This document shows, piece by piece, positions 1 to 64,000 of a DNA stretch of 64,000 nt. Every line of letters begins with the position of its first letter. Position 1 is the stretch's first letter. The stretch is from an uncultured Alphaproteobacteria bacterium. Lineage in GTDB: Bacteria > Pseudomonadota > Alphaproteobacteria > Rhodobacterales > Rhodobacteraceae. A model generated the notes under the pieces. It worked only from the letters and a program-made list of their open reading frames with translations, was not told where the DNA came from and searched no databases. The stretch is taken from NCBI GenBank assembly GCA_902524655.1, contig CABZEG010000001.1, positions 1 to 64,000 on the forward strand, given 5' to 3'. The translations under genes were made by a program, and so were the position numbers.

Positions 1-119
1 CAATGAACAATGAAAGGATATCCGCCAAACAAAAAGCTTGGAACGAAGGTAGTTGGGTCAGAGCTGCAGCACATGCACATGCCTTAAAGAAACAAACTGC
101 CTTACAGGCAGCTGAATAA
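1..119 (+). CDS. paaA: 1,2-phenylacetyl-CoA epoxidase subunit PaaA, C-terminal fragment (truncated by window edge)
   Basis: In-frame from nt 3: ...NNERISAKQKAWNEGSWVRAAAHAHALKKQTALQAAE*, directly upstream of paaB-like and paaC-like ORFs. Confidence 0.75.
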   Translation, partial: MNNERISAKQKAWNEGSWVRAAAHAHALKKQTALQAAE

Positions 120-120
120 A

Positions 121-411
121 TTGGTTAATGAGGAAAAAGAAACCATCCTCTGGGAGGTATTTATCCAGCCAAAAAATGGTCTGTCACATCGTCACTGTGG
201 ATCAATTCATGCTCCAGACCGCGAGATGGCAATATTATCTGCAAGGAATGTATACAGTCGTAGGGGAGAAGGACAATCAATTTGGGTCGTAAAGTCTATT
301 GATATAGTATCTTCTGATCCCGATGAGAAAGACGAAACTTTTAGTTCTGACGATAAAATTTATCGCCATCCCACTTTTTATGATGTTCCAGATGATGTAG
401 GTCACATGTAA
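121..411 (+). CDS. paaB: 1,2-phenylacetyl-CoA epoxidase subunit PaaB
   Basis: 96 aa; WEVFIQPKNGLSHRHCGSIHAPDREMAILSARNVYSRRGEGQSIWVV is typical PaaB; operon position. Confidence 0.93.
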   Translation: MVNEEKETILWEVFIQPKNGLSHRHCGSIHAPDREMAILSARNVYSRRGEGQSIWVVKSIDIVSSDPDEKDETFSSDDKIYRHPTFYDVPDDVGHM

Positions 412-1178
412 TGAAAAATAATACGGCCGATATGCTTTTTGAAGGTCTACTGAGAATAGCTGATGACAATCTAATATTAGGCCATAGAACATCAGAATGG
501 TGCGGGCATGCACCCACTCTGGAAGAAGATCTTGCCCTTCCTAACATCGCTCTAGATTTAATTGGACACGCGCAAAATTTGTACTGCCTAGCATGTGAAA
601 TAGACTCTAGATATCAAAATGAGGATCAATTAGCTTTCCTGAGACTTGAACATGAATATAAAAATTTATTGCTTGTTGAGCAGGAAAACGGTGATTTTGG
701 AAATACTGTCTTACGCCTGTTCTATTTTTCGACCTTTATGAAATATTTTTGGGAGAGAGTGAAAATTAAATGCTGCTTTAAAAAGCTAAAGGAATTCTCG
801 GAGAAGGCATTTTTGGAAACTTCCTATCATTCGAAATATGCGTCTCAATGGGTTGTCACATTAGGCGATGGCACAGATGAAAGCAATTTAAAAATGTCTA
901 ATGCCATCACAAACTTAGAACCTTTCTTAGGAGAACTTTTTAATAATGACGATTTTACTGAAATGTGCACGCAAAATGATTTCCTTCCTGAACCAAGATC
1001 GATATTTGACAGTTGGAAAAATGAAGTTGAGGCTATTCTCCAAAAAGGGAATTTAGATTTTCCAGACATTATTTTAAAAAAAAGAGGTGGACGGAAAGGT
1101 GAACACAGTGAGGCCTTTGGGTATTTGCTTTCAGACCTACAATATATGCAAAGAGCGTATCCAAACTCAAGTTGGTGA
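411..1178 (+). CDS. paaC: 1,2-phenylacetyl-CoA epoxidase subunit PaaC
   Basis: 255 aa; DNLILGHRTSEWCGHAPTLEEDLALPNIALDLIGHAQ motif; ATGA-type overlap with paaB. Confidence 0.93.
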   Translation: MKNNTADMLFEGLLRIADDNLILGHRTSEWCGHAPTLEEDLALPNIALDLIGHAQNLYCLACEIDSRYQNEDQLAFLRLEHEYKNLLLVEQENGDFGNTVLRLFYFSTFMKYFWERVKIKCCFKKLKEFSEKAFLETSYHSKYASQWVVTLGDGTDESNLKMSNAITNLEPFLGELFNNDDFTEMCTQNDFLPEPRSIFDSWKNEVEAILQKGNLDFPDIILKKRGGRKGEHSEAFGYLLSDLQYMQRAYPNSSW

Positions 1179-1180
1179 AC

Positions 1181-1663
1181 ATGGAAAAAAGCACTGAAAA
1201 AGCATGGGATGTCTTAAAAGACTTGACCGACCCTGAATTACCCTTCCTAACATTAGACGATTTGGGAGTAATCAGAGAAATTAAGCGCAACGATAAAAAC
1301 CATGTGGTTACTATTGCTCCAACCTACATTGGATGCCCAGCTATTTCAGTCATTGAGGAAAAAATTGCAAGTGAGTTAAAAAAGATAGGTATATCGCCCA
1401 TAATTGAAAAGTCTTTTTCGCCACCTTGGAGCTCAGATTGGATTTCTGAAAATGGGAAGAAAAAAATGGAGGAGTTTGGAATTTCACCCCCACATCCCAG
1501 GAAGTCAGATACTATTGGTGATCCCTTATTAAAAGATGTCAAGTGTCCACAATGTACATCTTACAAAACCGAAAAGGTATCTGAATTTGGCTCAACAGCA
1601 TGCAAGTCACTATATAGATGCTTGGATTGCAAGGAGCCCTTTGATCATTTTAAGTGTGTTTAA
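1181..1663 (+). CDS. paaD: 1,2-phenylacetyl-CoA epoxidase subunit PaaD (MIP18/DUF59-like with C-terminal Cys motif)
   Basis: LTDPELPFLTLDDLGVIREI and CPQCTSYKTEKVSEFGSTACKSLYRCLDCKEPFDHFKC; start taken as ATG 1181. Confidence 0.93.
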   Translation: MEKSTEKAWDVLKDLTDPELPFLTLDDLGVIREIKRNDKNHVVTIAPTYIGCPAISVIEEKIASELKKIGISPIIEKSFSPPWSSDWISENGKKKMEEFGISPPHPRKSDTIGDPLLKDVKCPQCTSYKTEKVSEFGSTACKSLYRCLDCKEPFDHFKCV

Positions 1664-2728
1664 ATGGTCAAACAAAAATTTTATGATCTTAAAATAAACT
1701 CAATCAAGAGAGAGACAGCGGGAAGCAGTAGAATAAAGTTCAGTCTACCCAACTTTTTGTATGAGAAATTTAATCATAAACCTGGCCAATATATCAGCGT
1801 CAGATTCAATATGAAAAAAGAGGCCTACACTAGAACCTATTCCATCAGTTCTGAACCCAATAAAAACTTTATTGAGATAGGTGTCAAACATATAGAAAAT
1901 GGTATGTTTTCAAAATTTCTCAAAACAAAAAAAATAGAGGATGTGGTTCAAATATCCAACCCAGATGGTAGTTTTGTTGTAAGAAACAAAAACGCAAATC
2001 ATCTGTTACTTATAGCGGCAGGATCGGGGATTACTCCAATTATGTCCATTTTGAAGTCTACACTTAGGAAAAATAAAAAATCGAGAATAACACTTTTATA
2101 TTCAAATAAAACGTTCGCCGATATGATGTACAAAACAGAAATACAGGACTTAAAAGATAAGTATCTTGATAGGCTAATCGTTTTCAACTTTTTTTCTAGA
2201 GAGATCCAGAGTACAGAATTTCTGAATGGAAGGATAACGCAAGATAAAATGGCTTTTTTAAGCGACAAAAATCTTATTGATCTCGAAGATTTAGACCAAT
2301 GTTTAATTTGTGGACCAATAGATATGACTAAATCCTTGCAATCATATTTAAAAGACAAGGGAGTAGCAGAAAGAAGAATTACGACTGAGCTATTTTTTGT
2401 GGCTACAGATAAAAGTATAGAAGATATTTCCCGAAATTTAGAGGAAGGGAAGAGTAAAATAGAGCTCCTAATAGACGGAAGTAAAAAATCTTTTCTTATG
2501 AGCAAGAATGACGATTTTATAGATAAAGCTAACCAAAATGGAATTAATGTGCCTTATTCTTGCAAAAACGGCATGTGCGCAACTTGTAGATGCAAGGTCA
2601 GTTCGGGTGAAGCAAAAATGAGAAAGAATTACTCTTTGGAAGAGTGGGAAATTAAAAAAGGATTTGTTTTGTCTTGCCAATTAGAACCATTAGGTAAAGT
2701 AATATCTCTCGATTTTGACATAATATAA
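1664..2728 (+). CDS. paaE: 1,2-phenylacetyl-CoA epoxidase reductase subunit PaaE
   Basis: FNR-like domain (RTYSISSEPN, GSGITPIMSILKS) plus C-terminal 2Fe-2S ferredoxin (CKNGMCATCRCKV). Confidence 0.92.
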   Translation: MVKQKFYDLKINSIKRETAGSSRIKFSLPNFLYEKFNHKPGQYISVRFNMKKEAYTRTYSISSEPNKNFIEIGVKHIENGMFSKFLKTKKIEDVVQISNPDGSFVVRNKNANHLLLIAAGSGITPIMSILKSTLRKNKKSRITLLYSNKTFADMMYKTEIQDLKDKYLDRLIVFNFFSREIQSTEFLNGRITQDKMAFLSDKNLIDLEDLDQCLICGPIDMTKSLQSYLKDKGVAERRITTELFFVATDKSIEDISRNLEEGKSKIELLIDGSKKSFLMSKNDDFIDKANQNGINVPYSCKNGMCATCRCKVSSGEAKMRKNYSLEEWEIKKGFVLSCQLEPLGKVISLDFDII

Positions 2729-2830
2729 GTTGGAAATTAAGAGCTGATTGATATAGTTTAAGCTGTTTATTCAATCTATTGCTTTTTATTAAAAATCTTT
2801 GTTATTATTTAATAACGAATGGGGAATTTG

Positions 2831-5272
2831 ATGAGTATACCGTCAGAGGCAAGTATTGTAATTATTGGCGGTGGTATATCAGGATGCTCGCTAGCATATC
2901 ATCTTGCTAAGATAGGTTGGAAAGACATTGTTCTTTTGGAAAGGAAGAAATTGACTTCTGGAACCACATGGCATGCAGCGGGTCTTATTGGTCAATTAAG
3001 ACCAAACTTAAATATGACAAGATTAGCAAAATACTCTGCAGACCTCTATGTGAACTTAGAAAAAGAAACAGGGGTTTCTACAGGGGTAAAACAAAATGGA
3101 TCGTTAACGGTAGCACTTACAGAGCACCGTCATGAAGAAATTCTGAGACAATCATCGATAGCAAAGTCATTTGATGTTGACGTCAATGAGATTTCCATTT
3201 CTGAATTGAAGTCCTATCATCCATTTTTAAATGTCGATGGAGTGAAGGGTGCCGTCCATCTCCCACTAGATGGTCAAGGCGATCCCGCGAATATTGCAAT
3301 GGCACTAGCAAAAGGAGCTCGAGATTTAGGAGTAAAAATTTTTGAAGATACAAAAGTGACTGGGTTAAACACTCATAATAATTCAGTTAGTGGCATTTAC
3401 TGGCTGAATAATGATGGAAAAGGGCTTATCAAAACTGAAAATGCTGCAAATTGTGCTGGAATGTGGGCAAGAGAATTTGCTGAAAGCCAGGGGGTTACCG
3501 TTCCGCTCCATGCCTGTGAGCATTTCTATATCGTAACTGAACCAGTCAAAAACCTAAGTACTTTGCCCGTATTAAGAATGCCAGATGAACAAGCGTATTA
3601 CAAAGAGGATGCGGGTAAATTTTTAGTTGGAGCCTTCGAACTTGAAGCAAAACCATGGGGTATGGATGGAATAGATGAGGATTTCTGCTTTGACCAATTA
3701 CCGGAAGATCTAGATCACTTTGAACCTATATTGGAGAAAGCTATAAAGCGAATTCCCATATTAGCAAAATACGGTATTAAAACATTTTTCAATGGTCCAG
3801 AGAGCTTTACTCCGGATGATAAATACTATTTGGGGGAAGCTCCCGAGCTGAAGGGTTTTTGGGTCGCGGCTGGATACAATTCAATTGGAATCGTCTCTTC
3901 GGGGGGTGCTGGGATGGCTTTGGCACAGTGGATCGACCAAGGATCACCTCCCTTTGACCTATGGGACGTTGATATTAGGAGAGCCCAACCATTCCAAAGA
4001 AACCGTCTCTATTTGAAAAACCGGGTAAAGGAAACATTAGGATTATTGTTTGCAGATCATTTTCCTTATCGACAGGTCGAAACATCTCGAGGGGTCAGAA
4101 GATCACCATTACACGAGCATTTAAAAAAGGAAAATGCCGTTTTCGGTGAACTCGCGGGATGGGAAAGAGCCAATTGGTTTTCTATTGGTAGCCAGGAAAA
4201 AAGATACATCTACGATTGGAAAAAACAAAATTGGTTTGAAAACCATAGACTAGAGCATTTAGCAATTCGAAATAATGTTGGACTAGTAGATATGAGCAGT
4301 TTTGGAAAAATAAGAGTTGAGGGAAGTGATGCCCTTTTGTTTTGCCAAAGAATTTGTGGAAATAATGTCGATGTAGAAATTGGGAAAATAGTTTACACCC
4401 AAATGCTCAATTCAAAAGGTGGTATTGAAAGCGACCTGACAGTCACTCGTTTAAAGCAGAATTGTTTTTTATTTGTAGTACCCGCTACAACTCTAGTGCG
4501 AGATCTGAGTTGGCTGAGTCGCCACACAGAAGACTTTAATATCGTATTAACTGATGTTACTTCATCTGAAGCCGTTTTAGCATTAATGGGGCCTAATTCA
4601 AGAAAGCTATTATCAGACATATCACCAAATAAATTTGATAACAAAAATCATCCCTTTGGCTTAGCAAAGGAAATCGAAATAGGATATGGTTTAGCTAGAG
4701 CACATCGAATAAGTTATGTTGGTGAATTAGGTTGGGAACTTTATGTTAGTTCAGAGCAGGCATGTCATGTTTTCGAAACAATCCGAGAGGCAGGAAAAAA
4801 ATATGAGCTAAAGCTCTGTGGGCAACATAGCTTAGATAGTTGTAGAATAGAGAAGGCTTATCGCCATTTTGGCCATGACATTACCGATGAAGATCATGTT
4901 TTGGAAGCAGGGCTCGGTTTTGCTGTAAAAACAGATAAAGATGATTTTATAGGTAAAGAGGCAGTTATAAGGAAAAACAATAAGGGGTTAGAAAAATATC
5001 TCTATCAATTTCAATTAGAAGATCCAGAACTATTTCTTTTTCATAATGAACCGATTTATCGGGATGGCGAACTCGTTTCTCATTTAACTTCTGGTAATTA
5101 CGGTCACTTTTTGGGATCAGCTGTTGGCATGGGTTATATTCCATTAAAAGAAGAAACTAAAGAGTCAGTTGAAACCTCTGATTTTCATATTGAAATTTCA
5201 GGTACTATGGCGAAGGCAAAAATTTCATTAAGACCACTTTATGACCCTAGTTCAGAAAAAATTAAGGTCTAA
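2831..5272 (+). CDS. FAD-dependent oxidoreductase / dimethylglycine-sarcosine dehydrogenase-like with GcvT C-terminal domains
   Basis: N-terminal IVIIGGGISGCSLAYHLAKIGWKDIVLLERKKLTSGTTWHAAGL plus GcvT-like C-terminus (GELGWELYV..., FIGKEA); the ORF opens at 2819 but ATG 2831 has a better upstream GGGG. Confidence 0.88.
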   Translation: MSIPSEASIVIIGGGISGCSLAYHLAKIGWKDIVLLERKKLTSGTTWHAAGLIGQLRPNLNMTRLAKYSADLYVNLEKETGVSTGVKQNGSLTVALTEHRHEEILRQSSIAKSFDVDVNEISISELKSYHPFLNVDGVKGAVHLPLDGQGDPANIAMALAKGARDLGVKIFEDTKVTGLNTHNNSVSGIYWLNNDGKGLIKTENAANCAGMWAREFAESQGVTVPLHACEHFYIVTEPVKNLSTLPVLRMPDEQAYYKEDAGKFLVGAFELEAKPWGMDGIDEDFCFDQLPEDLDHFEPILEKAIKRIPILAKYGIKTFFNGPESFTPDDKYYLGEAPELKGFWVAAGYNSIGIVSSGGAGMALAQWIDQGSPPFDLWDVDIRRAQPFQRNRLYLKNRVKETLGLLFADHFPYRQVETSRGVRRSPLHEHLKKENAVFGELAGWERANWFSIGSQEKRYIYDWKKQNWFENHRLEHLAIRNNVGLVDMSSFGKIRVEGSDALLFCQRICGNNVDVEIGKIVYTQMLNSKGGIESDLTVTRLKQNCFLFVVPATTLVRDLSWLSRHTEDFNIVLTDVTSSEAVLALMGPNSRKLLSDISPNKFDNKNHPFGLAKEIEIGYGLARAHRISYVGELGWELYVSSEQACHVFETIREAGKKYELKLCGQHSLDSCRIEKAYRHFGHDITDEDHVLEAGLGFAVKTDKDDFIGKEAVIRKNNKGLEKYLYQFQLEDPELFLFHNEPIYRDGELVSHLTSGNYGHFLGSAVGMGYIPLKEETKESVETSDFHIEISGTMAKAKISLRPLYDPSSEKIKV

Positions 5273-5366
5273 TTTATTACAAGTAATGAGGGGGAGAGAT
5301 AAAGGTAACTAAATGAAAAGGGTAAGTCTTTAATATACCTATAAGAGGATTTCTATATCTGAGAAA

Positions 5367-5723
5367 ATGAGCCGTACAAAAACGAATGTCAATAAGCTAA
5401 GCAAAAAAGAATTTAGTAACATGTATAAAAAAAACCTTTTAAATACCTTACTTCTAATTTTTTTATGCTCGTGTTCGTCGAATCTAAACCGTGAAATAAT
5501 AAGGCTTGACCCAACTAATGAAAATTATCATACGCCAGGATGCAGAGAAATTAGAAAAAAAATACTGGATCAAAAAAGTGATCCCAGTGAAAGCGTCGCG
5601 CGTGGCGCTTTGTCGACCTATTTTTTAGGAGCAATAAGTCTACCTGCTTTGGGTTTTTTGGAAATAAACTCAGAGGAATATAAGAAGAGTTTGATAGCTG
5701 AACTTAAAAGAAACTGTTATTAA
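5367..5723 (+). CDS. small predicted lipoprotein of unknown function
   Basis: Hydrophobic leader with lipobox-like LLIFLCSCSS; may start at an internal ATG. Confidence 0.5.
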   Translation: MSRTKTNVNKLSKKEFSNMYKKNLLNTLLLIFLCSCSSNLNREIIRLDPTNENYHTPGCREIRKKILDQKSDPSESVARGALSTYFLGAISLPALGFLEINSEEYKKSLIAELKRNCY

Positions 5724-5754
5724 TAAAGTGTTAATTTTAAAAAGGGAATAAGGT

Positions 5755-6903
5755 TTGATTGATACAAAACAAATCCGGGAGTCTGTAGCAACAATTTGCC
5801 AGAAATATGGAGAAGAATATTGGCGTGCTTTAGATAAGAAAAAAGAATACCCAACAGACTTTGTTAAGGAAATGACGACAAGCGGGTTCTTAAATATCCT
5901 AATTCCTCAAGAATATGGTGGCGCTGGACTGGGATTAAAAGAAGCATGTGTTGTTTTAGAGGAACTTAGTCTTCAAGGTGCACATGCTGGTGCGTGTCAT
6001 GCTCAGATGTACGTTATGGGCACCCTTCTAAGGCATGGGTCGGATAAACAAAAAAAAGAATATCTTCCAAAAATATCTTCTGGTGAGCTGAGGCTTCAGA
6101 GCTTTGCCGTAACAGAGCCAAACTCAGGAACTGACACAACCAGTATCAAAACTATGGCAAAAAAAACTAATGATGGCTGGATTATCAACGGGCAAAAAGT
6201 CTGGATTAGTCGAGTGGAACACTCTGACTTAATGATCCTTCTCGCACGAACTAAACCACAGGGCGCTCTCCCCAAAAAGACTGACGGATTTTCCGTTTTC
6301 CTTATTGATATAGAACAAGCTAAGGAAAGTGGCCTTAAAATAGTTAAGATTGACTCTATGATTAACCATCACTCCTGTGAATTATTTTTTGATGATGTTT
6401 TCATTCCAGATGAAAGCATAATTGGTGAAGAAGACAAGGGCTTCCAAGCAATTATGGATGGTATGAATGCCGAAAGAATTCTTATAGCATCAGAGTGTAT
6501 TGGAGATGGTAAATATTTTATAGAAAAGTCTGTTAACTACGCCAAAACTAGAAAAATTTTTAATAGAGAAATTGGCATGAACCAGGGAATTCAATTTCCA
6601 ATAGCGGAGTGCTATTCACAAATCGAAGCCGCATCGCTTATGGTCGATAAAGCTGCCACGCTTTTCGACGAGGGTAAAAAATGTGGTGCTGAGGCTAATA
6701 TGGCAAAAATGTTGGCGGCTGATGCTAGTTGGAAAGCGGGCACTACAGCAATGGAGACATTTGGTGGCTTTGGCTTTAGTAAAGAATACGATATTGAGAG
6801 AAAATTCAGAGAAACGCGCCTTTATCAAACAGCTCCCGTATCGAGGAACTTAATACTTAGCTATATTGCTGAGCATGTTTTAAATCTTCCAAGAAGCTTT
6901 TGA
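5755..6903 (+). CDS. acyl-CoA dehydrogenase family protein
   Basis: AVTEPNSGTDTTSIKTMAKK, NGQKVWISR, ETFGGFGFSKEYDIERKFRETRLYQ. Confidence 0.93.
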   Translation: MIDTKQIRESVATICQKYGEEYWRALDKKKEYPTDFVKEMTTSGFLNILIPQEYGGAGLGLKEACVVLEELSLQGAHAGACHAQMYVMGTLLRHGSDKQKKEYLPKISSGELRLQSFAVTEPNSGTDTTSIKTMAKKTNDGWIINGQKVWISRVEHSDLMILLARTKPQGALPKKTDGFSVFLIDIEQAKESGLKIVKIDSMINHHSCELFFDDVFIPDESIIGEEDKGFQAIMDGMNAERILIASECIGDGKYFIEKSVNYAKTRKIFNREIGMNQGIQFPIAECYSQIEAASLMVDKAATLFDEGKKCGAEANMAKMLAADASWKAGTTAMETFGGFGFSKEYDIERKFRETRLYQTAPVSRNLILSYIAEHVLNLPRSF

Positions 6904-6904
6904 A

Positions 6905-8035
6905 ATGAGTTTACCACTTGATGGAATATTAGTGGTATCAATGGAACAAGCTGTGGCTGGACCTTTTTGCTCTAATAGACTTAAGTTAGCGGGCGCCCGG
7001 GTGATTAAGATTGAGAGAAAGGATGGTGGGGATTTTGCTCGGGGTTATGACATAGCTGCTGACGGAGAAAGCTCATATTTCATATGGCTGAATCAAGGTA
7101 AAGAAAGCATCGCGCTGGACCTAAAGACAAAGAGTGATAGACACATATTCTTAAATATGGTTGCTAAAGCGGATATTTTTATTCAGAATTTCTCTCCGAC
7201 AACTGTAACTAAATTGAGCATCGATAGCTCCAGTTTAAAATCTATTAACCCAAGACTTATCTGTTGCGATATATCTGGCTATGGAGAGGCTCCTGAAATG
7301 ATGAAAAAAAAATCCTATGATTTACTAATTCAAGCCGAGAGTGGGCTTATAGATGTCTCTGGATCACCGGAGGGACTTGGTAGGATAGGAGTCTCAATTT
7401 GCGATATTGGCGCAGGAATGGCGGCACATGCAGGCATTGTAGAATCTTTGTTATTAAGAGAACGTTTTAATAAAGTTAAGGATGTTAAGATTTCTCTTTT
7501 TGATGTTGCTGCTGACTGGATGACTGTTCCATATATTCATAGCAAATATGGAGGGGCTGCTCCCAAAAGGGTTGGTCTAAAGCATCCTTCTATCGCACCT
7601 TATGGTGCTTTCCTGTGCTCGGAAAGTACTAGCTTTATCATTTCAATTCAGAACGAATTGGAGTGGAAAAGATTTTGTGTAGAGGTTCTTAAAACACCTT
7701 CCCTGGCAGAAGAAAATAAGTTTTCTAGTAATACACTCAGAGTAAAAAACAGGGATCTATTAGATGAAACAATTCAGGCTATCTTATTTTCACTGACCGA
7801 TGAAACTCTTAAAAATAGGCTTGAAGACGCGTCAATTGCGTATGGAAGATTAAATACTGTTAAGGATCTAGAAAGGCATTTGGCGTTGAAAAAAATCAGT
7901 GTGAGAAATTCACTAGATGACAGTTTAACAATTCCTTCTCCGCCCCTAATTTGGGAGAATTCGGAAAAAAAAGCTCCTAAATTTAATCAACACAATGAAC
8001 AATTGAGAAAAGAATTCAGTGACACAAAAAAATAA
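6905..8035 (+). CDS. CaiB/BaiF family CoA-transferase
   Basis: EQAVAGPFCSNRLKLAGARVIKIER...DFARGYD, NQGKESIALDLK, DISGYG motifs. Confidence 0.9.
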   Translation: MSLPLDGILVVSMEQAVAGPFCSNRLKLAGARVIKIERKDGGDFARGYDIAADGESSYFIWLNQGKESIALDLKTKSDRHIFLNMVAKADIFIQNFSPTTVTKLSIDSSSLKSINPRLICCDISGYGEAPEMMKKKSYDLLIQAESGLIDVSGSPEGLGRIGVSICDIGAGMAAHAGIVESLLLRERFNKVKDVKISLFDVAADWMTVPYIHSKYGGAAPKRVGLKHPSIAPYGAFLCSESTSFIISIQNELEWKRFCVEVLKTPSLAEENKFSSNTLRVKNRDLLDETIQAILFSLTDETLKNRLEDASIAYGRLNTVKDLERHLALKKISVRNSLDDSLTIPSPPLIWENSEKKAPKFNQHNEQLRKEFSDTKK

Positions 8036-8951
8036 ACATATTTTTGTTTTTGGAATTTTCGCGGTGGATTTATCTTTCTATGTTGATAAGAAAGTAAAAC
8101 CTGGAGAAACCATTATTGCTAAAAATTCGAACATAGGCCCTGGCGGCAAAGCCTCAAATCAGGCAATATCAGCAAGAAAACTTGGAGCACCCACCACATT
8201 AATTACTCGATTAGGGAATGATAATTTTAATAGATATGCACATGATATTTGGAGAAGAGAAAAACTCTTTGCGAGTACAACAATTGACAAAAATTTGCCT
8301 ACTGGTATGGCAGGAATATTTATTGATGATAAAACTGGTGAAAATAGTGTAATTGTTGATCCTGGTGCATCAGCTCATCTAAGTATAGATGACTTTTATT
8401 CGCAGAAATCAAAAATGAAAAAAGGAGACATCTTTTTAACTCAATTTGAACAGTCATCTGATACCACATTTGCAGTTTTAAAGGAAGCCAGAGAATTGGG
8501 TATGATTACAATTTTTAACCCAGCCCCATTCGGAAAAATTAGTAGGAAAGCTTACCAGTTTTGTGAAATTATTACTCCCAATGAAACAGAAGCTGAGCAA
8601 TTAACCAGTATCTCTCTAAAGGGCAAAAGAGACATTGAAAAGGCTATTAATAAAATCAGAGACCTGGGAGTTAAAAAAGTAATTATTACACTTGGAAAAA
8701 ACGGTGCTGCGTTTTTTGATGGAGAGAGAATATTGTTTTGCCCAGGCAACAAGTTTGGAAAAGTAATTGATACGACGGGTGCTGGCGATTGTTTCAATGG
8801 TGCTCTAGCAAGCGCTCTGTCTTTTGGAAAAGATTTGAGGCAATCAGTAGAATTTTCTTGTGCAGCAGCAGGTCTTAGCGTTTTAAAGAAAGGTACTGCT
8901 CAGTCAAGTCCGACCAGCGTTGAACTAAATAAAGCTCTGAAGGCTACTTAA
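8019..8951 (+). CDS. PfkB-family carbohydrate kinase (ribokinase-like)
   Basis: NIGPGGKASNQAISARKLG N-terminal and DTTGAGDCFNGALASALS C-terminal PfkB signatures. Confidence 0.9.
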   Translation: MTQKNKHIFVFGIFAVDLSFYVDKKVKPGETIIAKNSNIGPGGKASNQAISARKLGAPTTLITRLGNDNFNRYAHDIWRREKLFASTTIDKNLPTGMAGIFIDDKTGENSVIVDPGASAHLSIDDFYSQKSKMKKGDIFLTQFEQSSDTTFAVLKEARELGMITIFNPAPFGKISRKAYQFCEIITPNETEAEQLTSISLKGKRDIEKAINKIRDLGVKKVIITLGKNGAAFFDGERILFCPGNKFGKVIDTTGAGDCFNGALASALSFGKDLRQSVEFSCAAAGLSVLKKGTAQSSPTSVELNKALKAT

Positions 8952-10581
8952 GATTATGCCTATGGGATAATTGTTTAATGGAAATTGGTATTTCAATGAC
9001 ATTCACTTTTTTCGATTTAAGCGCGTTGACAAAGATTTGAGAAAAATCTTCTACCCCCTTTACTCTATAGGCATCAGCACCCATAGCTTTACATAGCTTA
9101 ACAAAGTCAGGGTTTTTCAAATCCGTAGCTATTTTTCGTCCTGGATAATCTCTCTCTTGATGCATTCTTATTGTTGCGTAACTGCTGTTATTAATAAGTA
9201 AAATAATTATTTTTGCACTATAGTGAACGGCAGTAGATATTTCCTGACTAGACATCATAAACCCTCCATCACCTACACAACAAAGGACAGCTTTTTCAGG
9301 ATTTAATAGTGCTGAAGACACTGCCGCTGGAATGGCATATCCCATAGAACCACAGGTAGATGCTATCTGCCTTCGGTTCCTTCCAAAACTTAAAAATCTT
9401 TGTGGCCAAGCTGCATTGTTTCCAGCATCAAGAGTAATAATAGAATTTATGGGGAATTTTTTTTCAACTATTTCAAAAATTTTACTTAGATTGTTAAGAT
9501 TTCTATTTTTTTGTGGTCCGGAATCCTCTATGTAGTTTTTGTTTAACTCATTTCTCCATTCTTTCCATCGATTGGAATTATCCAGAGTTAGCTCTTCTAG
9601 TTTATCGCAGCACTCATCCACTCCAACGTTTATGCATACATTAGCGTTATAAACCTTGTTCAATTCATTTGGGTCTACATGAATATGAATTATATTTTTT
9701 GAGTTATCTAGAGGACTAATAATGCTATATCCTTGAGTTGTCATCTCACCTAGCCTAGCTCCTAAAACAATAATAAGGTCGCTAGTTTTGGTGCTGTCTA
9801 TAAGGTTTGGGGATACTGATGTGCCAAAGCTTCCTGCAAAGTTCTCGTTTTTATGGTCAAACAAATCTTGTCTACGAAAAGAAGTTGCTACTGGAATATT
9901 ATTTTCATTGATAAAATTATGAAATTTAGAACATGACTTCGTTGTCCAACCCGAGCCACCAACTATGAAAAGGGGTTTTCTTGACTTCATTAAATTTTCT
10001 TTCAAAGCATTTAATCCTTTTAAAGGCATTTCACCCTTAATAACCGGACTTAAAGAAGGTACTTTCACTTTCGAAATTTGAGTAAGCATATCTTCTGGAG
10101 TTACAAGCACGACCGGTCCGGGCCTTCCAGAAGTGGCCAAACTGAAAGCCCTGTTCATGTACTCTGGTACCCTATTTGGATCATTAATTTCTGCCACCCA
10201 TTTTGATATTGGTCCAAAAAAGGTCCTAAAGTCTACTTCTTGAAATGCCTCTCTATCTCTAACATTCCTTGAAACATCCCCTACTATCAAGATCAATGGT
10301 GTACTGTCCTGATATGCAATGTGTACACCTACAGAGGCATGACAAGCTCCAGGACCCCTTGTAACTATGGCAACTCCTGGCATCCCAGTAAGTTTACCAT
10401 AACTTTCAGCCATGTTAGCTGCCCCAGCTTCGTGCCGTGCATTAATAACCTCAATACTTTTCTTTTTATCAAAAAGAGCGTCCAATGCTCCCAAATAGCT
10501 CTCTCCAGGAACACAAAACACCTTTTTGACTTGATTTCTATCAAGGCACTCCGCGATTAATTGGCCGCCTGTTTTTGGCAT
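8944..10581 (-). CDS. thiamine pyrophosphate-dependent enzyme (acetolactate synthase large-subunit-like)
   Basis: VFCVPGESYLGALDAL, ARHEAGAANMAESYGKLTG, GDGGFMMSSQEISTAVHYSAKIIILLINN. Confidence 0.9.
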   Translation of the reverse strand: MPKTGGQLIAECLDRNQVKKVFCVPGESYLGALDALFDKKKSIEVINARHEAGAANMAESYGKLTGMPGVAIVTRGPGACHASVGVHIAYQDSTPLILIVGDVSRNVRDREAFQEVDFRTFFGPISKWVAEINDPNRVPEYMNRAFSLATSGRPGPVVLVTPEDMLTQISKVKVPSLSPVIKGEMPLKGLNALKENLMKSRKPLFIVGGSGWTTKSCSKFHNFINENNIPVATSFRRQDLFDHKNENFAGSFGTSVSPNLIDSTKTSDLIIVLGARLGEMTTQGYSIISPLDNSKNIIHIHVDPNELNKVYNANVCINVGVDECCDKLEELTLDNSNRWKEWRNELNKNYIEDSGPQKNRNLNNLSKIFEIVEKKFPINSIITLDAGNNAAWPQRFLSFGRNRRQIASTCGSMGYAIPAAVSSALLNPEKAVLCCVGDGGFMMSSQEISTAVHYSAKIIILLINNSSYATIRMHQERDYPGRKIATDLKNPDFVKLCKAMGADAYRVKGVEDFSQIFVNALKSKKVNVIEIPISIKQLSHRHNLK

Positions 10582-10615
10582 TTTCTACTACAAAAATAAT
10601 TAAAGCCCAACCAAA

Positions 10616-11272
10616 CTATTCTTTTGGTTCCGGCAAAGGCTTTAGTTTGTTTAATTCAGGTAAAAGAAGTCGTTCCTCTTCATTTTTCGGCTCAAAATAA
10701 CTGCCTAAAATAGTTTTTCTTTTTTTGAGAGCATGCAGCTTTACTAGCTTGACGTATTTATCGTAAACAGCATCCACCTTATTCCTTGAGTTATTCATAG
10801 TAACGCCATCTATAAATTCATTTTCTAACGCAGCTTTTAGTCTCTGCGATGTATTGCCTCTTATCTTTGTCAAACTACTTATCGCGGATCGACTCATACC
10901 AGCTACTTGATCCTCCATCGCTGTCAGGTCATCTAAAGTCGGCTTGGGTACAACCACTGTAATTAATTGTTGTTGTACATCAGCTTTAACATTCTTCAAA
11001 CCACTTTCCTTAATCTCACTTACAATCAACGGAATGTGATCTCTACTAAACACCAAAAGTTCAAGCGTTCTAGGCGCCTTACCGGTATAAATCTTAGATA
11101 TATCAGCGACACGCCTAGGTTTCTTTTCTATCATTACTTTAAGACCAAAAAGAGCATTTTTGAACGCCTCACTCGAGCCCACATCTTTTATTAAGGTACC
11201 AAAAGTAATTATATAGTTTTCCATATTCGCTAACGCTTCTGCTGAATAGGAGTCTTCAAAAACTTCAGCCAT
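10616..11272 (-). CDS. divergent ribosome recycling factor (RRF)-like protein
   Basis: [24 protein letters not shown]...[44 protein letters not shown] aligns by eye with E. coli RRF [24 protein letters not shown]...[45 protein letters not shown]; ATG 11272 preceded by AAGGAGGGGG. Confidence 0.6.
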   Translation of the reverse strand: [218 protein letters not shown]

Positions 11273-11291
11273 TTTTTTCCCCCTCCTTATA

Positions 11292-11308
11292 TTGAACAAA
11301 TTGTTCAA
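11292..11308. promoter_or_regulatory. perfect 17-bp palindrome TTGAACAA-A-TTGTTCAA upstream of the RRF-like gene
   Basis: Read directly from sequence; 20 bp upstream of ATG 11272. Confidence 0.45.
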
Positions 11309-11425
11309 AGGTTCAAAACATATATATATAATTATGAATATACTACAACATTTAGATCAATATTACAAAATTTCTAAAATAATAGATATGGTGGTCGACT
11401 TATATTATTATGTTTTAAAAATATT

Positions 11426-11794
11426 GTGAATATAATGAAAAAGCTTGTATTAATAAGCATAGTACTGTTCCTTCCTACTTTCGGATTAGCTGAGGGTCGT
11501 GTCTATGAAAACAGAAAACAACCGCATTGTACCCTCTGGGATACAATGAGGCTAAAATGGCCTCAAACTATTATGGGCAGAGAAAAAATTAAATGTCGTA
11601 GAAGGGCAGAACTTTCCAATACTGCACCAGTGACATGCCGATTTAAAAGTTGGAAATGGAATGATGATGACCCAACTCAAAGAATGTGTACTTATGTCAA
11701 GGCTGGTTCAAGGATGGATCCACCCGAAGTAACAATAGTAATTGAAGATAAGGGAGCTTGCCCCAGAGAATATAAGTGCGCTCGGAACAAGTAG
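11426..11794 (+). CDS. small secreted Cys-containing hypothetical protein
   Basis: Signal-peptide-like MKKLVLISIVLFLPTFGLAEG; internal Met start likely at about 11435. Confidence 0.55.
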   Translation: MNIMKKLVLISIVLFLPTFGLAEGRVYENRKQPHCTLWDTMRLKWPQTIMGREKIKCRRRAELSNTAPVTCRFKSWKWNDDDPTQRMCTYVKAGSRMDPPEVTIVIEDKGACPREYKCARNK

Positions 11795-11865
11795 TAATAC
11801 ACGATCATACAAAGTTTTACAAAGTTTTTATTATTTAAAAAGAATTTTCGATTATTATCAGCAAT

Positions 11866-12870
11866 ATGAAAAAAACCAATTCGATATATCCAAATGAGGT
11901 GATTTTTGTAAGGCAACAGAATTCATTTAATCTTTCTAAAGAGGAGACTGAGTATCTGGTAGAAAAAAGAAATGATTTTGATGAGTTAGAGAGGCTAGTA
12001 AAATTTTTTCCAGTGAAAGACGGCACCGTAGAGCTTAAAATTGTATCACCAGAATACTCCAAATCATATAAGCATGGTGATATTTATAATGTAAGCAAAA
12101 AAAAATCCACCGGGTTCAGTGAAGTGGAACAAATTGTTGGCACTGGCATAAGTTTAAATAATATCTACAAAAAGAATAAAGACTCTTTCTCAATACTTGG
12201 TTCAAGAGAACAAACTAATGAAGTAAATGTTGCGCTCCATTGCTTAAAAAGAAATAATGATCAGAAATTAAATAAAAACAAATCTGTTCTTGGGAGTTAT
12301 ACTCAAGAAGATCTAAACTTTAACAATTCTAGGGGCAGCGGGTTTTTTTCTTTGACTTGTGGTAAGGCAAGCGACAATCTAGATTATAATTTCGGGGAAG
12401 AATTTTATTTAGAAGTATATCTCGATGATGAAACCTTTAGAGACCTACTTAGCAAAATTTATCATGTTGAATTTGAGGCTATTATTGTAAGGTGTAATCT
12501 AGGTAACTTGAAAGGAGTTTACGCGGAAAAACCTACTGGAATATATACCGAAAATGGTTTTATAACTGATGGTCAGGCTTACAAACTTTTGTATGATATA
12601 GCGGACGTTTCGAATTATAAAGATATGCCCGACTACTTCAGATCCGTTGGTTCTCTTTCGGAAGGTAATCCGTTTATAGTAGACGTCTACTATGCTAGCA
12701 AAGATTCGAAAAAAGCGAAGCCAGATAAGGCTAATGAAATCCTCAGAGACCATAGACAAATATTAGAGAAATTGCAGTTCATTGGCTCTAATAACAAAGT
12801 GAATATTATAGTTTTATATATTTTAATGTTTTCCACGTTATTATATCTCGCTGTTCAATTTTTCGAATAA
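11866..12870 (+). CDS. hypothetical protein with C-terminal transmembrane anchor
   Basis: 334 aa; C-terminal VNIIVLYILMFSTLLYLAVQFFE; no recognised family. Confidence 0.55.
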   Translation: MKKTNSIYPNEVIFVRQQNSFNLSKEETEYLVEKRNDFDELERLVKFFPVKDGTVELKIVSPEYSKSYKHGDIYNVSKKKSTGFSEVEQIVGTGISLNNIYKKNKDSFSILGSREQTNEVNVALHCLKRNNDQKLNKNKSVLGSYTQEDLNFNNSRGSGFFSLTCGKASDNLDYNFGEEFYLEVYLDDETFRDLLSKIYHVEFEAIIVRCNLGNLKGVYAEKPTGIYTENGFITDGQAYKLLYDIADVSNYKDMPDYFRSVGSLSEGNPFIVDVYYASKDSKKAKPDKANEILRDHRQILEKLQFIGSNNKVNIIVLYILMFSTLLYLAVQFFE

Positions 12871-14420
12871 AAGAAACTATTCAAGTGACTTTGTACCAAT
12901 AGAATCGGAATTAGGCCGGTACAAATAATGAAAAATGCTGGCAATGAAGCCTCAATCATCAATTCGTCATGTGCAAATTGGTATGTATAGGTTGCCAGTG
13001 TTTCAAAGTTAAAAGGTCTCAGTATCAATGTCATTGGCAGCTCCTTCACTATATCTACAAAGGTCAAAATCGCAGCAGCTATAATCGATGTCCTTATAAG
13101 GGGAAGAGTAATTTTATATGATGTCGACATTGTGGAATAACCCAAACTTTTTGACGCATCAAATAAAGTTGACGGAATTCTAGAGTATCCCGAAATCACC
13201 CCACCATAGGGAATAGCATAAAACCTAACTGTCAATGCAAATATAACTCCATATATCGTTCCTCCTAAAAAGACTAGATTTCCAGTAAAATTATCTAAAA
13301 ACCCAAAAAAAATCACTACACCTATAGCGAGCATAGTTCCAGGTAAAGCATATCCTGTAGCAGCTATGTTATAGATAGTAACTAAAGCTCGATTTTTAGA
13401 AAAATACGAGTTAGAGGCTGAAAAAAAAGCAAGTAATATAATTATTAATGTGGCGGTGATACCTATAAAAATAGTATTTAGTAGGACAGGGAAAATCGCT
13501 AAAAAGCTATCAAGTTTCAGCCCTTTAAAAACGTTATTTATCAATATAATTACTGGAACTATAAAACCAACTGAAATTGGTACTAAACAAAAGCAAATCG
13601 CAAATAGTGCTTTTTTCGAATTCAACTCTTTTGGTGAAACATTATTCAGTCTCTTTGACGTGTCATTATATTTTTGGCTAGATCTCGCCTTTCCTTCTAA
13701 AACAAGCAAGATGATTATAAAAACAAATGTCACTATCGCTATTTGGGATGCTGCAGATATACTGTTCATTCCAATCCAGACATTAAACATTCCCAGAGTG
13801 AGAGTTTGAACAGAGAAATATTCAACTGTTCCAAAGTCTGAAAGTACTTCCATTGCAACAAGGGCAAGACCTGCCACAATATATGGCCTGCATAAGGGCA
13901 AGCCAACTGCTAAAAATTTATTTCGGCCATAAAGCCTTGCAGTTTCATACAAGCTTCTAGGAGAGTTATTAAAACCAGTTCGTGCCAAAATATATACATA
14001 CGGGTAAAGAACAAAACCCATTACAAAAATAGCACCAAAAATAGATCTTATTTCAGGAAAATAATAGTCAGCTGCTGAGTTAAAACCAAAGATGCGTCTT
14101 ATAAGTCCTTGCACCGGTCCTGCGTACTCTAGAAAATCAGTGTAAACATAAGCAATAATATAAGCTGGACAAGCTAAAGGTAGTATTAAAGCCCACTCTA
14201 TTACTTTTTTACCAGTAAAAGAGTAATAAGTCACAAGCCAAGCCGTTGAAATACCTAAACACGCCGATAAAGTTAGCACCCCTATGAATAGCAATAAAGT
14301 ATTTAAAACGTATATAGGCAACACCGTGTTTACAAGGTGACCCCACAGTTCTTGGTTGCTTTCGAAAGCTGTCAGAATTAAACTAAATATAGGACCAATT
14401 AAAAGGATAGAGAGAAACAC
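12855..14420 (-). CDS. ferric iron ABC transporter permease (FbpB/SfuB-like)
   Basis: Two permease halves (ETARLYGRNKFLAVGLPLCRPYI; DASKSLGYSTMSTSYKITLPLIRTSI); follows a FbpA-like SBP on the same strand; GTG start at 14420. Confidence 0.88.
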   Translation of the reverse strand: MFLSILLIGPIFSLILTAFESNQELWGHLVNTVLPIYVLNTLLLFIGVLTLSACLGISTAWLVTYYSFTGKKVIEWALILPLACPAYIIAYVYTDFLEYAGPVQGLIRRIFGFNSAADYYFPEIRSIFGAIFVMGFVLYPYVYILARTGFNNSPRSLYETARLYGRNKFLAVGLPLCRPYIVAGLALVAMEVLSDFGTVEYFSVQTLTLGMFNVWIGMNSISAASQIAIVTFVFIIILLVLEGKARSSQKYNDTSKRLNNVSPKELNSKKALFAICFCLVPISVGFIVPVIILINNVFKGLKLDSFLAIFPVLLNTIFIGITATLIIILLAFFSASNSYFSKNRALVTIYNIAATGYALPGTMLAIGVVIFFGFLDNFTGNLVFLGGTIYGVIFALTVRFYAIPYGGVISGYSRIPSTLFDASKSLGYSTMSTSYKITLPLIRTSIIAAAILTFVDIVKELPMTLILRPFNFETLATYTYQFAHDELMIEASLPAFFIICTGLIPILLVQSHLNSFFYSKN

Positions 14421-14496
14421 AGCAGGAGAATTTCTCAGTATACCCTTATTTGTAGCCCAAAGTTTAGATTGGAATCTTGCTGAAACACTTAAAATT

Positions 14497-15510
14497 TTAC
14501 CAGCCCACTTTATCTATAATTTTTTGAGCTTCATAAGCTTTTTCGGCAATTGAGATGATAGGTAACCTGTCAGACTTAAAACTTCCCCAACTTTTCAGTT
14601 CTTCAGTAGTTTCGACATTTGGGTTCACCGGGTATTCAAAATTAATCTCTCCATACATTTTCTGAGAGCCCTCCTTTGATAAGAACTCTAATAAGGCCAC
14701 CGCTTCTTTCTTATTTTTTGAATATTTAGCGACCCCTCCACCAGATATATTTACGTGTGATCCCCTATCTTCTGCACCTTGATTAGGGAAAATTAGGCGT
14801 ACACTCTTTGCCCATTCCCTTTGGCTTGGGTCGTCGGAATATTTTAATTTACCAAAATAATAGTTATTTATTATCGATATATCACATTGACCTTCAAAGA
14901 TCGCCTTTACTTGCGCTCTATCATTTCCTTGTGGCCTTCTAGCTAGATTACCGACAAATCTTTTCGCCCAGTCCTCCGCTGCTTTCTCTCCCAGAGATAA
15001 AATGAGGGAGGCCATTAAAGCTCTATTATATACATGGCTTCCTGGTCGGGAACACACCTTGCCTTTCCATTGATCGCCGGCTAAATCCTCAATTTTTGTG
15101 ATTTGTCCTTCTTTTACTCTTTCCTTAGATGTAACTATAATTCGTGATCTTTTGGATAAGGCAAACCATTTGTTTTCGGGGCTTTTTAGATTCTGAGGAA
15201 TGTTTCTATCTAAGATATCCGAATTTACTGATGCGAGGAGATCAAGATCATCATAAATATATAAGCGCCCAATATCTACGGTCAAAATGACATCAGCAGG
15301 ACTATTTTTACCCTCCGCTTTTAACCGTTGAGCCAAACCTTTTGTTGCATATACTACGTTGGTCTTTATTCCTGTTTCCTGAGTGAACTTTTCCAAAAAA
15401 GGATTGATTAGAAAGGGTTGACGGTGAGAATAAATATTAACCTCAGCACCAAGTACGGTAGTAAACGAAAGAAATAAAAACGTAATAATTGATAAAGGAT
15501 AGAATTTCAT
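14497..15510 (-). CDS. Fe(3+) ABC transporter substrate-binding protein (FbpA/FutA-like)
   Basis: Signal peptide; EVNIYSHRQPFLINPFLEKFTQETGIKTNVVYATKGLAQRLKAEGKNSPADVILTVDIGRL; INNYYFGKL. Confidence 0.92.
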   Translation of the reverse strand: MKFYPLSIITFLFLSFTTVLGAEVNIYSHRQPFLINPFLEKFTQETGIKTNVVYATKGLAQRLKAEGKNSPADVILTVDIGRLYIYDDLDLLASVNSDILDRNIPQNLKSPENKWFALSKRSRIIVTSKERVKEGQITKIEDLAGDQWKGKVCSRPGSHVYNRALMASLILSLGEKAAEDWAKRFVGNLARRPQGNDRAQVKAIFEGQCDISIINNYYFGKLKYSDDPSQREWAKSVRLIFPNQGAEDRGSHVNISGGGVAKYSKNKKEAVALLEFLSKEGSQKMYGEINFEYPVNPNVETTEELKSWGSFKSDRLPIISIAEKAYEAQKIIDKVGW

Positions 15511-15524
15511 TAGAGGTGCTCCTT

Positions 15525-16502
15525 TTATATTTTAAAAATTTTACTCAGTGATTTGAAACTAGAAAGACTTTCTGAGGCTATGTCTGAAATTTCTTTCAAT
15601 GGTTTCAAATATAATTCCATTATTGATTTAGGATTGAAGTCATTATCTTCAACTCCCAGAGTTAGATTATCAATATCCTCAGAGTGATGAAGCGATCCAA
15701 AAATCCAATCCCAGATCGCCAAAGCGGCTCCAAAATTTTTGTCGTAATGTCTTACGTCCAATGAATGATGAAGCTGATGTTGAGCCGGTGAAATGAGAAT
15801 TTTTTCTAACCAAACCCAATATTTGATGTCTATGTGGGAGTGTCTTAAATTTGATCCCGCAACATGGAAAGAAAATACTAAAAAGTTAACTCCTAAAATA
15901 GTTACTAAATCTACCTTATCACCAAAAATGAAAAAGAACGTCGAAATCACTGTACCTTGGGAAAATACTCCTCTTAATGAAAATAGAATTCCCTCAAGAG
16001 GATGTGTTCTGTACACTGTGATTGGATTCAAGGTCTCAGCTGAATGATGAACTTTATGGAGAGCCCACAAAACGGGCCACTTATGCATCCATCTATGTAC
16101 CCAGTATTTTGTAAAGTCGTCAAAAGTGAAGAAAATAAAAGTAAATAGTATTGCGACTACAATAGTCGGGGTATCACTTAAGAAAGAAAGAAGACCGCTT
16201 AAAGGTAAAGATAAAAGAGAATAGTAAAAAAATGTTGCTACGGCTAACTGAGTCAAAAGATACGGAGATAATACCAACATTAGAATCCTGTTAATTAAAA
16301 ACATTTTGTAATCCGAGATTGCAGAACGTGATAAGAGAATTTTTTTATCAAAGACTTTAAAAATTGCTGATTTCAAACCCTTTTTTTTAAAAAAAACAAG
16401 CCATAAAACAGCTATTACAATAGATAACACAATATACCCAAAGAAAACTCTTTTCTTTGGATCAACAAAGTGATGGAAAATATCGTCAATATATTCTAGC
16501 AT
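15525..16502 (-). CDS. sterol desaturase / fatty acid hydroxylase superfamily membrane protein
   Basis: Hydrophobic with His clusters HRWMHKWPVLWALHKVHHSAE and HQLHHSLDVRHYDKNFG. Confidence 0.88.
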   Translation of the reverse strand: MLEYIDDIFHHFVDPKKRVFFGYIVLSIVIAVLWLVFFKKKGLKSAIFKVFDKKILLSRSAISDYKMFLINRILMLVLSPYLLTQLAVATFFYYSLLSLPLSGLLSFLSDTPTIVVAILFTFIFFTFDDFTKYWVHRWMHKWPVLWALHKVHHSAETLNPITVYRTHPLEGILFSLRGVFSQGTVISTFFFIFGDKVDLVTILGVNFLVFSFHVAGSNLRHSHIDIKYWVWLEKILISPAQHQLHHSLDVRHYDKNFGAALAIWDWIFGSLHHSEDIDNLTLGVEDNDFNPKSIMELYLKPLKEISDIASESLSSFKSLSKIFKI

Positions 16503-16595
16503 TATAACCCTAACTTATTTAGGCCCTTTTTAGGTATTTAGGACTTTCCCCCGTGACTGGGAAATCCGAGGGAAAGCTGGAGAAGGAAAGCTCTT

Positions 16596-17987
16596 TTAGT
16601 CGTTTTCCGCGCTATCGGAGCTTCCTACCTTTGACGCCAAAGAGGACATATCTGCTAACATGTCGTTTCCTTTTGCTTTGACACCAAACTTTTCAACCAT
16701 CAGCTTTTGGATCTTAAGCATGTGTAGCTTAAACTCACCCCAAGACTGAGCTTCTTCCTTAATGTAATTTCCTGAAGAATCTACACCTGTTACTTGTGAA
16801 GCATTCATAAGAACTGGTCCCATACCTGTAAGCCTGTTTAGCTTCACGGCTGTTTCACCCAAGTTTGATTTGCCTGTCTGCAGAGCTAGTGCAAAACCTT
16901 TAAATTCTCCCCAATGTTTCGCGTAGGTGGAGAAGGCTTTATCCGAATAATTTTCTTCAAGCTTTACAATATCCTTATAAACGGAACCCGCATACTTAAA
17001 AACAGACTCCGCAATAACCTTTTCCCAATTCGCGTTAATTACAGCGATGTGACCTTGCAGTGCAGCTTTTTTTGATGATGAAAGCTTTTCACCTTTTGCT
17101 CCTGCTATTATCTTTCTACCGTCTAAAAAAGCCTGGGTAACTGTATTGTAGTAATTTGTCTTACCACCCTTATCGAAGCTTGATGCATAGTACGCGTGCG
17201 CAAAATTGTATTCACTCTTGAGATCTATTACACCGTCTTTGTTTTGGTCTGCGGCTGCCATATCCTTCATTTTGGTAATATCGTAGTTTTGCTTTGCACT
17301 GAGACCGAGCCCATGTGAGACAGCACCCCAATATCCAAATGCTTCATCCCAAGCGTGCTCTTTATAGGTATAATAAGCTCCATCCTTGTACGGCTTATCG
17401 TTCGTCTTTGAATCAGGAGCCATCTTTTCATCTAGATAATTATCAACTGCTTGGTTATAAAACACAGCACCCATTGCGAACTTTGAAATCAATTGAGGAT
17501 AGTTATAACCAGTAGCAGGGTCAAAACCACCTTTTGTCTGAGCAGCTTTTTTAATCATAAACTCGATGACTTCTGGTCCGGTCATTTGACCAGGCCATCC
17601 GTTTATAACGCCCTTATAAGTCTTACCAGACAGATTTTTACCTTTGCTAATTTCATTAAGTTTTGTTTGCTTTATTTTAAAATCACCTTTTGTTTTGGGT
17701 GCAATGATATCAAGGTCCTCTTTACTACCCTTGAAATACTTCATCATCTGAGCCTCGATTTCAGCAGCGTTGGATCCTCCATCACCTTTACCGGCAAGTT
17801 TTTTAAGAGAATCATGTAAAACATGTCTTGCTATCTGCCCTGAGTAAGAGACTGAGTTGGTCTTGTCTCCAGTATAACCTTTCAATGTAATTGGAAACTT
17901 TGAATAAAAATGATGTGCTGCTACCTCTGTAACCACAAACACCGCAACAATCATAACGATAAGTTTTTGCATTATATAATCCTTCAA
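16596..17987 (-). CDS. DUF4856-like periplasmic protein (imelysin-related iron-linked family)
   Basis: Signal peptide plus FYSKFPITLKGYTGDKTNSVSYSGQIARHVLHDSLKKL; beside a Fur box; start may be the internal Met (MQKLIVMIVAVFV). Confidence 0.7.
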   Translation of the reverse strand: MKDYIMQKLIVMIVAVFVVTEVAAHHFYSKFPITLKGYTGDKTNSVSYSGQIARHVLHDSLKKLAGKGDGGSNAAEIEAQMMKYFKGSKEDLDIIAPKTKGDFKIKQTKLNEISKGKNLSGKTYKGVINGWPGQMTGPEVIEFMIKKAAQTKGGFDPATGYNYPQLISKFAMGAVFYNQAVDNYLDEKMAPDSKTNDKPYKDGAYYTYKEHAWDEAFGYWGAVSHGLGLSAKQNYDITKMKDMAAADQNKDGVIDLKSEYNFAHAYYASSFDKGGKTNYYNTVTQAFLDGRKIIAGAKGEKLSSSKKAALQGHIAVINANWEKVIAESVFKYAGSVYKDIVKLEENYSDKAFSTYAKHWGEFKGFALALQTGKSNLGETAVKLNRLTGMGPVLMNASQVTGVDSSGNYIKEEAQSWGEFKLHMLKIQKLMVEKFGVKAKGNDMLADMSSLASKVGSSDSAEND

Positions 17988-18117
17988 TATTAATTCCGAC
18001 TATCCCAGTCGGAATTAAAGATGACTAATTTAGTCGCCTTTGTCAATAACTATTCTGACAAAAAAAGTAATGATTAAAAAAATTGGAATTATTTAGATAA
18101 AGTACCATTTTTCTCTT

Positions 18118-18136
18118 GCAAATGATAATCATTATC
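18118..18136. promoter_or_regulatory. Fur box
   Basis: GCAAATGATAATCATTATC matches consensus GATAATGATAATCATTATC at 17 of 19 positions (counted by eye); lies between divergent DUF4856 and transporter genes. Confidence 0.85.
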
Positions 18137-18164
18137 AAGTAGATGTCTTATAGAAAGTTTTAAG

Positions 18165-19259
18165 TTGATTTATTCTATCAGAAAAAAGTATTTCATTGCC
18201 CTTTTACTTCTTGCTCTAACAGCCTTGCCGGGGGAATTGGGCGACCTTACAAGAGCCTTGGTTACTGACGCATATGTTCAGGTGAGTGCTTTCGTAGCCA
18301 TTACTTTATCCATCTTCTATTTATCAGAACATAGGTTTAATTTTAATATAGGGAATATTCTTCGAGAATCTTCAGCCTTTCAAATACCAACAGCTGCTAT
18401 TCTTGGTGCAACGCCAGGGTGCGGCGGAGCCGTTGTTGTGGTTGCGGCGTATACTTCTGGAAACGTGTCTTTTGGAGCGGTTATAGCAACCCTAACCGCC
18501 ACTATGGGAGACGCCGCATTTTTATTGATTGCGGTCAGACCGGACATTGCAATATTAGTGCTTCCTCTTACGCTACTCGCTGGAATTATCACAGGATATA
18601 TCGCTGATAATTTTCTTACTTTTTCACATCAGGAGAAGGCAGTTAATCTTAAAAGTGACGTCCCCATAATTGGCAAAAATAGGAAGCGTGACATCATATT
18701 TACATGTCTGATAATACCGGGTTTCGGTCTGGGAATTCTTCAAATACTTCAGTATGATCTTGAAAAGCTCTTCGGTATCTTCCCACAGATTATTGCAATA
18801 GTTGGAATGGTGACAAGCATTTTTATATGGTCTAATTCTCAAATCAAAACAATGACTAACCCGAGAGACAAACCACTTGTTCGCGTAGCTGAAGAAACAA
18901 GTTTTATAACCATCTGGGTTTTAGCTGCTTATTTAGCATACGATTATCTCGTTTATCTAACTCCGTTGGACTTGAACGTAATATTCAAGACGATGGGGAT
19001 GCTGATTCCTTTACTAGCCATAATAATAGGGTTTATTCCTGGATGTGGACCCCAAATATTGGTCACAACTCTTTTTATAAATGGAATGATACCTTTTAGT
19101 GCTCTTTTAGGAAATGCTATATCAAACGATGGTGATGCTTTGTTTCCTGCTATAGCGATCGCACCTAGAGCCGCCATCCTAGCAACGATTTATTCGGCTA
19201 TACCAGCTTTTGTAATGGCCTATACCTTATACTTTTTTTTCCCTTTATTCGGACAATAA
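18165..19259 (+). CDS. putative manganese/heavy-metal exporter, DUF2899/ArsP_2-like
   Basis: Multi-TM; repeated glycine motifs ILGATPGCGGAVVVVAAYTSG and IIGFIPGCGPQILVTTLFINGMIPFSALLGNAISNDGDALFPAIA. Confidence 0.8.
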   Translation: MIYSIRKKYFIALLLLALTALPGELGDLTRALVTDAYVQVSAFVAITLSIFYLSEHRFNFNIGNILRESSAFQIPTAAILGATPGCGGAVVVVAAYTSGNVSFGAVIATLTATMGDAAFLLIAVRPDIAILVLPLTLLAGIITGYIADNFLTFSHQEKAVNLKSDVPIIGKNRKRDIIFTCLIIPGFGLGILQILQYDLEKLFGIFPQIIAIVGMVTSIFIWSNSQIKTMTNPRDKPLVRVAEETSFITIWVLAAYLAYDYLVYLTPLDLNVIFKTMGMLIPLLAIIIGFIPGCGPQILVTTLFINGMIPFSALLGNAISNDGDALFPAIAIAPRAAILATIYSAIPAFVMAYTLYFFFPLFGQ

Positions 19260-19261
19260 AA

Positions 19262-19729
19262 TCAATCTTCTGAAAGTGTCTTATTTACTTTCTTCCTCAT
19301 CTGCTCGACTAATTTGGTAATATCTTCGGATATTGTCTCAGTTTTTTTTACCATCACCATCAGTTTCTCCAAATCCTTAGATAATTCTTCACTTTGCGCG
19401 TTTGAATCAATGAGTCTCAAATGTGTTTTTCTTATCAACGCAGAAATAACTTTGTTTCGTTGCAAAAAACTGTCTATTGATCTTGCTGGAAGAAATAAGG
19501 CATGAACTTCATGTTCACCGGCAACTGCCGTTACCGAACGTGGCTTTTTTAAAACAAGCGAGGCATCACCAAATATTTCATTCACACCTAGCCTATTGAG
19601 TTTTAGTCCACCTGATGTGTAAATATAAACGTATCCAGACTTAATCAGATACGCACCTTCTGGGTTATCCCCTGCCTTGTAAATCTCTTCATTTGGCTGC
19701 CATATCACATGCTTTTCAGTTTTTTCCAT
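19262..19729 (-). CDS. cyclic nucleotide-binding domain protein
   Basis: EEIYKAGDNPEGAYLIKSGYVYIYTSGG...NEIFGDASLVLKKPRSVTAVAGEHEVHALFL. Confidence 0.8.
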   Translation of the reverse strand: MEKTEKHVIWQPNEEIYKAGDNPEGAYLIKSGYVYIYTSGGLKLNRLGVNEIFGDASLVLKKPRSVTAVAGEHEVHALFLPARSIDSFLQRNKVISALIRKTHLRLIDSNAQSEELSKDLEKLMVMVKKTETISEDITKLVEQMRKKVNKTLSED

Positions 19730-19735
19730 TTGTTC

Positions 19736-20485
19736 CTACTCCACATATTCTTTTAGTTTTTTTTCGTCAACAACTATGGGTTGGATGATGCCTCCAGCCC
19801 TTTCAAAAATATCAAGTACATTTGGCAAAGCCAGCATATTTTCCCACACTTTATTTAGATTTGGAAAATCTTTTTCTAACGGAATATCTGATGCAAGTGC
19901 ATTTCTTATTTGGGGAATTAAAAAACAATCCGCATAAGACACATTATCTCCAACACAATATTTTCCTGAAACATTTTTCAAAATTTCTTCTATGGCAGAA
20001 AACTCGCGATTAATAAAATGCTTCCTCAGGGGATGCTTAATCGGCTGTGCTTTTTTCATTCCCCACTCACCCATCGCTTGAATAATAAAGGGAATGTTTT
20101 GGTAGGGTTGGGTGTCAGCGGCTACAATCCACTGAATTCTTCTCATCTCTGCTTTTAAATAAGGGTCCTCTGGAATTAATGGAGAAGGTTCGCCCAAAAG
20201 ATCATCTATCAAATCTATAATAGCTCCTGTCTGAGTCATTTTTTTGCCATCCTCAAGCAAAAGTAAAGGCACTCTTCCCTCAGGGTTTAGAGCTTTATAA
20301 TCCTTGGTTTTTAACTTATTGTATTGTTCGTCATCACTAGGGATCGTCCAAACTGGTATCCCACGGTTATCAAAATCTATTCCAGTCTCAATTAGTTTAA
20401 CTTTATTTTCGGGAACACCCCTGCAACTTAAAAAAATAAGAACGCGTAAAGAAGCACTACTGGATGAATGGTAATATAATTTCAT
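19736..20485 (-). CDS. glutathione S-transferase family protein
   Basis: MKLYYHSSSSASLRVLIFLSCRGVPENKVKLIE; LNPEGRVPLLLLEDGKKMTQTGAIIDLIDD. Confidence 0.88.
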   Translation of the reverse strand: MKLYYHSSSSASLRVLIFLSCRGVPENKVKLIETGIDFDNRGIPVWTIPSDDEQYNKLKTKDYKALNPEGRVPLLLLEDGKKMTQTGAIIDLIDDLLGEPSPLIPEDPYLKAEMRRIQWIVAADTQPYQNIPFIIQAMGEWGMKKAQPIKHPLRKHFINREFSAIEEILKNVSGKYCVGDNVSYADCFLIPQIRNALASDIPLEKDFPNLNKVWENMLALPNVLDIFERAGGIIQPIVVDEKKLKEYVE

Positions 20486-20497
20486 TTTTAAAACCTC

Positions 20498-21382
20498 TTA
20501 CAATATCAGTTTAGCCAAGGCCTTAGCCATTTCCGGTGGTATGGGAATCGACTTTCTAGCCTCGAGATCCATAGTAACGGCAACAGCACTTGCAATAGCG
20601 ACTGGCTTTCCAGTCTCAACATTAAATATCCAGTGCTTCCATACAAAAGTCTTATTAGACATAGATTGAACTCCTGACTTCGTTTTTAAGTGCGTACCTA
20701 AAGGAACATATTCAAAAAAATCAAACTTATATTCTAAAGCAGCGCTTCCGACATTGGTCATACCATTTTCATCTATTGTGCCAGTATACGCTAACAAGTG
20801 AGGCGTTGAGTCTGATACCACACCCATATAAGCGGAGGGCTTAATCTTATCCATATTATCGCAATGCCTTTGCAAAATTACTGACTCAAATGAATCAATC
20901 ATATCTTTCTGAGAGGCTTGTGAGAGAGACATTACATTTTCCTTTTGTAAAGATAATCCTCTTGGTTGACCATAGCTTGGAATATCTACCCTCAATTCCT
21001 CAAACACTTTAGAAAAATTCTTTTTTGCTTCCTCTGGGGGTTTACTCGTCCATACAAATTGGAAGTTAAAGGCAGCGCAGGGTTGCTGTGTAATCGTTTC
21101 TACCATTTCTAAATAGGGCTTTACTTCGGTATCTCCAAGTTGAACTATTCCCAGTTTAAAAAAAAATGGAGCTCCTGGTTTTTGTTCCTTAAGAAAACGA
21201 ATGTGGGCACGGGCAAGAGAAAGATATGTATTTCCCAACTCGACTGGTTTCTCGTTAATTCCTAACTTGTTCCAAAGCACAACACATCCTTGAAGTGCTT
21301 TTTCAAAATAGAATTGAACATTCATATGGCCCATTTGATCTATTTCCCAAGATTGGACTGAGTTTCTGTAAACCGTTTTCAT
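20498..21382 (-). CDS. acyl-CoA thioesterase-like (hotdog fold) protein
   Basis: SWEIDQMGHMNVQFYFEKALQGCVVLWNKLGI; second half ALEYKFDFFEYVPLGTHLKTKSGV. Confidence 0.75.
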   Translation of the reverse strand: MKTVYRNSVQSWEIDQMGHMNVQFYFEKALQGCVVLWNKLGINEKPVELGNTYLSLARAHIRFLKEQKPGAPFFFKLGIVQLGDTEVKPYLEMVETITQQPCAAFNFQFVWTSKPPEEAKKNFSKVFEELRVDIPSYGQPRGLSLQKENVMSLSQASQKDMIDSFESVILQRHCDNMDKIKPSAYMGVVSDSTPHLLAYTGTIDENGMTNVGSAALEYKFDFFEYVPLGTHLKTKSGVQSMSNKTFVWKHWIFNVETGKPVAIASAVAVTMDLEARKSIPIPPEMAKALAKLIL

Positions 21383-21495
21383 TGTATGTAAATAATTCCC
21401 TCTCTTGAGTTCAGTGATTACATTTTATCTCTTGTTGTACCAGACATTGTCCTGTAATTAGATCATAGAGTTTATTTATCATCAAAGGAATTAAA

Positions 21496-22647
21496 TTGGA
21501 AGATTCTCAACCTACATTAGCCAACTGGAGGCTACCCCCATTTAATAGAGAAGCATTTTCTAAAGTAAGGGAAATAATCCCTACGGCTTCGATAAATTGG
21601 ACCAAAGGACCAGATAAAAAAATCAGTGAGTTTAAAAATAAGGAGCTTACCGTAAAAATAAGAGAAAACGAGGAAGCATTGTTGGACGAGTTTTTAAGTC
21701 AAACAACAGTAGACGCTTTTCACATATCTCATAAAGGTAACACCATATATACGTGGCATTCTGATTATTGTTCCTCCACAACACCACATATTATCTTTTC
21801 TGTGTCAAAGTCACTAACCGCGTTACTTATCGGCTGCGTAATAGATGAAGGGTTATTAAGTGAAGAGACTTTGGTCTCCCAGATTATTCCCGAGACAAAG
21901 GGAAGTGCTTTCGAAGATGCCTCAGTTCGCAATTTATTGGACATGAGCGTTTCTTCTAATTTCATAGAAGACTATGAAGCAACATCCGGTATTTTTCTCG
22001 ATTATCGGCAATCAACCGGTTGGAACCCACAAGACATAGATGATACATCACATTTAAAATCGTTTCTTTATAGCTTGAACAAAAATACACACAAACATGG
22101 TGAAAAATTTGAATATCATTCAACAAACACCGACATGCTCGGAATTATAATAGAGAAATGCACTGGTAAAAAATACGCACAGTTTTTTTTTGAAAAACTT
22201 ATGAAGCCTACAGGCGCACAAGACGATGCTTATGTGACACTGGACAGAATGGGTACGTCAAGATCTGCGGGAGGAGTATGTATATCGGCAAGCGATATAA
22301 TGGGTATATGTGAAATGGTTCGATGCTATGGAAAAAATAGTCAGGGCGAACAAGTATTTCCTGAAAACTGGATCAAAGATATACTAAATTCAGCTTCTAA
22401 TAAAAAATTCAGTCTTGATGGACATTATGATATTTTTCCTGAAGGACTTTATAGGTCAAAATGGTATAGGCCTTATATTTCTCGAAGCGTTCTTTTTGGG
22501 CTCGGAATTCATGGCCAGTGGATTTGGATCGATTTTGATAAAGAGCTTTCTTTTGTGTGCCTGAGTTCAGAGCCTAAACCCATTATGAAAAATAATATTG
22601 AGCAGATGTCTAACATTTTCAGTCAAATTACCAGTCAACTGGTTTAA
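21496..22647 (+). CDS. serine hydrolase (beta-lactamase family)
   Basis: FSVSKSLTALLIGCVIDEGLL (SxxK) and FEYHSTNTDMLGIIIEKCTGKKY (YxN-type). Confidence 0.88.
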   Translation: MEDSQPTLANWRLPPFNREAFSKVREIIPTASINWTKGPDKKISEFKNKELTVKIRENEEALLDEFLSQTTVDAFHISHKGNTIYTWHSDYCSSTTPHIIFSVSKSLTALLIGCVIDEGLLSEETLVSQIIPETKGSAFEDASVRNLLDMSVSSNFIEDYEATSGIFLDYRQSTGWNPQDIDDTSHLKSFLYSLNKNTHKHGEKFEYHSTNTDMLGIIIEKCTGKKYAQFFFEKLMKPTGAQDDAYVTLDRMGTSRSAGGVCISASDIMGICEMVRCYGKNSQGEQVFPENWIKDILNSASNKKFSLDGHYDIFPEGLYRSKWYRPYISRSVLFGLGIHGQWIWIDFDKELSFVCLSSEPKPIMKNNIEQMSNIFSQITSQLV

Positions 22648-22665
22648 CCCTAAAAAGGAATATCA

Positions 22666-23532
22666 TTGAAATTAAGTTTTGGAGGCATACCTCTTTTTTT
22701 GTGTGCCATATTATCATTTGTGTGCATGAATGCCCTAGCCAAGGGAATGGCTCTTCAATATCCCATAATTGAGGTGGTTTGGGCGCGATACCTCAGCCAA
22801 ACAGTGCTGACAATATTGGTATTCAATAAAAATCTGAAAACAATTGTGAAAACACAAAGGTTAAAAATTCACCTTTTCAGATCGGCTCTACTTTTTGGAG
22901 CGACCATTTTTATTTTTGCCGGTTTTGCTAACTTATCCTTGGCTGCAACTATGGCGATTTTTCAAACCGCGCCATTATTGGTTGTTATTCTATCAGTAAT
23001 TTTTCTAGGCGAAATAGTTGGGTTTAAGCGATGGTTAGGGGTTTTTGTTGGATTTTTAGGAGCGTTAATTATTATACAACCAGGAACAGATACCTTTTTA
23101 ATCGCTAGCATTTTTCCACTTCTATCAGCTTTGTGCTACGCAGGTTATGCAGTTTCAACGCGTCACCTCGGTACAGATGAGGATCCTAGAACAAACTTCT
23201 TTTATACTGGCTTAGTAGGAACTATTGTTTCCACACTAATTTTATTTCCATATTTTCAAAAAATAGAGTTGTTCGATATTATTTATTTCACCCTATTAGG
23301 TACTCTTGGTGGCTTCGGTCATTACTGTCTAATTTTAGCACTCAGAAAGTCTGAGGCATCTCTACTTGCCCCCTTTTCGTATTTTGATTTAGTCTTCTCA
23401 GCTTGCCTTGGCATTATATTCTTTACAGAGTATCCAAGTCAAAGTTTGATAATTGGTGCTGTTATCATTGTTGGAGCAGGAATATACACTTGGTATCGAG
23501 AAAGGGTACAGTCACACAATCAAAGTGTCTGA
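22666..23532 (+). CDS. DMT-family (EamA) transporter
   Basis: 10-TM pattern; ARYLSQTVL, ATMAIFQTAPLLVVILSVIFLGEIVGFKRWLGVFVGFLGALIIIQPG. Confidence 0.9.
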   Translation: MKLSFGGIPLFLCAILSFVCMNALAKGMALQYPIIEVVWARYLSQTVLTILVFNKNLKTIVKTQRLKIHLFRSALLFGATIFIFAGFANLSLAATMAIFQTAPLLVVILSVIFLGEIVGFKRWLGVFVGFLGALIIIQPGTDTFLIASIFPLLSALCYAGYAVSTRHLGTDEDPRTNFFYTGLVGTIVSTLILFPYFQKIELFDIIYFTLLGTLGGFGHYCLILALRKSEASLLAPFSYFDLVFSACLGIIFFTEYPSQSLIIGAVIIVGAGIYTWYRERVQSHNQSV

Positions 23533-24386
23533 GAGCGTGACCAATCCCAATATAATTCTCTTGCCAGCTTTGCTATAGATCCGACTTGGTAGTTCTTATC
23601 TTCGAACGCAGTTACAGGCATTATCTTGGTCATATTTCCTGTCATAAATACTTCCTCGGCTTCTTCAAAATCTTTGAAAGACAGAACAGTTTCTGAAACC
23701 GGTTTTCCATATTCTCTTAAATTTTTTATATGTCTTGCCCTAGTAATACCAGCCAAAAACGTTCCATTTGGGATCGGTGTTAATACTTCGCCGTCTTTTA
23801 CCATAAAGATATTGGCTGTTGCTGTCTCAGCAACATTGCCAGCAGCATCAGCAACTAAGGCATTTGTAAATCCTTTTGATCGTGCCTCGGCTAACATTCT
23901 CGCATTATTGGGATATAAACACCCCGCTTTTGCATTCACTACATTATCCTCCAGAACAGGTCGTCGGAATTTAGTTCTGCTGAGCGTTGCAGAAACAGTT
24001 GCTGCGGCCATTGGAATTTGCTCAAGACAGATTGAAAAAGCCGTACTATTTTCCTTTGGCAATACTAAAGACTCGGCCCCATCAAGCGCCCAATACATTG
24101 GCCTTATATAAACCGATGTGGATTTATCGAAAGAGCTAAGCCCCTCTTTAATTATTTCCACCATTTCTTCAGGTGTAACAGCGGGATCAAGCATCATTGC
24201 CTTTGCTGAATTATTTACTCTCTCACAATGTAAAAGTAGGTCAGGTGTAGCACCTTCAAAAAAGCGAGCTCCATCAAAGACACTTGATCCTAACCATGCC
24301 CCATGATCAGCGGCGCGGAGAATATATTTATCTCCATCATGCCATGTGCCATTAAAATATGTTTTTATATTTTCCCCAGAAGCCAT
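23520..24386 (-). CDS. branched-chain amino acid aminotransferase-like (class IV PLP)
   Basis: FNGTWHDGD, HGAWLGSSVFDGARFFEG, NAKAGCLYPNNARMLAEARSKGFTNALVAD, ETATANIFMVKDGEVLTPIPNGTFLAGITR. Confidence 0.88.
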   Translation of the reverse strand: MASGENIKTYFNGTWHDGDKYILRAADHGAWLGSSVFDGARFFEGATPDLLLHCERVNNSAKAMMLDPAVTPEEMVEIIKEGLSSFDKSTSVYIRPMYWALDGAESLVLPKENSTAFSICLEQIPMAAATVSATLSRTKFRRPVLEDNVVNAKAGCLYPNNARMLAEARSKGFTNALVADAAGNVAETATANIFMVKDGEVLTPIPNGTFLAGITRARHIKNLREYGKPVSETVLSFKDFEEAEEVFMTGNMTKIMPVTAFEDKNYQVGSIAKLARELYWDWSRSQTL

Positions 24387-24406
24387 TCCAACCTTACTCT
24401 GTTGCG

Positions 24407-25276
24407 CTACTTTAAAGGTAGCTCTATAGAAGTTGTTAGTAAACTAGATATTACCAAAATTATGAATAATATCGAAATCTCTACATTGATTGATTTTCTC
24501 AATTTAATTGCGTGCGATAAATAATTTTTTTTAAGTTGTGGTACTAACCGGAACTTATTTAGGGCACCAATCCCTAGCAAAGTTGTGACAAAAAATAATT
24601 TAAATAAAAAGGCTTTTCCATAATCAGAAGTCACTAGCTGATCTATACCACCAACTAAAATTGTCCCCAGCATTAATCCAGTTATTAGCAAGACCCCTAT
24701 GTAGTAGACAGCATAAACACCAAATTGATGCGCTATTTGAAACAGGTTTTCTTCTTCAACTTTTCCCTGAGTAGAATAACGGAGCGGTAAGAACGAACCA
24801 ACCCAAAAAGAAATAGCGCCCAGGTGTAAGACGATCAGTAGCTGAGAGCTAAATCCATTTATTGTCGAGTGCCCATATAATGAGAATGATGAAAGTATGA
24901 GGGCAAAGCCTAATATTCCTGCGATAGGTCTTTGATTTTGAAAAACAGATATCCACAAGAATACTAATAAGAACCCAAAAAATAATACTAAAATGGACTG
25001 ACCGGCCTTCGATGACAAGGCTATATTAACCATAAATGGATCAACTGCACTTTGTAAATCTCCTCCTATGTTTCCTGCTGTCATTAACAGTAATAATGGT
25101 GCTACGATGGAGCCAGTTAGTGATGATCTACTTACTAAATTGCAACAGTATGCAAGTGTTGGTTGTGAAAGCAAAGATCTGAAATGAAAAATGAACATGC
25201 CTGTCCCTACCGCGAGGAAAGATAGAACATAGAGTAAAACTTTTACAAGAGGAGCTAATATAGCCCAGATTTCCAT
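24407..25276 (-). CDS. CopD family copper resistance membrane protein
   Basis: Multi-TM; HLGAISFWVGSFLPLRY; directly downstream of a CopC-like gene. Confidence 0.82.
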   Translation of the reverse strand: MEIWAILAPLVKVLLYVLSFLAVGTGMFIFHFRSLLSQPTLAYCCNLVSRSSLTGSIVAPLLLLMTAGNIGGDLQSAVDPFMVNIALSSKAGQSILVLFFGFLLVFLWISVFQNQRPIAGILGFALILSSFSLYGHSTINGFSSQLLIVLHLGAISFWVGSFLPLRYSTQGKVEEENLFQIAHQFGVYAVYYIGVLLITGLMLGTILVGGIDQLVTSDYGKAFLFKLFFVTTLLGIGALNKFRLVPQLKKNYLSHAIKLRKSINVEISILFIILVISSLLTTSIELPLK

Positions 25277-25280
25277 TTTT

Positions 25281-25685
25281 TTAATTACCTTTAACTTCGA
25301 AAGTAAGTATACCTTTTAAAACGTGACCATCCTCCCCCATAGCTCGCCAATGCACTTCATAAGAGCCAAAATTAATCTGAGGTAACTTTATTAAATGACT
25401 TTCGGACAAAACCAACGAAGGTTTATAATTTATTTCTATCAATTTCCCATTTGATTTTTTAAAAAAACCTTTCAATGATGATAATTTTTTATTGTTATCT
25501 TGGCCTTTTTGAAAAATCTCAAACTTTATTAGTTTAGCAGGAGATTTAAATAGCATTTTATACTGGGTTGGAGCCTTTGTTAACAAAGCCCCATCCATTG
25601 GATTTGCTAACTTTAGAGGCGAATGTGGAAACGCTGTTATTGGCAAACTGAATAGTATAAAAACTAATATGATTTTCTTTAACAT
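25281..25685 (-). CDS. CopC-like copper-binding protein
   Basis: FPHSPLKLANPMDGALLTKAPTQYKMLFKSPAKL ... YEVHWRAMGEDGHVLKGILTFEV. Confidence 0.9.
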   Translation of the reverse strand: MLKKIILVFILFSLPITAFPHSPLKLANPMDGALLTKAPTQYKMLFKSPAKLIKFEIFQKGQDNNKKLSSLKGFFKKSNGKLIEINYKPSLVLSESHLIKLPQINFGSYEVHWRAMGEDGHVLKGILTFEVKGN

Positions 25686-25687
25686 AC

Positions 25688-26170
25688 CTACCTCTGTTCT
25701 TTGCTAATTGTATTAATTTTATCGTGTTGCAGTCTTACCTTCATACTCCATGTACTCTTGATAAATGATAAAGCTGCAACAATTTCACGGTCGGACAAAA
25801 GGTTATTATATGCAGGCATATTATTTGGATATTCTTGCCCGATAATTTCTTCCAACCCATATTTGGTCATTAAGAAAAGATACTCATCTGAGTGATGCCA
25901 TGTGTGACCACTTTCATCATGCGGAGGTGCCGGCATGTATCCATCGGAATCCGGTTGTCTCCATTGCTCTTGACCCTCAAGATTAACACCATGGCATGAC
26001 GCACAATTATTTTTATAAACCAACTTGCCCAGATTTACCAAATCTTGATCATCTGGCTTCAGAGAAATGTCAGCCCTGAGGGGCTCATCAAAAAATAAGC
26101 TTGGTGCAAAATAAAAAACACTCCCTAACACTAAAAATACAAATAGGATTGGCACAGCAAGTTTTTTCAT
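25688..26170 (-). CDS. cytochrome c (single CxxCH)
   Basis: GKLVYKNNCASCHGVNLEGQ; MPAYNNLLSDREIVAALSFIKSTW. Confidence 0.88.
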   Translation of the reverse strand: MKKLAVPILFVFLVLGSVFYFAPSLFFDEPLRADISLKPDDQDLVNLGKLVYKNNCASCHGVNLEGQEQWRQPDSDGYMPAPPHDESGHTWHHSDEYLFLMTKYGLEEIIGQEYPNNMPAYNNLLSDREIVAALSFIKSTWSMKVRLQHDKINTISKEQR

Positions 26171-26171
26171 T

Positions 26172-26618
26172 TTAGTGACACGCTTTTCCTAAAGCTTTAA
26201 GTCGCCAGTAGTTATAGGGAAGAGGCGTTATAAAACCAACTATTAGCATTAATGGTATCACCCACCACGTCAATTTTGCGCCTCCAGTGGCAATAAAATC
26301 TGTCAAGTTCATGGCGGCCTCCATTGATATCATTGAAATTAGGGACATACCTATAGCTGTTTGAAAAGCCGCCTTTAAAGGCATTTGTCGAAACAGAATG
26401 AACGTTTCAAGTAAAATGGATGTGATTAAGCCATTAATGATAGCTAGCGTCATAATTGCTAAAACCGGCCAAGCAATACCCATAAATTGAAAATATGCTA
26501 TTGTTCCAAAATCTCCTATAGAGCAGCCTAAAAGGCACCACATTGTATTGTAAGACGCCCTTTTCCAAGTGTGCTTACAATACCAGTTTATATCGATTTT
26601 TTGGGCTAGTTCAGACAT
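26172..26618 (-). CDS. DUF4396-like membrane protein
   Basis: TM-rich, WKRASYNTMWCLLGCSIGDFGTIAYFQFMGI; first gene of the copper operon. Confidence 0.7.
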   Translation of the reverse strand: MSELAQKIDINWYCKHTWKRASYNTMWCLLGCSIGDFGTIAYFQFMGIAWPVLAIMTLAIINGLITSILLETFILFRQMPLKAAFQTAIGMSLISMISMEAAMNLTDFIATGGAKLTWWVIPLMLIVGFITPLPYNYWRLKALGKACH

Positions 26619-26638
26619 CTTGACCTCTTTTTATTTTC

Positions 26639-26669
26639 AATATAAAGTCTCCAGTTACTGGAATGTAAA
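26639..26669 (-). promoter_or_regulatory. MerR/CueR-type promoter (-35 TTTACA, 19-bp spacer containing CCAG-TAA-CTGG dyad, -10 TATATT)
   Basis: Minus strand: TTTACA-TTCCAGTAACTGGAGACTT-TATATT; overlong 19-bp spacer is the MerR-family hallmark; divergent MerR gene starts 11 bp away. Confidence 0.75.
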
Positions 26670-26679
26670 GAGTTTATTA

Positions 26680-27066
26680 ATGAATATTAGTCAGGCAGCA
26701 AAATTATCGGGACTATCTGTTAAAACAGTCAGGTATTACGCGGATATAAAAATGGTTGAACCAGCAAGAAACATTCAATCTGGTTATAGAAGCTACTCCA
26801 ATGATGATGTGGCAAAATTAAACTTCATTGGAAAAGCGAGACGCTTTAATTTCAGCATTGAAGAATGTAGAGAGCTTCTTTCTTTATATCAGGATAAAAA
26901 TAGATCTAGCAAAGAGGTAAAAAAACTGACCCTAGCCAAAATTGCTTCTATCGATAAAAAGCTTAAGGAGTTCCATTCTCTCAGAGACGAATTAAGTCAC
27001 TTAGTTAATTGTTGTAATGGAGATGATAGACCATCGTGCCCAATTCTGGACGAGCTTTCAAAATAA
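26680..27066 (+). CDS. MerR-family transcriptional regulator (CueR-like)
   Basis: MNISQAAKLSGLSVKTVRYYADIKMVEPARNIQSGYRSYSNDDVAKLNFIGKARRFNFSIEECRELLSLY...CCNGDDRPSCPIL; start placed at internal ATG 26680. Confidence 0.88.
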   Translation: MNISQAAKLSGLSVKTVRYYADIKMVEPARNIQSGYRSYSNDDVAKLNFIGKARRFNFSIEECRELLSLYQDKNRSSKEVKKLTLAKIASIDKKLKEFHSLRDELSHLVNCCNGDDRPSCPILDELSK

Positions 27067-27117
27067 ATTTTTGGATTAAAATTGGAAGATACTAATCTTT
27101 AGAAATATAGCAAAGAC

Positions 27118-27345
27118 CTAGCAACAGCTACAAGACCCAGCCTGCTTTTTTTCTACCGCTTTCGTTTTTATTGATTTTTTTGATTTAGTTTTATCGGCTT
27201 GATCCGCTTCTAATGCTTGTGCTTCTTTTGCAATTTTGTCTTCAAAATACTCGTAAAGTGACGCAAACCCTAACTTTGCCGCTTTCTTTTCTTCATACGG
27301 CTTTTCTCCCACGAAGGTTATCAATCCGCTCCAATATGAGTTCAT
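27118..27345 (-). CDS. small hypothetical protein with Lys-rich region and C-terminal GSCSCC
   Basis: 75 aa ending KKQAGSCSCC; located between copper and zinc clusters. Confidence 0.55.
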   Translation of the reverse strand: MNSYWSGLITFVGEKPYEEKKAAKLGFASLYEYFEDKIAKEAQALEADQADKTKSKKSIKTKAVEKKQAGSCSCC

Positions 27346-27420
27346 TTTGCGTACCCATCGGTAACAGAGATCAATACATTAATCAAGTTAAGCTTTAATG
27401 AGTAAAAATAGGCATTAACC

Positions 27421-27440
27421 AACCCACTTAAAAGTGGGTT
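27421..27440. terminator. hairpin AACCCACTT-AA-AAGTGGGTT (likely znuA terminator, possibly bidirectional)
   Basis: Perfect 9-bp stem 13 bp beyond the znuA stop; T-rich tract on one side. Confidence 0.6.
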
Positions 27441-27452
27441 GATAATTTTTCT

Positions 27453-28688
27453 TTAGAAGCACTTAGCCAAGTTGGTTGCCAAGTTTCGAATGAGGTTTTC
27501 ATATAGACTTGGGCCAGTTTCTAATTTAACGCCTAGTGGATCAATCACAGCTGTATTTGCGTTGGTCCCCTCAACAACCGCTTTAACTAGGCCCTGTTTG
27601 TATTGGGGCTCCGCAAGCACACACTCGACAGCTTCATCTACCACTCTTTTGCGTATCTCGGCAAGACGAGCGGGGCTTGGATCAGAAGCATCCCCTAATG
27701 ATATAGCTCCGGAAGCACTAATACCAAAATCTTTCTCAAAATACTGATAAGCATCATGAAAAACGACAAATTTCTTCTCTCTTATTGGATATAATATGGA
27801 ATTCACTTCAGATACCAATGCGTCAATGTTATCTCTAGCCGATTTTGCATTTGAAAAATAAGTTGCAGCATTATCAGGGTCAAGCTCCGACAATTTTGCT
27901 GCAATAGAATTCAACCATACTTTCGCAATTTTTGGTGACAACCAGGCATGAGGATCGTGCTCTCCGTGAGCATGGCCCTCGTGGTCATCATGATCATCAT
28001 GCTTTTTCTTGCCATGGTCATGATCGTCATGGTCATCATGCTTCTTCTTGCCATGATCGTGATCATCGTGGTCGTCATGCTTCTTCTTACCATGGTCATG
28101 ATCATCGTGATCATCATGCTTCTTCTTATCATGGTCGTGATCATCGTGGTCGTCATGCTTCTTCTTACCATGGTCATGATCATCGTGATCATCATGCTTC
28201 TTCTTATCATGGTCGTGATCATCGTGGTCGTCATGCTTCTTCTTACCATGGTCATGATCATCGTGATCATCATGCTTCTTCTTACCATGGTCATCATGAT
28301 CGTCGTGATCGCCATGGTCATGTGCTTCGAATAGCGCTCCCTCGCGGAAACTGAGAAGTTCTATGCCATCAACACCTAGAAGAGAAGTTATAGAAGCGTC
28401 TTTCGCTAAACTTTCCAGACCATTTTCCAGCCACGGTGTAAGATCCTCTCCTATCCAAAAAACAACATCAGCATCTTCCAATGACTTTGCATTAGAGGGT
28501 TTAAGTTGATATTCGTGCGGGGATGCTCCTGCTGGCATAATCAAGTCTGGTTTACCCACACCTTTCATTACACTTGAGACTAGTGAATGGACGGGGGCGA
28601 TGTCTACAGTAACCTTCGGCACATCTGCAACTAGCATACTGGTGCTCAATAGAAACGCTGACGTTGTTGAAAGGAATTTATTAGACAT
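27453..28688 (-). CDS. znuA: zinc ABC transporter substrate-binding protein with long His/Asp-rich loop
   Basis: VTVDIAPVHSLVSSVMKGVGKPDLIMPAGASPHEYQLKPSNAKSLEDADVVFWIGEDLTPWLE; EHDPHAWLSP; start taken at MSNKFLSTTS with GGAGAG upstream. Confidence 0.93.
   Translation of the reverse strand: MSNKFLSTTSAFLLSTSMLVADVPKVTVDIAPVHSLVSSVMKGVGKPDLIMPAGASPHEYQLKPSNAKSLEDADVVFWIGEDLTPWLENGLESLAKDASITSLLGVDGIELLSFREGALFEAHDHGDHDDHDDHGKKKHDDHDDHDHGKKKHDDHDDHDHDKKKHDDHDDHDHGKKKHDDHDDHDHDKKKHDDHDDHDHGKKKHDDHDDHDHGKKKHDDHDDHDHGKKKHDDHDDHEGHAHGEHDPHAWLSPKIAKVWLNSIAAKLSELDPDNAATYFSNAKSARDNIDALVSEVNSILYPIREKKFVVFHDAYQYFEKDFGISASGAISLGDASDPSPARLAEIRKRVVDEAVECVLAEPQYKQGLVKAVVEGTNANTAVIDPLGVKLETGPSLYENLIRNLATNLAKCF
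27975..28312. repeat. tandem repeat (39-bp unit; 78-bp higher-order unit) encoding (HDDHDDHDH[G/D]KKK)n
   Basis: Seven full 13-aa units read in the ZnuA translation; 78-bp units at 28076-28153 and 28154-28231 read as identical, with a third partial copy from 28232. Confidence 0.92.
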
Positions 28689-28722
28689 TTGGCTCTCCAT
28701 GAGGTATTTGTATTGGTGTGTT

Positions 28723-28752
28723 ATGTTATAACATGTAATGATATAACGTAAC
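28723..28752. promoter_or_regulatory. putative Zur-binding region (two adjacent dyads)
   Basis: Perfect palindrome ATGTTATAACAT (28723-28734) followed by GTAATGATATAACGTAAC (28735-28752) between divergent znuA and zur. Confidence 0.65.
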
Positions 28753-28795
28753 ATCTTAACAAAGTAAAGATCAATTCTACAGAGCGCGCATTCGG

Positions 28796-29299
28796 ATGAA
28801 AAAAAAGAAAAAAAACGAAAATTCTTCAAAGATATTTGAAGGTCATGACCATGGAGCTTGCTTTGGTGACGCGATAACACTAATCGAGGATTATTTCATC
28901 GAGAAAAAATTACAACTAACTCCTTTACGACGAAAAGTTTTTGAAATTTTAATCGAGGATCACAAGCCTCTTGGCGCTTATGAGATCCTTGATAGTTTAG
29001 GGAAGGCAGGTTTTTCATCATCTCCACCTATAGCGTATCGAGTTCTTGACTTTTTAATGGAACATGGATTTGTTCATAAAGTGCAGGGTTTAAATGCCTT
29101 TATTGCCTGTTCAAACCCAGAGCACTCGCATTTTCCGACATTTGTTATCTGTCGAAAATGTGAGAAAGTTGCAGAAGTCAGTGACGAGAAAACCAGGCTT
29201 AATCTATCGAGTCCCGAAATAACAGATTTCAAAATTGAAAAAACCACTATTGAATTGACTGGAATTTGTAGCACTTGCGAAAATGCAGAGATCAGATAA
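28796..29299 (+). CDS. zur: Fur-family regulator, Zur-like
   Basis: LTPLRRKVFEILIEDHKPLGAYEILDSL...PPIAYRVLDFLMEHGFVHKVQGLNAFIAC...HFPTFVICRKCEKVAEV; in the znu cluster. Confidence 0.88.
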   Translation: MKKKKKNENSSKIFEGHDHGACFGDAITLIEDYFIEKKLQLTPLRRKVFEILIEDHKPLGAYEILDSLGKAGFSSSPPIAYRVLDFLMEHGFVHKVQGLNAFIACSNPEHSHFPTFVICRKCEKVAEVSDEKTRLNLSSPEITDFKIEKTTIELTGICSTCENAEIR

Positions 29300-30027
29300 T
29301 GCTCATTGAGGTTCAGAGTCTAAATGTACGATATGGAAATAAAAAAGTACTAGAAAACATAAATCTTTCTGTGAGCAGAAGTGAAATTGTTACGATAGTT
29401 GGTCCAAATGGATCAGGAAAAACGACTCTTTTCAAGGCGATAATTGGCTCAGCGCCTATTTCCTCTGGTAAAATAATTATGAGCCCGAGTGTAAAAGTAG
29501 GCTATGTGCCGCAAGTTTTGAATGTTGACCGTTCACTCCCTTTGACAGCCGCGCGATTTCTAAATCTTGTGAATAATCGTAATGACCAAGGACTCTTGAG
29601 AGCCCAACAGATTTTGGGATCAGAAGATTATTTATCGACGCAGATAAGCAGCCTTTCCGGTGGTCAATTGCAACGCGTGCTTCTAGCACGTGCTTTAATG
29701 AATGACCCTGACGTTTTATTGCTCGATGAGGCTACACGCGGATTAGATCAACCGGGATCAGCGGCATTTTACAAAAAAATAGAGGAAGTACGAGAGTCCT
29801 CTGGCTGCGCAGTGCTAATGATAAGCCATGATTTACATATAGTTATGAGCGCATCAAATAGAGTAATTTGTCTTAATGGCCATATATGCTGCCAGGGTGA
29901 ACCGCAATCGGTCGCTTCTTCACCAGAATATAGAGATCTTTTTGGTTCAAATATAGATGGTACATTTGCTCTTTACCAACATAACCACAAAGAAAACAAA
30001 AGCAGGATAAATCACAGTAATGCTTGA
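29299..30027 (+). CDS. znuC: zinc ABC transporter ATP-binding protein
   Basis: Walker A GPNGSGKTTLF, LSGGQLQRVLLARALMNDPDVLLLDEATRGLD; overlaps zur stop. Confidence 0.92.
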   Translation: MLIEVQSLNVRYGNKKVLENINLSVSRSEIVTIVGPNGSGKTTLFKAIIGSAPISSGKIIMSPSVKVGYVPQVLNVDRSLPLTAARFLNLVNNRNDQGLLRAQQILGSEDYLSTQISSLSGGQLQRVLLARALMNDPDVLLLDEATRGLDQPGSAAFYKKIEEVRESSGCAVLMISHDLHIVMSASNRVICLNGHICCQGEPQSVASSPEYRDLFGSNIDGTFALYQHNHKENKSRINHSNA

Positions 30028-30826
30028 TGACTTCATGGTTAGAGCTACTCTTGCTGGCGTTGGTGTTTCTCTGGCAGCCGCTCCTTTAGGTTGTTTTGTG
30101 GTATGGCGAAGAATGGCATACTTTGGTGAGGCAACAGCCCATGCTGCTCTCTTAGGTATATCATTGTCTTTAATGTTTGAATTTTCGGTGTTTGCAGGAG
30201 CGTTGTTTGTATCTGTAATTATGGCTACTGCAGTTACAATTGGTCAAGGTCGGTCACTGTTTTTAGATACTCTTCTTGGGGTTGCGGGTCATTCATGTAT
30301 GGCATTAGGTTTAATAATAGTTTCTTTCATCTCTGGGGTACGTATAGAGCTCATGGCCTATCTGATTGGGGATATTCTGGCTGTATCCAAAACAGATGTT
30401 TTATTGATTTGGTTAGGTTTAGCTCTTGTATTGCTTTTATTGATTTGGCGATGGTCAGCGCTTTTATTGTGCACTCTAAATGAAGATTTAGCAGCTGCAA
30501 GCGGCCTATATCCCAAAAGAGAAAACTTTGTTCTGACAATCGCCCTAGCAGTGGTTGTAGCCGTTGGCATAAAGGTTGTCGGCGTACTTCTTATTATCTC
30601 TATGTTAATTATACCAGCCGCTTCTTCGCGTTCACTTGGATCGACACCAGAGAAAATGGCTATATTTGCCTCCTTAATTGGAACGTTATCGGCGATACTA
30701 GGCTTCAACGCTTCTTATGTTTTTGATACGCCAACGGGTCCATCAATTGTCTGTGTAGCGTCGTTAATTTTTCTTTTTACTCTGACCTTTTCTTTGCTTA
30801 CACAGCAATTTCAACGCAAGTATTAA
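30020..30826 (+). CDS. znuB: zinc ABC transporter permease
   Basis: ABC-3 permease features: APLGCFVVWRRMAYFGEATAHAALLGISLSLMFEFS, IKVVGVLLIISMLIIPAASSR. Confidence 0.92.
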   Translation: MLDDFMVRATLAGVGVSLAAAPLGCFVVWRRMAYFGEATAHAALLGISLSLMFEFSVFAGALFVSVIMATAVTIGQGRSLFLDTLLGVAGHSCMALGLIIVSFISGVRIELMAYLIGDILAVSKTDVLLIWLGLALVLLLLIWRWSALLLCTLNEDLAAASGLYPKRENFVLTIALAVVVAVGIKVVGVLLIISMLIIPAASSRSLGSTPEKMAIFASLIGTLSAILGFNASYVFDTPTGPSIVCVASLIFLFTLTFSLLTQQFQRKY

Positions 30827-30849
30827 AGAATTTAATTAAGATAGAAAAA

Positions 30850-31929
30850 ATGAATAAGTTTGCACCTAAACCAGTAACAGTAATCACAGGTTTTCTTGGA
30901 AGCGGCAAAACAACTTTGCTCTCTGCTTTGCTTAAAAAAGAAGAGATGAAAAATGTAGCGGTAATCATTAATGAGTTTGGTGAGGTTGGACTAGACCATG
31001 CTTTGGTAGAGCACAGCGATGAAAATATTGTCGAGCTACAAAATGGATGTATTTGCTGTACTATCCAGGGCGATCTCCAGAAAACAATGCTGGACTTGAT
31101 AGATAAAATGACTAAAGGAGAAATATCTTATTTTGATAAAGTTATAATAGAAACGACAGGACTTGCTGACCCAGTTCCCATTATTCATACTTTGATTAGC
31201 TCAATAGATTTGCAACGAATTTATACTCTTGATGGTGTAATCACAGTAGTTGATGCAACAAATGGAGAAAAAACATTAGAGTTACAACCAGAGGCCGTTA
31301 AACAAGCTGCGCTAGCCGAACGCATTATAATTAGTAAAATTGATCTAATAGAAAAAGATAAAGAAATATCTTTGGAAAATCGATTAAGAGCAATAAATCC
31401 TTCGACAAAAATTATCAAAAGTAGCTTTGGCAAAGTTTCAATTTCAGACTTAATTAATTTGGACGCATACGATCCTTTTAGCAAGTCTAGAGATGTAAAG
31501 GAATGGCTTGCTGCAGAGAGTATGGACTCCCATCACCATCACGATCATGACCACCACCATGTTAATGTAAATCGGCACGATGAGAATATTGAAGCGTTTT
31601 CTATGACTAGCGATAAACCCGTCAACATGATGGCCTTTGGTTTTTTTAAGGACTTATTAATGGCACAAATGGGGCCAGACTTACTCAGGTTAAAGGGAAT
31701 AATAAATATTGAGGGTAAAGATCGCCCCGCAGTTATTCACGGCGTCCAGCATATTTTTCATCCCGTCCATTGGTTGGAAAAATGGCCTGATAGCGATAAA
31801 CAAACGAAGCTGGTATTTATTACACGAAATGTAAAGAGAGAACAAATAGAGATTTTGTTTAATGGATTAATGGGAGATGCCGAAGAAAAAGGCATACGCA
31901 CAGAAGCAGCTAGTTTACCGGAATCTTAA
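30850..31929 (+). CDS. COG0523/CobW-family GTP-binding protein with His-rich loop
   Basis: GFLGSGKTTLLSALL, NGCICCTIQGDLQKTM, SHHHHDHDHHH; next to znuB. Confidence 0.92.
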   Translation: MNKFAPKPVTVITGFLGSGKTTLLSALLKKEEMKNVAVIINEFGEVGLDHALVEHSDENIVELQNGCICCTIQGDLQKTMLDLIDKMTKGEISYFDKVIIETTGLADPVPIIHTLISSIDLQRIYTLDGVITVVDATNGEKTLELQPEAVKQAALAERIIISKIDLIEKDKEISLENRLRAINPSTKIIKSSFGKVSISDLINLDAYDPFSKSRDVKEWLAAESMDSHHHHDHDHHHVNVNRHDENIEAFSMTSDKPVNMMAFGFFKDLLMAQMGPDLLRLKGIINIEGKDRPAVIHGVQHIFHPVHWLEKWPDSDKQTKLVFITRNVKREQIEILFNGLMGDAEEKGIRTEAASLPES

Positions 31930-32349
31930 AAAATCAACCTTAGATTTTCTAAAATTACCTATAGTTCCTAAGGAGCACAGAAAGCAAAATAGTTAAGGAC
32001 ACACTAATGTATCATCTTTAATAGTGGCGATAGAACACGTTATTTTTTCAGGTTTAAAAGGATCCATAAAATATTCTATTTAATTTTAACGAATTTCGTA
32101 TTTGACTATCGCAGTTAAAAAAAAATTTACGTATGGCCAACACATCTTGGTCTGAATAAGGAGCACCTAAAAAGAAACCACCGAATGCTGATCGGATAAA
32201 TTAAAGAATAAATTAATTAGTGTGTAATTATAGCGATCAAGCCTTAAACATTTTTCCAAAAAATTTCGTCTTTGTAACTTCAGATCATAGTTTATACTAA
32301 AAACGAAGTGCGGAGAAAGATTTGTTGAATTATTTGAAAGATATATTTT

Positions 32350-33840
32350 ATGTGTGGGATTTTTGCGTGCAAACCATTCAATAAAGCTTGGCTGGAAGAA
32401 AGCATAATTAAGCATCAGGAGAGAGGGCCTGATCAGCAAGCAATTCATTTATTTAATGAAATTGGTGTTTCAGTAAATAGGCTGGCAATAACTGGTAATT
32501 TGCAAGATGGATCTCAACCTGTATTTTCAAGTTCAAATGAGACTTTTTGTGTTTTTAATGGTGCTCTCTACAATACTGAGGACCTTAAAAAACGTTTTTC
32601 TCTCAAGGTTAGCTCGACAAATGAGGCCGCAGTTTTAGTGGAGCTATATGAGCTAAAGGGAGAAAAATTTACTGACTATTTAAGAGGAATGTTTTCAATT
32701 ATACTTGTAGATAAACGAAATGGGTCTTTGTTGGTCGCTAGGGATATTTTCGGGGTAAAACCGTTATATTGGGTTGATAAAGAAGACCTAGTTGTTTTTT
32801 CAAGCTCTTTAAACGCCATCCCCGAAAAGCTTTTTCCTTATGCTAAAGCTTTTCCACCTGGTGGAGTATGGGTCAATAATACGTTTAAAGACCGCGTAAA
32901 ACCAGAAATAGTACAATTCAAGAGTTTAGAAAAACTTCTTGTAAATGCGGTTTCTAGTCATATACCAATGGAAGTAAAATGGGGGTGTAGTCTCAGTGGG
33001 GGTGTGGATAGTTCTTTGCTATGTGCACTAGCTAAATCAATTGGGCATCACTTTAACTGCTATACTTTAGACACTGGAGGAGGACAGGACCTCGCTTGTG
33101 CAATAGAGGTTTCAAAATATCTCAAAGTACCTTTGAAACTGGTAAGAGTGAATGATTTAGATATTGAACACACTATTCCCAAAGTTGTTGAGTCTTTGGG
33201 TACTTATCAAGGGGAATTAATTTTGGGTGGACTTTTTACATACTTTATTTCTCGCGAAGCTTATAAAGATGGGCTTAAAGTTTTACTTTTTGGCGAGGGA
33301 GCGGATGAGGTCTTTGGTGGCTACAGCAAATATAGATTATTTTTGGAGAAATCATCTGAACTTTCAAATAAAAAAATGTTGAATGACCTTCATTCACTTT
33401 GGCTAACGCACAATAAAAGAGTGGACCACGCATCTATGGCCGCTAGCATAGAAGCTAGAGTGCCTTACCAGGATACTTACGTCACTGGTAATGCAAGTAG
33501 GTTGCCGATGAAATTAAAAGTTGATTTAAATAGTGCGGACGGAAATAAAATAGCTTTACGAGCTGTGGCACAGAAATATTTGCCAAAAAATATCGCCCTC
33601 AGAAAGAAAGAAGTAATTTCACGTGGCACAGACCTCGGAGTTATGCTGAGCAGAGTAGCAAAAAAAATGGCTAATAATAATGATGTGCAATCAATAAGTG
33701 CTATTGATATAAAAAATTTTAATATTAGGAATGATATCGAAGCGGTTGCGTTTAAAGTCTGGAGAAAGCTCTTCCCTAACTTGGCAGAAAACATTGAAAG
33801 TATGAAAGAACGTGGATTATTTAAGTTATTAACGGTTTAG
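32350..33840 (+). CDS. asparagine synthase (glutamine-hydrolysing)-like protein, divergent
   Basis: MCGIFACKP (Cys2 Gln-amidotransferase), RGPDQQ, GCSLSGGVDSSLLCALA, FGEGADEVFGGYSKYRLF. Confidence 0.82.
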   Translation: MCGIFACKPFNKAWLEESIIKHQERGPDQQAIHLFNEIGVSVNRLAITGNLQDGSQPVFSSSNETFCVFNGALYNTEDLKKRFSLKVSSTNEAAVLVELYELKGEKFTDYLRGMFSIILVDKRNGSLLVARDIFGVKPLYWVDKEDLVVFSSSLNAIPEKLFPYAKAFPPGGVWVNNTFKDRVKPEIVQFKSLEKLLVNAVSSHIPMEVKWGCSLSGGVDSSLLCALAKSIGHHFNCYTLDTGGGQDLACAIEVSKYLKVPLKLVRVNDLDIEHTIPKVVESLGTYQGELILGGLFTYFISREAYKDGLKVLLFGEGADEVFGGYSKYRLFLEKSSELSNKKMLNDLHSLWLTHNKRVDHASMAASIEARVPYQDTYVTGNASRLPMKLKVDLNSADGNKIALRAVAQKYLPKNIALRKKEVISRGTDLGVMLSRVAKKMANNNDVQSISAIDIKNFNIRNDIEAVAFKVWRKLFPNLAENIESMKERGLFKLLTV

Positions 33841-33916
33841 ATATCTAATCGAAGGGTAATGTCATTTTAGTCTTCGTTTTATCAAAACTAAAATCTGCTT
33901 TAAATAACTGACCTGC

Positions 33917-33970
33917 ATGGTGAGCCCGACAGGGTTCGAACCTGTGACCCACTGATTAAAAGTCAGTTGC
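33917..33970. repeat. attL: 54-bp direct repeat equal to the 3' part of tRNA-Lys
   Basis: atggtgagcccgacagggttcgaacctgtgacccactgattaaaagtcagttgc, identical to 42772-42825. Confidence 0.93.
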
Positions 33971-34034
33971 CTTAAGTATTATTAGACATTTTTTAATCAA
34001 ATATTCTCATAATATATCAATTTTTATTGCCTTT

Positions 34035-34080
34035 TGTCTACTATTTGTCTACTAGTATTGCTGTCTACTAACTGTCTACT
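34035..34080. repeat. four TGTCTACT direct repeats (candidate integrase arm-type sites, left)
   Basis: Copies at 34035-34042, 34046-34053, 34062-34069, 34073-34080; matching pair at the right end. Confidence 0.7.
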
Positions 34081-34089
34081 GGATTAAAA

Positions 34090-35334
34090 TTGGTAAAAAT
34101 CACAGAAAAATACTTAGAAAAAATAAAGCCAGGCACCAAAGACCAATATCACCGAGATGACACATTAAAAGGCTTTGCCGTCAAAGTAACGCCAACCGGC
34201 CGAATATCTTTTATAGCCGAAGGAAGAGTAAGAAAAGGTAGGTCTCGACGCATCACTTTAGGGCGACATCCTTTTCTTGCAATGAAGGAAGCAAGAGAGC
34301 TAGCTATGAATAATCTCAATGAAATGCAAAAAGGAATCGACCCAGTATTGAAAGAAAGGGAGGAGAGAGGAAAACAGAAAGCTTTATCAAAAACATTAAA
34401 TGATATTTTTCATGAGTATCTATCCCTAAAAGCTCTCAAGCCTAATACCAAGTATGATTATGTGAACACTTTCTTATTAACTTTTTCAGAGTTAGGGAAA
34501 AGACCTATTAGAAGTATTTCTAGGCAGGAAATCTTAGAACTCTATTTTAAGATTCAAAGCGAGAGAGGGGATTCTACCGCAGCAAAATTCAAAAGGATTG
34601 GTTCAGCTATTTTCAAATTTGCAATGGCTGATGAAGTTGATGGTGAGAGGCTGATTAAAGAAAACCCTTTTAACATAATAACTGAGAAAGGAATAAAAAT
34701 TCCTTTGAAGAAGAGAGCTACCTTTCTAACTAATACAGACATCTCAAAGCTTATTACTTTCTATATGAATTTTGAAAACTGGCCCTCTCCTTCGAAACAT
34801 GGAGTGACAAAGCAGGGAATAAATTACGTAATCCTTTTAATGACAACAGGGCTAAGAAAAAGTGAAGCCTTGAGACTTAAGTGGAATCATGTTGATTGGA
34901 CTAATAAGACCTTCACAGCATTTGAGACTAAAAACAGTTCAAATCATATCGTACCAATGTCGACTACTACTGAATGGATTTTAAATGAGCAGCAAAAAAT
35001 TTCACTAGATAGTCCCTACGTATTTCCTTCTCAGAAAACTGGGATGCATATGACGGAACCAAAGTCGCAATTATTTAAAATAAGACGCGCAACAAAATTA
35101 AACTTTACCTTCCATGATTTAAGAAGAACCTTTGCTACTCATGCCGAAGCATTGGGGCAATCACATGAGCTAATAAGAAAAGCTCTCAATCATAAATCTG
35201 GTGGAGGGATAACATCTCAGTATATAATAACTCAAGTTGAAACTTTAAGACCTGTTTTTCAATCGGTTGCTGAAGGCTACAGAACTTACTATGACCCAGA
35301 CTGGAGATATGACTTAATAGATGAGGGGGACTAA
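34090..35334 (+). CDS. tyrosine-type site-specific integrase
   Basis: N-terminal YHRDDTLKGFAVKVTPTGRISFIAEGRV...ITLGRHPFLAMKEAR (DUF4102-like), catalytic TTGLRKSEALRLKW, HDLRRTFATHAEALG, LNHK. Confidence 0.95.
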   Translation: MVKITEKYLEKIKPGTKDQYHRDDTLKGFAVKVTPTGRISFIAEGRVRKGRSRRITLGRHPFLAMKEARELAMNNLNEMQKGIDPVLKEREERGKQKALSKTLNDIFHEYLSLKALKPNTKYDYVNTFLLTFSELGKRPIRSISRQEILELYFKIQSERGDSTAAKFKRIGSAIFKFAMADEVDGERLIKENPFNIITEKGIKIPLKKRATFLTNTDISKLITFYMNFENWPSPSKHGVTKQGINYVILLMTTGLRKSEALRLKWNHVDWTNKTFTAFETKNSSNHIVPMSTTTEWILNEQQKISLDSPYVFPSQKTGMHMTEPKSQLFKIRRATKLNFTFHDLRRTFATHAEALGQSHELIRKALNHKSGGGITSQYIITQVETLRPVFQSVAEGYRTYYDPDWRYDLIDEGD

Positions 35335-35585
35335 TGCATAAATCTACAATAATCTGGCTAACGATATTCTTTATGTCAGCATTTTCGACTTATGGTCAAA
35401 GTAACTTTAAAAGTTTTGGAGGAGAAGAAGCGGAGAACATTATTGTTAACGGAGACGTTATAATGGTTAATGAACGCGATTATATGATAATTAAGTATAA
35501 AAATAGACTTTACGAATGTATATCAAGAATTTTCCTTGACGGTTATATCAATTGTCACAGGTTGAATTATTCCAAAGATAAATAA
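35334..35585 (+). CDS. small secreted hypothetical protein
   Basis: Signal-peptide-like start; overlaps the integrase stop. Confidence 0.5.
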   Translation: MHKSTIIWLTIFFMSAFSTYGQSNFKSFGGEEAENIIVNGDVIMVNERDYMIIKYKNRLYECISRIFLDGYINCHRLNYSKDK

Positions 35586-35643
35586 AACCTAATACGATTA
35601 ACTTAGAAATTAATTAACTCTAAATGCAACTGATTTGACATAA

Positions 35644-35663
35644 TGTGTACTATGTAGTACACA
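35644..35663. promoter_or_regulatory. palindrome TGTGTACT-ATGT-AGTACACA, putative operator of the XRE regulator
   Basis: Perfect 8-bp arms with 4-bp spacer ending 6 bp before ATG 35670. Confidence 0.65.
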
Positions 35664-35669
35664 GTACTT

Positions 35670-36023
35670 ATGAAAAGATTCGGTTCATATATACGAGACT
35701 GTCGAGAGGCACTCAATAAAGAAAGTAAAGGTTACAGTGTACGGAAAGTTGCTGAGAAGATTGGGGTGGAGCCCGCATTCCTTAGCAAGGTTGAGAGAGA
35801 CATAGTCCCTCCCCCTTCAGAGAAGAAGATTGTAGCTCTGGCAAAGGTGCTTGATGAGGACCCAGATATCCTACTTGCGATGGCCGGCAAAGTGTCCACA
35901 GACCTATTAAAGATAATACAAAAGCGCCCTGTTATCTTTGCTGATTTAATTCGCAGACTAAAGAAAGAGCCGGACCATGCTGTTTTAAAAATAGTAAGAG
36001 AAGTAACAGACGGAGAATGGTAA
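35670..36023 (+). CDS. XRE-family helix-turn-helix regulator
   Basis: YSVRKVAEKIGVEPAFLSKVERDIVPPPSEKKIVALAKVLDEDPDILLAMAGK. Confidence 0.88.
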   Translation: MKRFGSYIRDCREALNKESKGYSVRKVAEKIGVEPAFLSKVERDIVPPPSEKKIVALAKVLDEDPDILLAMAGKVSTDLLKIIQKRPVIFADLIRRLKKEPDHAVLKIVREVTDGEW

Positions 36024-36035
36024 AGGAGACCTAAC

Positions 36036-37109
36036 ATGATAAACTTAAGACACAATCAACTTGAAATTCGCTTTCCTGAAATTCACAAAAGGGCTGGAGT
36101 TAAAATTGATTTTAAAAGAACCTTGAGGGTACCTGATGACTCAGAAACTCACTACTTGCCGCCAAACTTAGGAAGATTTCCTCTTCGCCATATTGAAGAC
36201 TTTGACTTAAAAAATAAGAGTCATTTGAAAAAGCGTGGAGGAGTGATAATGCCAATGTTTCAGGCTGACGCACTTTGGTTAAACTTCACTCCTCTTTATG
36301 AAGGTTATGACGAAGAGTACCCAATAGCTATTAAGATAGGCACAGGTAAAATCTGTGCAATATCTGGCGATAAATGGAATTCGAGTCTAAATAGGGACCC
36401 TCAGGATTACATTGTCGTGCCAAGCCAACCATGGTTAGATGGCTATAATGCTGACAAAAACGGAACTGTAAGGCAATTCGTTGCTGCTCCCCTTGGGAAG
36501 GGCTACACAGTAGAAGAACAGTTGACAGGGTCTGCTACCGTTGGAGGTATACAGATTCAAGCTTTTCCAATGAAATTAAAAAAATATAAAGAATTAATGA
36601 AAGCACGTTCCTACCAAGTTGAGGTGCAGGCATGCTACTCAGCAGAACCATTACTAGAAAGCAGAGAGTCATTTGATATGGGTTTAGCCCCCGGAGGCTC
36701 GATTAAACAGGATATCTACGAAGATGAGCATGACCTAGAAGACTGGGACTTACGAAATACTCACAGGTGTTTTGTAACCTTAGCAAATGCTACACAGTGG
36801 ATGGACTTAACGTGCGAGGCTCCTCCCCTTTCGCCGAATACCGAGTATCAATATAAACAGGAAGGACTTACCTGGTTTGATTATTATGATAAAGATAGAG
36901 AAGCAATTGATACAGCTGTAAAGCTAGGAAAAGTTAAATCTCCGAAAAAGTTAGGAGCCGCAGAGGAAGACCCGATTTGGGATGAGGAGCTAGAATTTTC
37001 AACTAATGACCCTATGAAAAAGTATCTCAAACTTCAAAAAATAATCAAGAAAAGGAACGAAAATAAATTGATGGAAGAGTTCGGCAGGGACAAGAAAAAA
37101 TGGTGGTAA
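36036..37109 (+). CDS. protein of unknown function (conserved-looking soluble protein)
   Basis: 357 aa, no recognised enzyme motif; MPMFQADALWLNF, DPQDYIVVPSQPWLDGY, RQFVAAPLGKGYTVEEQLTG. Confidence 0.75.
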   Translation: MINLRHNQLEIRFPEIHKRAGVKIDFKRTLRVPDDSETHYLPPNLGRFPLRHIEDFDLKNKSHLKKRGGVIMPMFQADALWLNFTPLYEGYDEEYPIAIKIGTGKICAISGDKWNSSLNRDPQDYIVVPSQPWLDGYNADKNGTVRQFVAAPLGKGYTVEEQLTGSATVGGIQIQAFPMKLKKYKELMKARSYQVEVQACYSAEPLLESRESFDMGLAPGGSIKQDIYEDEHDLEDWDLRNTHRCFVTLANATQWMDLTCEAPPLSPNTEYQYKQEGLTWFDYYDKDREAIDTAVKLGKVKSPKKLGAAEEDPIWDEELEFSTNDPMKKYLKLQKIIKKRNENKLMEEFGRDKKKWW

Positions 37110-37123
37110 TAAGGAGCAAAGAC

Positions 37124-37408
37124 ATGATTACACTGAAAACGACACTAGGTGTTGAAACTCTCAGAAATGCCCCAACCGTTTCTGAACTGAAGTTAAGCCG
37201 AATAGAACAATTTAAGTTAGCTAATGAAGGTAAACTTGAGAATTACAGAGAGAGATGCTGCTTCTGTAAAGTAGAGATGACAAACATTTATAAAACTCAT
37301 AATCCCTACCCTCTTAACAAAAATGAAGACGCGACCTGTTGCAAGGACTGCTGTGATACTTTGGTGGGGCCTGCTCGGATGATGATGATTTTAAAAAAGG
37401 AGATTTAA
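37124..37408 (+). CDS. small Cys-rich (zinc-ribbon-like) protein
   Basis: CCFCKVEM...NPYPLNKNEDATCCKDCCDTLVGPARM; AAGGAG before ATG 37124. Confidence 0.7.
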   Translation: MITLKTTLGVETLRNAPTVSELKLSRIEQFKLANEGKLENYRERCCFCKVEMTNIYKTHNPYPLNKNEDATCCKDCCDTLVGPARMMMILKKEI

Positions 37409-37411
37409 AAA

Positions 37412-37807
37412 ATGGAATTAGACTTACAGAATGAGACTCCGGAAAAGGAGAAAAAACCTAATTACATACACGCTGCTCTAGGAGCCATTGGGTTTATTTT
37501 TTTCCTGTGGGGCTTCTTCGAAGGAGATGGAAATTTAATAATGCGACTAATTACTGGAATTATAACCTTTGGTGGAGGCCTGATAATCACATATACAGTT
37601 CTTTACGTCGGACTGGGATGTTTATCTATTTTTTTTAACTCTGTTTATCGAGCTCAAAACTCGTTCTTAGGAGGATTAAAAGGTGCTATAGGAATATTTC
37701 TTCTTCTTGGTTTTTTCGATATGGCACTTCTTGGAGGAACGTTTATTTATCAACCAGTCATGATTTTTCTTTTTACAGGTAGTTTTGAAAACACTTTTTG
37801 GAATTGA
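37412..37807 (+). CDS. small multi-TM membrane protein
   Basis: Three to four hydrophobic segments (AALGAIGFIFFLWGFF; ITFGGGLIITYTVLYVGLG; GAIGIFLLLGFFDMALLGGTF). Confidence 0.65.
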   Translation: MELDLQNETPEKEKKPNYIHAALGAIGFIFFLWGFFEGDGNLIMRLITGIITFGGGLIITYTVLYVGLGCLSIFFNSVYRAQNSFLGGLKGAIGIFLLLGFFDMALLGGTFIYQPVMIFLFTGSFENTFWN

Positions 37808-37879
37808 CGAATAACGTAGGTTGTACTTGAGGTAGGTACTAATTTTGCCAAAGGGTGATTATTTTAGGCTTAGAGTTAA

Positions 37880-38533
37880 ATGACTATTAAGAACACATTA
37901 TTGAAGATAAATTTCGGTTTGGTCTTTATTCTGGGATTTTATTCAAATGCTTTTTCTAACTCTCTAGGTTGTGAAAAATCAAATTACTGGTATGCATTCA
38001 ATCACCCTAAACTTGAAGCAGCAAATTATAATGACCTCGTTCCGAACAAAGATAGCTCTACTATCAAGTTAAAAGGCTACGTTTACTATATAAATTTAAA
38101 CCAGTACATATTTGATGAGTGCAACATTCCAATTGTAGAGCCCATATTTTTCAATGAAAAGTATCGGTATATTATACTTTCAGATTCTTGGAGGCAGGGC
38201 CTGAACGTCAGAGAAAAAATAAAGGAATGCATTGATGTACCAGTTCAATTTATGTCACGGATTATGGTAACTGTGAAAATTTATCCAAAAAAAATTTCAG
38301 ATTTAAAAATTAAAGCTGAGAATGATAGGAATACAAAACTAGATACAAACGAGAACTTATTTCCACATCCTAAAAATATAAAGGTTTGTGAGGCAGAGAT
38401 AGAAGTTGCAGCTCTAATTAAACCTGAACTAGACATACCTCGATATATTCCAGAGGGGGCTCCACGTGAAGACTTTGTGCTTGCCCCAACTTTAAGAGTG
38501 ACATCGATTGGGTCAATCAAGAAAATAGACTAG
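37880..38533 (+). CDS. secreted hypothetical protein
   Basis: Signal-like NTLLKINFGLVFILGFYSNAFS; no family recognised. Confidence 0.55.
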   Translation: MTIKNTLLKINFGLVFILGFYSNAFSNSLGCEKSNYWYAFNHPKLEAANYNDLVPNKDSSTIKLKGYVYYINLNQYIFDECNIPIVEPIFFNEKYRYIILSDSWRQGLNVREKIKECIDVPVQFMSRIMVTVKIYPKKISDLKIKAENDRNTKLDTNENLFPHPKNIKVCEAEIEVAALIKPELDIPRYIPEGAPREDFVLAPTLRVTSIGSIKKID

Positions 38534-38590
38534 TGTAATGTTATGAAATGTCGCATTTGATAATCTGGAAACTTCTGCTACTTTATCATC

Positions 38591-38779
38591 ATGTGTATAA
38601 TGAATAGTTTAATGTTTCTTGGCATATTAGGATATCTTGGCTTCAAAGGAGCCAGGTGGGTTGTTAAGACTGTTTACCAAAACAGAACAGCAATCTCTAA
38701 CAATATCTACCAAGCCTACAATCTACCTGAGACGTTGTATCAGCGTGTAAGAGTAGACGGAAAAAGAGACTATAGATAA
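38591..38779 (+). CDS. small hypothetical protein with N-terminal hydrophobic segment
   Basis: 62 aa ORF, short; low support. Confidence 0.35.
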   Translation: MCIMNSLMFLGILGYLGFKGARWVVKTVYQNRTAISNNIYQAYNLPETLYQRVRVDGKRDYR

Positions 38780-38793
38780 AATTTAGACCTAAG

Positions 38794-39078
38794 TTAAGTT
38801 TTAGAACCCTGACTAGGTGGTTTTAAGACCTCGTCGATAACTAAGTGTCTAAGCTCCTGCATATCAGGATTGTCACTTAGTTTTTTCAAGGCTCGTGCCT
38901 CAATCTGACGGACACGCTCATAAGAGATGCCAAAAATCTTTGCGATTTGATGAAGTGTCCAAGTCTCTTGATTTGGCATATCAATTCCAAAACGCATCTT
39001 TAAAATCAACAGTTCACGTTCTGTCATTTTGTCTAACTGACTCAAATTATTAACAGCCTTTGTAATTCTTATTAACAC
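38794..39078 (-). CDS. stand-alone sigma-70 region 4-like protein
   Basis: MTERELLILKMRFGIDMPNQETWTLHQIAKIFGISYERVRQIEARALKKL; no region 2 upstream; start may be 39027. Confidence 0.8.
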   Translation of the reverse strand: MLIRITKAVNNLSQLDKMTERELLILKMRFGIDMPNQETWTLHQIAKIFGISYERVRQIEARALKKLSDNPDMQELRHLVIDEVLKPPSQGSKT

Positions 39079-39649
39079 ATTCTCTTGCTAAATCTTGTGC
39101 CTTCTCTATTTGGGATGGGGTCATTTTTTTTGCCACTAAATCTCTGTTATTTGATGCGTCTTCAAAACCATTTGCAGCAGCTATATTTAACCACATGTGA
39201 GCATAGACCAAGTCCTGTAATACACCTAGCCCTTCTTTATACAAAAGTCCTAGATTGTTCTGCGCTTTTGAATATCCCCCTTCAGCAGCAATTTTAAACC
39301 ATTGAACTGCTTCTTTATAGTCTTGGATAGTACCTTGCCCTTCTTTGAGCATAACTGCTAGATTAAACTGTGCATGTATATATCCCTGTTTAGCAGCAAG
39401 CGTGTGCCACTTAACTGCTTCTTTATAGTCTTGAATAGTTCCTTGCCCATTATAAAACATTTGCGCCAAATTATACTGTGCTACTGCGCCTCCTTTCTCG
39501 GCTAATCTTTTAAACCCCTCGAAAGCAATGGCGTAGTCACCTTTTTTATATGCATTAAAAGATTTTTGGAAGTCATCACCCCAACTCAAACTAACACTCA
39601 ATGATAAAAATAAAATGGTACCTGGTATATGTTTCACAAGAAGATTCAT
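39050..39649 (-). CDS. Sel1-repeat (TPR-like) protein with signal peptide
   Basis: Repeats AQYNLAQMFYNGQGTIQDYKEAVKWHTLAAKQGYIHAQFNLAVMLKEGQGTIQDYKEAVQWFKIAAEGG. Confidence 0.9.
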   Translation of the reverse strand: MNLLVKHIPGTILFLSLSVSLSWGDDFQKSFNAYKKGDYAIAFEGFKRLAEKGGAVAQYNLAQMFYNGQGTIQDYKEAVKWHTLAAKQGYIHAQFNLAVMLKEGQGTIQDYKEAVQWFKIAAEGGYSKAQNNLGLLYKEGLGVLQDLVYAHMWLNIAAANGFEDASNNRDLVAKKMTPSQIEKAQDLARECVNKNYKGC

Positions 39650-39737
39650 CTCAAAAGTATCTCCTACAGTTTAAGATTTTGCAACATAGAGGTGTTTAAG
39701 GTATTTTAGAGACAATTTATTATTGAGGAGATAGAAA

Positions 39738-40070
39738 ATGGTTGAGTTTAGAACAGCTATGGTGAACTTTGATAATGAAAAAAATTTAAAAACTTATGTA
39801 AAGAAATACATAGAAGACTTACCAAATATTAATCCCTACCTCACAGAAATAATTGTAAATAGAACAAGCCCAACATCAGTTCAAATGATAGTAACTGCTG
39901 ATACTGATGAGCTAGTAAGTTTGAAAACTAAAGAAATGGAAAAATGGAGGGAAGAAAATAAGTTTGAGGGTGTGATTGATACAATGCTTCTTCAGGGTGA
40001 TGTGTTGTTTAATTACAAAAACTACGAAGACCATAAATCCAAATATAAAAGTAATGAACTGGAGAATTAA
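39738..40070 (+). CDS. hypothetical protein
   Basis: 110 aa ORF, no recognised family. Confidence 0.45.
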   Translation: MVEFRTAMVNFDNEKNLKTYVKKYIEDLPNINPYLTEIIVNRTSPTSVQMIVTADTDELVSLKTKEMEKWREENKFEGVIDTMLLQGDVLFNYKNYEDHKSKYKSNELEN

Positions 40071-40165
40071 CAACCAACTCCTAGCAACAAGGCCAATTCT
40101 ATTTCTTGGGTTAATTTCTCTCGAGTTCGTTTTAATTGTAAGCTGCTCAAATTAAAAAACGATAA

Positions 40166-40939
40166 ATGCAACAAAACAAAACACCAACTCAAAAACGTGA
40201 ACCTAAGAGGCATAACTATGCTGGCTTTTGGATTCGGTTCGGTGCTTTTGCCGTTGATGTGATTATATTATCTCCATTTCTTTTAATACATCAGATATCT
40301 ATTAACTTTCAGTTGAGCAACCCTTCATTTGTAAACAAAACGGTGACCTTAAGCTGTTGGATTATTTTCTGGCTTTATTTTGCACTTTTAGAAAGTTCTA
40401 AAATGCAGGGAACTGTAGGTAAATGGGTTTTTGGACTAAAAGTGATTCATCAAACCGGTAGAAGAGTCAGTGAGTTGAGAGCGACAGGGAGATATTTTTC
40501 CAAAATCTTATCTACACTATCTCTATATGTCGGTTTTTTTATGATTGGATGGACAAAAAGGAAACAGGGTTTGCATGACTTTGTAGTGCAAAGCTATGTT
40601 GTTAGAGTAGAAAAAAGTAAGATTACAATCGCTCTACAAATTATCTGGGAGTTTATATTGACTAAAATTAATAACGAAGAAAGTTCAATCGGTAGAAATC
40701 TCAAACTTTTAAGAGAATTTATATTGAGTAAAACCTTAGATAATAAGGGCAGAATAAACTTAATTGGCTATGGTGCTATATGCTCCTTAATATTAGTAAG
40801 CCTGACAATTTTTTTCTATTTAAACTCAGGTTATAAGTCTTATGCAGAGTGTATTTTGGACAAGATGCCCGGTACTAACGATAGAGCGGCGGCTTTAATC
40901 ATTCGCGATGCATGCCGAAAGGCAACATCTAAGAAATAG
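40166..40939 (+). CDS. RDD-family membrane protein
   Basis: YAGFWIRFGAFAVDVIILSPFLL ... QGTVGKWVFGLKVIHQTGRRVSELRATGRYFSKIL...KQGLHDFVVQSYVV. Confidence 0.85.
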   Translation: MQQNKTPTQKREPKRHNYAGFWIRFGAFAVDVIILSPFLLIHQISINFQLSNPSFVNKTVTLSCWIIFWLYFALLESSKMQGTVGKWVFGLKVIHQTGRRVSELRATGRYFSKILSTLSLYVGFFMIGWTKRKQGLHDFVVQSYVVRVEKSKITIALQIIWEFILTKINNEESSIGRNLKLLREFILSKTLDNKGRINLIGYGAICSLILVSLTIFFYLNSGYKSYAECILDKMPGTNDRAAALIIRDACRKATSKK

Positions 40940-41408
40940 AAGGGTTATTTGAGTTATAAGACAAAACCTTCAACTTTTCTAACATTTCTGAGGTTGGAGA
41001 AAACCTCGTAGACTGCCCTCTACCCCTCTCTTTAGAGTAACCTCCTTTCGTCTCCTCTTCAATATAGGAGAGAGCGAGGAGACCCTCATAGACTGCCCTT
41101 ACCTGTCTGTATGTTAATCGTGGTCCCTCTTCTTCAGTCTTCTTGGAGTAATATCCACTCCTCAGCTGCACCATCAACTCATGGTTAGGAACTTTACGAA
41201 TATGTTTGTCTATCTCTACTAAGAACCAGGAGATGGCGTGATTAAAGTTCCGTAACGCTTCCTCTGTGCGTTGGTTCTTTCTGTAAAACTTGGGGGCAAC
41301 GGAAGTGGAACTCGAAGAACTCTTCTCGGTTGCAACTTTAAGTTCCCACTCTCTTATCTCTTCTGATAACGCATTGACCAACCCTTCGAGTCTTTCTTGG
41401 GTTATCAT
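40929..41408 (-). CDS. hypothetical, possible winged-helix DNA-binding protein
   Basis: 159 aa; RLTYRQVRAVYEGLLALSYIEEETKGGYSKERGRGQSTRFSPTSEMLEKL resembles a wHTH pattern; repeat-rich DNA directly upstream. Confidence 0.5.
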   Translation of the reverse strand: MITQERLEGLVNALSEEIREWELKVATEKSSSSSTSVAPKFYRKNQRTEEALRNFNHAISWFLVEIDKHIRKVPNHELMVQLRSGYYSKKTEEEGPRLTYRQVRAVYEGLLALSYIEEETKGGYSKERGRGQSTRFSPTSEMLEKLKVLSYNSNNPSIS

Positions 41409-41434
41409 CGTATGACACTCCCTGTCTCTATAAT

Positions 41435-41587
41435 GTAATACATTATGTATACATTATAGTAATACCTTAAGTCTTCTTCTTCTCCTTTATTAAAGAAAGA
41501 AAACCTTAAGGTTAACCTTAATGTACTTTAAGTATTAACTTAAGAAGAAGGAGTTAAAGTATACTTTAAGTAATACATTATGTATAC
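41435..41587. repeat. repeat-rich AT region: 18-bp direct repeat plus inverted repeats
   Basis: gtaatacattatgtatac at 41435-41452 and 41570-41587; multiple CTTAAG/CTTTAAG motifs and AACCTTAAGGTT palindrome between. Confidence 0.75.
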
Positions 41588-41682
41588 TAGTAACGAAGAT
41601 TAATTTTTATGTCGTGTTATTTATAACGAGCATTATTATTTTAATTTTGAAAGAGCTATACCATATTCTAAAGGGCTTAAAG

Positions 41683-42225
41683 ATGAAGATTATTACTAAA
41701 TTGTCGACAATTCTTTTGTTTCTATTTTTCTCAGGCTTTTTATATGCACAAAGCGATGACATTATTGGGAAAGATGACGCCAAGGCTATGTTTGCCTTGG
41801 GGCTAGAAGAATGGAAACAGAACCTTTTAACAGGTAAAGCAGCTGGTGCATTTGATTACGATACCGACAACAATTTAGAGTGGACATTAATCTCCTATCC
41901 TCCAGTTGGTAAAATTGTGGTCACTCCTTCTTATTCTGAGAATAACTTGTCAAGACCATGGAAAGTTTCATTGTCAATTGTATATTACCCCCAATACTCT
42001 GGCGTATTTATGAGATTGAGTGATAAAGAGCATCGCGATTTAATTGCAAAAGCTCAAAGACAGTTGAGACCAGAACTCACTCTCATGACAAAAGTTACTA
42101 TATCTAAAAAAGACCAACTGTTTATACACGATTTCCAGATTTTTGAAGCAGGTAAATTTCCTTTAATGGATAACAAATCGACCAATGCGAAGGGATGCAT
42201 TGAACCTTGTATAGTAAGAAATTAA
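41683..42225 (+). CDS. secreted hypothetical protein
   Basis: MKIITKLSTILLFLFFSGFLYAQS signal peptide; start at internal ATG 41683. Confidence 0.6.
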   Translation: MKIITKLSTILLFLFFSGFLYAQSDDIIGKDDAKAMFALGLEEWKQNLLTGKAAGAFDYDTDNNLEWTLISYPPVGKIVVTPSYSENNLSRPWKVSLSIVYYPQYSGVFMRLSDKEHRDLIAKAQRQLRPELTLMTKVTISKKDQLFIHDFQIFEAGKFPLMDNKSTNAKGCIEPCIVRN

Positions 42226-42327
42226 AAACAGTAGAAAAACAAGTTTCTGATACCTCTTTATAAACCCTATCCACTGCTTTTAAATTATTAAAAATGCTAT
42301 AAGCGAAGTGATAAATGAAAGACTAAA

Positions 42328-42412
42328 TTTAAGAGTCACTGAGTCCCCCTCTAAGTCCTCCAGAGTCCTGGTCTATATGAAAACTTTTAACGCCCACCCG
42401 GTGACTCTTAAA
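42328..42412. other. candidate structured element: 12-bp inverted repeat
   Basis: TTTAAGAGTCAC (42328-42339) and GTGACTCTTAAA (42401-42412), perfect complement, in ORF-free DNA. Confidence 0.5.
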
Positions 42413-42705
42413 ACGGCTCTGAGAGGATTTTTGCTCCCTGCCCTAACCTCTATCATAGCCAACTATAGTTAGCGTTTGAGAGTGTTAAGCACAGAAAGTG
42501 GTTAACAACTTGATAACTAAAAATCTGGCAAAGACCAATAATATATATCCCCTAGGAGGGGGGTGGCACATGCATGGGTTTATTAACATGATTTCGTAAT
42601 GGTGAATCTAAGTATCAGATGTGGTTAACACGGCAAAATAATGATGTATTATTTCCAGGTTTCTACCAAAGAAACTGACATGATTTCAGAAAAAGTTATG
42701 CCGTT

Positions 42706-42724
42706 TGTCTACTATGTGTCTACT
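42706..42724. repeat. two TGTCTACT direct repeats (candidate integrase arm-type sites, right)
   Basis: 42706-42713 and 42717-42724, 11-bp period as at the left end. Confidence 0.7.
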
Positions 42725-42771
42725 GGAAGGATTTGACTATTAAGGTCAGAATCAATAAAGCCTTTGTCTCA

Positions 42772-42825
42772 ATGGTGAGCCCGACAGGGTTCGAACCTGT
42801 GACCCACTGATTAAAAGTCAGTTGC
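42772..42825. repeat. attR: 54-bp repeat inside intact tRNA-Lys
   Basis: Identical to 33917-33970. Confidence 0.93.
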
Positions 42826-42848
42826 TCTACCAACTGAGCTACGGGCCC
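42773..42848 (-). tRNA. tRNA-Lys (anticodon TTT), CCA encoded
   Basis: GGGCCCGTAGCTCAGTTGGTAGAGCAACTGACTTTTAATCAGTGGGTCACAGGTTCGAACCTGTCGGGCTCACCA; cloverleaf pairs check by eye. Confidence 0.96.
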
Positions 42849-42947
42849 ACATTGAAAGTTTTATTATTTACTTACTATTTGGTCAAGTCTTCAATTATAT
42901 TAAATGACGTAGGTACAAAATTACTTTATTTATAGTTATAGAAAATA

Positions 42948-43772
42948 ATGGGGAAAGGATTGGAACTACAATTTACCAAAATGCATGGTTGTGGAAATGA
43001 TTTTGTTATTATTGATAATCGCAATCAACAATTGGAACTAAATAAAGATGAAATTAAATTAATATGTGATCGACGTTATGGAATTGGCTGTGATCAGCTA
43101 GTTATTGTAAATAACAATGATAAAAACCACGTTTCAGCATATGCTCTTTTTTGGAATTCAGATGGTTCCGTCTCATCTACATGCGGGAATGCCACAAGAT
43201 GTATTGCCAGCATTCTCTTCAAGGAGACCAGAACAAAGAAAATTAATATAGAGACTCACAATGGGGTTATTGAGTGCCATAAAAAAAATAATGGATTGAT
43301 ATCTGTAAATATTGGTGAGCCAAAAATATCTTGGGACCAAATACCGTTATCATTGGAAGTCTCAACTTTAAAGCTTCCACTCGAAGGAGAACCAACTGGA
43401 ACAAATTTTGGCAACCCTCATTGCACATTTTTTGTAGATGACTTGAATACGGTGGATATTCAAAATCAAGGCCCAATTATTGAGAATAATGTGTTGTTTC
43501 CCCAAAAAACTAATGTTCAATTTGTAAAAATCATGGACAGAGCTAATATTAAAATTAGGGTCTGGGAGAGAGGGGTTGGAACCACATTAGCATCTGGATC
43601 TTCCTCTTGTGCGGCAGTCGATGCAGGAATAAGGAGAGGGCTGCTTAATAATAAGGTTACTGTTGAACTTGAGGGTGGAACTCTAGAGGTAGAGAAAAAA
43701 TCAACAGGTGTGTGGTTGACTGGGCCAACAAAGAATGTATTTTCTGGACGCTACAACTTGATTCGAAACTGA
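42948..43772 (+). CDS. dapF: diaminopimelate epimerase
   Basis: FTKMHGCGNDFVIIDNR, SVSSTCGNATRCIAS, ERGVGTTLASGSSSCAA. Confidence 0.95.
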   Translation: MGKGLELQFTKMHGCGNDFVIIDNRNQQLELNKDEIKLICDRRYGIGCDQLVIVNNNDKNHVSAYALFWNSDGSVSSTCGNATRCIASILFKETRTKKINIETHNGVIECHKKNNGLISVNIGEPKISWDQIPLSLEVSTLKLPLEGEPTGTNFGNPHCTFFVDDLNTVDIQNQGPIIENNVLFPQKTNVQFVKIMDRANIKIRVWERGVGTTLASGSSSCAAVDAGIRRGLLNNKVTVELEGGTLEVEKKSTGVWLTGPTKNVFSGRYNLIRN

Positions 43773-43778
43773 GCAAAA

Positions 43779-45020
43779 ATGAAATTTAAAACTCTCGGAT
43801 GCCGACTGAACACGTTTGAAACTGAAACGATCAAGTCAATAACAGAAAAGTTAGATTTTAAAAATCTTACTTTCGTTAATACCTGCTCAGTTACAAAAGA
43901 AGCAGCTAAAAATAGCAAGAAGTATGTTCGTCAGCTAAAAAAATCATCTCCAAACAACAGAGTTGTTGTTTCGGGATGTGATGCGCATATCGACAAAGAA
44001 ACTTACATAAATATGCCTGAAGTTGATGTGGTTGTTGGAAATGACGTTAAGATCGATGAAGCAATTTGGAGAGACATAGTAAAAAGTGGGCAGTCAGGTT
44101 TTTTTGGAAATTCAAAGGGCAAGTTAAGACAAGCAAAAACAAAAATTCTTCCCAATTTTACAAAAAGATCAAGAGCCTATTTAGAAATACAAAATGGATG
44201 CGACCACTCTTGTACTTTTTGCATAATTCCTCAAGGAAGAGGTCCTTCAAAATCAGTTGCTACTAAAACAATTTTAGAGAAAATCGGTAATCTTGTTGAT
44301 CAGGGATTCAAAGAAATTGTATTAACGGGCGTCGATATCACGAGTTGGGGCTTAGATCTAGCTGGCAATGAAAAACTTGGTGATTTAGTGATCAGGATCT
44401 TGGATGAAATTCCTAGATTACCTCGCCTAAGGCTATCATCATTAGATGTTAGTGAAATGGATGATAGTCTCCTACATGTTTTTAAAACCAATAAACGGAT
44501 GATGCCACATCTCCACCTTTCTTTGCAATCAGGTAACAACCTCATACTAAAAAGAATGAAAAGAAGACATTCCAGAGAGCAAGCAATTGATTTATGCAGA
44601 AACCTAAAGGCTGCCAGACCAGAGTTGACATTCGGTGCGGACCTAATTGCAGGCTTTCCTACAGAAAGCGATATAATGTTTTTAGATACTATTAAACTTG
44701 TAAATGAGTGCGATATCAGCTGGCTTCACATTTTTCCTTACTCTATACGTCCAAACACCCCAGCGAGTCGCATGCCACAAGTTAATAAGCATGAAATATC
44801 CAAGCGTTCGAAGGCCCTAAGAGATCTAGCTCAGCAAAAAAAAATACAGCATTTTGCAAAACTAAAAGAAAAGACGCTTTCAGTTCTGATGGAGTCTGAA
44901 TTCAAGGGACGGGCTGAAGATTTCACTGAAATTACAACGAGCACCCCGCTCAAAACAGGCGAAATTTATGCACTAAAAGTGTATAATTACAGTTCTGACA
45001 GCCTTATAGCAAAAGACTAG
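43779..45020 (+). CDS. mtaB: tRNA (N6-threonylcarbamoyladenosine) methylthiotransferase MtaB-like
   Basis: MKFKTLGCRLNTFETE, radical-SAM CDHSCTFCIIPQGRG, HLHLSLQSGNNLILKRMKRRH. Confidence 0.92.
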   Translation: MKFKTLGCRLNTFETETIKSITEKLDFKNLTFVNTCSVTKEAAKNSKKYVRQLKKSSPNNRVVVSGCDAHIDKETYINMPEVDVVVGNDVKIDEAIWRDIVKSGQSGFFGNSKGKLRQAKTKILPNFTKRSRAYLEIQNGCDHSCTFCIIPQGRGPSKSVATKTILEKIGNLVDQGFKEIVLTGVDITSWGLDLAGNEKLGDLVIRILDEIPRLPRLRLSSLDVSEMDDSLLHVFKTNKRMMPHLHLSLQSGNNLILKRMKRRHSREQAIDLCRNLKAARPELTFGADLIAGFPTESDIMFLDTIKLVNECDISWLHIFPYSIRPNTPASRMPQVNKHEISKRSKALRDLAQQKKIQHFAKLKEKTLSVLMESEFKGRAEDFTEITTSTPLKTGEIYALKVYNYSSDSLIAKD

Positions 45021-46492
45021 AGCGATAGGCAAAGGTATTTCATCTCCAGATACTCCTCAATTCCATGATGCGATCCTTCACGACCAAGACCAGACTGCTT
45101 AACTCCTCCAAAGGGAGCCACTTCTGTAGAAATTAATCCCGTATTTATGCCTACCATACCGTATTCCAAAGCTTCTGCTACTTTCCAAACGCGCTTAAGA
45201 TCTGAGGCATAAAAGTACGAGGCAAGACCGAATATCGTATTATTAGCTTGTTCTATAACATCGTCTTCATCATTAAATCGGAATAAAGGTGCAACAGGCC
45301 CAAAAGTTTCTTCTTCCGCAATTAACATCGACTTATCAACATTAGTTAATACCGTTGGTTCAAAAAACGTGCCGCCAATGCCGTGTCTCTTTCCACCGCA
45401 TTGAGCTATGGCACCTTTATCTAAGGCATCTTTGATATGCGCCTCAACCTTTTTGAGGGCTTCGTAAGTGATCAAGGGACCTAGGGTACTAGATGTAGCA
45501 AAACCATCTCCTACCACCATCTTTGAAACGGCCTCTTCCAGCTTCTTAGAAAATATATCATACACTCCATCTTGAACATAAATGCGATTTGCACATACAC
45601 ATGTCTGACCATTATTTCTAAATTTAGAAATTATTGCTCCTTCAACTGCCTTATCAATATCTGCGTCATCAAATACAATGAATGGAGCATTACCACCCAA
45701 CTCCATCGACATCTTTAAAACTTGGTCTGCTCCTTGTTTTAACAGTTTTTTCCCAACTTCTGTTGATCCAGTAAAAGTTAGTTTTCGAATTTTATCATTT
45801 GAGCATAGTTCTTTGCCTATTTCGACCGGATCAGAAGTAGTTAGAACAGAGAACACTCCTTTTGGAATTCCAGCTTCTTCTGCAAGGTCGCAAAGTGCCA
45901 AAGCGGATAATGGAGTGTCTTCTGGAGCTTTTGCTACAAAACAACAACCAGCAGCCAGTGCTGGGCCCAATTTTCTAGTAATCATCGCATTAGGAAAATT
46001 CCAAGGCGTTATAGCAGCGACAACACCCACTGGCTGCTTCAGCACAATTATTCTTTTATCCTCTTGGTGTCCGGGAATGGTTTCTCCGTAAATTCTTTTT
46101 CCTTCTTCGGCAAACCACTCAATAAAACTTGCTCCATAAGTAATTTCTCCCTTTGCTTCTGCCAACGGTTTTCCCATTTCAGCGGTAAGAATTGCAGCTA
46201 GATCATCGGCATTTTCTAACATTAGTTTGCAGAACTTATTTAGAATTATGCTTCTCTCTTTCGCGGTCTTTTTACTCCAACTAGGGAAAGCTTCGTACGC
46301 AGCATCAATTGCAATTCGAGCATCGTTAACATCTAAATCGGGAACAGTTACCAGTAAATTTCCATTAGAGGGATTAACCACTTCAAAAGTTTTTTCACTT
46401 TTTGCATCTACCCAAGCACCGTTAATGTATGCTTTATTTTTAAGAAGGTTTTTGTTTTTTAGCATAACACTGAGATTTGTTTGATCTAACAT
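45017..46492 (-). CDS. gabD: NAD(P)-dependent succinate-semialdehyde dehydrogenase-like
   Basis: TPWNFPNAMITRKLGPALAAGC, FTGSTEVGKKLL, MELGGNAPFIVFDDADID, NNGQTCVCANRIYVQ. Confidence 0.9.
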   Translation of the reverse strand: MLDQTNLSVMLKNKNLLKNKAYINGAWVDAKSEKTFEVVNPSNGNLLVTVPDLDVNDARIAIDAAYEAFPSWSKKTAKERSIILNKFCKLMLENADDLAAILTAEMGKPLAEAKGEITYGASFIEWFAEEGKRIYGETIPGHQEDKRIIVLKQPVGVVAAITPWNFPNAMITRKLGPALAAGCCFVAKAPEDTPLSALALCDLAEEAGIPKGVFSVLTTSDPVEIGKELCSNDKIRKLTFTGSTEVGKKLLKQGADQVLKMSMELGGNAPFIVFDDADIDKAVEGAIISKFRNNGQTCVCANRIYVQDGVYDIFSKKLEEAVSKMVVGDGFATSSTLGPLITYEALKKVEAHIKDALDKGAIAQCGGKRHGIGGTFFEPTVLTNVDKSMLIAEEETFGPVAPLFRFNDEDDVIEQANNTIFGLASYFYASDLKRVWKVAEALEYGMVGINTGLISTEVAPFGGVKQSGLGREGSHHGIEEYLEMKYLCLSL

Positions 46493-46551
46493 CTTAACGA
46501 TTCCATTTTCAATTTGTTCCTACTGTCATATAATCACTAAGTTATACAACA

Positions 46552-47010
46552 TTACAAGTCCCTAGTTTGTCTTAAAGCTTCTGATAAGACCATCACACAA
46601 CTAACTACCACATTTAAAGACCGTCCTCTGCCTGGCATCTCTATGGTAACAGCGTCGTCCACCGATTCGTGAACATATTCAGGTACTCCGGTGCTTTCTC
46701 TACCTAGCATTAGTCGATCATTTTTCTGAAATCTAAAATCTAAATAATTTTTTTTACTTTTCGTTGTCAGAAGAATCACTCTTGAACTCGGCTTTTCCTC
46801 TTGTTGCTGTTTCTTAAATGATTGATAATCAATGAACGTCCTAAAGTCCGCATGGCTAATATAGTCCATTGCGGCCCTCTTCAATTTCCTTTCAGAAAAA
46901 GCAAATCCGCATGGCTCAATTATGTCCAATGGTACATTAAGGCAAGCAGAAACCCTGAGAAGTGCTCCTAAATTTTGAGGTATATCTGGTTGAAAAATAG
47001 AAATTCTCAT
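46552..47010 (-). CDS. trmL: tRNA (cytidine(34)-2'-O)-methyltransferase
   Basis: MRISIFQPDIPQNLGALLRVSACLNVPLDIIEPCGF; LGRESTGVPEYVHE; internal start. Confidence 0.92.
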   Translation of the reverse strand: MRISIFQPDIPQNLGALLRVSACLNVPLDIIEPCGFAFSERKLKRAAMDYISHADFRTFIDYQSFKKQQQEEKPSSRVILLTTKSKKNYLDFRFQKNDRLMLGRESTGVPEYVHESVDDAVTIEMPGRGRSLNVVVSCVMVLSEALRQTRDL

Positions 47011-47134
47011 ATATACACTATACATAAATTTAAAAATACAGTGCGTCTTAAAGTCCAATAGACAATTTATTGAAAAATATTAAATTAAGGTATATAAGCG
47101 CTATGGAAAACTGGGAAATAGATACGGAATTTAC

Positions 47135-47695
47135 ATGGAAGACAACAAAGAGAATAAAAAGGGCAGTAGGCGTGATTTTCTTTATATTTCAACCGGTGCT
47201 GTTGGGGCAATAACGGTTGGAGCGGCAACATGGCCTCTAATAAACCAAATGAATCCTTCAGCTGATGTAGCGGCCTTGTCATCTATAGAGGTAGATGTGA
47301 ATGATTTAGAGCCAGGATCACAGTTAACGGTGAAGTGGTTGGGAAAACCAGTTTTTATCAGAAGGCGTACAGAAGAAGAGATTTCCGCTGCAAGAGAGGT
47401 GAAATTGGAAGACTTGCCTGATAAGAGCGCACAAAACGCTAATCTTAAAGACGGCGATGCATCGGATAAGTTCAGGACGCTTGATGAAAACGGTGAGTGG
47501 CTGGTGATGATGGGAGTGTGTACGCATCTGGGATGCGTCCCACTTGGCGATGCAGGAGATTTTGGGGGATGGTTTTGCCCCTGTCACGGATCTCATTATG
47601 ACACTGCTGGTAGAATTAGAAGAGGACCGGCTCCCACAAATTTACCTATCCCTGTTGCATCGTTGTCCGATGACGGAATATTAAAACTAGGTTAA
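47135..47695 (+). CDS. petA: ubiquinol-cytochrome c reductase Rieske iron-sulfur subunit
   Basis: [10 protein letters not shown] ... [23 protein letters not shown]. Confidence 0.96.
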
Positions 47696-47713
47696 GAGAC
47701 AAAGGAAAGAAAA

Positions 47714-49069
47714 ATGGGCGGCATACCACACGATAAATATGAACCAAAAAAAGGATTTGAAACTTGGTTGGATAATAGACTACCTGTCGGAAGACTTGTT
47801 TATGACACCTTAATGATTCCAACTCCAAAGAATTTGAACTGGATGTGGATATGGGGGATAGTACTAACCTTTTGTCTAGTCCTTCAAATAATCACCGGTA
47901 TTATCTTAGTTATGCATTACACTCCACATGTAGATCATGCCTTTGACAGCGTTGAGCACATAATGCGTGATGTGAACGGTGGATGGGCCATTAGGTACAT
48001 TCACGCGAATGGTGCTTCACTGTTTTTTATAGCGGTGTACATGCACATATTTCGAGGATTATATTACGGTTCCTACAAGGAACCTCGCGAAGTAACCTGG
48101 ATAATAGGAATGCTAATTTATTTGGCAATGATGGCAACAGCCTTCATGGGCTACGTTCTTCCTTGGGGTCAAATGTCTTTTTGGGGAGCTACAGTTATCA
48201 CGGGCTTATTTGGAGCTATTCCATTTGTGGGAGAGTCACTCCAGACTTGGTTGCTAGGAGGTCCAGCAGTAGACAACGCAACTTTAACGCGATTTTTCAG
48301 CCTACATTACTTGCTACCATTTGTTATCCTTGGATTAGTTGCTACACATATATGGGCTTTTCATACTACTGGAAATAATAACCCAACCGGAGTAGAAGTT
48401 AGACGCGGATCCAAAGAGGAAGCAGAGAAAGACACCCTTCCATTTTTTCCTTATTTTGTCATGAAAGACCTTGTTGCACTTGCGATTATTTTGGCAATTT
48501 TCGCTGCTATCGTGGGGTTTATTCCAAATTATCTTGGGCACCCAGATAACTACATTGAAGCTGATCCTCTTGTAACACCAGCCCACATTGTTCCGGAATG
48601 GTACTTTTTACCTTTCTATGCAATTCTTCGTGCTTTCACTGCTGATGTGTGGATTGTTCAATTCACTTCATTCATATCAGGGGGAATAATCGACGCAAAA
48701 TTTTTTGGAGTTCTCGCTATGTTCGGTGCGATTGCAGTTATGGCGCTTGCGCCATGGCTTGACACGTCTTCTGTTCGATCTGGAAGATATCGACCTCAAT
48801 TCAAGTGGTGGTTTGCGTTATTAGTTTTAGATTTTTTTGTTCTGACCTGGGTAGGTGCAAAACCCGCCGAGCAACCTTATTCCACAATATCACTTATCGG
48901 ATCCAGCTATTGGTTTGCTTACTTTTTAATAATACTTCCCTTACTAGGGATCACCGAAACCCCAGATGAGCAACCCAACACAATTGAGGAAGATTGGAAC
49001 AAGAAATTGGAGAAAAGTGAAAAAAAGGAAAGTTCACCTAACGGAGGTGTGTATGAACCTGCAGAGTAA
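47714..49069 (+). CDS. petB: cytochrome b
   Basis: Heme-ligand helices, [35 protein letters not shown]. Confidence 0.96.
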
Positions 49070-49811
49070 CACGTTCATAAAGGGCGCTATTTGTAACTTT
49101 GTCCTAGTAGCTCAGCTAACCTTTATAGGTCAGGCCTATTCCGCTGGACCAGTTGGAAAGATAGATAACGTCGATTTTTCATTTGAAGGAGTCTTTGGAA
49201 CATATGATAAAAAGCAATTACAGCGTGGGCTTCAAGTCTTCACTGAGGTATGCGCAGGGTGTCATGGACTAACACATGTAGCATATCGTAATCTAGGTGA
49301 TAAGGGAGGACCTGAACTACCTCCTGAGCAAGTCAAAGCATATGCTGCTCAGTTTGATGTTTATGACCCTGACATTGATGACGATAGAAGTGCAGTGCCT
49401 TCTGATTACTTTAGCGGATCAATGGTAGAAAACGCTCCCAATTTAAGCCTTATGGCTAAAGCGCGCGTGGGAGGGGCAGAATATATCGTATCGCTTTTGA
49501 AAAGTTATACTGAAGAAGAGAAAGAACAAGCCGGCTCTGTTTTATATGGCAACAAATTGTATCCTGGTGGATGGATTGCTATGTCTCAGCCTCTTTGGGG
49601 TGACGATGTAGAATATATGGATGGGACTGAGGCTACCCTCCAGCAAGAAGCTGAAGATGTAGCGGCATTTTTAATGTGGGCTGCAGAGCCAAAGTTGAAC
49701 GTGAGGAAGGAAACGGGCTTCAGGGCGGTACTACTCCTATTGCTTCTTTCTGTATTATTATATTTTACGAATAAAAAGCTTTGGGCGCCACACAAGTACA
49801 AAAAAGTTTAA
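49053..49811 (+). CDS. petC: cytochrome c1
   Basis: [21 protein letters not shown]-terminal [24 protein letters not shown]; internal ATG start. Confidence 0.94.
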
Positions 49812-49889
49812 TTTAGTAGGCAGCAAGCTTTTTTCATCTATTATTGATTCATTTACTGACAAAAAATCTAAATAGAAAGATTGTTGGAG

Positions 49890-50990
49890 ATGTCGATTAA
49901 TTCATTTGGTCACTTGTTTAAAGTAACTACCTGGGGGGAAAGCCACGGTAGTGCGATTGGAGCAACAGTTGATGGGTGCCCGCCCGGCGTAGAACTTAGT
50001 GAAGCCGATATACAACCTTGGTTAGACAGAAGAAGGCCGGGCCAAAGCAAATTTACGACCCAAAGAAAAGAATTGGATAAGGTTAAGATACTCTCAGGAA
50101 CATTTGAAGGCGTAACCACAGGCACTCCAATTCAACTATTCATTGAAAATCAAGATCAACGATCAAAGGACTATAGTGAAATTGCAAATACATTTAGACC
50201 AGGTCACGCAGACCTTACATATCACCTTAAATATGGAATAAGAGACTACAGAGGAGGCGGAAGATCTTCAGCAAGAGAAACAGCATCCAGAGTAGCGGCT
50301 GGAGGAATAGCTAGAAAGATACTAGCAGATATCGCTCCAGACATAGAGATAACAGGCTATCTGATCCGAATTGGAAAATTGGAAATTGACAGAGAAAATT
50401 TTTCTGAAACTACAATTCAAGAAAATGACTTTTGGTGTCCTGACAAAACTATGGTTCCAAATTGGGAGAAATATATAAAAGAACTTCGTAAAAGTGGTAA
50501 TTCTGTTGGTGCAACGATTGAAATCATTGCTAAGGGCGTACCTGCAGGGCTGGGAGCGCCCTTATACGCAAAGATGGATTCAGATCTAGCAAGTGGTCTG
50601 ATGTCCATAAATGCCGTGAAAGGTGTTGAAATAGGTATTGGTATGCAAGCTGCTGAGATTGAAGGAATAGAAAATGCTGATGAAATCTTTTTGGATGACG
50701 AAAAAATATCTTTTACATCCAATAATGCGGGAGGTGTTTTGGGTGGTATAACTTCGGGTCAGGATATTGTTACAAGATTTGCTGTCAAGCCGACGTCATC
50801 GATTTTAAGCGAGAGAAAGTCAATTACAAAAGCAGGATCTTCAACCACAGTTTCGACCAAGGGAAGACATGACCCGTGTGTAGGAATAAGAGCAGTGCCA
50901 GTAGGAGAAGCTATGGTAGCATGTATTATTTTAGATCATTTTTTACTACATAGAGGCCAAATTGGGCCCAATTCTGCCACTATATTATAG
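49890..50990 (+). CDS. aroC: chorismate synthase
   Basis: [60 protein letters not shown]. Confidence 0.96.
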
Positions 50991-50993
50991 CAA

Positions 50994-51719
50994 TCAGCAC
51001 TTTTTTAGATGTACGAAAATTTCCTGATTGCCTTTTTTTCCAGTGATATACGCTTTTCTGCACTTTACAAAATATAAACTACTCTTTTCCAAGGATTTAA
51101 GGAAATGACCAAGTATTTTCTGAGTGTCTGTCTCCTTTTTTACTACACCATTTTTTGAAATATTCTGTTTTCCAACTTCGAATTGAGGTTTATATAGTAA
51201 AATAATATCCCCTTCTTTTCTTGCAACAGATTCTATATCTTTAATAATTTTTGTTAATGAAATAAAGGCAACATCTACAACAACTAGGTCAAAGGAATCT
51301 TTCAGTCTTGATGAAATGTCTCTTATATCCGTTTGTTCTAATAAAGAAATCCGTGCTACATTTCTTAGATTTGAATGAAGCTGATCAGTTCCAACGTCAA
51401 CTGACGTAATTTTTTCTGCTCCCTCATAAAGCAGAACTTGTGTAAAGCCACCCGTTGACGAGCCTACATCCAAGGCCGTTTTCCCCTCAACCTTCACCTC
51501 AAAACTTTTTAGAACTTCAAACAATTTTTTTCCTGCTCGACTTACCCACTGCTGTTGTTCAACTATAGAAACACTTGACCCTGTTATAATTTCTTTTGCA
51601 GGTTTGTTACATATTTTTCCATTTAGTAAAACAGATCCTTCCTTTATCAGCTCCTGGGCCCTATTTCTTGATCCTGCCAGACCCAATTCCATAATATATT
51701 GATCTAATCTCATTTTCAT
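50994..51719 (-). CDS. tlyA: TlyA-family rRNA (cytidine-2'-O)-methyltransferase
   Basis: MRLDQYIMELGLAGSRNRAQELIKEGSVLLNG (S4-like), ALDVGSSTGGFTQVLL. Confidence 0.92.
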   Translation of the reverse strand: MKMRLDQYIMELGLAGSRNRAQELIKEGSVLLNGKICNKPAKEIITGSSVSIVEQQQWVSRAGKKLFEVLKSFEVKVEGKTALDVGSSTGGFTQVLLYEGAEKITSVDVGTDQLHSNLRNVARISLLEQTDIRDISSRLKDSFDLVVVDVAFISLTKIIKDIESVARKEGDIILLYKPQFEVGKQNISKNGVVKKETDTQKILGHFLKSLEKSSLYFVKCRKAYITGKKGNQEIFVHLKKC

Positions 51720-51789
51720 TTATCTAAAAGTACTTCGTATGCTATCTTATTGATAGCATTGTCTTTTAAAGATTAGAAAAATTGGAAAT

Positions 51790-52683
51790 ATGATGATAGG
51801 TCAGCAACAAAAAGATCAGGCAGAAAAATGGTTCAAAGATTTAAGAGATAAAATTTGCGAAGAGTTTGAAATATTAGAAGAAAACCACTTAAAATTGTCT
51901 TCCAAGAGTGATGTGGCTGCAAAAAAATTTGAGAGAAAGAGTACAATAAGAGAAACAGACGATAAAAAAGATGGTGGTGGCGGCGTCATGGCAACGCTTA
52001 AAGGTGGTCGAATATTTGAGAAAGTAGGCGTAAATGTTTCTGCAGTATATGGAAACCTTGCACCAGAAGCACAAAAGAGTATTACAGCTAGGAAAGCTAT
52101 CCCCGAGCTCAAAGATGACCCCAGATTCTGGGCCTCAGGCATCAGCCTTGTAGCGCATATGAGAAATCCGCATACACCTGCCATACACCTTAATACAAGA
52201 ATGTTTTGGACACCTCATGCGTGGTGGTTTGGAGGAGGAACCGACTTGAATCCGTCGATAGAAAATGACGACGACACAAATTTCTTTCATCAAATTCTGA
52301 AAAAGAAATGTGATAAGCATAATCAGAGTTACTACAAAAAGTTTAAGGAATGGGCTGATGAATATTTTTTTATACCACATAGAAAAGTTGCAAGAGGAGT
52401 CGGTGGAATATTTTTTGATGATCTCTGCACTGGTGACTGGGAAAAGGATTTTTCTTTCACCAGAGATGTTGGAGAAGCATTTATTGAAGCTTATATACCA
52501 ATAGTAAAAAAGCACTATCTGAAAGATTGGACGCCACAGGATAAGAAAATCCAAGAACAAAAGAGAGGTCTTTACGCTGAATTTAACTTAGTTTACGACA
52601 GAGGCACAAAGTTTGGCTTACAGACAGGACACAATATAGATGCAGTATTAATGAGCTTACCTCCAACAGCAGCGTGGGTTTAG
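51790..52683 (+). CDS. hemF: oxygen-dependent coproporphyrinogen III oxidase
   Basis: GGGGVMATLKGGRIFEKVGVN, WWFGGGTDLNPS, RKVARGVGGIFFDDL, EFNLVYDRGTKFGLQTG. Confidence 0.96.
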   Translation: MMIGQQQKDQAEKWFKDLRDKICEEFEILEENHLKLSSKSDVAAKKFERKSTIRETDDKKDGGGGVMATLKGGRIFEKVGVNVSAVYGNLAPEAQKSITARKAIPELKDDPRFWASGISLVAHMRNPHTPAIHLNTRMFWTPHAWWFGGGTDLNPSIENDDDTNFFHQILKKKCDKHNQSYYKKFKEWADEYFFIPHRKVARGVGGIFFDDLCTGDWEKDFSFTRDVGEAFIEAYIPIVKKHYLKDWTPQDKKIQEQKRGLYAEFNLVYDRGTKFGLQTGHNIDAVLMSLPPTAAWV

Positions 52684-53840
52684 CTAAGCAAACTTAGCAA
52701 CTTTTCCTTAGATGCTTTGAACCCAGAACCTATCCAAAATGTTTCCATTAGATTTATTTTTTCTTTAGTGGTGTTTAAGTTTTTTGTAAAAGGATGAACA
52801 TCTGAGAACTTTATCGGAAAAATTTTTCTAGATGCTTTCCTTATTTTCTCTATATCTTTGGCTGTTATAATAAATCCTTCTTTAACTGCTTTTATTATTA
52901 GCAAATCTATGCTGGCTTTTTCACCCAATTTGTACCCTAAATAATCAGGATTATGGTCCAGACCCAATAGATTATTTAATTGATTGAAATATTTTTTCTC
53001 TTTTTTTATCATAAGGGGGATCGAGGTCTTCATCTTGAGAGCTAATAATCTCCTTACCAAAGATGGTGTCAAATTAAACCTATTCTCCAATTTTTCTAAT
53101 TTATGGAGTGCGGATTGAGAGTAAATTCCGAACAATTTTTTATAAAGATCCACTTTATTCATGAGCTTCAAAGCAAAATATGGAGACCTAGCGAGAAGTA
53201 TTTTTCTAATCTCTGAAGCCACCCTTTCATAACTTAAGTCACTTATTCCATTTATATGCTTTTTGATAATCGGTAACTTGTTTGAAGCGACATTTTCATC
53301 TTTTAAATCTAAGACTGCAACAAACCGAAAAAATCTTAATATCCTTAAATAATCTTCTTTTATTCTAAACTCAGGATCACCTATAAAGTCTAACTTTATT
53401 TTATTTAAATCTTCTAAATTTCCTAATGGATCGATTATTTGCCCACTATAGGAACAATAAATAGCGTTAATAGTAAAGTCACGTCGTTTTGCATCCTCTT
53501 CAATATTTTCAACAAACTCAATATCAGCCGCCCTACCGAAAGTTCGGATGTCTTTCCTAAAAGATGTTATTTCGAAATTTCTTTTTTTATTTCTTACTGT
53601 CAAGCAACCGTACTTTAGTGCTCTATCATCAAACCTTATTTGGTTTAGATCAAAAATTTGTTTTAGTTGCTCAACGCTTAAAGAAGTGGTTAGGTCAATA
53701 TCTTTAAATTTTTTATACCCGATTAATAAATCCCTAACTGCTCCTCCAACAATATAACATTCCTTTCCTGATGAACTAAGTAGACGCATAAGTTCCTTTA
53801 GCTCTGAACCGAAAACCTTTTCTACATTCACTTTTTTCAT
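52680..53840 (-). CDS. CCA-adding enzyme / poly(A) polymerase family tRNA nucleotidyltransferase
   Basis: CYIVGGAVRDLLIGYKKFKDIDLTTS, RRDFTINAIYCSYSGQIIDPLGNLEDL, DYLRILRFFRF. Confidence 0.9.
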   Translation of the reverse strand: MKKVNVEKVFGSELKELMRLLSSSGKECYIVGGAVRDLLIGYKKFKDIDLTTSLSVEQLKQIFDLNQIRFDDRALKYGCLTVRNKKRNFEITSFRKDIRTFGRAADIEFVENIEEDAKRRDFTINAIYCSYSGQIIDPLGNLEDLNKIKLDFIGDPEFRIKEDYLRILRFFRFVAVLDLKDENVASNKLPIIKKHINGISDLSYERVASEIRKILLARSPYFALKLMNKVDLYKKLFGIYSQSALHKLEKLENRFNLTPSLVRRLLALKMKTSIPLMIKKEKKYFNQLNNLLGLDHNPDYLGYKLGEKASIDLLIIKAVKEGFIITAKDIEKIRKASRKIFPIKFSDVHPFTKNLNTTKEKINLMETFWIGSGFKASKEKLLSLLS

Positions 53841-53849
53841 ATTATATCT

Positions 53850-54485
53850 CTAACTTGAGAAAATTTTTGAAAAATTATAAAGAATTCTTGCTGTCGCACC
53901 CCAAATATAATACGGACCATAAGGAACCGCTAAAAATGATCTTTTCTCTCCATTCCAAGTAAAAGAATGCTCCGAATACCTGTTATTATCCAATAAAAAC
54001 TCAAGTGGCACTTTAAATACTTCAGACACCTCCTCTAAGCTATTTATTTGAATTTCATATCCACTTACAACTCCAATAAACGGAAATATCCTGAAACCAG
54101 TTATTGTTTCATGTGATGGTAAAGAGCCGATTAGAAATACATTTAGCGAGCTTAAACCAATTTCTTCAAAAGCTTCTCGTATCGCTGTAACGTCAAGACT
54201 TTTATCTTTATCATCAAACTTACCTCCTGGAAAAGAAATTTGCCCCGAATGCTTTTTCATATTCATTGAACGGCGCGTCAGAATAACTTGCCACATAGAA
54301 TTTTCATATTGTAATGGAACCAGGACTGAAGCGGGGTGTAAATTTATATTTGTTCTGTTTTTCTTAAGATGTAGATCAAAGGTGGTATCCGCTTTTCTCG
54401 TAAAATCATTATGATAGTCAGTAGGGTTGATAATACCTCTTATTTTTTCTATTACTTCTTCTTTTTTTGAAAAATCAACCTTCAT
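53850..54485 (-). CDS. NUDIX hydrolase (CoA pyrophosphatase-like)
   Basis: GGKFDDKDKSLDVTAIREAFEEIGL NUDIX box; start at internal Met MKVDFSKK. Confidence 0.88.
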   Translation of the reverse strand: MKVDFSKKEEVIEKIRGIINPTDYHNDFTRKADTTFDLHLKKNRTNINLHPASVLVPLQYENSMWQVILTRRSMNMKKHSGQISFPGGKFDDKDKSLDVTAIREAFEEIGLSSLNVFLIGSLPSHETITGFRIFPFIGVVSGYEIQINSLEEVSEVFKVPLEFLLDNNRYSEHSFTWNGEKRSFLAVPYGPYYIWGATARILYNFSKIFSS

Positions 54486-55368
54486 AGTAGTCAAGAATTT
54501 GTTTAAGTGAAAACTGAAATTTTCGTCCACAGAATTGGCAGTTTGCAGAAATTTTTTCCTTCTTATCATACATATCTTCTAGCTGCTCTTTTGGATATTT
54601 AGATAAAGTGTAGAGTAGTGTTTTTCGTTTACAAGAGCATCCAAATTTTATCTTTGTCTCTTTAAATACTGTTAATGCGTTGTGTTGGAAAATATTATCC
54701 AAGAATTGATATTGATTAAATTCTGCATTCATTGAATTTCTTATTTGTTCAGTTATTCTTTCCTTTAAAATATCCCAACTTTTGTCATCAATATATTTGT
54801 TATCATGCTCATCTGGCAGCGCTTGCAACATAAACCCAGAGGCAATCCAATTTCTTCCACTTTTTGCACTGTGCTTCTTTGTAATATTCAAGTCAAAGAA
54901 TGTTTTAATTTGTTCTGACTGAAAAAAATAATTTTCGGCTGATCTACTAAGACTGCCTTCAATAATTGGGGTTATGCCCTGATATGGCTCCATATTTTTC
55001 CCTTGATCAATAGTAATTGCGAATAATCCTGTATCGAGATTTAAATGCGTAGCTTCTTTGTCATAATCTGCATATGCTCTTATATTTGCAGGCTTTCCCT
55101 GATCCTTCGGGGCATAATAGTCTGTTGCCAACAACTTTATGCTTTCATTGCCTCTTATCTGTAATGAGAGTCTCCATCTTATTTTAATCATCTCTCCTAT
55201 TAAAACAGTAAGTAGTAGTGCTTCGAATAGGAGTTTACAAACTTTATCAGGGAAACGATGATGTTTTATTGTATCTAAAGCTAACTTCTCTATCCGTGCA
55301 AATCGACCTCTTAGATTTTTATCATCAATCTGGAATGGTAAAACTGAGTCTAAAAAATTGTTTTTCAT
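54475..55368 (-). CDS. hslO: Hsp33 redox chaperone
   Basis: C-terminal FGCSCKRKTLLYTL...ISANCQFCGRKFQF (CxC/CxxC) and Hsp33 N-terminal pattern. Confidence 0.9.
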   Translation of the reverse strand: MKNNFLDSVLPFQIDDKNLRGRFARIEKLALDTIKHHRFPDKVCKLLFEALLLTVLIGEMIKIRWRLSLQIRGNESIKLLATDYYAPKDQGKPANIRAYADYDKEATHLNLDTGLFAITIDQGKNMEPYQGITPIIEGSLSRSAENYFFQSEQIKTFFDLNITKKHSAKSGRNWIASGFMLQALPDEHDNKYIDDKSWDILKERITEQIRNSMNAEFNQYQFLDNIFQHNALTVFKETKIKFGCSCKRKTLLYTLSKYPKEQLEDMYDKKEKISANCQFCGRKFQFSLKQILDYYEG

Positions 55369-55445
55369 ATACTTCGTTTTTATTTAGTGGTTATTGATGT
55401 TTATTTAATATTAAATGCGAAAACAACAACAATCGGTAGTGAGCG

Positions 55446-55883
55446 TTGAAGCTGTTTGGTGAAAGAGTTAATTATAAAATTAAGTACCAGAGAAGAGTTG
55501 GTGCCTATGGTATTATTTTGCAAAAGAATGACTTAATTTTAACAGAGCAAATAACTAAAGAGAATGGTATAGAGCTTCAATTACCTGGAGGAGGCTTGAA
55601 TGAGAATGAGTCCCTCATTCGTGCTCTTTATCGAGAGGTAATAGAGGAAACAGGTTGGGGCATTAAAGTTCTTAAAAAAGAAGGGATATTCCAACGTTTT
55701 ACATACATGCCGGAATATAAAATTTGGGCCCATAAAATATGCCATATTTACCGATGTGCCGCAACGATGAGAAAAACAGAACACCTTGAGAAAAATCATC
55801 GCTCTCTAATTATGAATAAAAAAAAAGCTTTGGAAAAAGTTGTGGATACTGGGTTCAAATATTTTATTCAAAACTTTGGCTAA
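55446..55883 (+). CDS. NUDIX hydrolase
   Basis: GGGLNENESLIRALYREVIEETGWGI. Confidence 0.88.
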   Translation: MKLFGERVNYKIKYQRRVGAYGIILQKNDLILTEQITKENGIELQLPGGGLNENESLIRALYREVIEETGWGIKVLKKEGIFQRFTYMPEYKIWAHKICHIYRCAATMRKTEHLEKNHRSLIMNKKKALEKVVDTGFKYFIQNFG

Positions 55884-57079
55884 TTTATTAGGAGCTTTCT
55901 TAGGAGCTCTTTTGTTGGCCAACTGTCTGCTGAAAGTCCAAATTCTAATTGAACCGACCTAACAGCCTGTCTAGTCTTTGCACCTAATATTCCGTCTACT
56001 TTTCCAACATCATACCCTTTAGATCTTAGAACGTTTTGTAATTTTATCATTGCTTCAATATCTAGAATATCAGATGGGTTGTTATGCTTATATTTTTTTG
56101 CTCCACCAAGTCTTTTAGCTAAGTGAGCAGCTGTAACGGTATAGATGAAGCTATCGTTCCATTTCAAATAAACTTCAAAATTTTTAAATGCTAGAAATGC
56201 TGGACCTTTCTTTCCCTGGGGCAATAGAAGCGTTGAATAAAGGTTTTCATCTATTTTCAATTTTTCTCCTCTTAATTTTAGGCCTAAGTTTTCCCAGTCT
56301 TTAAGAGCTCTTCCCCTTCCAAATCCCGCTAATTCCCAATAAAAGTCTTTCGGTAATATCACTTCCTCTAACCAAGCCTCCCCTTTTGCCCAACCCATAT
56401 GGTTTATCAGATTGGCTGCTGTTAAAATGGCATCTTCAGGCGTTTCCTTTAAAGAAATCTGGCCGTCCTTGTTACCGTCAATACCAAATTCCAAGATATC
56501 CTGCGGTAACATCTGAACTTGCCCTATTTCTCCTGCCCAAGCTCCTGTTGTATCGTAATCAATATCGCCACGCTCAATCAATTGCATTGCTGCAATGAAT
56601 TCAGGCTGAAAGAGCTCGGGTCTTCTACAATCAAATGCCAGGGAAGCTAAGGATTTTAGAGTATTAAAATTTCCTTGAACGGCTCCAAAATCAGTCTCCA
56701 TAGCCCAAAAAGCCGTAATCACTTCTTTTGGCACTCCATATATAGCTAAGGCTTCATTAAAAACAGTTTGATATTTTTTGAATTGTTTTTTCCCGTTTAC
56801 CAATCTGTAATCATTTATTGCTCTTTTGGAGAAATCAAGGAAGCTCAATTTGAAACTTCTTTGTTTTCTATCAAGTTTAATAATGGCTGGGTTAAATTTT
56901 GCTCGTCTAATGGTTTTTTTTACTACTTCAGTACTTATACCAATACCAGTTGCATACCTTTCTGTTTCTTTTAAAAAAACACTAAAATCCCCTCCACAAT
57001 TAGTAAACGTGTTGCCAAATACAACTGGCGGCAAGCCAAATATCAGTAAAAAAACTAAAGTTTTAAGATTGGGTTTCAT
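55880..57079 (-). CDS. lytic murein transglycosylase (MltB family) with C-terminal peptidoglycan-binding domain
   Basis: GVPKEVITAFWAMETDFGAVQGNFNTLKSLASLAFD, AGEIGQVQMLPQDILEFGIDGNKDGQ, SKGYDVGKVDGILGAKTRQAVRSVQ. Confidence 0.92.
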   Translation of the reverse strand: MKPNLKTLVFLLIFGLPPVVFGNTFTNCGGDFSVFLKETERYATGIGISTEVVKKTIRRAKFNPAIIKLDRKQRSFKLSFLDFSKRAINDYRLVNGKKQFKKYQTVFNEALAIYGVPKEVITAFWAMETDFGAVQGNFNTLKSLASLAFDCRRPELFQPEFIAAMQLIERGDIDYDTTGAWAGEIGQVQMLPQDILEFGIDGNKDGQISLKETPEDAILTAANLINHMGWAKGEAWLEEVILPKDFYWELAGFGRGRALKDWENLGLKLRGEKLKIDENLYSTLLLPQGKKGPAFLAFKNFEVYLKWNDSFIYTVTAAHLAKRLGGAKKYKHNNPSDILDIEAMIKLQNVLRSKGYDVGKVDGILGAKTRQAVRSVQLEFGLSADSWPTKELLRKLLIN

Positions 57080-57087
57080 GTATTTAA

Positions 57088-57900
57088 CTACCTCAAGTTT
57101 AAAACATTTAACATGTCATATAGACCTGGATCCTTTTCTTTAGACCACAAGGCTGCTTTTATTGCTCCGTTTACAAAAATATCTCTGGAGAATGCTTCAT
57201 GTTTGATAGATATTCGTTCCAAGTCAGATGTAAAAGAAACTTCGTGTTCACCAACTACGCCGCCACCCCTAAGGGAAGCAAAACCTATTGAGCCTTTTTC
57301 TCGACCATCTGATATGCCATCACGTACTGCTACTCTCAATTCTGGCAGGTCTTTTCCTTTGCCTCTAGCTGCCGCTTCACCAAGCATTAAAGCAGTTCCA
57401 GAGGGTGCATCAACCTTATCTCTATGATGCATTTCCAAAATTTCTATATCAAAATCTAGGTCTAGAGAAGATGAAATCTTCTCGACTAAGCTGGTTAATA
57501 CATTTATTCCTAGGCTCATATTTCCTGCCTTAACAATCACTACTCTCTCTGCATACTCGCTGATCTCATTTTCTTGTCCTCGGTCAAAGCCAGTTGTACC
57601 AATTACATGGGCAGTATCGGTCTGTGCGCAAACCTTGACACACTCCAATGAGGTATCTGGGGTGCTAAAATCGATAACAGCTTCTGCACCCTCTAAAGCC
57701 AATTTTAAATCATCCGTTATCAAAATATTATTAGGTCTACCTAGAAGTTTTTCCCCACAATCTTGTCCTATCCAAGCGTGCCCTTTACGCTCCACAACAA
57801 AGTGTAGGTCTATTGTGGAAGATTCAGTAATTTTTTTTATTATTTTAGATCCCATTCGACCTGAAGCTCCTAAAACACTTACCTTGAAACGATTTTTCAT
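57088..57900 (-). CDS. dapB: 4-hydroxy-tetrahydrodipicolinate reductase
   Basis: FKVSVLGASGRMGSKIIKKI, VIGTTGFD, EILEMHHRDKVDAPSGTALMLGE. Confidence 0.95.
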   Translation of the reverse strand: MKNRFKVSVLGASGRMGSKIIKKITESSTIDLHFVVERKGHAWIGQDCGEKLLGRPNNILITDDLKLALEGAEAVIDFSTPDTSLECVKVCAQTDTAHVIGTTGFDRGQENEISEYAERVVIVKAGNMSLGINVLTSLVEKISSSLDLDFDIEILEMHHRDKVDAPSGTALMLGEAAARGKGKDLPELRVAVRDGISDGREKGSIGFASLRGGGVVGEHEVSFTSDLERISIKHEAFSRDIFVNGAIKAALWSKEKDPGLYDMLNVLNLR

Positions 57901-57985
57901 ATTTTTCCTCAACAAATAATTGAATAATCTTCAATTTAATTTTAGTAGTTAGTATAGACCAATCGTTATACTGGATGAAGCTAAT

Positions 57986-58372
57986 ATGCAAAAAAGAAAA
58001 AATAAAAGTAGGTTTGGAGACGAGGCTTCACAAAGACAACTGAGGGTCTCCGAATTAATAAAAAGAAACATTGCGAAAATATTAATTGACTCTAACTTTT
58101 ACGATCAAGATAGGAAGATTTATTCAGCATCTGTTACTGAGGTACGTTGCTCAGCAGATCTCAAAATAGCAACCGTATACGTTCTTCCCTTAGATGATAT
58201 AGACGCTCAGGACCTAGCTGCTTTTCTTGGTAAAAATAAAAATGCCATCAGGCACGCTCTTGGGAAAGAGGTGTCTTTGAAATATTTACCAGATTTAAGG
58301 TTTAAAGAAGACACACTTTTTGAACAAATAGAGAAAACTAACAAAATTTTTAGAGCTCTTGAAAAAGATTAG
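57986..58372 (+). CDS. rbfA: ribosome-binding factor A
   Basis: RQLRVSELIKRNIAKIL ... SVTEVRCSADLKIATVYV; next to truB. Confidence 0.92.
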   Translation: MQKRKNKSRFGDEASQRQLRVSELIKRNIAKILIDSNFYDQDRKIYSASVTEVRCSADLKIATVYVLPLDDIDAQDLAAFLGKNKNAIRHALGKEVSLKYLPDLRFKEDTLFEQIEKTNKIFRALEKD

Positions 58373-59273
58373 GAAGGCAGTGCACAAGAATATATTCAAC
58401 GGATGGCTCTTAGTGAATAAACAGGCCGGCATGACATCTGCCGACGTCGTTAGAGTTTTAAAAAGAAAAATGAACCCAACAAAGATTGGTCATGCTGGAA
58501 CTCTGGATCCTGACGCTACGGGATTGTTACCATTAGCATTAGGTGAAGCCACTAAGGCCATTCCATATCTTCTTAAATCAAAAAAAAAGTATGAAGCTAC
58601 TTTTTTGTGTGGTGTTAAAACTGATACAGATGACGCTTCTGGAAAACCTCTCAAAGCCTCATTCTACGTTCCAAGAAAAAATGAAATATTGGATGCACTT
58701 AACTATTATTCAAAGGTCATCTTTCAAATTCCCCCTAAAGTCTCAGCCGTAAAAGTTGAGGGAAAAAGAGCTTACAAACGTTTTAAAGCCAACGAGAATT
58801 TCCAGCTTTCTGCAAGAAGTATAAACGTATATGAGCTTTCATTACAATCTTACGATGAAAATGGTAAAGCCATTGTTCACTTTGAATGTAGCAAGGGTGG
58901 GTATGTAAGATCCATTGCAAGAGATATAGGTGATTTCATTGGGTGTTTCGGATACGTAAGAAACTTGAGTCGCCTAGAGTATGGTCCTTTTAAAGTTACA
59001 GAGGCATGTCATCTGTCCAAATTATTAGATCTTTCTAAAGAGAGTTTAGAGTCAAAATTAAAGGCCATCGAGATAGGCATCCCAAACCTAAAAATTTTTG
59101 AATGTCCTATGGATGATTTAAAACATCTGGAAAATGGTCGACCAATAGAATGTCCAACGACCGTCAGTCTAATCGAGGGAGAAGAGCTCATCGCAAAATA
59201 TAAAGGAAGGGTTACAGCCATTCTTTTCAAGGATGGCTCATTTTTGAAAGTGAGAAGAAAACTTAACACTTAA
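58359..59273 (+). CDS. truB: tRNA pseudouridine(55) synthase
   Basis: NGWLLVNKQAGMTSADVV, KIGHAGTLDPDATGLLPLALGEATK. Confidence 0.95.
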   Translation: MKKIRKAVHKNIFNGWLLVNKQAGMTSADVVRVLKRKMNPTKIGHAGTLDPDATGLLPLALGEATKAIPYLLKSKKKYEATFLCGVKTDTDDASGKPLKASFYVPRKNEILDALNYYSKVIFQIPPKVSAVKVEGKRAYKRFKANENFQLSARSINVYELSLQSYDENGKAIVHFECSKGGYVRSIARDIGDFIGCFGYVRNLSRLEYGPFKVTEACHLSKLLDLSKESLESKLKAIEIGIPNLKIFECPMDDLKHLENGRPIECPTTVSLIEGEELIAKYKGRVTAILFKDGSFLKVRRKLNT

Positions 59274-59373
59274 TCATTACAAAGAAAAAAAGGAATATCA
59301 AAGGTAATTCGGTATTATTTATTTTTTTCTTTATTTTTTTGTAAAATCACACTAATAACTATCCAAACAACTA

Positions 59374-59427
59374 ATCCTAACTGGACGACATCCTGGTAGG
59401 ATAGAAAAATGGAGAATAACGATGTCG
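59374..59427 (+). promoter_or_regulatory. putative rpsO leader pseudoknot/hairpin overlapping the start codon
   Basis: ATCCTA(59374-59379)/TAGGAT(59397-59402) stem with internal GGA/TCC; loop CGACA (59386-59390) complementary to TGTCG (59423-59427) in the rpsO start region. Confidence 0.5.
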
Positions 59428-59691
59428 ATTACGCAAGAAGATAAAAAAACTTTAATTAAAGACTACGCAACAAAAAAGGGAGATACTGGCTCACCTGAAG
59501 TTCAGGTAGCTATATTGACCAAGAGAATTGTCAATTTAACAGAGCATTTCAAAACTCATAAAAAAGATAATCATTCTAGAAGAGGCCTTTTGAAAATGGT
59601 TTCTTTAAGACGAAAACTTTTGGACTATGTGCGAGAGAAAGACGAGAATCGCTACAAGGAACTAATTAAAAGACTGGAAATTAGAAGATAA
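59422..59691 (+). CDS. rpsO: 30S ribosomal protein S15
   Basis: [70 protein letters not shown]. Confidence 0.97.
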
Positions 59692-59738
59692 AATATTCCG
59701 TTTTTTGTCCGTAAAATTTACCAAAACAAAGGCAAGAT

Positions 59739-61859
59739 ATGTTTAATGAAATAAAGAAGACTATTGAGTGGGGACACGATAAGTTAACACTAGAAACTGG
59801 CAAGATCGCTAGACAAGCAGACTCGACTGTAATAGCAACATATGGTGAAACAGTAGTTATGGCTGCCGTTGTATACTCAAAGGAATCAAAGGCTGACCAA
59901 GATTTCTTTCCCTTAACCGTTAATTATCAAGAAAAGTATTATGCTGCAGGGAAAATTCCAGGCGGGTTTTTCAAAAGAGAAGCTAGACCGACAGAAAAAG
60001 AAACTTTGACCAGTCGTTTGATCGATAGGCCGATACGACCATTATTTGTCGAGGGGTTTAAAAACGAAGTACAAGTGACATGTACGGTTCTTAGTCATGA
60101 CCTGGAGAACGACCCCGATATAGTAGCAATGATAGCAGCCTCTGCGGCCTTAACACTTTCAGGAGCTCCTTTTCTTGGTCCAATCGGAGCTGCCAGAGTA
60201 GGTTTTGTTAATGACTCTTATGTTCTCAATCCTTCAGTAGATGATATGGATAATTTAAAAGAAAACAATGAGCAAAGACTTGATCTTGTAGTTGCTGGAA
60301 CCAAAGATGCAGTAATGATGGTAGAATCCGAAGCTTACGAATTATCGGAAAAAGAAATGTTAGGGGCGGTTAAGTTCGGACATGAACAAATGGCATTAGT
60401 AATTGACATGATCATTGATCTGGCAAAAGAGGCTGCAAACGAACCCTTTTCTTTTGAGTATCAGCTCAATGACAAATTATATAACAAGATATCCAAAGCG
60501 GGAGCCAAAGATCTAAAGAAAGCTTTTGAAATATCTGAAAAAAAAGAACGACAAGCTTCAGTGGCGTCAGCGATAGAAAAAATAAAAAGTTCCCTGTCTG
60601 ATGACGAAAATGAAGGTAACGAAGTGAATGAACTCATAAAAAAACTAGAGTCTGAGGTTGTTAGAAACAATATTCTAGATAATGGTACTCGAATAGATGG
60701 TAGAGATTTAACAACGGTTAGATCGATAGAGACGGAAACTCGTTTATTGCCACGAGCACACGGTTCCTCACTATTTACTAGGGGTGAAACTCAAGGGCTA
60801 GTAGTCACAACGCTGGGAGCCGGGGATTCTGAACAGATAATTGATGCCTTACATAAAGAAGGTAGGTTGAATTTTATGCTACACTATAACTTTCCACCAT
60901 ACTCAGTCGGAGAATGCGGTCGAATGGCTGGCCCGGGCCGTAGAGAAATTGGCCACGGAAAACTTGCTTGGAGAGCCTTACAAGCAGTATTACCTTCGTC
61001 TGATGAGTTCCCTTATACTGTACGAGTCGTATCAGAAATTACTGAGTCCAATGGATCTTCTTCAATGGCAACCGTTTGTGGATCATCTCTGTCAATGATG
61101 GATGCTGGGGTACCCCTTAAAGCACCCGTAGCTGGTGTCGCTATGGGATTAATACTAGAAGGAAAAAAGTTTGCTGTTCTAACAGACATTTTGGGGGATG
61201 AAGATCATCTTGGTGACATGGACTTTAAAGTAGCTGGAACAGAGGCTGGGATAACGTCTTTGCAAATGGATATAAAAGTTGCTGGCATTACTCCTCAAAT
61301 TATGGAAAAGGCTCTAGATCAAGCAAAGGAAGCTCGTTTGCATATATTGGGCGAAATGGCTAGATCTTTGTCGGCTCCATCTGAGTTTTCGAAATATGCA
61401 CCTAAAATTGAGTCACTAACTGTTCCAAGCGATAAAATTCGCGAAGTAATTGGAAGTGGAGGAAAAGTGATAAAAGAAATCGTCGAGGTTTCGGGCGCGA
61501 AAGTTGATATAAATGATGAAGGATTAGTAAGAATAGCATCTCAAAACAAAGAGAGCCTAGATACAGCTAGAAAAATGATAAGTGAAATCGTTGAAGACCC
61601 TATTGTTGGTCAAGTCTATGAAGGAATAGTTGTGAAGCTTATGGACTTCGGTGCTTTTGTTAACTTCTATGGAAAACGAGACGGTCTTGTTCATGTAAGC
61701 CAAATATCGGTAGAAAGAGTAAACCACCCAAAAGATGTTTTGACTGAAGGACAGAATGTAAAAGTTAAGTTAATGGGTATTGATGACAGGGGTAAGAGCA
61801 AACTATCGATGAAAGTTATAGATCAAAGTACAGGAAAAGAAGTGGAGAAGGAAGCTTAG
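59739..61859 (+). CDS. pnp: polyribonucleotide nucleotidyltransferase
   Basis: [33 protein letters not shown]..., KH and S1 domains at C-terminus. Confidence 0.97.
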
Positions 61860-61860
61860 A

Positions 61861-62898
61861 CTATATCCAACCTAGCAACTCATTTTTAATTATATTGAAA
61901 AACATATCAATATGGATTTTTTCATCGTTAAGACATGGGATATATAAAAAGTTTTTTCCGCCAGCCTCAATAAAACTTTCTGAAATCTCGCCACATATCT
62001 CTTCTAACGTTTCAACACAATCGGAAGAAAATGAAGGAGCTATGACCGCAATATTTTCCTTACCAGATTTAGCTAAATCTGCTACGAGATCAACGGTCGC
62101 TGGTCCTACCCACTTTTCGGGACCAAATTTAGATTGAAATGCTGTTGTTAATTCGTTCTCTTTCCATTTGAGCTTTTCCCTAATAAGCCTGGTTGTTTTT
62201 TGGCATTGACAGTGGTAAGGATCTCCATTCATTAAATATCTTTCGGGAACGCCATGATAAGATATCACCAGATGCTGAGGCTTTATTTTTGATTTTTTAT
62301 AAGCTGTCGTTATGGACGCTGAAATGGCATTGATAAAATTAATGTTATCAAAATATGGAGATACTGTTCTTACAGAAGGCTGCCAATTAAGACTCATTAG
62401 TGATCTAAATACTTGATCATTAGCAGTAGCAGTTGTTGGAGCTGCATACTGTGGATAAAGTGGAAAAAAAAGAATTTTTGTACATCCCTTAGATACCATT
62501 TTTTTCACCACGCTGTCTGTAGAAGGATTTCCATATCTCATACAAAAATCTACTAAAACTTTATCACCATACACTTTATCGAACCTAGCTCTCAGTTTTT
62601 TTGTTTGAGCCTTTGTAATTGTCAGCAGTGGGCTTTCATCTTCTTCGTTATTCCAAATCTCTTTATACGCTTCACCAGAGGAGAATGGTCTTCTCAGCAA
62701 AATTAAGTTTAATATCGGTTTCCATACCCAAGGAGAGTAATCAATTACTCTCCTATCAGAAAGAAATTCTTTAAGATATCTTCTCATAGACCAATAGTCT
62801 GTGGCATCAGGTGTGCCCAAATTACCAATAATTACTCCGACTTTTTGTTTTAAAATCTGAGGATGTTCTTTTGGAATATCGGACTTTTTTACATTCAT
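61861..62898 (-). CDS. hemH: ferrochelatase
   Basis: KVGVIIGNLGTPDATDYWSMRRYLKEFLSDRRVID, VISYHGVPERYL, CQCQKTTRLI. Confidence 0.95.
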   Translation of the reverse strand: MNVKKSDIPKEHPQILKQKVGVIIGNLGTPDATDYWSMRRYLKEFLSDRRVIDYSPWVWKPILNLILLRRPFSSGEAYKEIWNNEEDESPLLTITKAQTKKLRARFDKVYGDKVLVDFCMRYGNPSTDSVVKKMVSKGCTKILFFPLYPQYAAPTTATANDQVFRSLMSLNWQPSVRTVSPYFDNINFINAISASITTAYKKSKIKPQHLVISYHGVPERYLMNGDPYHCQCQKTTRLIREKLKWKENELTTAFQSKFGPEKWVGPATVDLVADLAKSGKENIAVIAPSFSSDCVETLEEICGEISESFIEAGGKNFLYIPCLNDEKIHIDMFFNIIKNELLGWI

Positions 62899-62967
62899 TT
62901 CAATTTCTTTCGATACGGATTAACTAAGCTATACCTCATAAATATCAAATCATTTTCCATCTTTATT

Positions 62968-63705
62968 CTAATATTTCCTACCATATAGGAAAATTATTTC
63001 AAAAGTGGCACTTATGGTAAAAGTGTCCTTTTTTGACTTTTTATCTGTAAAATTTTTAAAGTAAAATTTCTCAACCTCTTGAACTAGGTTTTTGGTCGTT
63101 AAACTTTTACGACGCTCAAGAATAGCGTTTGTCTCACCCATTTCTTTAATATCCAAAAACAAATCTAGTAACCTCTCATAATCGACCTTAATTACATCTC
63201 TATCGACTACACAGTTTTTGAGACCAACCTTTGTAGCCAAATTACCTACATCTCGTATTTCAGGTAATGGAGAAATTCTTGGGCTCGCTGCTCCAAATAA
63301 TTTCATTTCGGCCTTCGAGAAAGAGTCTCTTAGTTCATTGAGCGTCTCCGAACCAAATAAGCAACACATAAAATGGCCTTCAGATTTTAAAAATTTAACT
63401 TTTTCAAAAAAATCGCTATATGGATCATTAGACCAATGTAGTTGCATTAGATTTGCATACAAATCAAGTGATTGAGTTTTAGTAGTATTGCGGCTAAATT
63501 CCGAGACGATTACTTTATTAATTTTGCTTAACTTTTTAAGGTCATTTTTTCTACATCCTTCGATCAGACCGCACTTCCAACCCTTAGGTAAATGTAAAAT
63601 ACGATTTTCAAGATCACCAAATACTCTTTTTAAAAGAAAGCTTCTTGACCTTGATTCTCTTGATCTGATTTTATTCTCTTTAACTCGATTTATATCAAAT
63701 AACAT
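62968..63705 (-). CDS. SAM-dependent methyltransferase-like protein (BioC/NDUFAF5-like)
   Basis: N-terminal AFL-like layout, LMQLHWSNDPYSDFFEKVKFLKSEGHFMCCLFGSETLNELRDSF. Confidence 0.75.
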   Translation of the reverse strand: MLFDINRVKENKIRSRESRSRSFLLKRVFGDLENRILHLPKGWKCGLIEGCRKNDLKKLSKINKVIVSEFSRNTTKTQSLDLYANLMQLHWSNDPYSDFFEKVKFLKSEGHFMCCLFGSETLNELRDSFSKAEMKLFGAASPRISPLPEIRDVGNLATKVGLKNCVVDRDVIKVDYERLLDLFLDIKEMGETNAILERRKSLTTKNLVQEVEKFYFKNFTDKKSKKDTFTISATFEIIFLYGRKY

Positions 63706-63775
63706 TGATTGTTAGTCCGAAAATATTTTATGATGAAGTTACCAACGTTTTCTAAACAACCATTAGCGTGTTTTT

Positions 63776-64000
63776 ATGCTAGAATTCAACAATAAAGATG
63801 TGAATTTATTAATTCTACTTAGTGAGATAGCCACTATAGAACAATTAGCTCGAAACAAACTTGATAATGCTCTACCTAAGGATTTAAATATATCCAGCTT
63901 TTCTGTTTTAAATCATTTTTTTGGCTCGAAAGCAGAAAAAACTCCCTTGCAATTGGCTAGAAGTTTTCATGTTACTAAAGGAGCTATGACCAATACATTA
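63776..64000 (+). CDS. MarR-family regulator, N-terminal part (truncated by window end)
   Basis: Translation MLEFNNKDVNLLILLSEIATIEQLARNKLDNAL...LNISSFSVLNHFFGSKAEKTPLQLARSFHVTKGAMTNTL. Confidence 0.75.
   Translation, partial: MLEFNNKDVNLLILLSEIATIEQLARNKLDNALPKDLNISSFSVLNHFFGSKAEKTPLQLARSFHVTKGAMTNTL

Follow-up and report, generated by a model that had tools for sequence, protein, structure and literature searches.

A mobile gene pair of an XRE regulator and an undescribed protein family, whose members commonly share a C-terminal tail

Several described systems pair an XRE repressor with a partner protein. In the CBASS regulator pair CapH/CapP a short XRE repressor adjoins its partner, a CapP-type metallopeptidase, and in DdrO/PprI(IrrE) and ImmR/ImmA the XRE repressor bears a C-terminal extension. 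The locus described here lies in a window of 64,000 nucleotides from an uncultured Rhodobacteraceae bacterium and resembles these systems, since a short XRE regulator with a C-terminal extension adjoins a partner gene. It differs from them in the partner, a 357-aa protein (hereafter P357) that matched no metallopeptidase or other peptidase family, in its surroundings, where no CBASS genes were seen around the pair, and in a C-terminal tail that proteins of the two families commonly share. The XRE protein itself gave a weak PADLOC capH match (E 1.8e-5), and DdrO and SinR were among its PDB matches, which covered the HTH part only.

The initial annotation had described four co-oriented reading frames with an XRE regulator first, a dyad before it and a downstream ATG preceded by AAGGAG for the third gene, and all of these were recovered (Table 1). 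The first protein matched HTH_3 at E 1.3e-8, with 35.2 bits against a curated cut-off of 23. A gap of 12 bp separates the XRE and P357 genes and one of 3 bp the third and fourth. The AAGGAG stands 8 nt before the ATG at 37124 of the third gene, while an in-frame ATG at 37100 overlaps the P357 gene; this third gene is probably co-transcribed, and its product contains C-x2-C and CC-x2-CC motifs and found no family match in profile searches. The dyad is a palindrome, TGTGTACTA-TG-TAGTACACA, with perfect 9-bp arms, just downstream of a TTGACA box at 35635-35640. The nearest relative (L001) has an identical copy before its XRE gene, and L016, L022, L049 and L068 have related palindromes there; a clear palindrome is found in a minority of loci only, and at 14 of 23 loci, counted by eye, a TTGAC box lies no more than 70 bp ahead of the XRE gene. 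Repression through a palindrome is standard for XRE proteins.

Table 1. Features of the integrative element and of the gene pair in the window
Feature	Position	Strand	Description and basis
attL	33917-33970	.	last 54 nt of tRNA-Lys; 100% identical to 42772-42825; left end of the element
integrase arm-type repeats TGTCTACT	34028-34080	.	direct-repeat family D3; putative arm sites
tyrosine integrase	34090-35334	+	Phage_integrase E 3.3e-20; Arm-DNA-bind_3 E 2.5e-11
operator-like palindrome TGTGTACTATGTAGTACACA	35644-35663	.	sequence; predicted repressor binding site
XRE regulator gene	35670-36023	+	117 aa; C-terminal tail VTDGEW; HTH_3; family alignment with tail kept
P357 gene	36036-37109	+	357 aa; end KKKWW, a degenerate tail
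Cys-rich protein gene	37124-37408	+	94 aa, from ATG; sequence
membrane protein gene	37412-37807	+	131 aa; sequence
third D3 arm-type repeat	42699-42724	.	right end; putative arm site
attR inside tRNA-Lys	42772-42825	.	direct repeat; right end of the element
tRNA-Lys gene	42773-42848	minus	

The proposal that these genes are regulated cargo agrees with their position, as the four genes are cargo of a tRNA-integrating element of about 8.86 kb. Besides its integrase it has a repeat of the tRNA 3' end at each border, and a related genome, G008 (locus L080), shows the empty site, where both window flanks are joined at one repeat copy. Like P4-type integrative elements, it combines an Arm-DNA-bind_3 tyrosine integrase with att repeats from a tRNA 3' end, so that the vehicle is ordinary and the difference lies in the cargo. 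The further cargo includes a stand-alone sigma-70 region 4 protein (38794-39078, minus strand; E 1.3e-16), with a PADLOC match to MzaA over that region, and a Sel1-like repeat protein (by eye) with a tandem repeat of 108 bp at 39211-39426; the rest is an RDD membrane protein and unknowns. Elsewhere in the window, a zinc-binding-protein-like ORF (27453-28880, minus strand) holds a long tandem HDHGKKKHDDHDDHD repeat at 27911-28321 and adjoins a Fur-like regulator and ABC transporter genes.

The claim that the 357-aa protein belongs to a conserved, undescribed family was borne out. Homologues of about 30-60% identity, far above chance, occur at 40 or more loci, and Pfam, NCBIfam, PADLOC, PHROGs and PDB sequences offered no usable match. 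The matches to TIGR03000 (E 0.01) and PDB 1q77 (E 0.17), and those to Lsm_C and HemN_C, obtained in one member each, were under the curated cut-offs or at chance level and were rejected. Several scans placed P357 in 3 of the 41 nearest genomes (its own counted), 8 of 385 alphaproteobacteria and 3 of 249 Pseudomonadota, on six plasmids of actinobacteria, a cyanobacterium and rhizobiales, in two INPHARED phages and on about 35 IMG/VR contigs, many of them of 190-619 kb. Ten of the 16 large P357-bearing viral records tested matched a terminase large subunit, so most of these large records are phages.

Recurrence of the family beside this type of XRE regulator, which the initial annotation had made the point to check, was found on phages, a plasmid and genomes: XRE-P357 pairs occur in alphaproteobacteria, on an actinobacterial megaplasmid and in huge phages of up to 619 kb. 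An all-against-all comparison of neighbours gave one cross-lineage neighbour of P357, the 116-117-aa XRE protein, at 24 of 47 loci. The canonical XRE protein was matched once in 72,556 plasmid records (E <= 1e-8), adjoining P357, and all 11 viral matches of the XRE profile adjoin P357 or, in L054, an apparent P357 remnant (by eye). Distances of the two proteins correlate (Mantel r 0.48, p 2e-4, n 23), and in the P357 tree the XRE-linked proteins all fall within one clade of 34 rows (99/97). Several P357 genes stand without an XRE gene. In one locus (L067) a P357 gene lies directly upstream of a gene for a cpYpsA (SLOG family) protein at 885-1508.

The XRE and P357 genes alone are the conserved module, and the Cys-rich and membrane protein genes are outside it. 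Neither was found beside any other P357 gene, including that of the nearest relative (L001/L012), whose P357 is 85% identical. The Cys-rich protein yielded no viral relatives, and its one clear relative is a paralogue in its own genome (contig C44). A four-gene defence or stress system, as first proposed, fits the tight spacing in the window, but the missing recurrence, even in the nearest relative, and the lack of a PADLOC family for genes 2-4, and so of a match to known anti-phage defence, make it very improbable. Directly upstream of the paralogue (L132; C44:6101-6322; 54% identity) stands a protein that resembles a von Willebrand A domain (by eye), and small secreted-looking proteins follow downstream.

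AlphaFold2 modelled P357 of the window at pLDDT 77.7 and a canonical member (L030) at pLDDT 86.8 and pTM 0.85. In the latter the beta-rich core exceeds 90 and two parts are disordered, a hypervariable loop at 197-219 and the C-terminal residues 342-356. Foldseek with two P357 models found no match in the PDB at E <= 0.001. Against predicted viral proteins it found full-length matches to Harvfovirus proteins (E 1e-20, TM 0.64, 23% identity) and a partial match to a Hyperionvirus ubiquitin-like-domain protein (E 1.5e-8); these uncharacterized proteins are like P357 in fold and differ in being larger and in belonging to giant viruses of eukaryotes. Weaker matches to other giant viruses, an ascovirus, nudiviruses, an iridovirus and a herpesvirus have TM of about 0.3 and are leads only. 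It could be argued that P357 has a structural or assembly role in huge phages, with chromosomal and plasmid copies as remnants, given the many phage records of 190-619 kb, most with terminase, the confidently predicted beta-rich fold and the structural relatives in giant viruses. Yet a dedicated repressor adjoins P357, megaplasmids and an integrative element carry intact copies, and the phage neighbourhood is not constant, and we regard this explanation as quite improbable.

We also found that XRE and P357 proteins commonly share the C-terminal end V-x-[DENT]-G-x-W. Among 5,184 ORFs of at least 50 aa from 56 non-redundant loci, 55 end in [VI]xxGx[WF], namely 26 XRE proteins, 24 P357 proteins, 4 other predicted regulators and 1 spurious frame. 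The other regulators are NikA/RHH-like (L032), RHH-like (L038, weak RHH_1 match; L129, by eye, 3.6 kb from P357) and HTH-like (L126, by eye), so that the tail is borne by regulators of apparently unrelated folds. In the P357 tree L038 and L126 lie outside the XRE-linked clade and L032 inside it; regulators have thus been swapped without loss of the tail. The corresponding DNA pattern, tail plus stop, occurs at 23 places in 17 phage records (5.5 Mb), of which 20 are module members of known position, two lack the stop and one is a chance ORF of 57 aa. A general sorting tag is disfavoured by this confinement to the module. In P357 the tail follows a linker that varies in length and sequence, and in the L030 model it has pLDDT below 50 against a core above 90, which fits a docking peptide; docking in cis was not seen in that model. 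Two extra C-terminal stretches of P357 (L016 and L026) are probably frame-loss fusions and were not used.

The shared tail suggests that the members of the pair communicate with one another or with a single partner in common. Because it is confined to the module and present on unrelated regulators, it is most simply read within the module by P357. In the mechanism that we favour, at somewhat less than an even chance, XRE and P357 form a mobile autoregulated pair in which the tail couples the two proteins. An XRE dimer would bind the palindrome after its -35 box and repress the bicistron. The tail would be a docking peptide for a specific partner, most likely P357 itself, with one subunit perhaps holding the tail of the next in a groove; any regulator bearing a copy of the tail could then bind unassembled P357, tuning repression to the level or activity of P357, the presumed effector. 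The best lead for its action is that it inhibits, at the protein level, some factor of the host, perhaps a protease. Against this mechanism stand some tailed P357 proteins with no tailed regulator nearby (L007, L009, L030, L037, L119), some XRE-linked P357 proteins with deviant tails (the window, L001, L006, L015, L068), P357 proteins with no tail (a short phage clade, L008, L010, L020) and the small share of loci with a clear palindrome before the XRE gene; a common third partner would explain the same data. In the window the XRE end is canonical and P357 keeps the terminal Trp only; given this degenerate tail, the coupling may here be changed or lost.

A two-gene toxin-antitoxin or addiction unit, with XRE as antitoxin and P357 as toxin, would agree with the position of the XRE gene ahead of its partner, the short gap between the genes and the sparse and mobile distribution. 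It seems improbable to us, as P357, unlike the expected partner in a type II unit, matched none of the toxin families known to Pfam, NCBIfam or PADLOC, several P357 genes stand without XRE, and the partner is large and bears the tail of its own regulator.

The tail may instead bind a third protein, for example a protease or chaperone of host or phage. In such a circuit the tailed repressor would fall to an active protease, by capture or cleavage, the pair would be derepressed, and P357, carrying the same bait, would bind the protease, a sense-and-inhibit scheme that works like the derepression of DdrO/PprI or CapH/CapP. A free C-terminal aromatic residue, as the tail has, is a typical recognition signal for a protease or chaperone, and a third partner would account both for the shared tails and for P357 tails in the absence of tailed regulators (L007, L009, L037). 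On a Bradyrhizobium plasmid (L008) and a Kovacikia plasmid (L010), tail-less P357 relatives stand beside homologous astacin-like peptidases, with caspase (C14) domains within about 4 kb, the only ones on these records of 184 kb and 1.2 Mb. In L115 a ClpP-like ORF (by eye) lies directly 5' of P357. Also, the P357 model marginally matched a Wsv390-like nimavirus protein (E 5.9e-3, prob 0.89, TM 0.33, 11% identity), the relative of a caspase inhibitor: WSSV449, its WSSV homologue, binds, is cleaved by and inhibits shrimp caspase (PMC3871164). The likeness of P357 to WSSV449/AAP-1 (wsv390) consists of this marginal match; the global superposition is weak, the hosts differ, and caspase inhibition is a feature of WSSV449. 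Also against a third partner, the 5.5 Mb of phage DNA show the tail within the module alone, the caspase-adjacent P357 copies are the tail-less ones, and no caspase gene was found in the phage records tested. We consider a third partner possible, if on the doubtful side. As side observations, the two plasmid clusters also hold Trypsin_2/PLD (L008) or Amidase_2 (L010), and the ClpP-like ORF of L115 occupies 3362-3970 of a 194-kb phage contig, with the tailed P357 gene next downstream.

The caspase and astacin neighbours and the fold match to the relative of WSSV449 together point, at low probability, to a protease-directed role of P357. Since protease links were sought after the first one had been seen, their co-occurrence is no clean test. 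Taken further, P357 might be a protease inhibitor by which mobile elements and huge phages act against caspase-like host-suicide or immune proteases, of common ancestry with giant-virus proteins and the shrimp-virus caspase inhibitor, with tailed repressors of several folds mimicking P357 and so sensing either its target or P357 itself; to this we give a small probability.

Returning to the XRE-P357 pair, a search of mostly non-subscription literature found nothing usable on the P357 family, the tail motif or phage caspase inhibitors. The newness of the pair rests on the family, its fold and the tail, and the pair itself could prove to be a form of a known repressor-partner circuit. Members of the P357 family occur in bacteria, on plasmids and in huge phages, and structural matches extend its range to giant viruses of eukaryotes. 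Should the tail prove to be a shared docking code, it would represent a compact principle of regulation, with DNA-binding regulators of unrelated types having acquired the six-residue peptide of the protein that they control.
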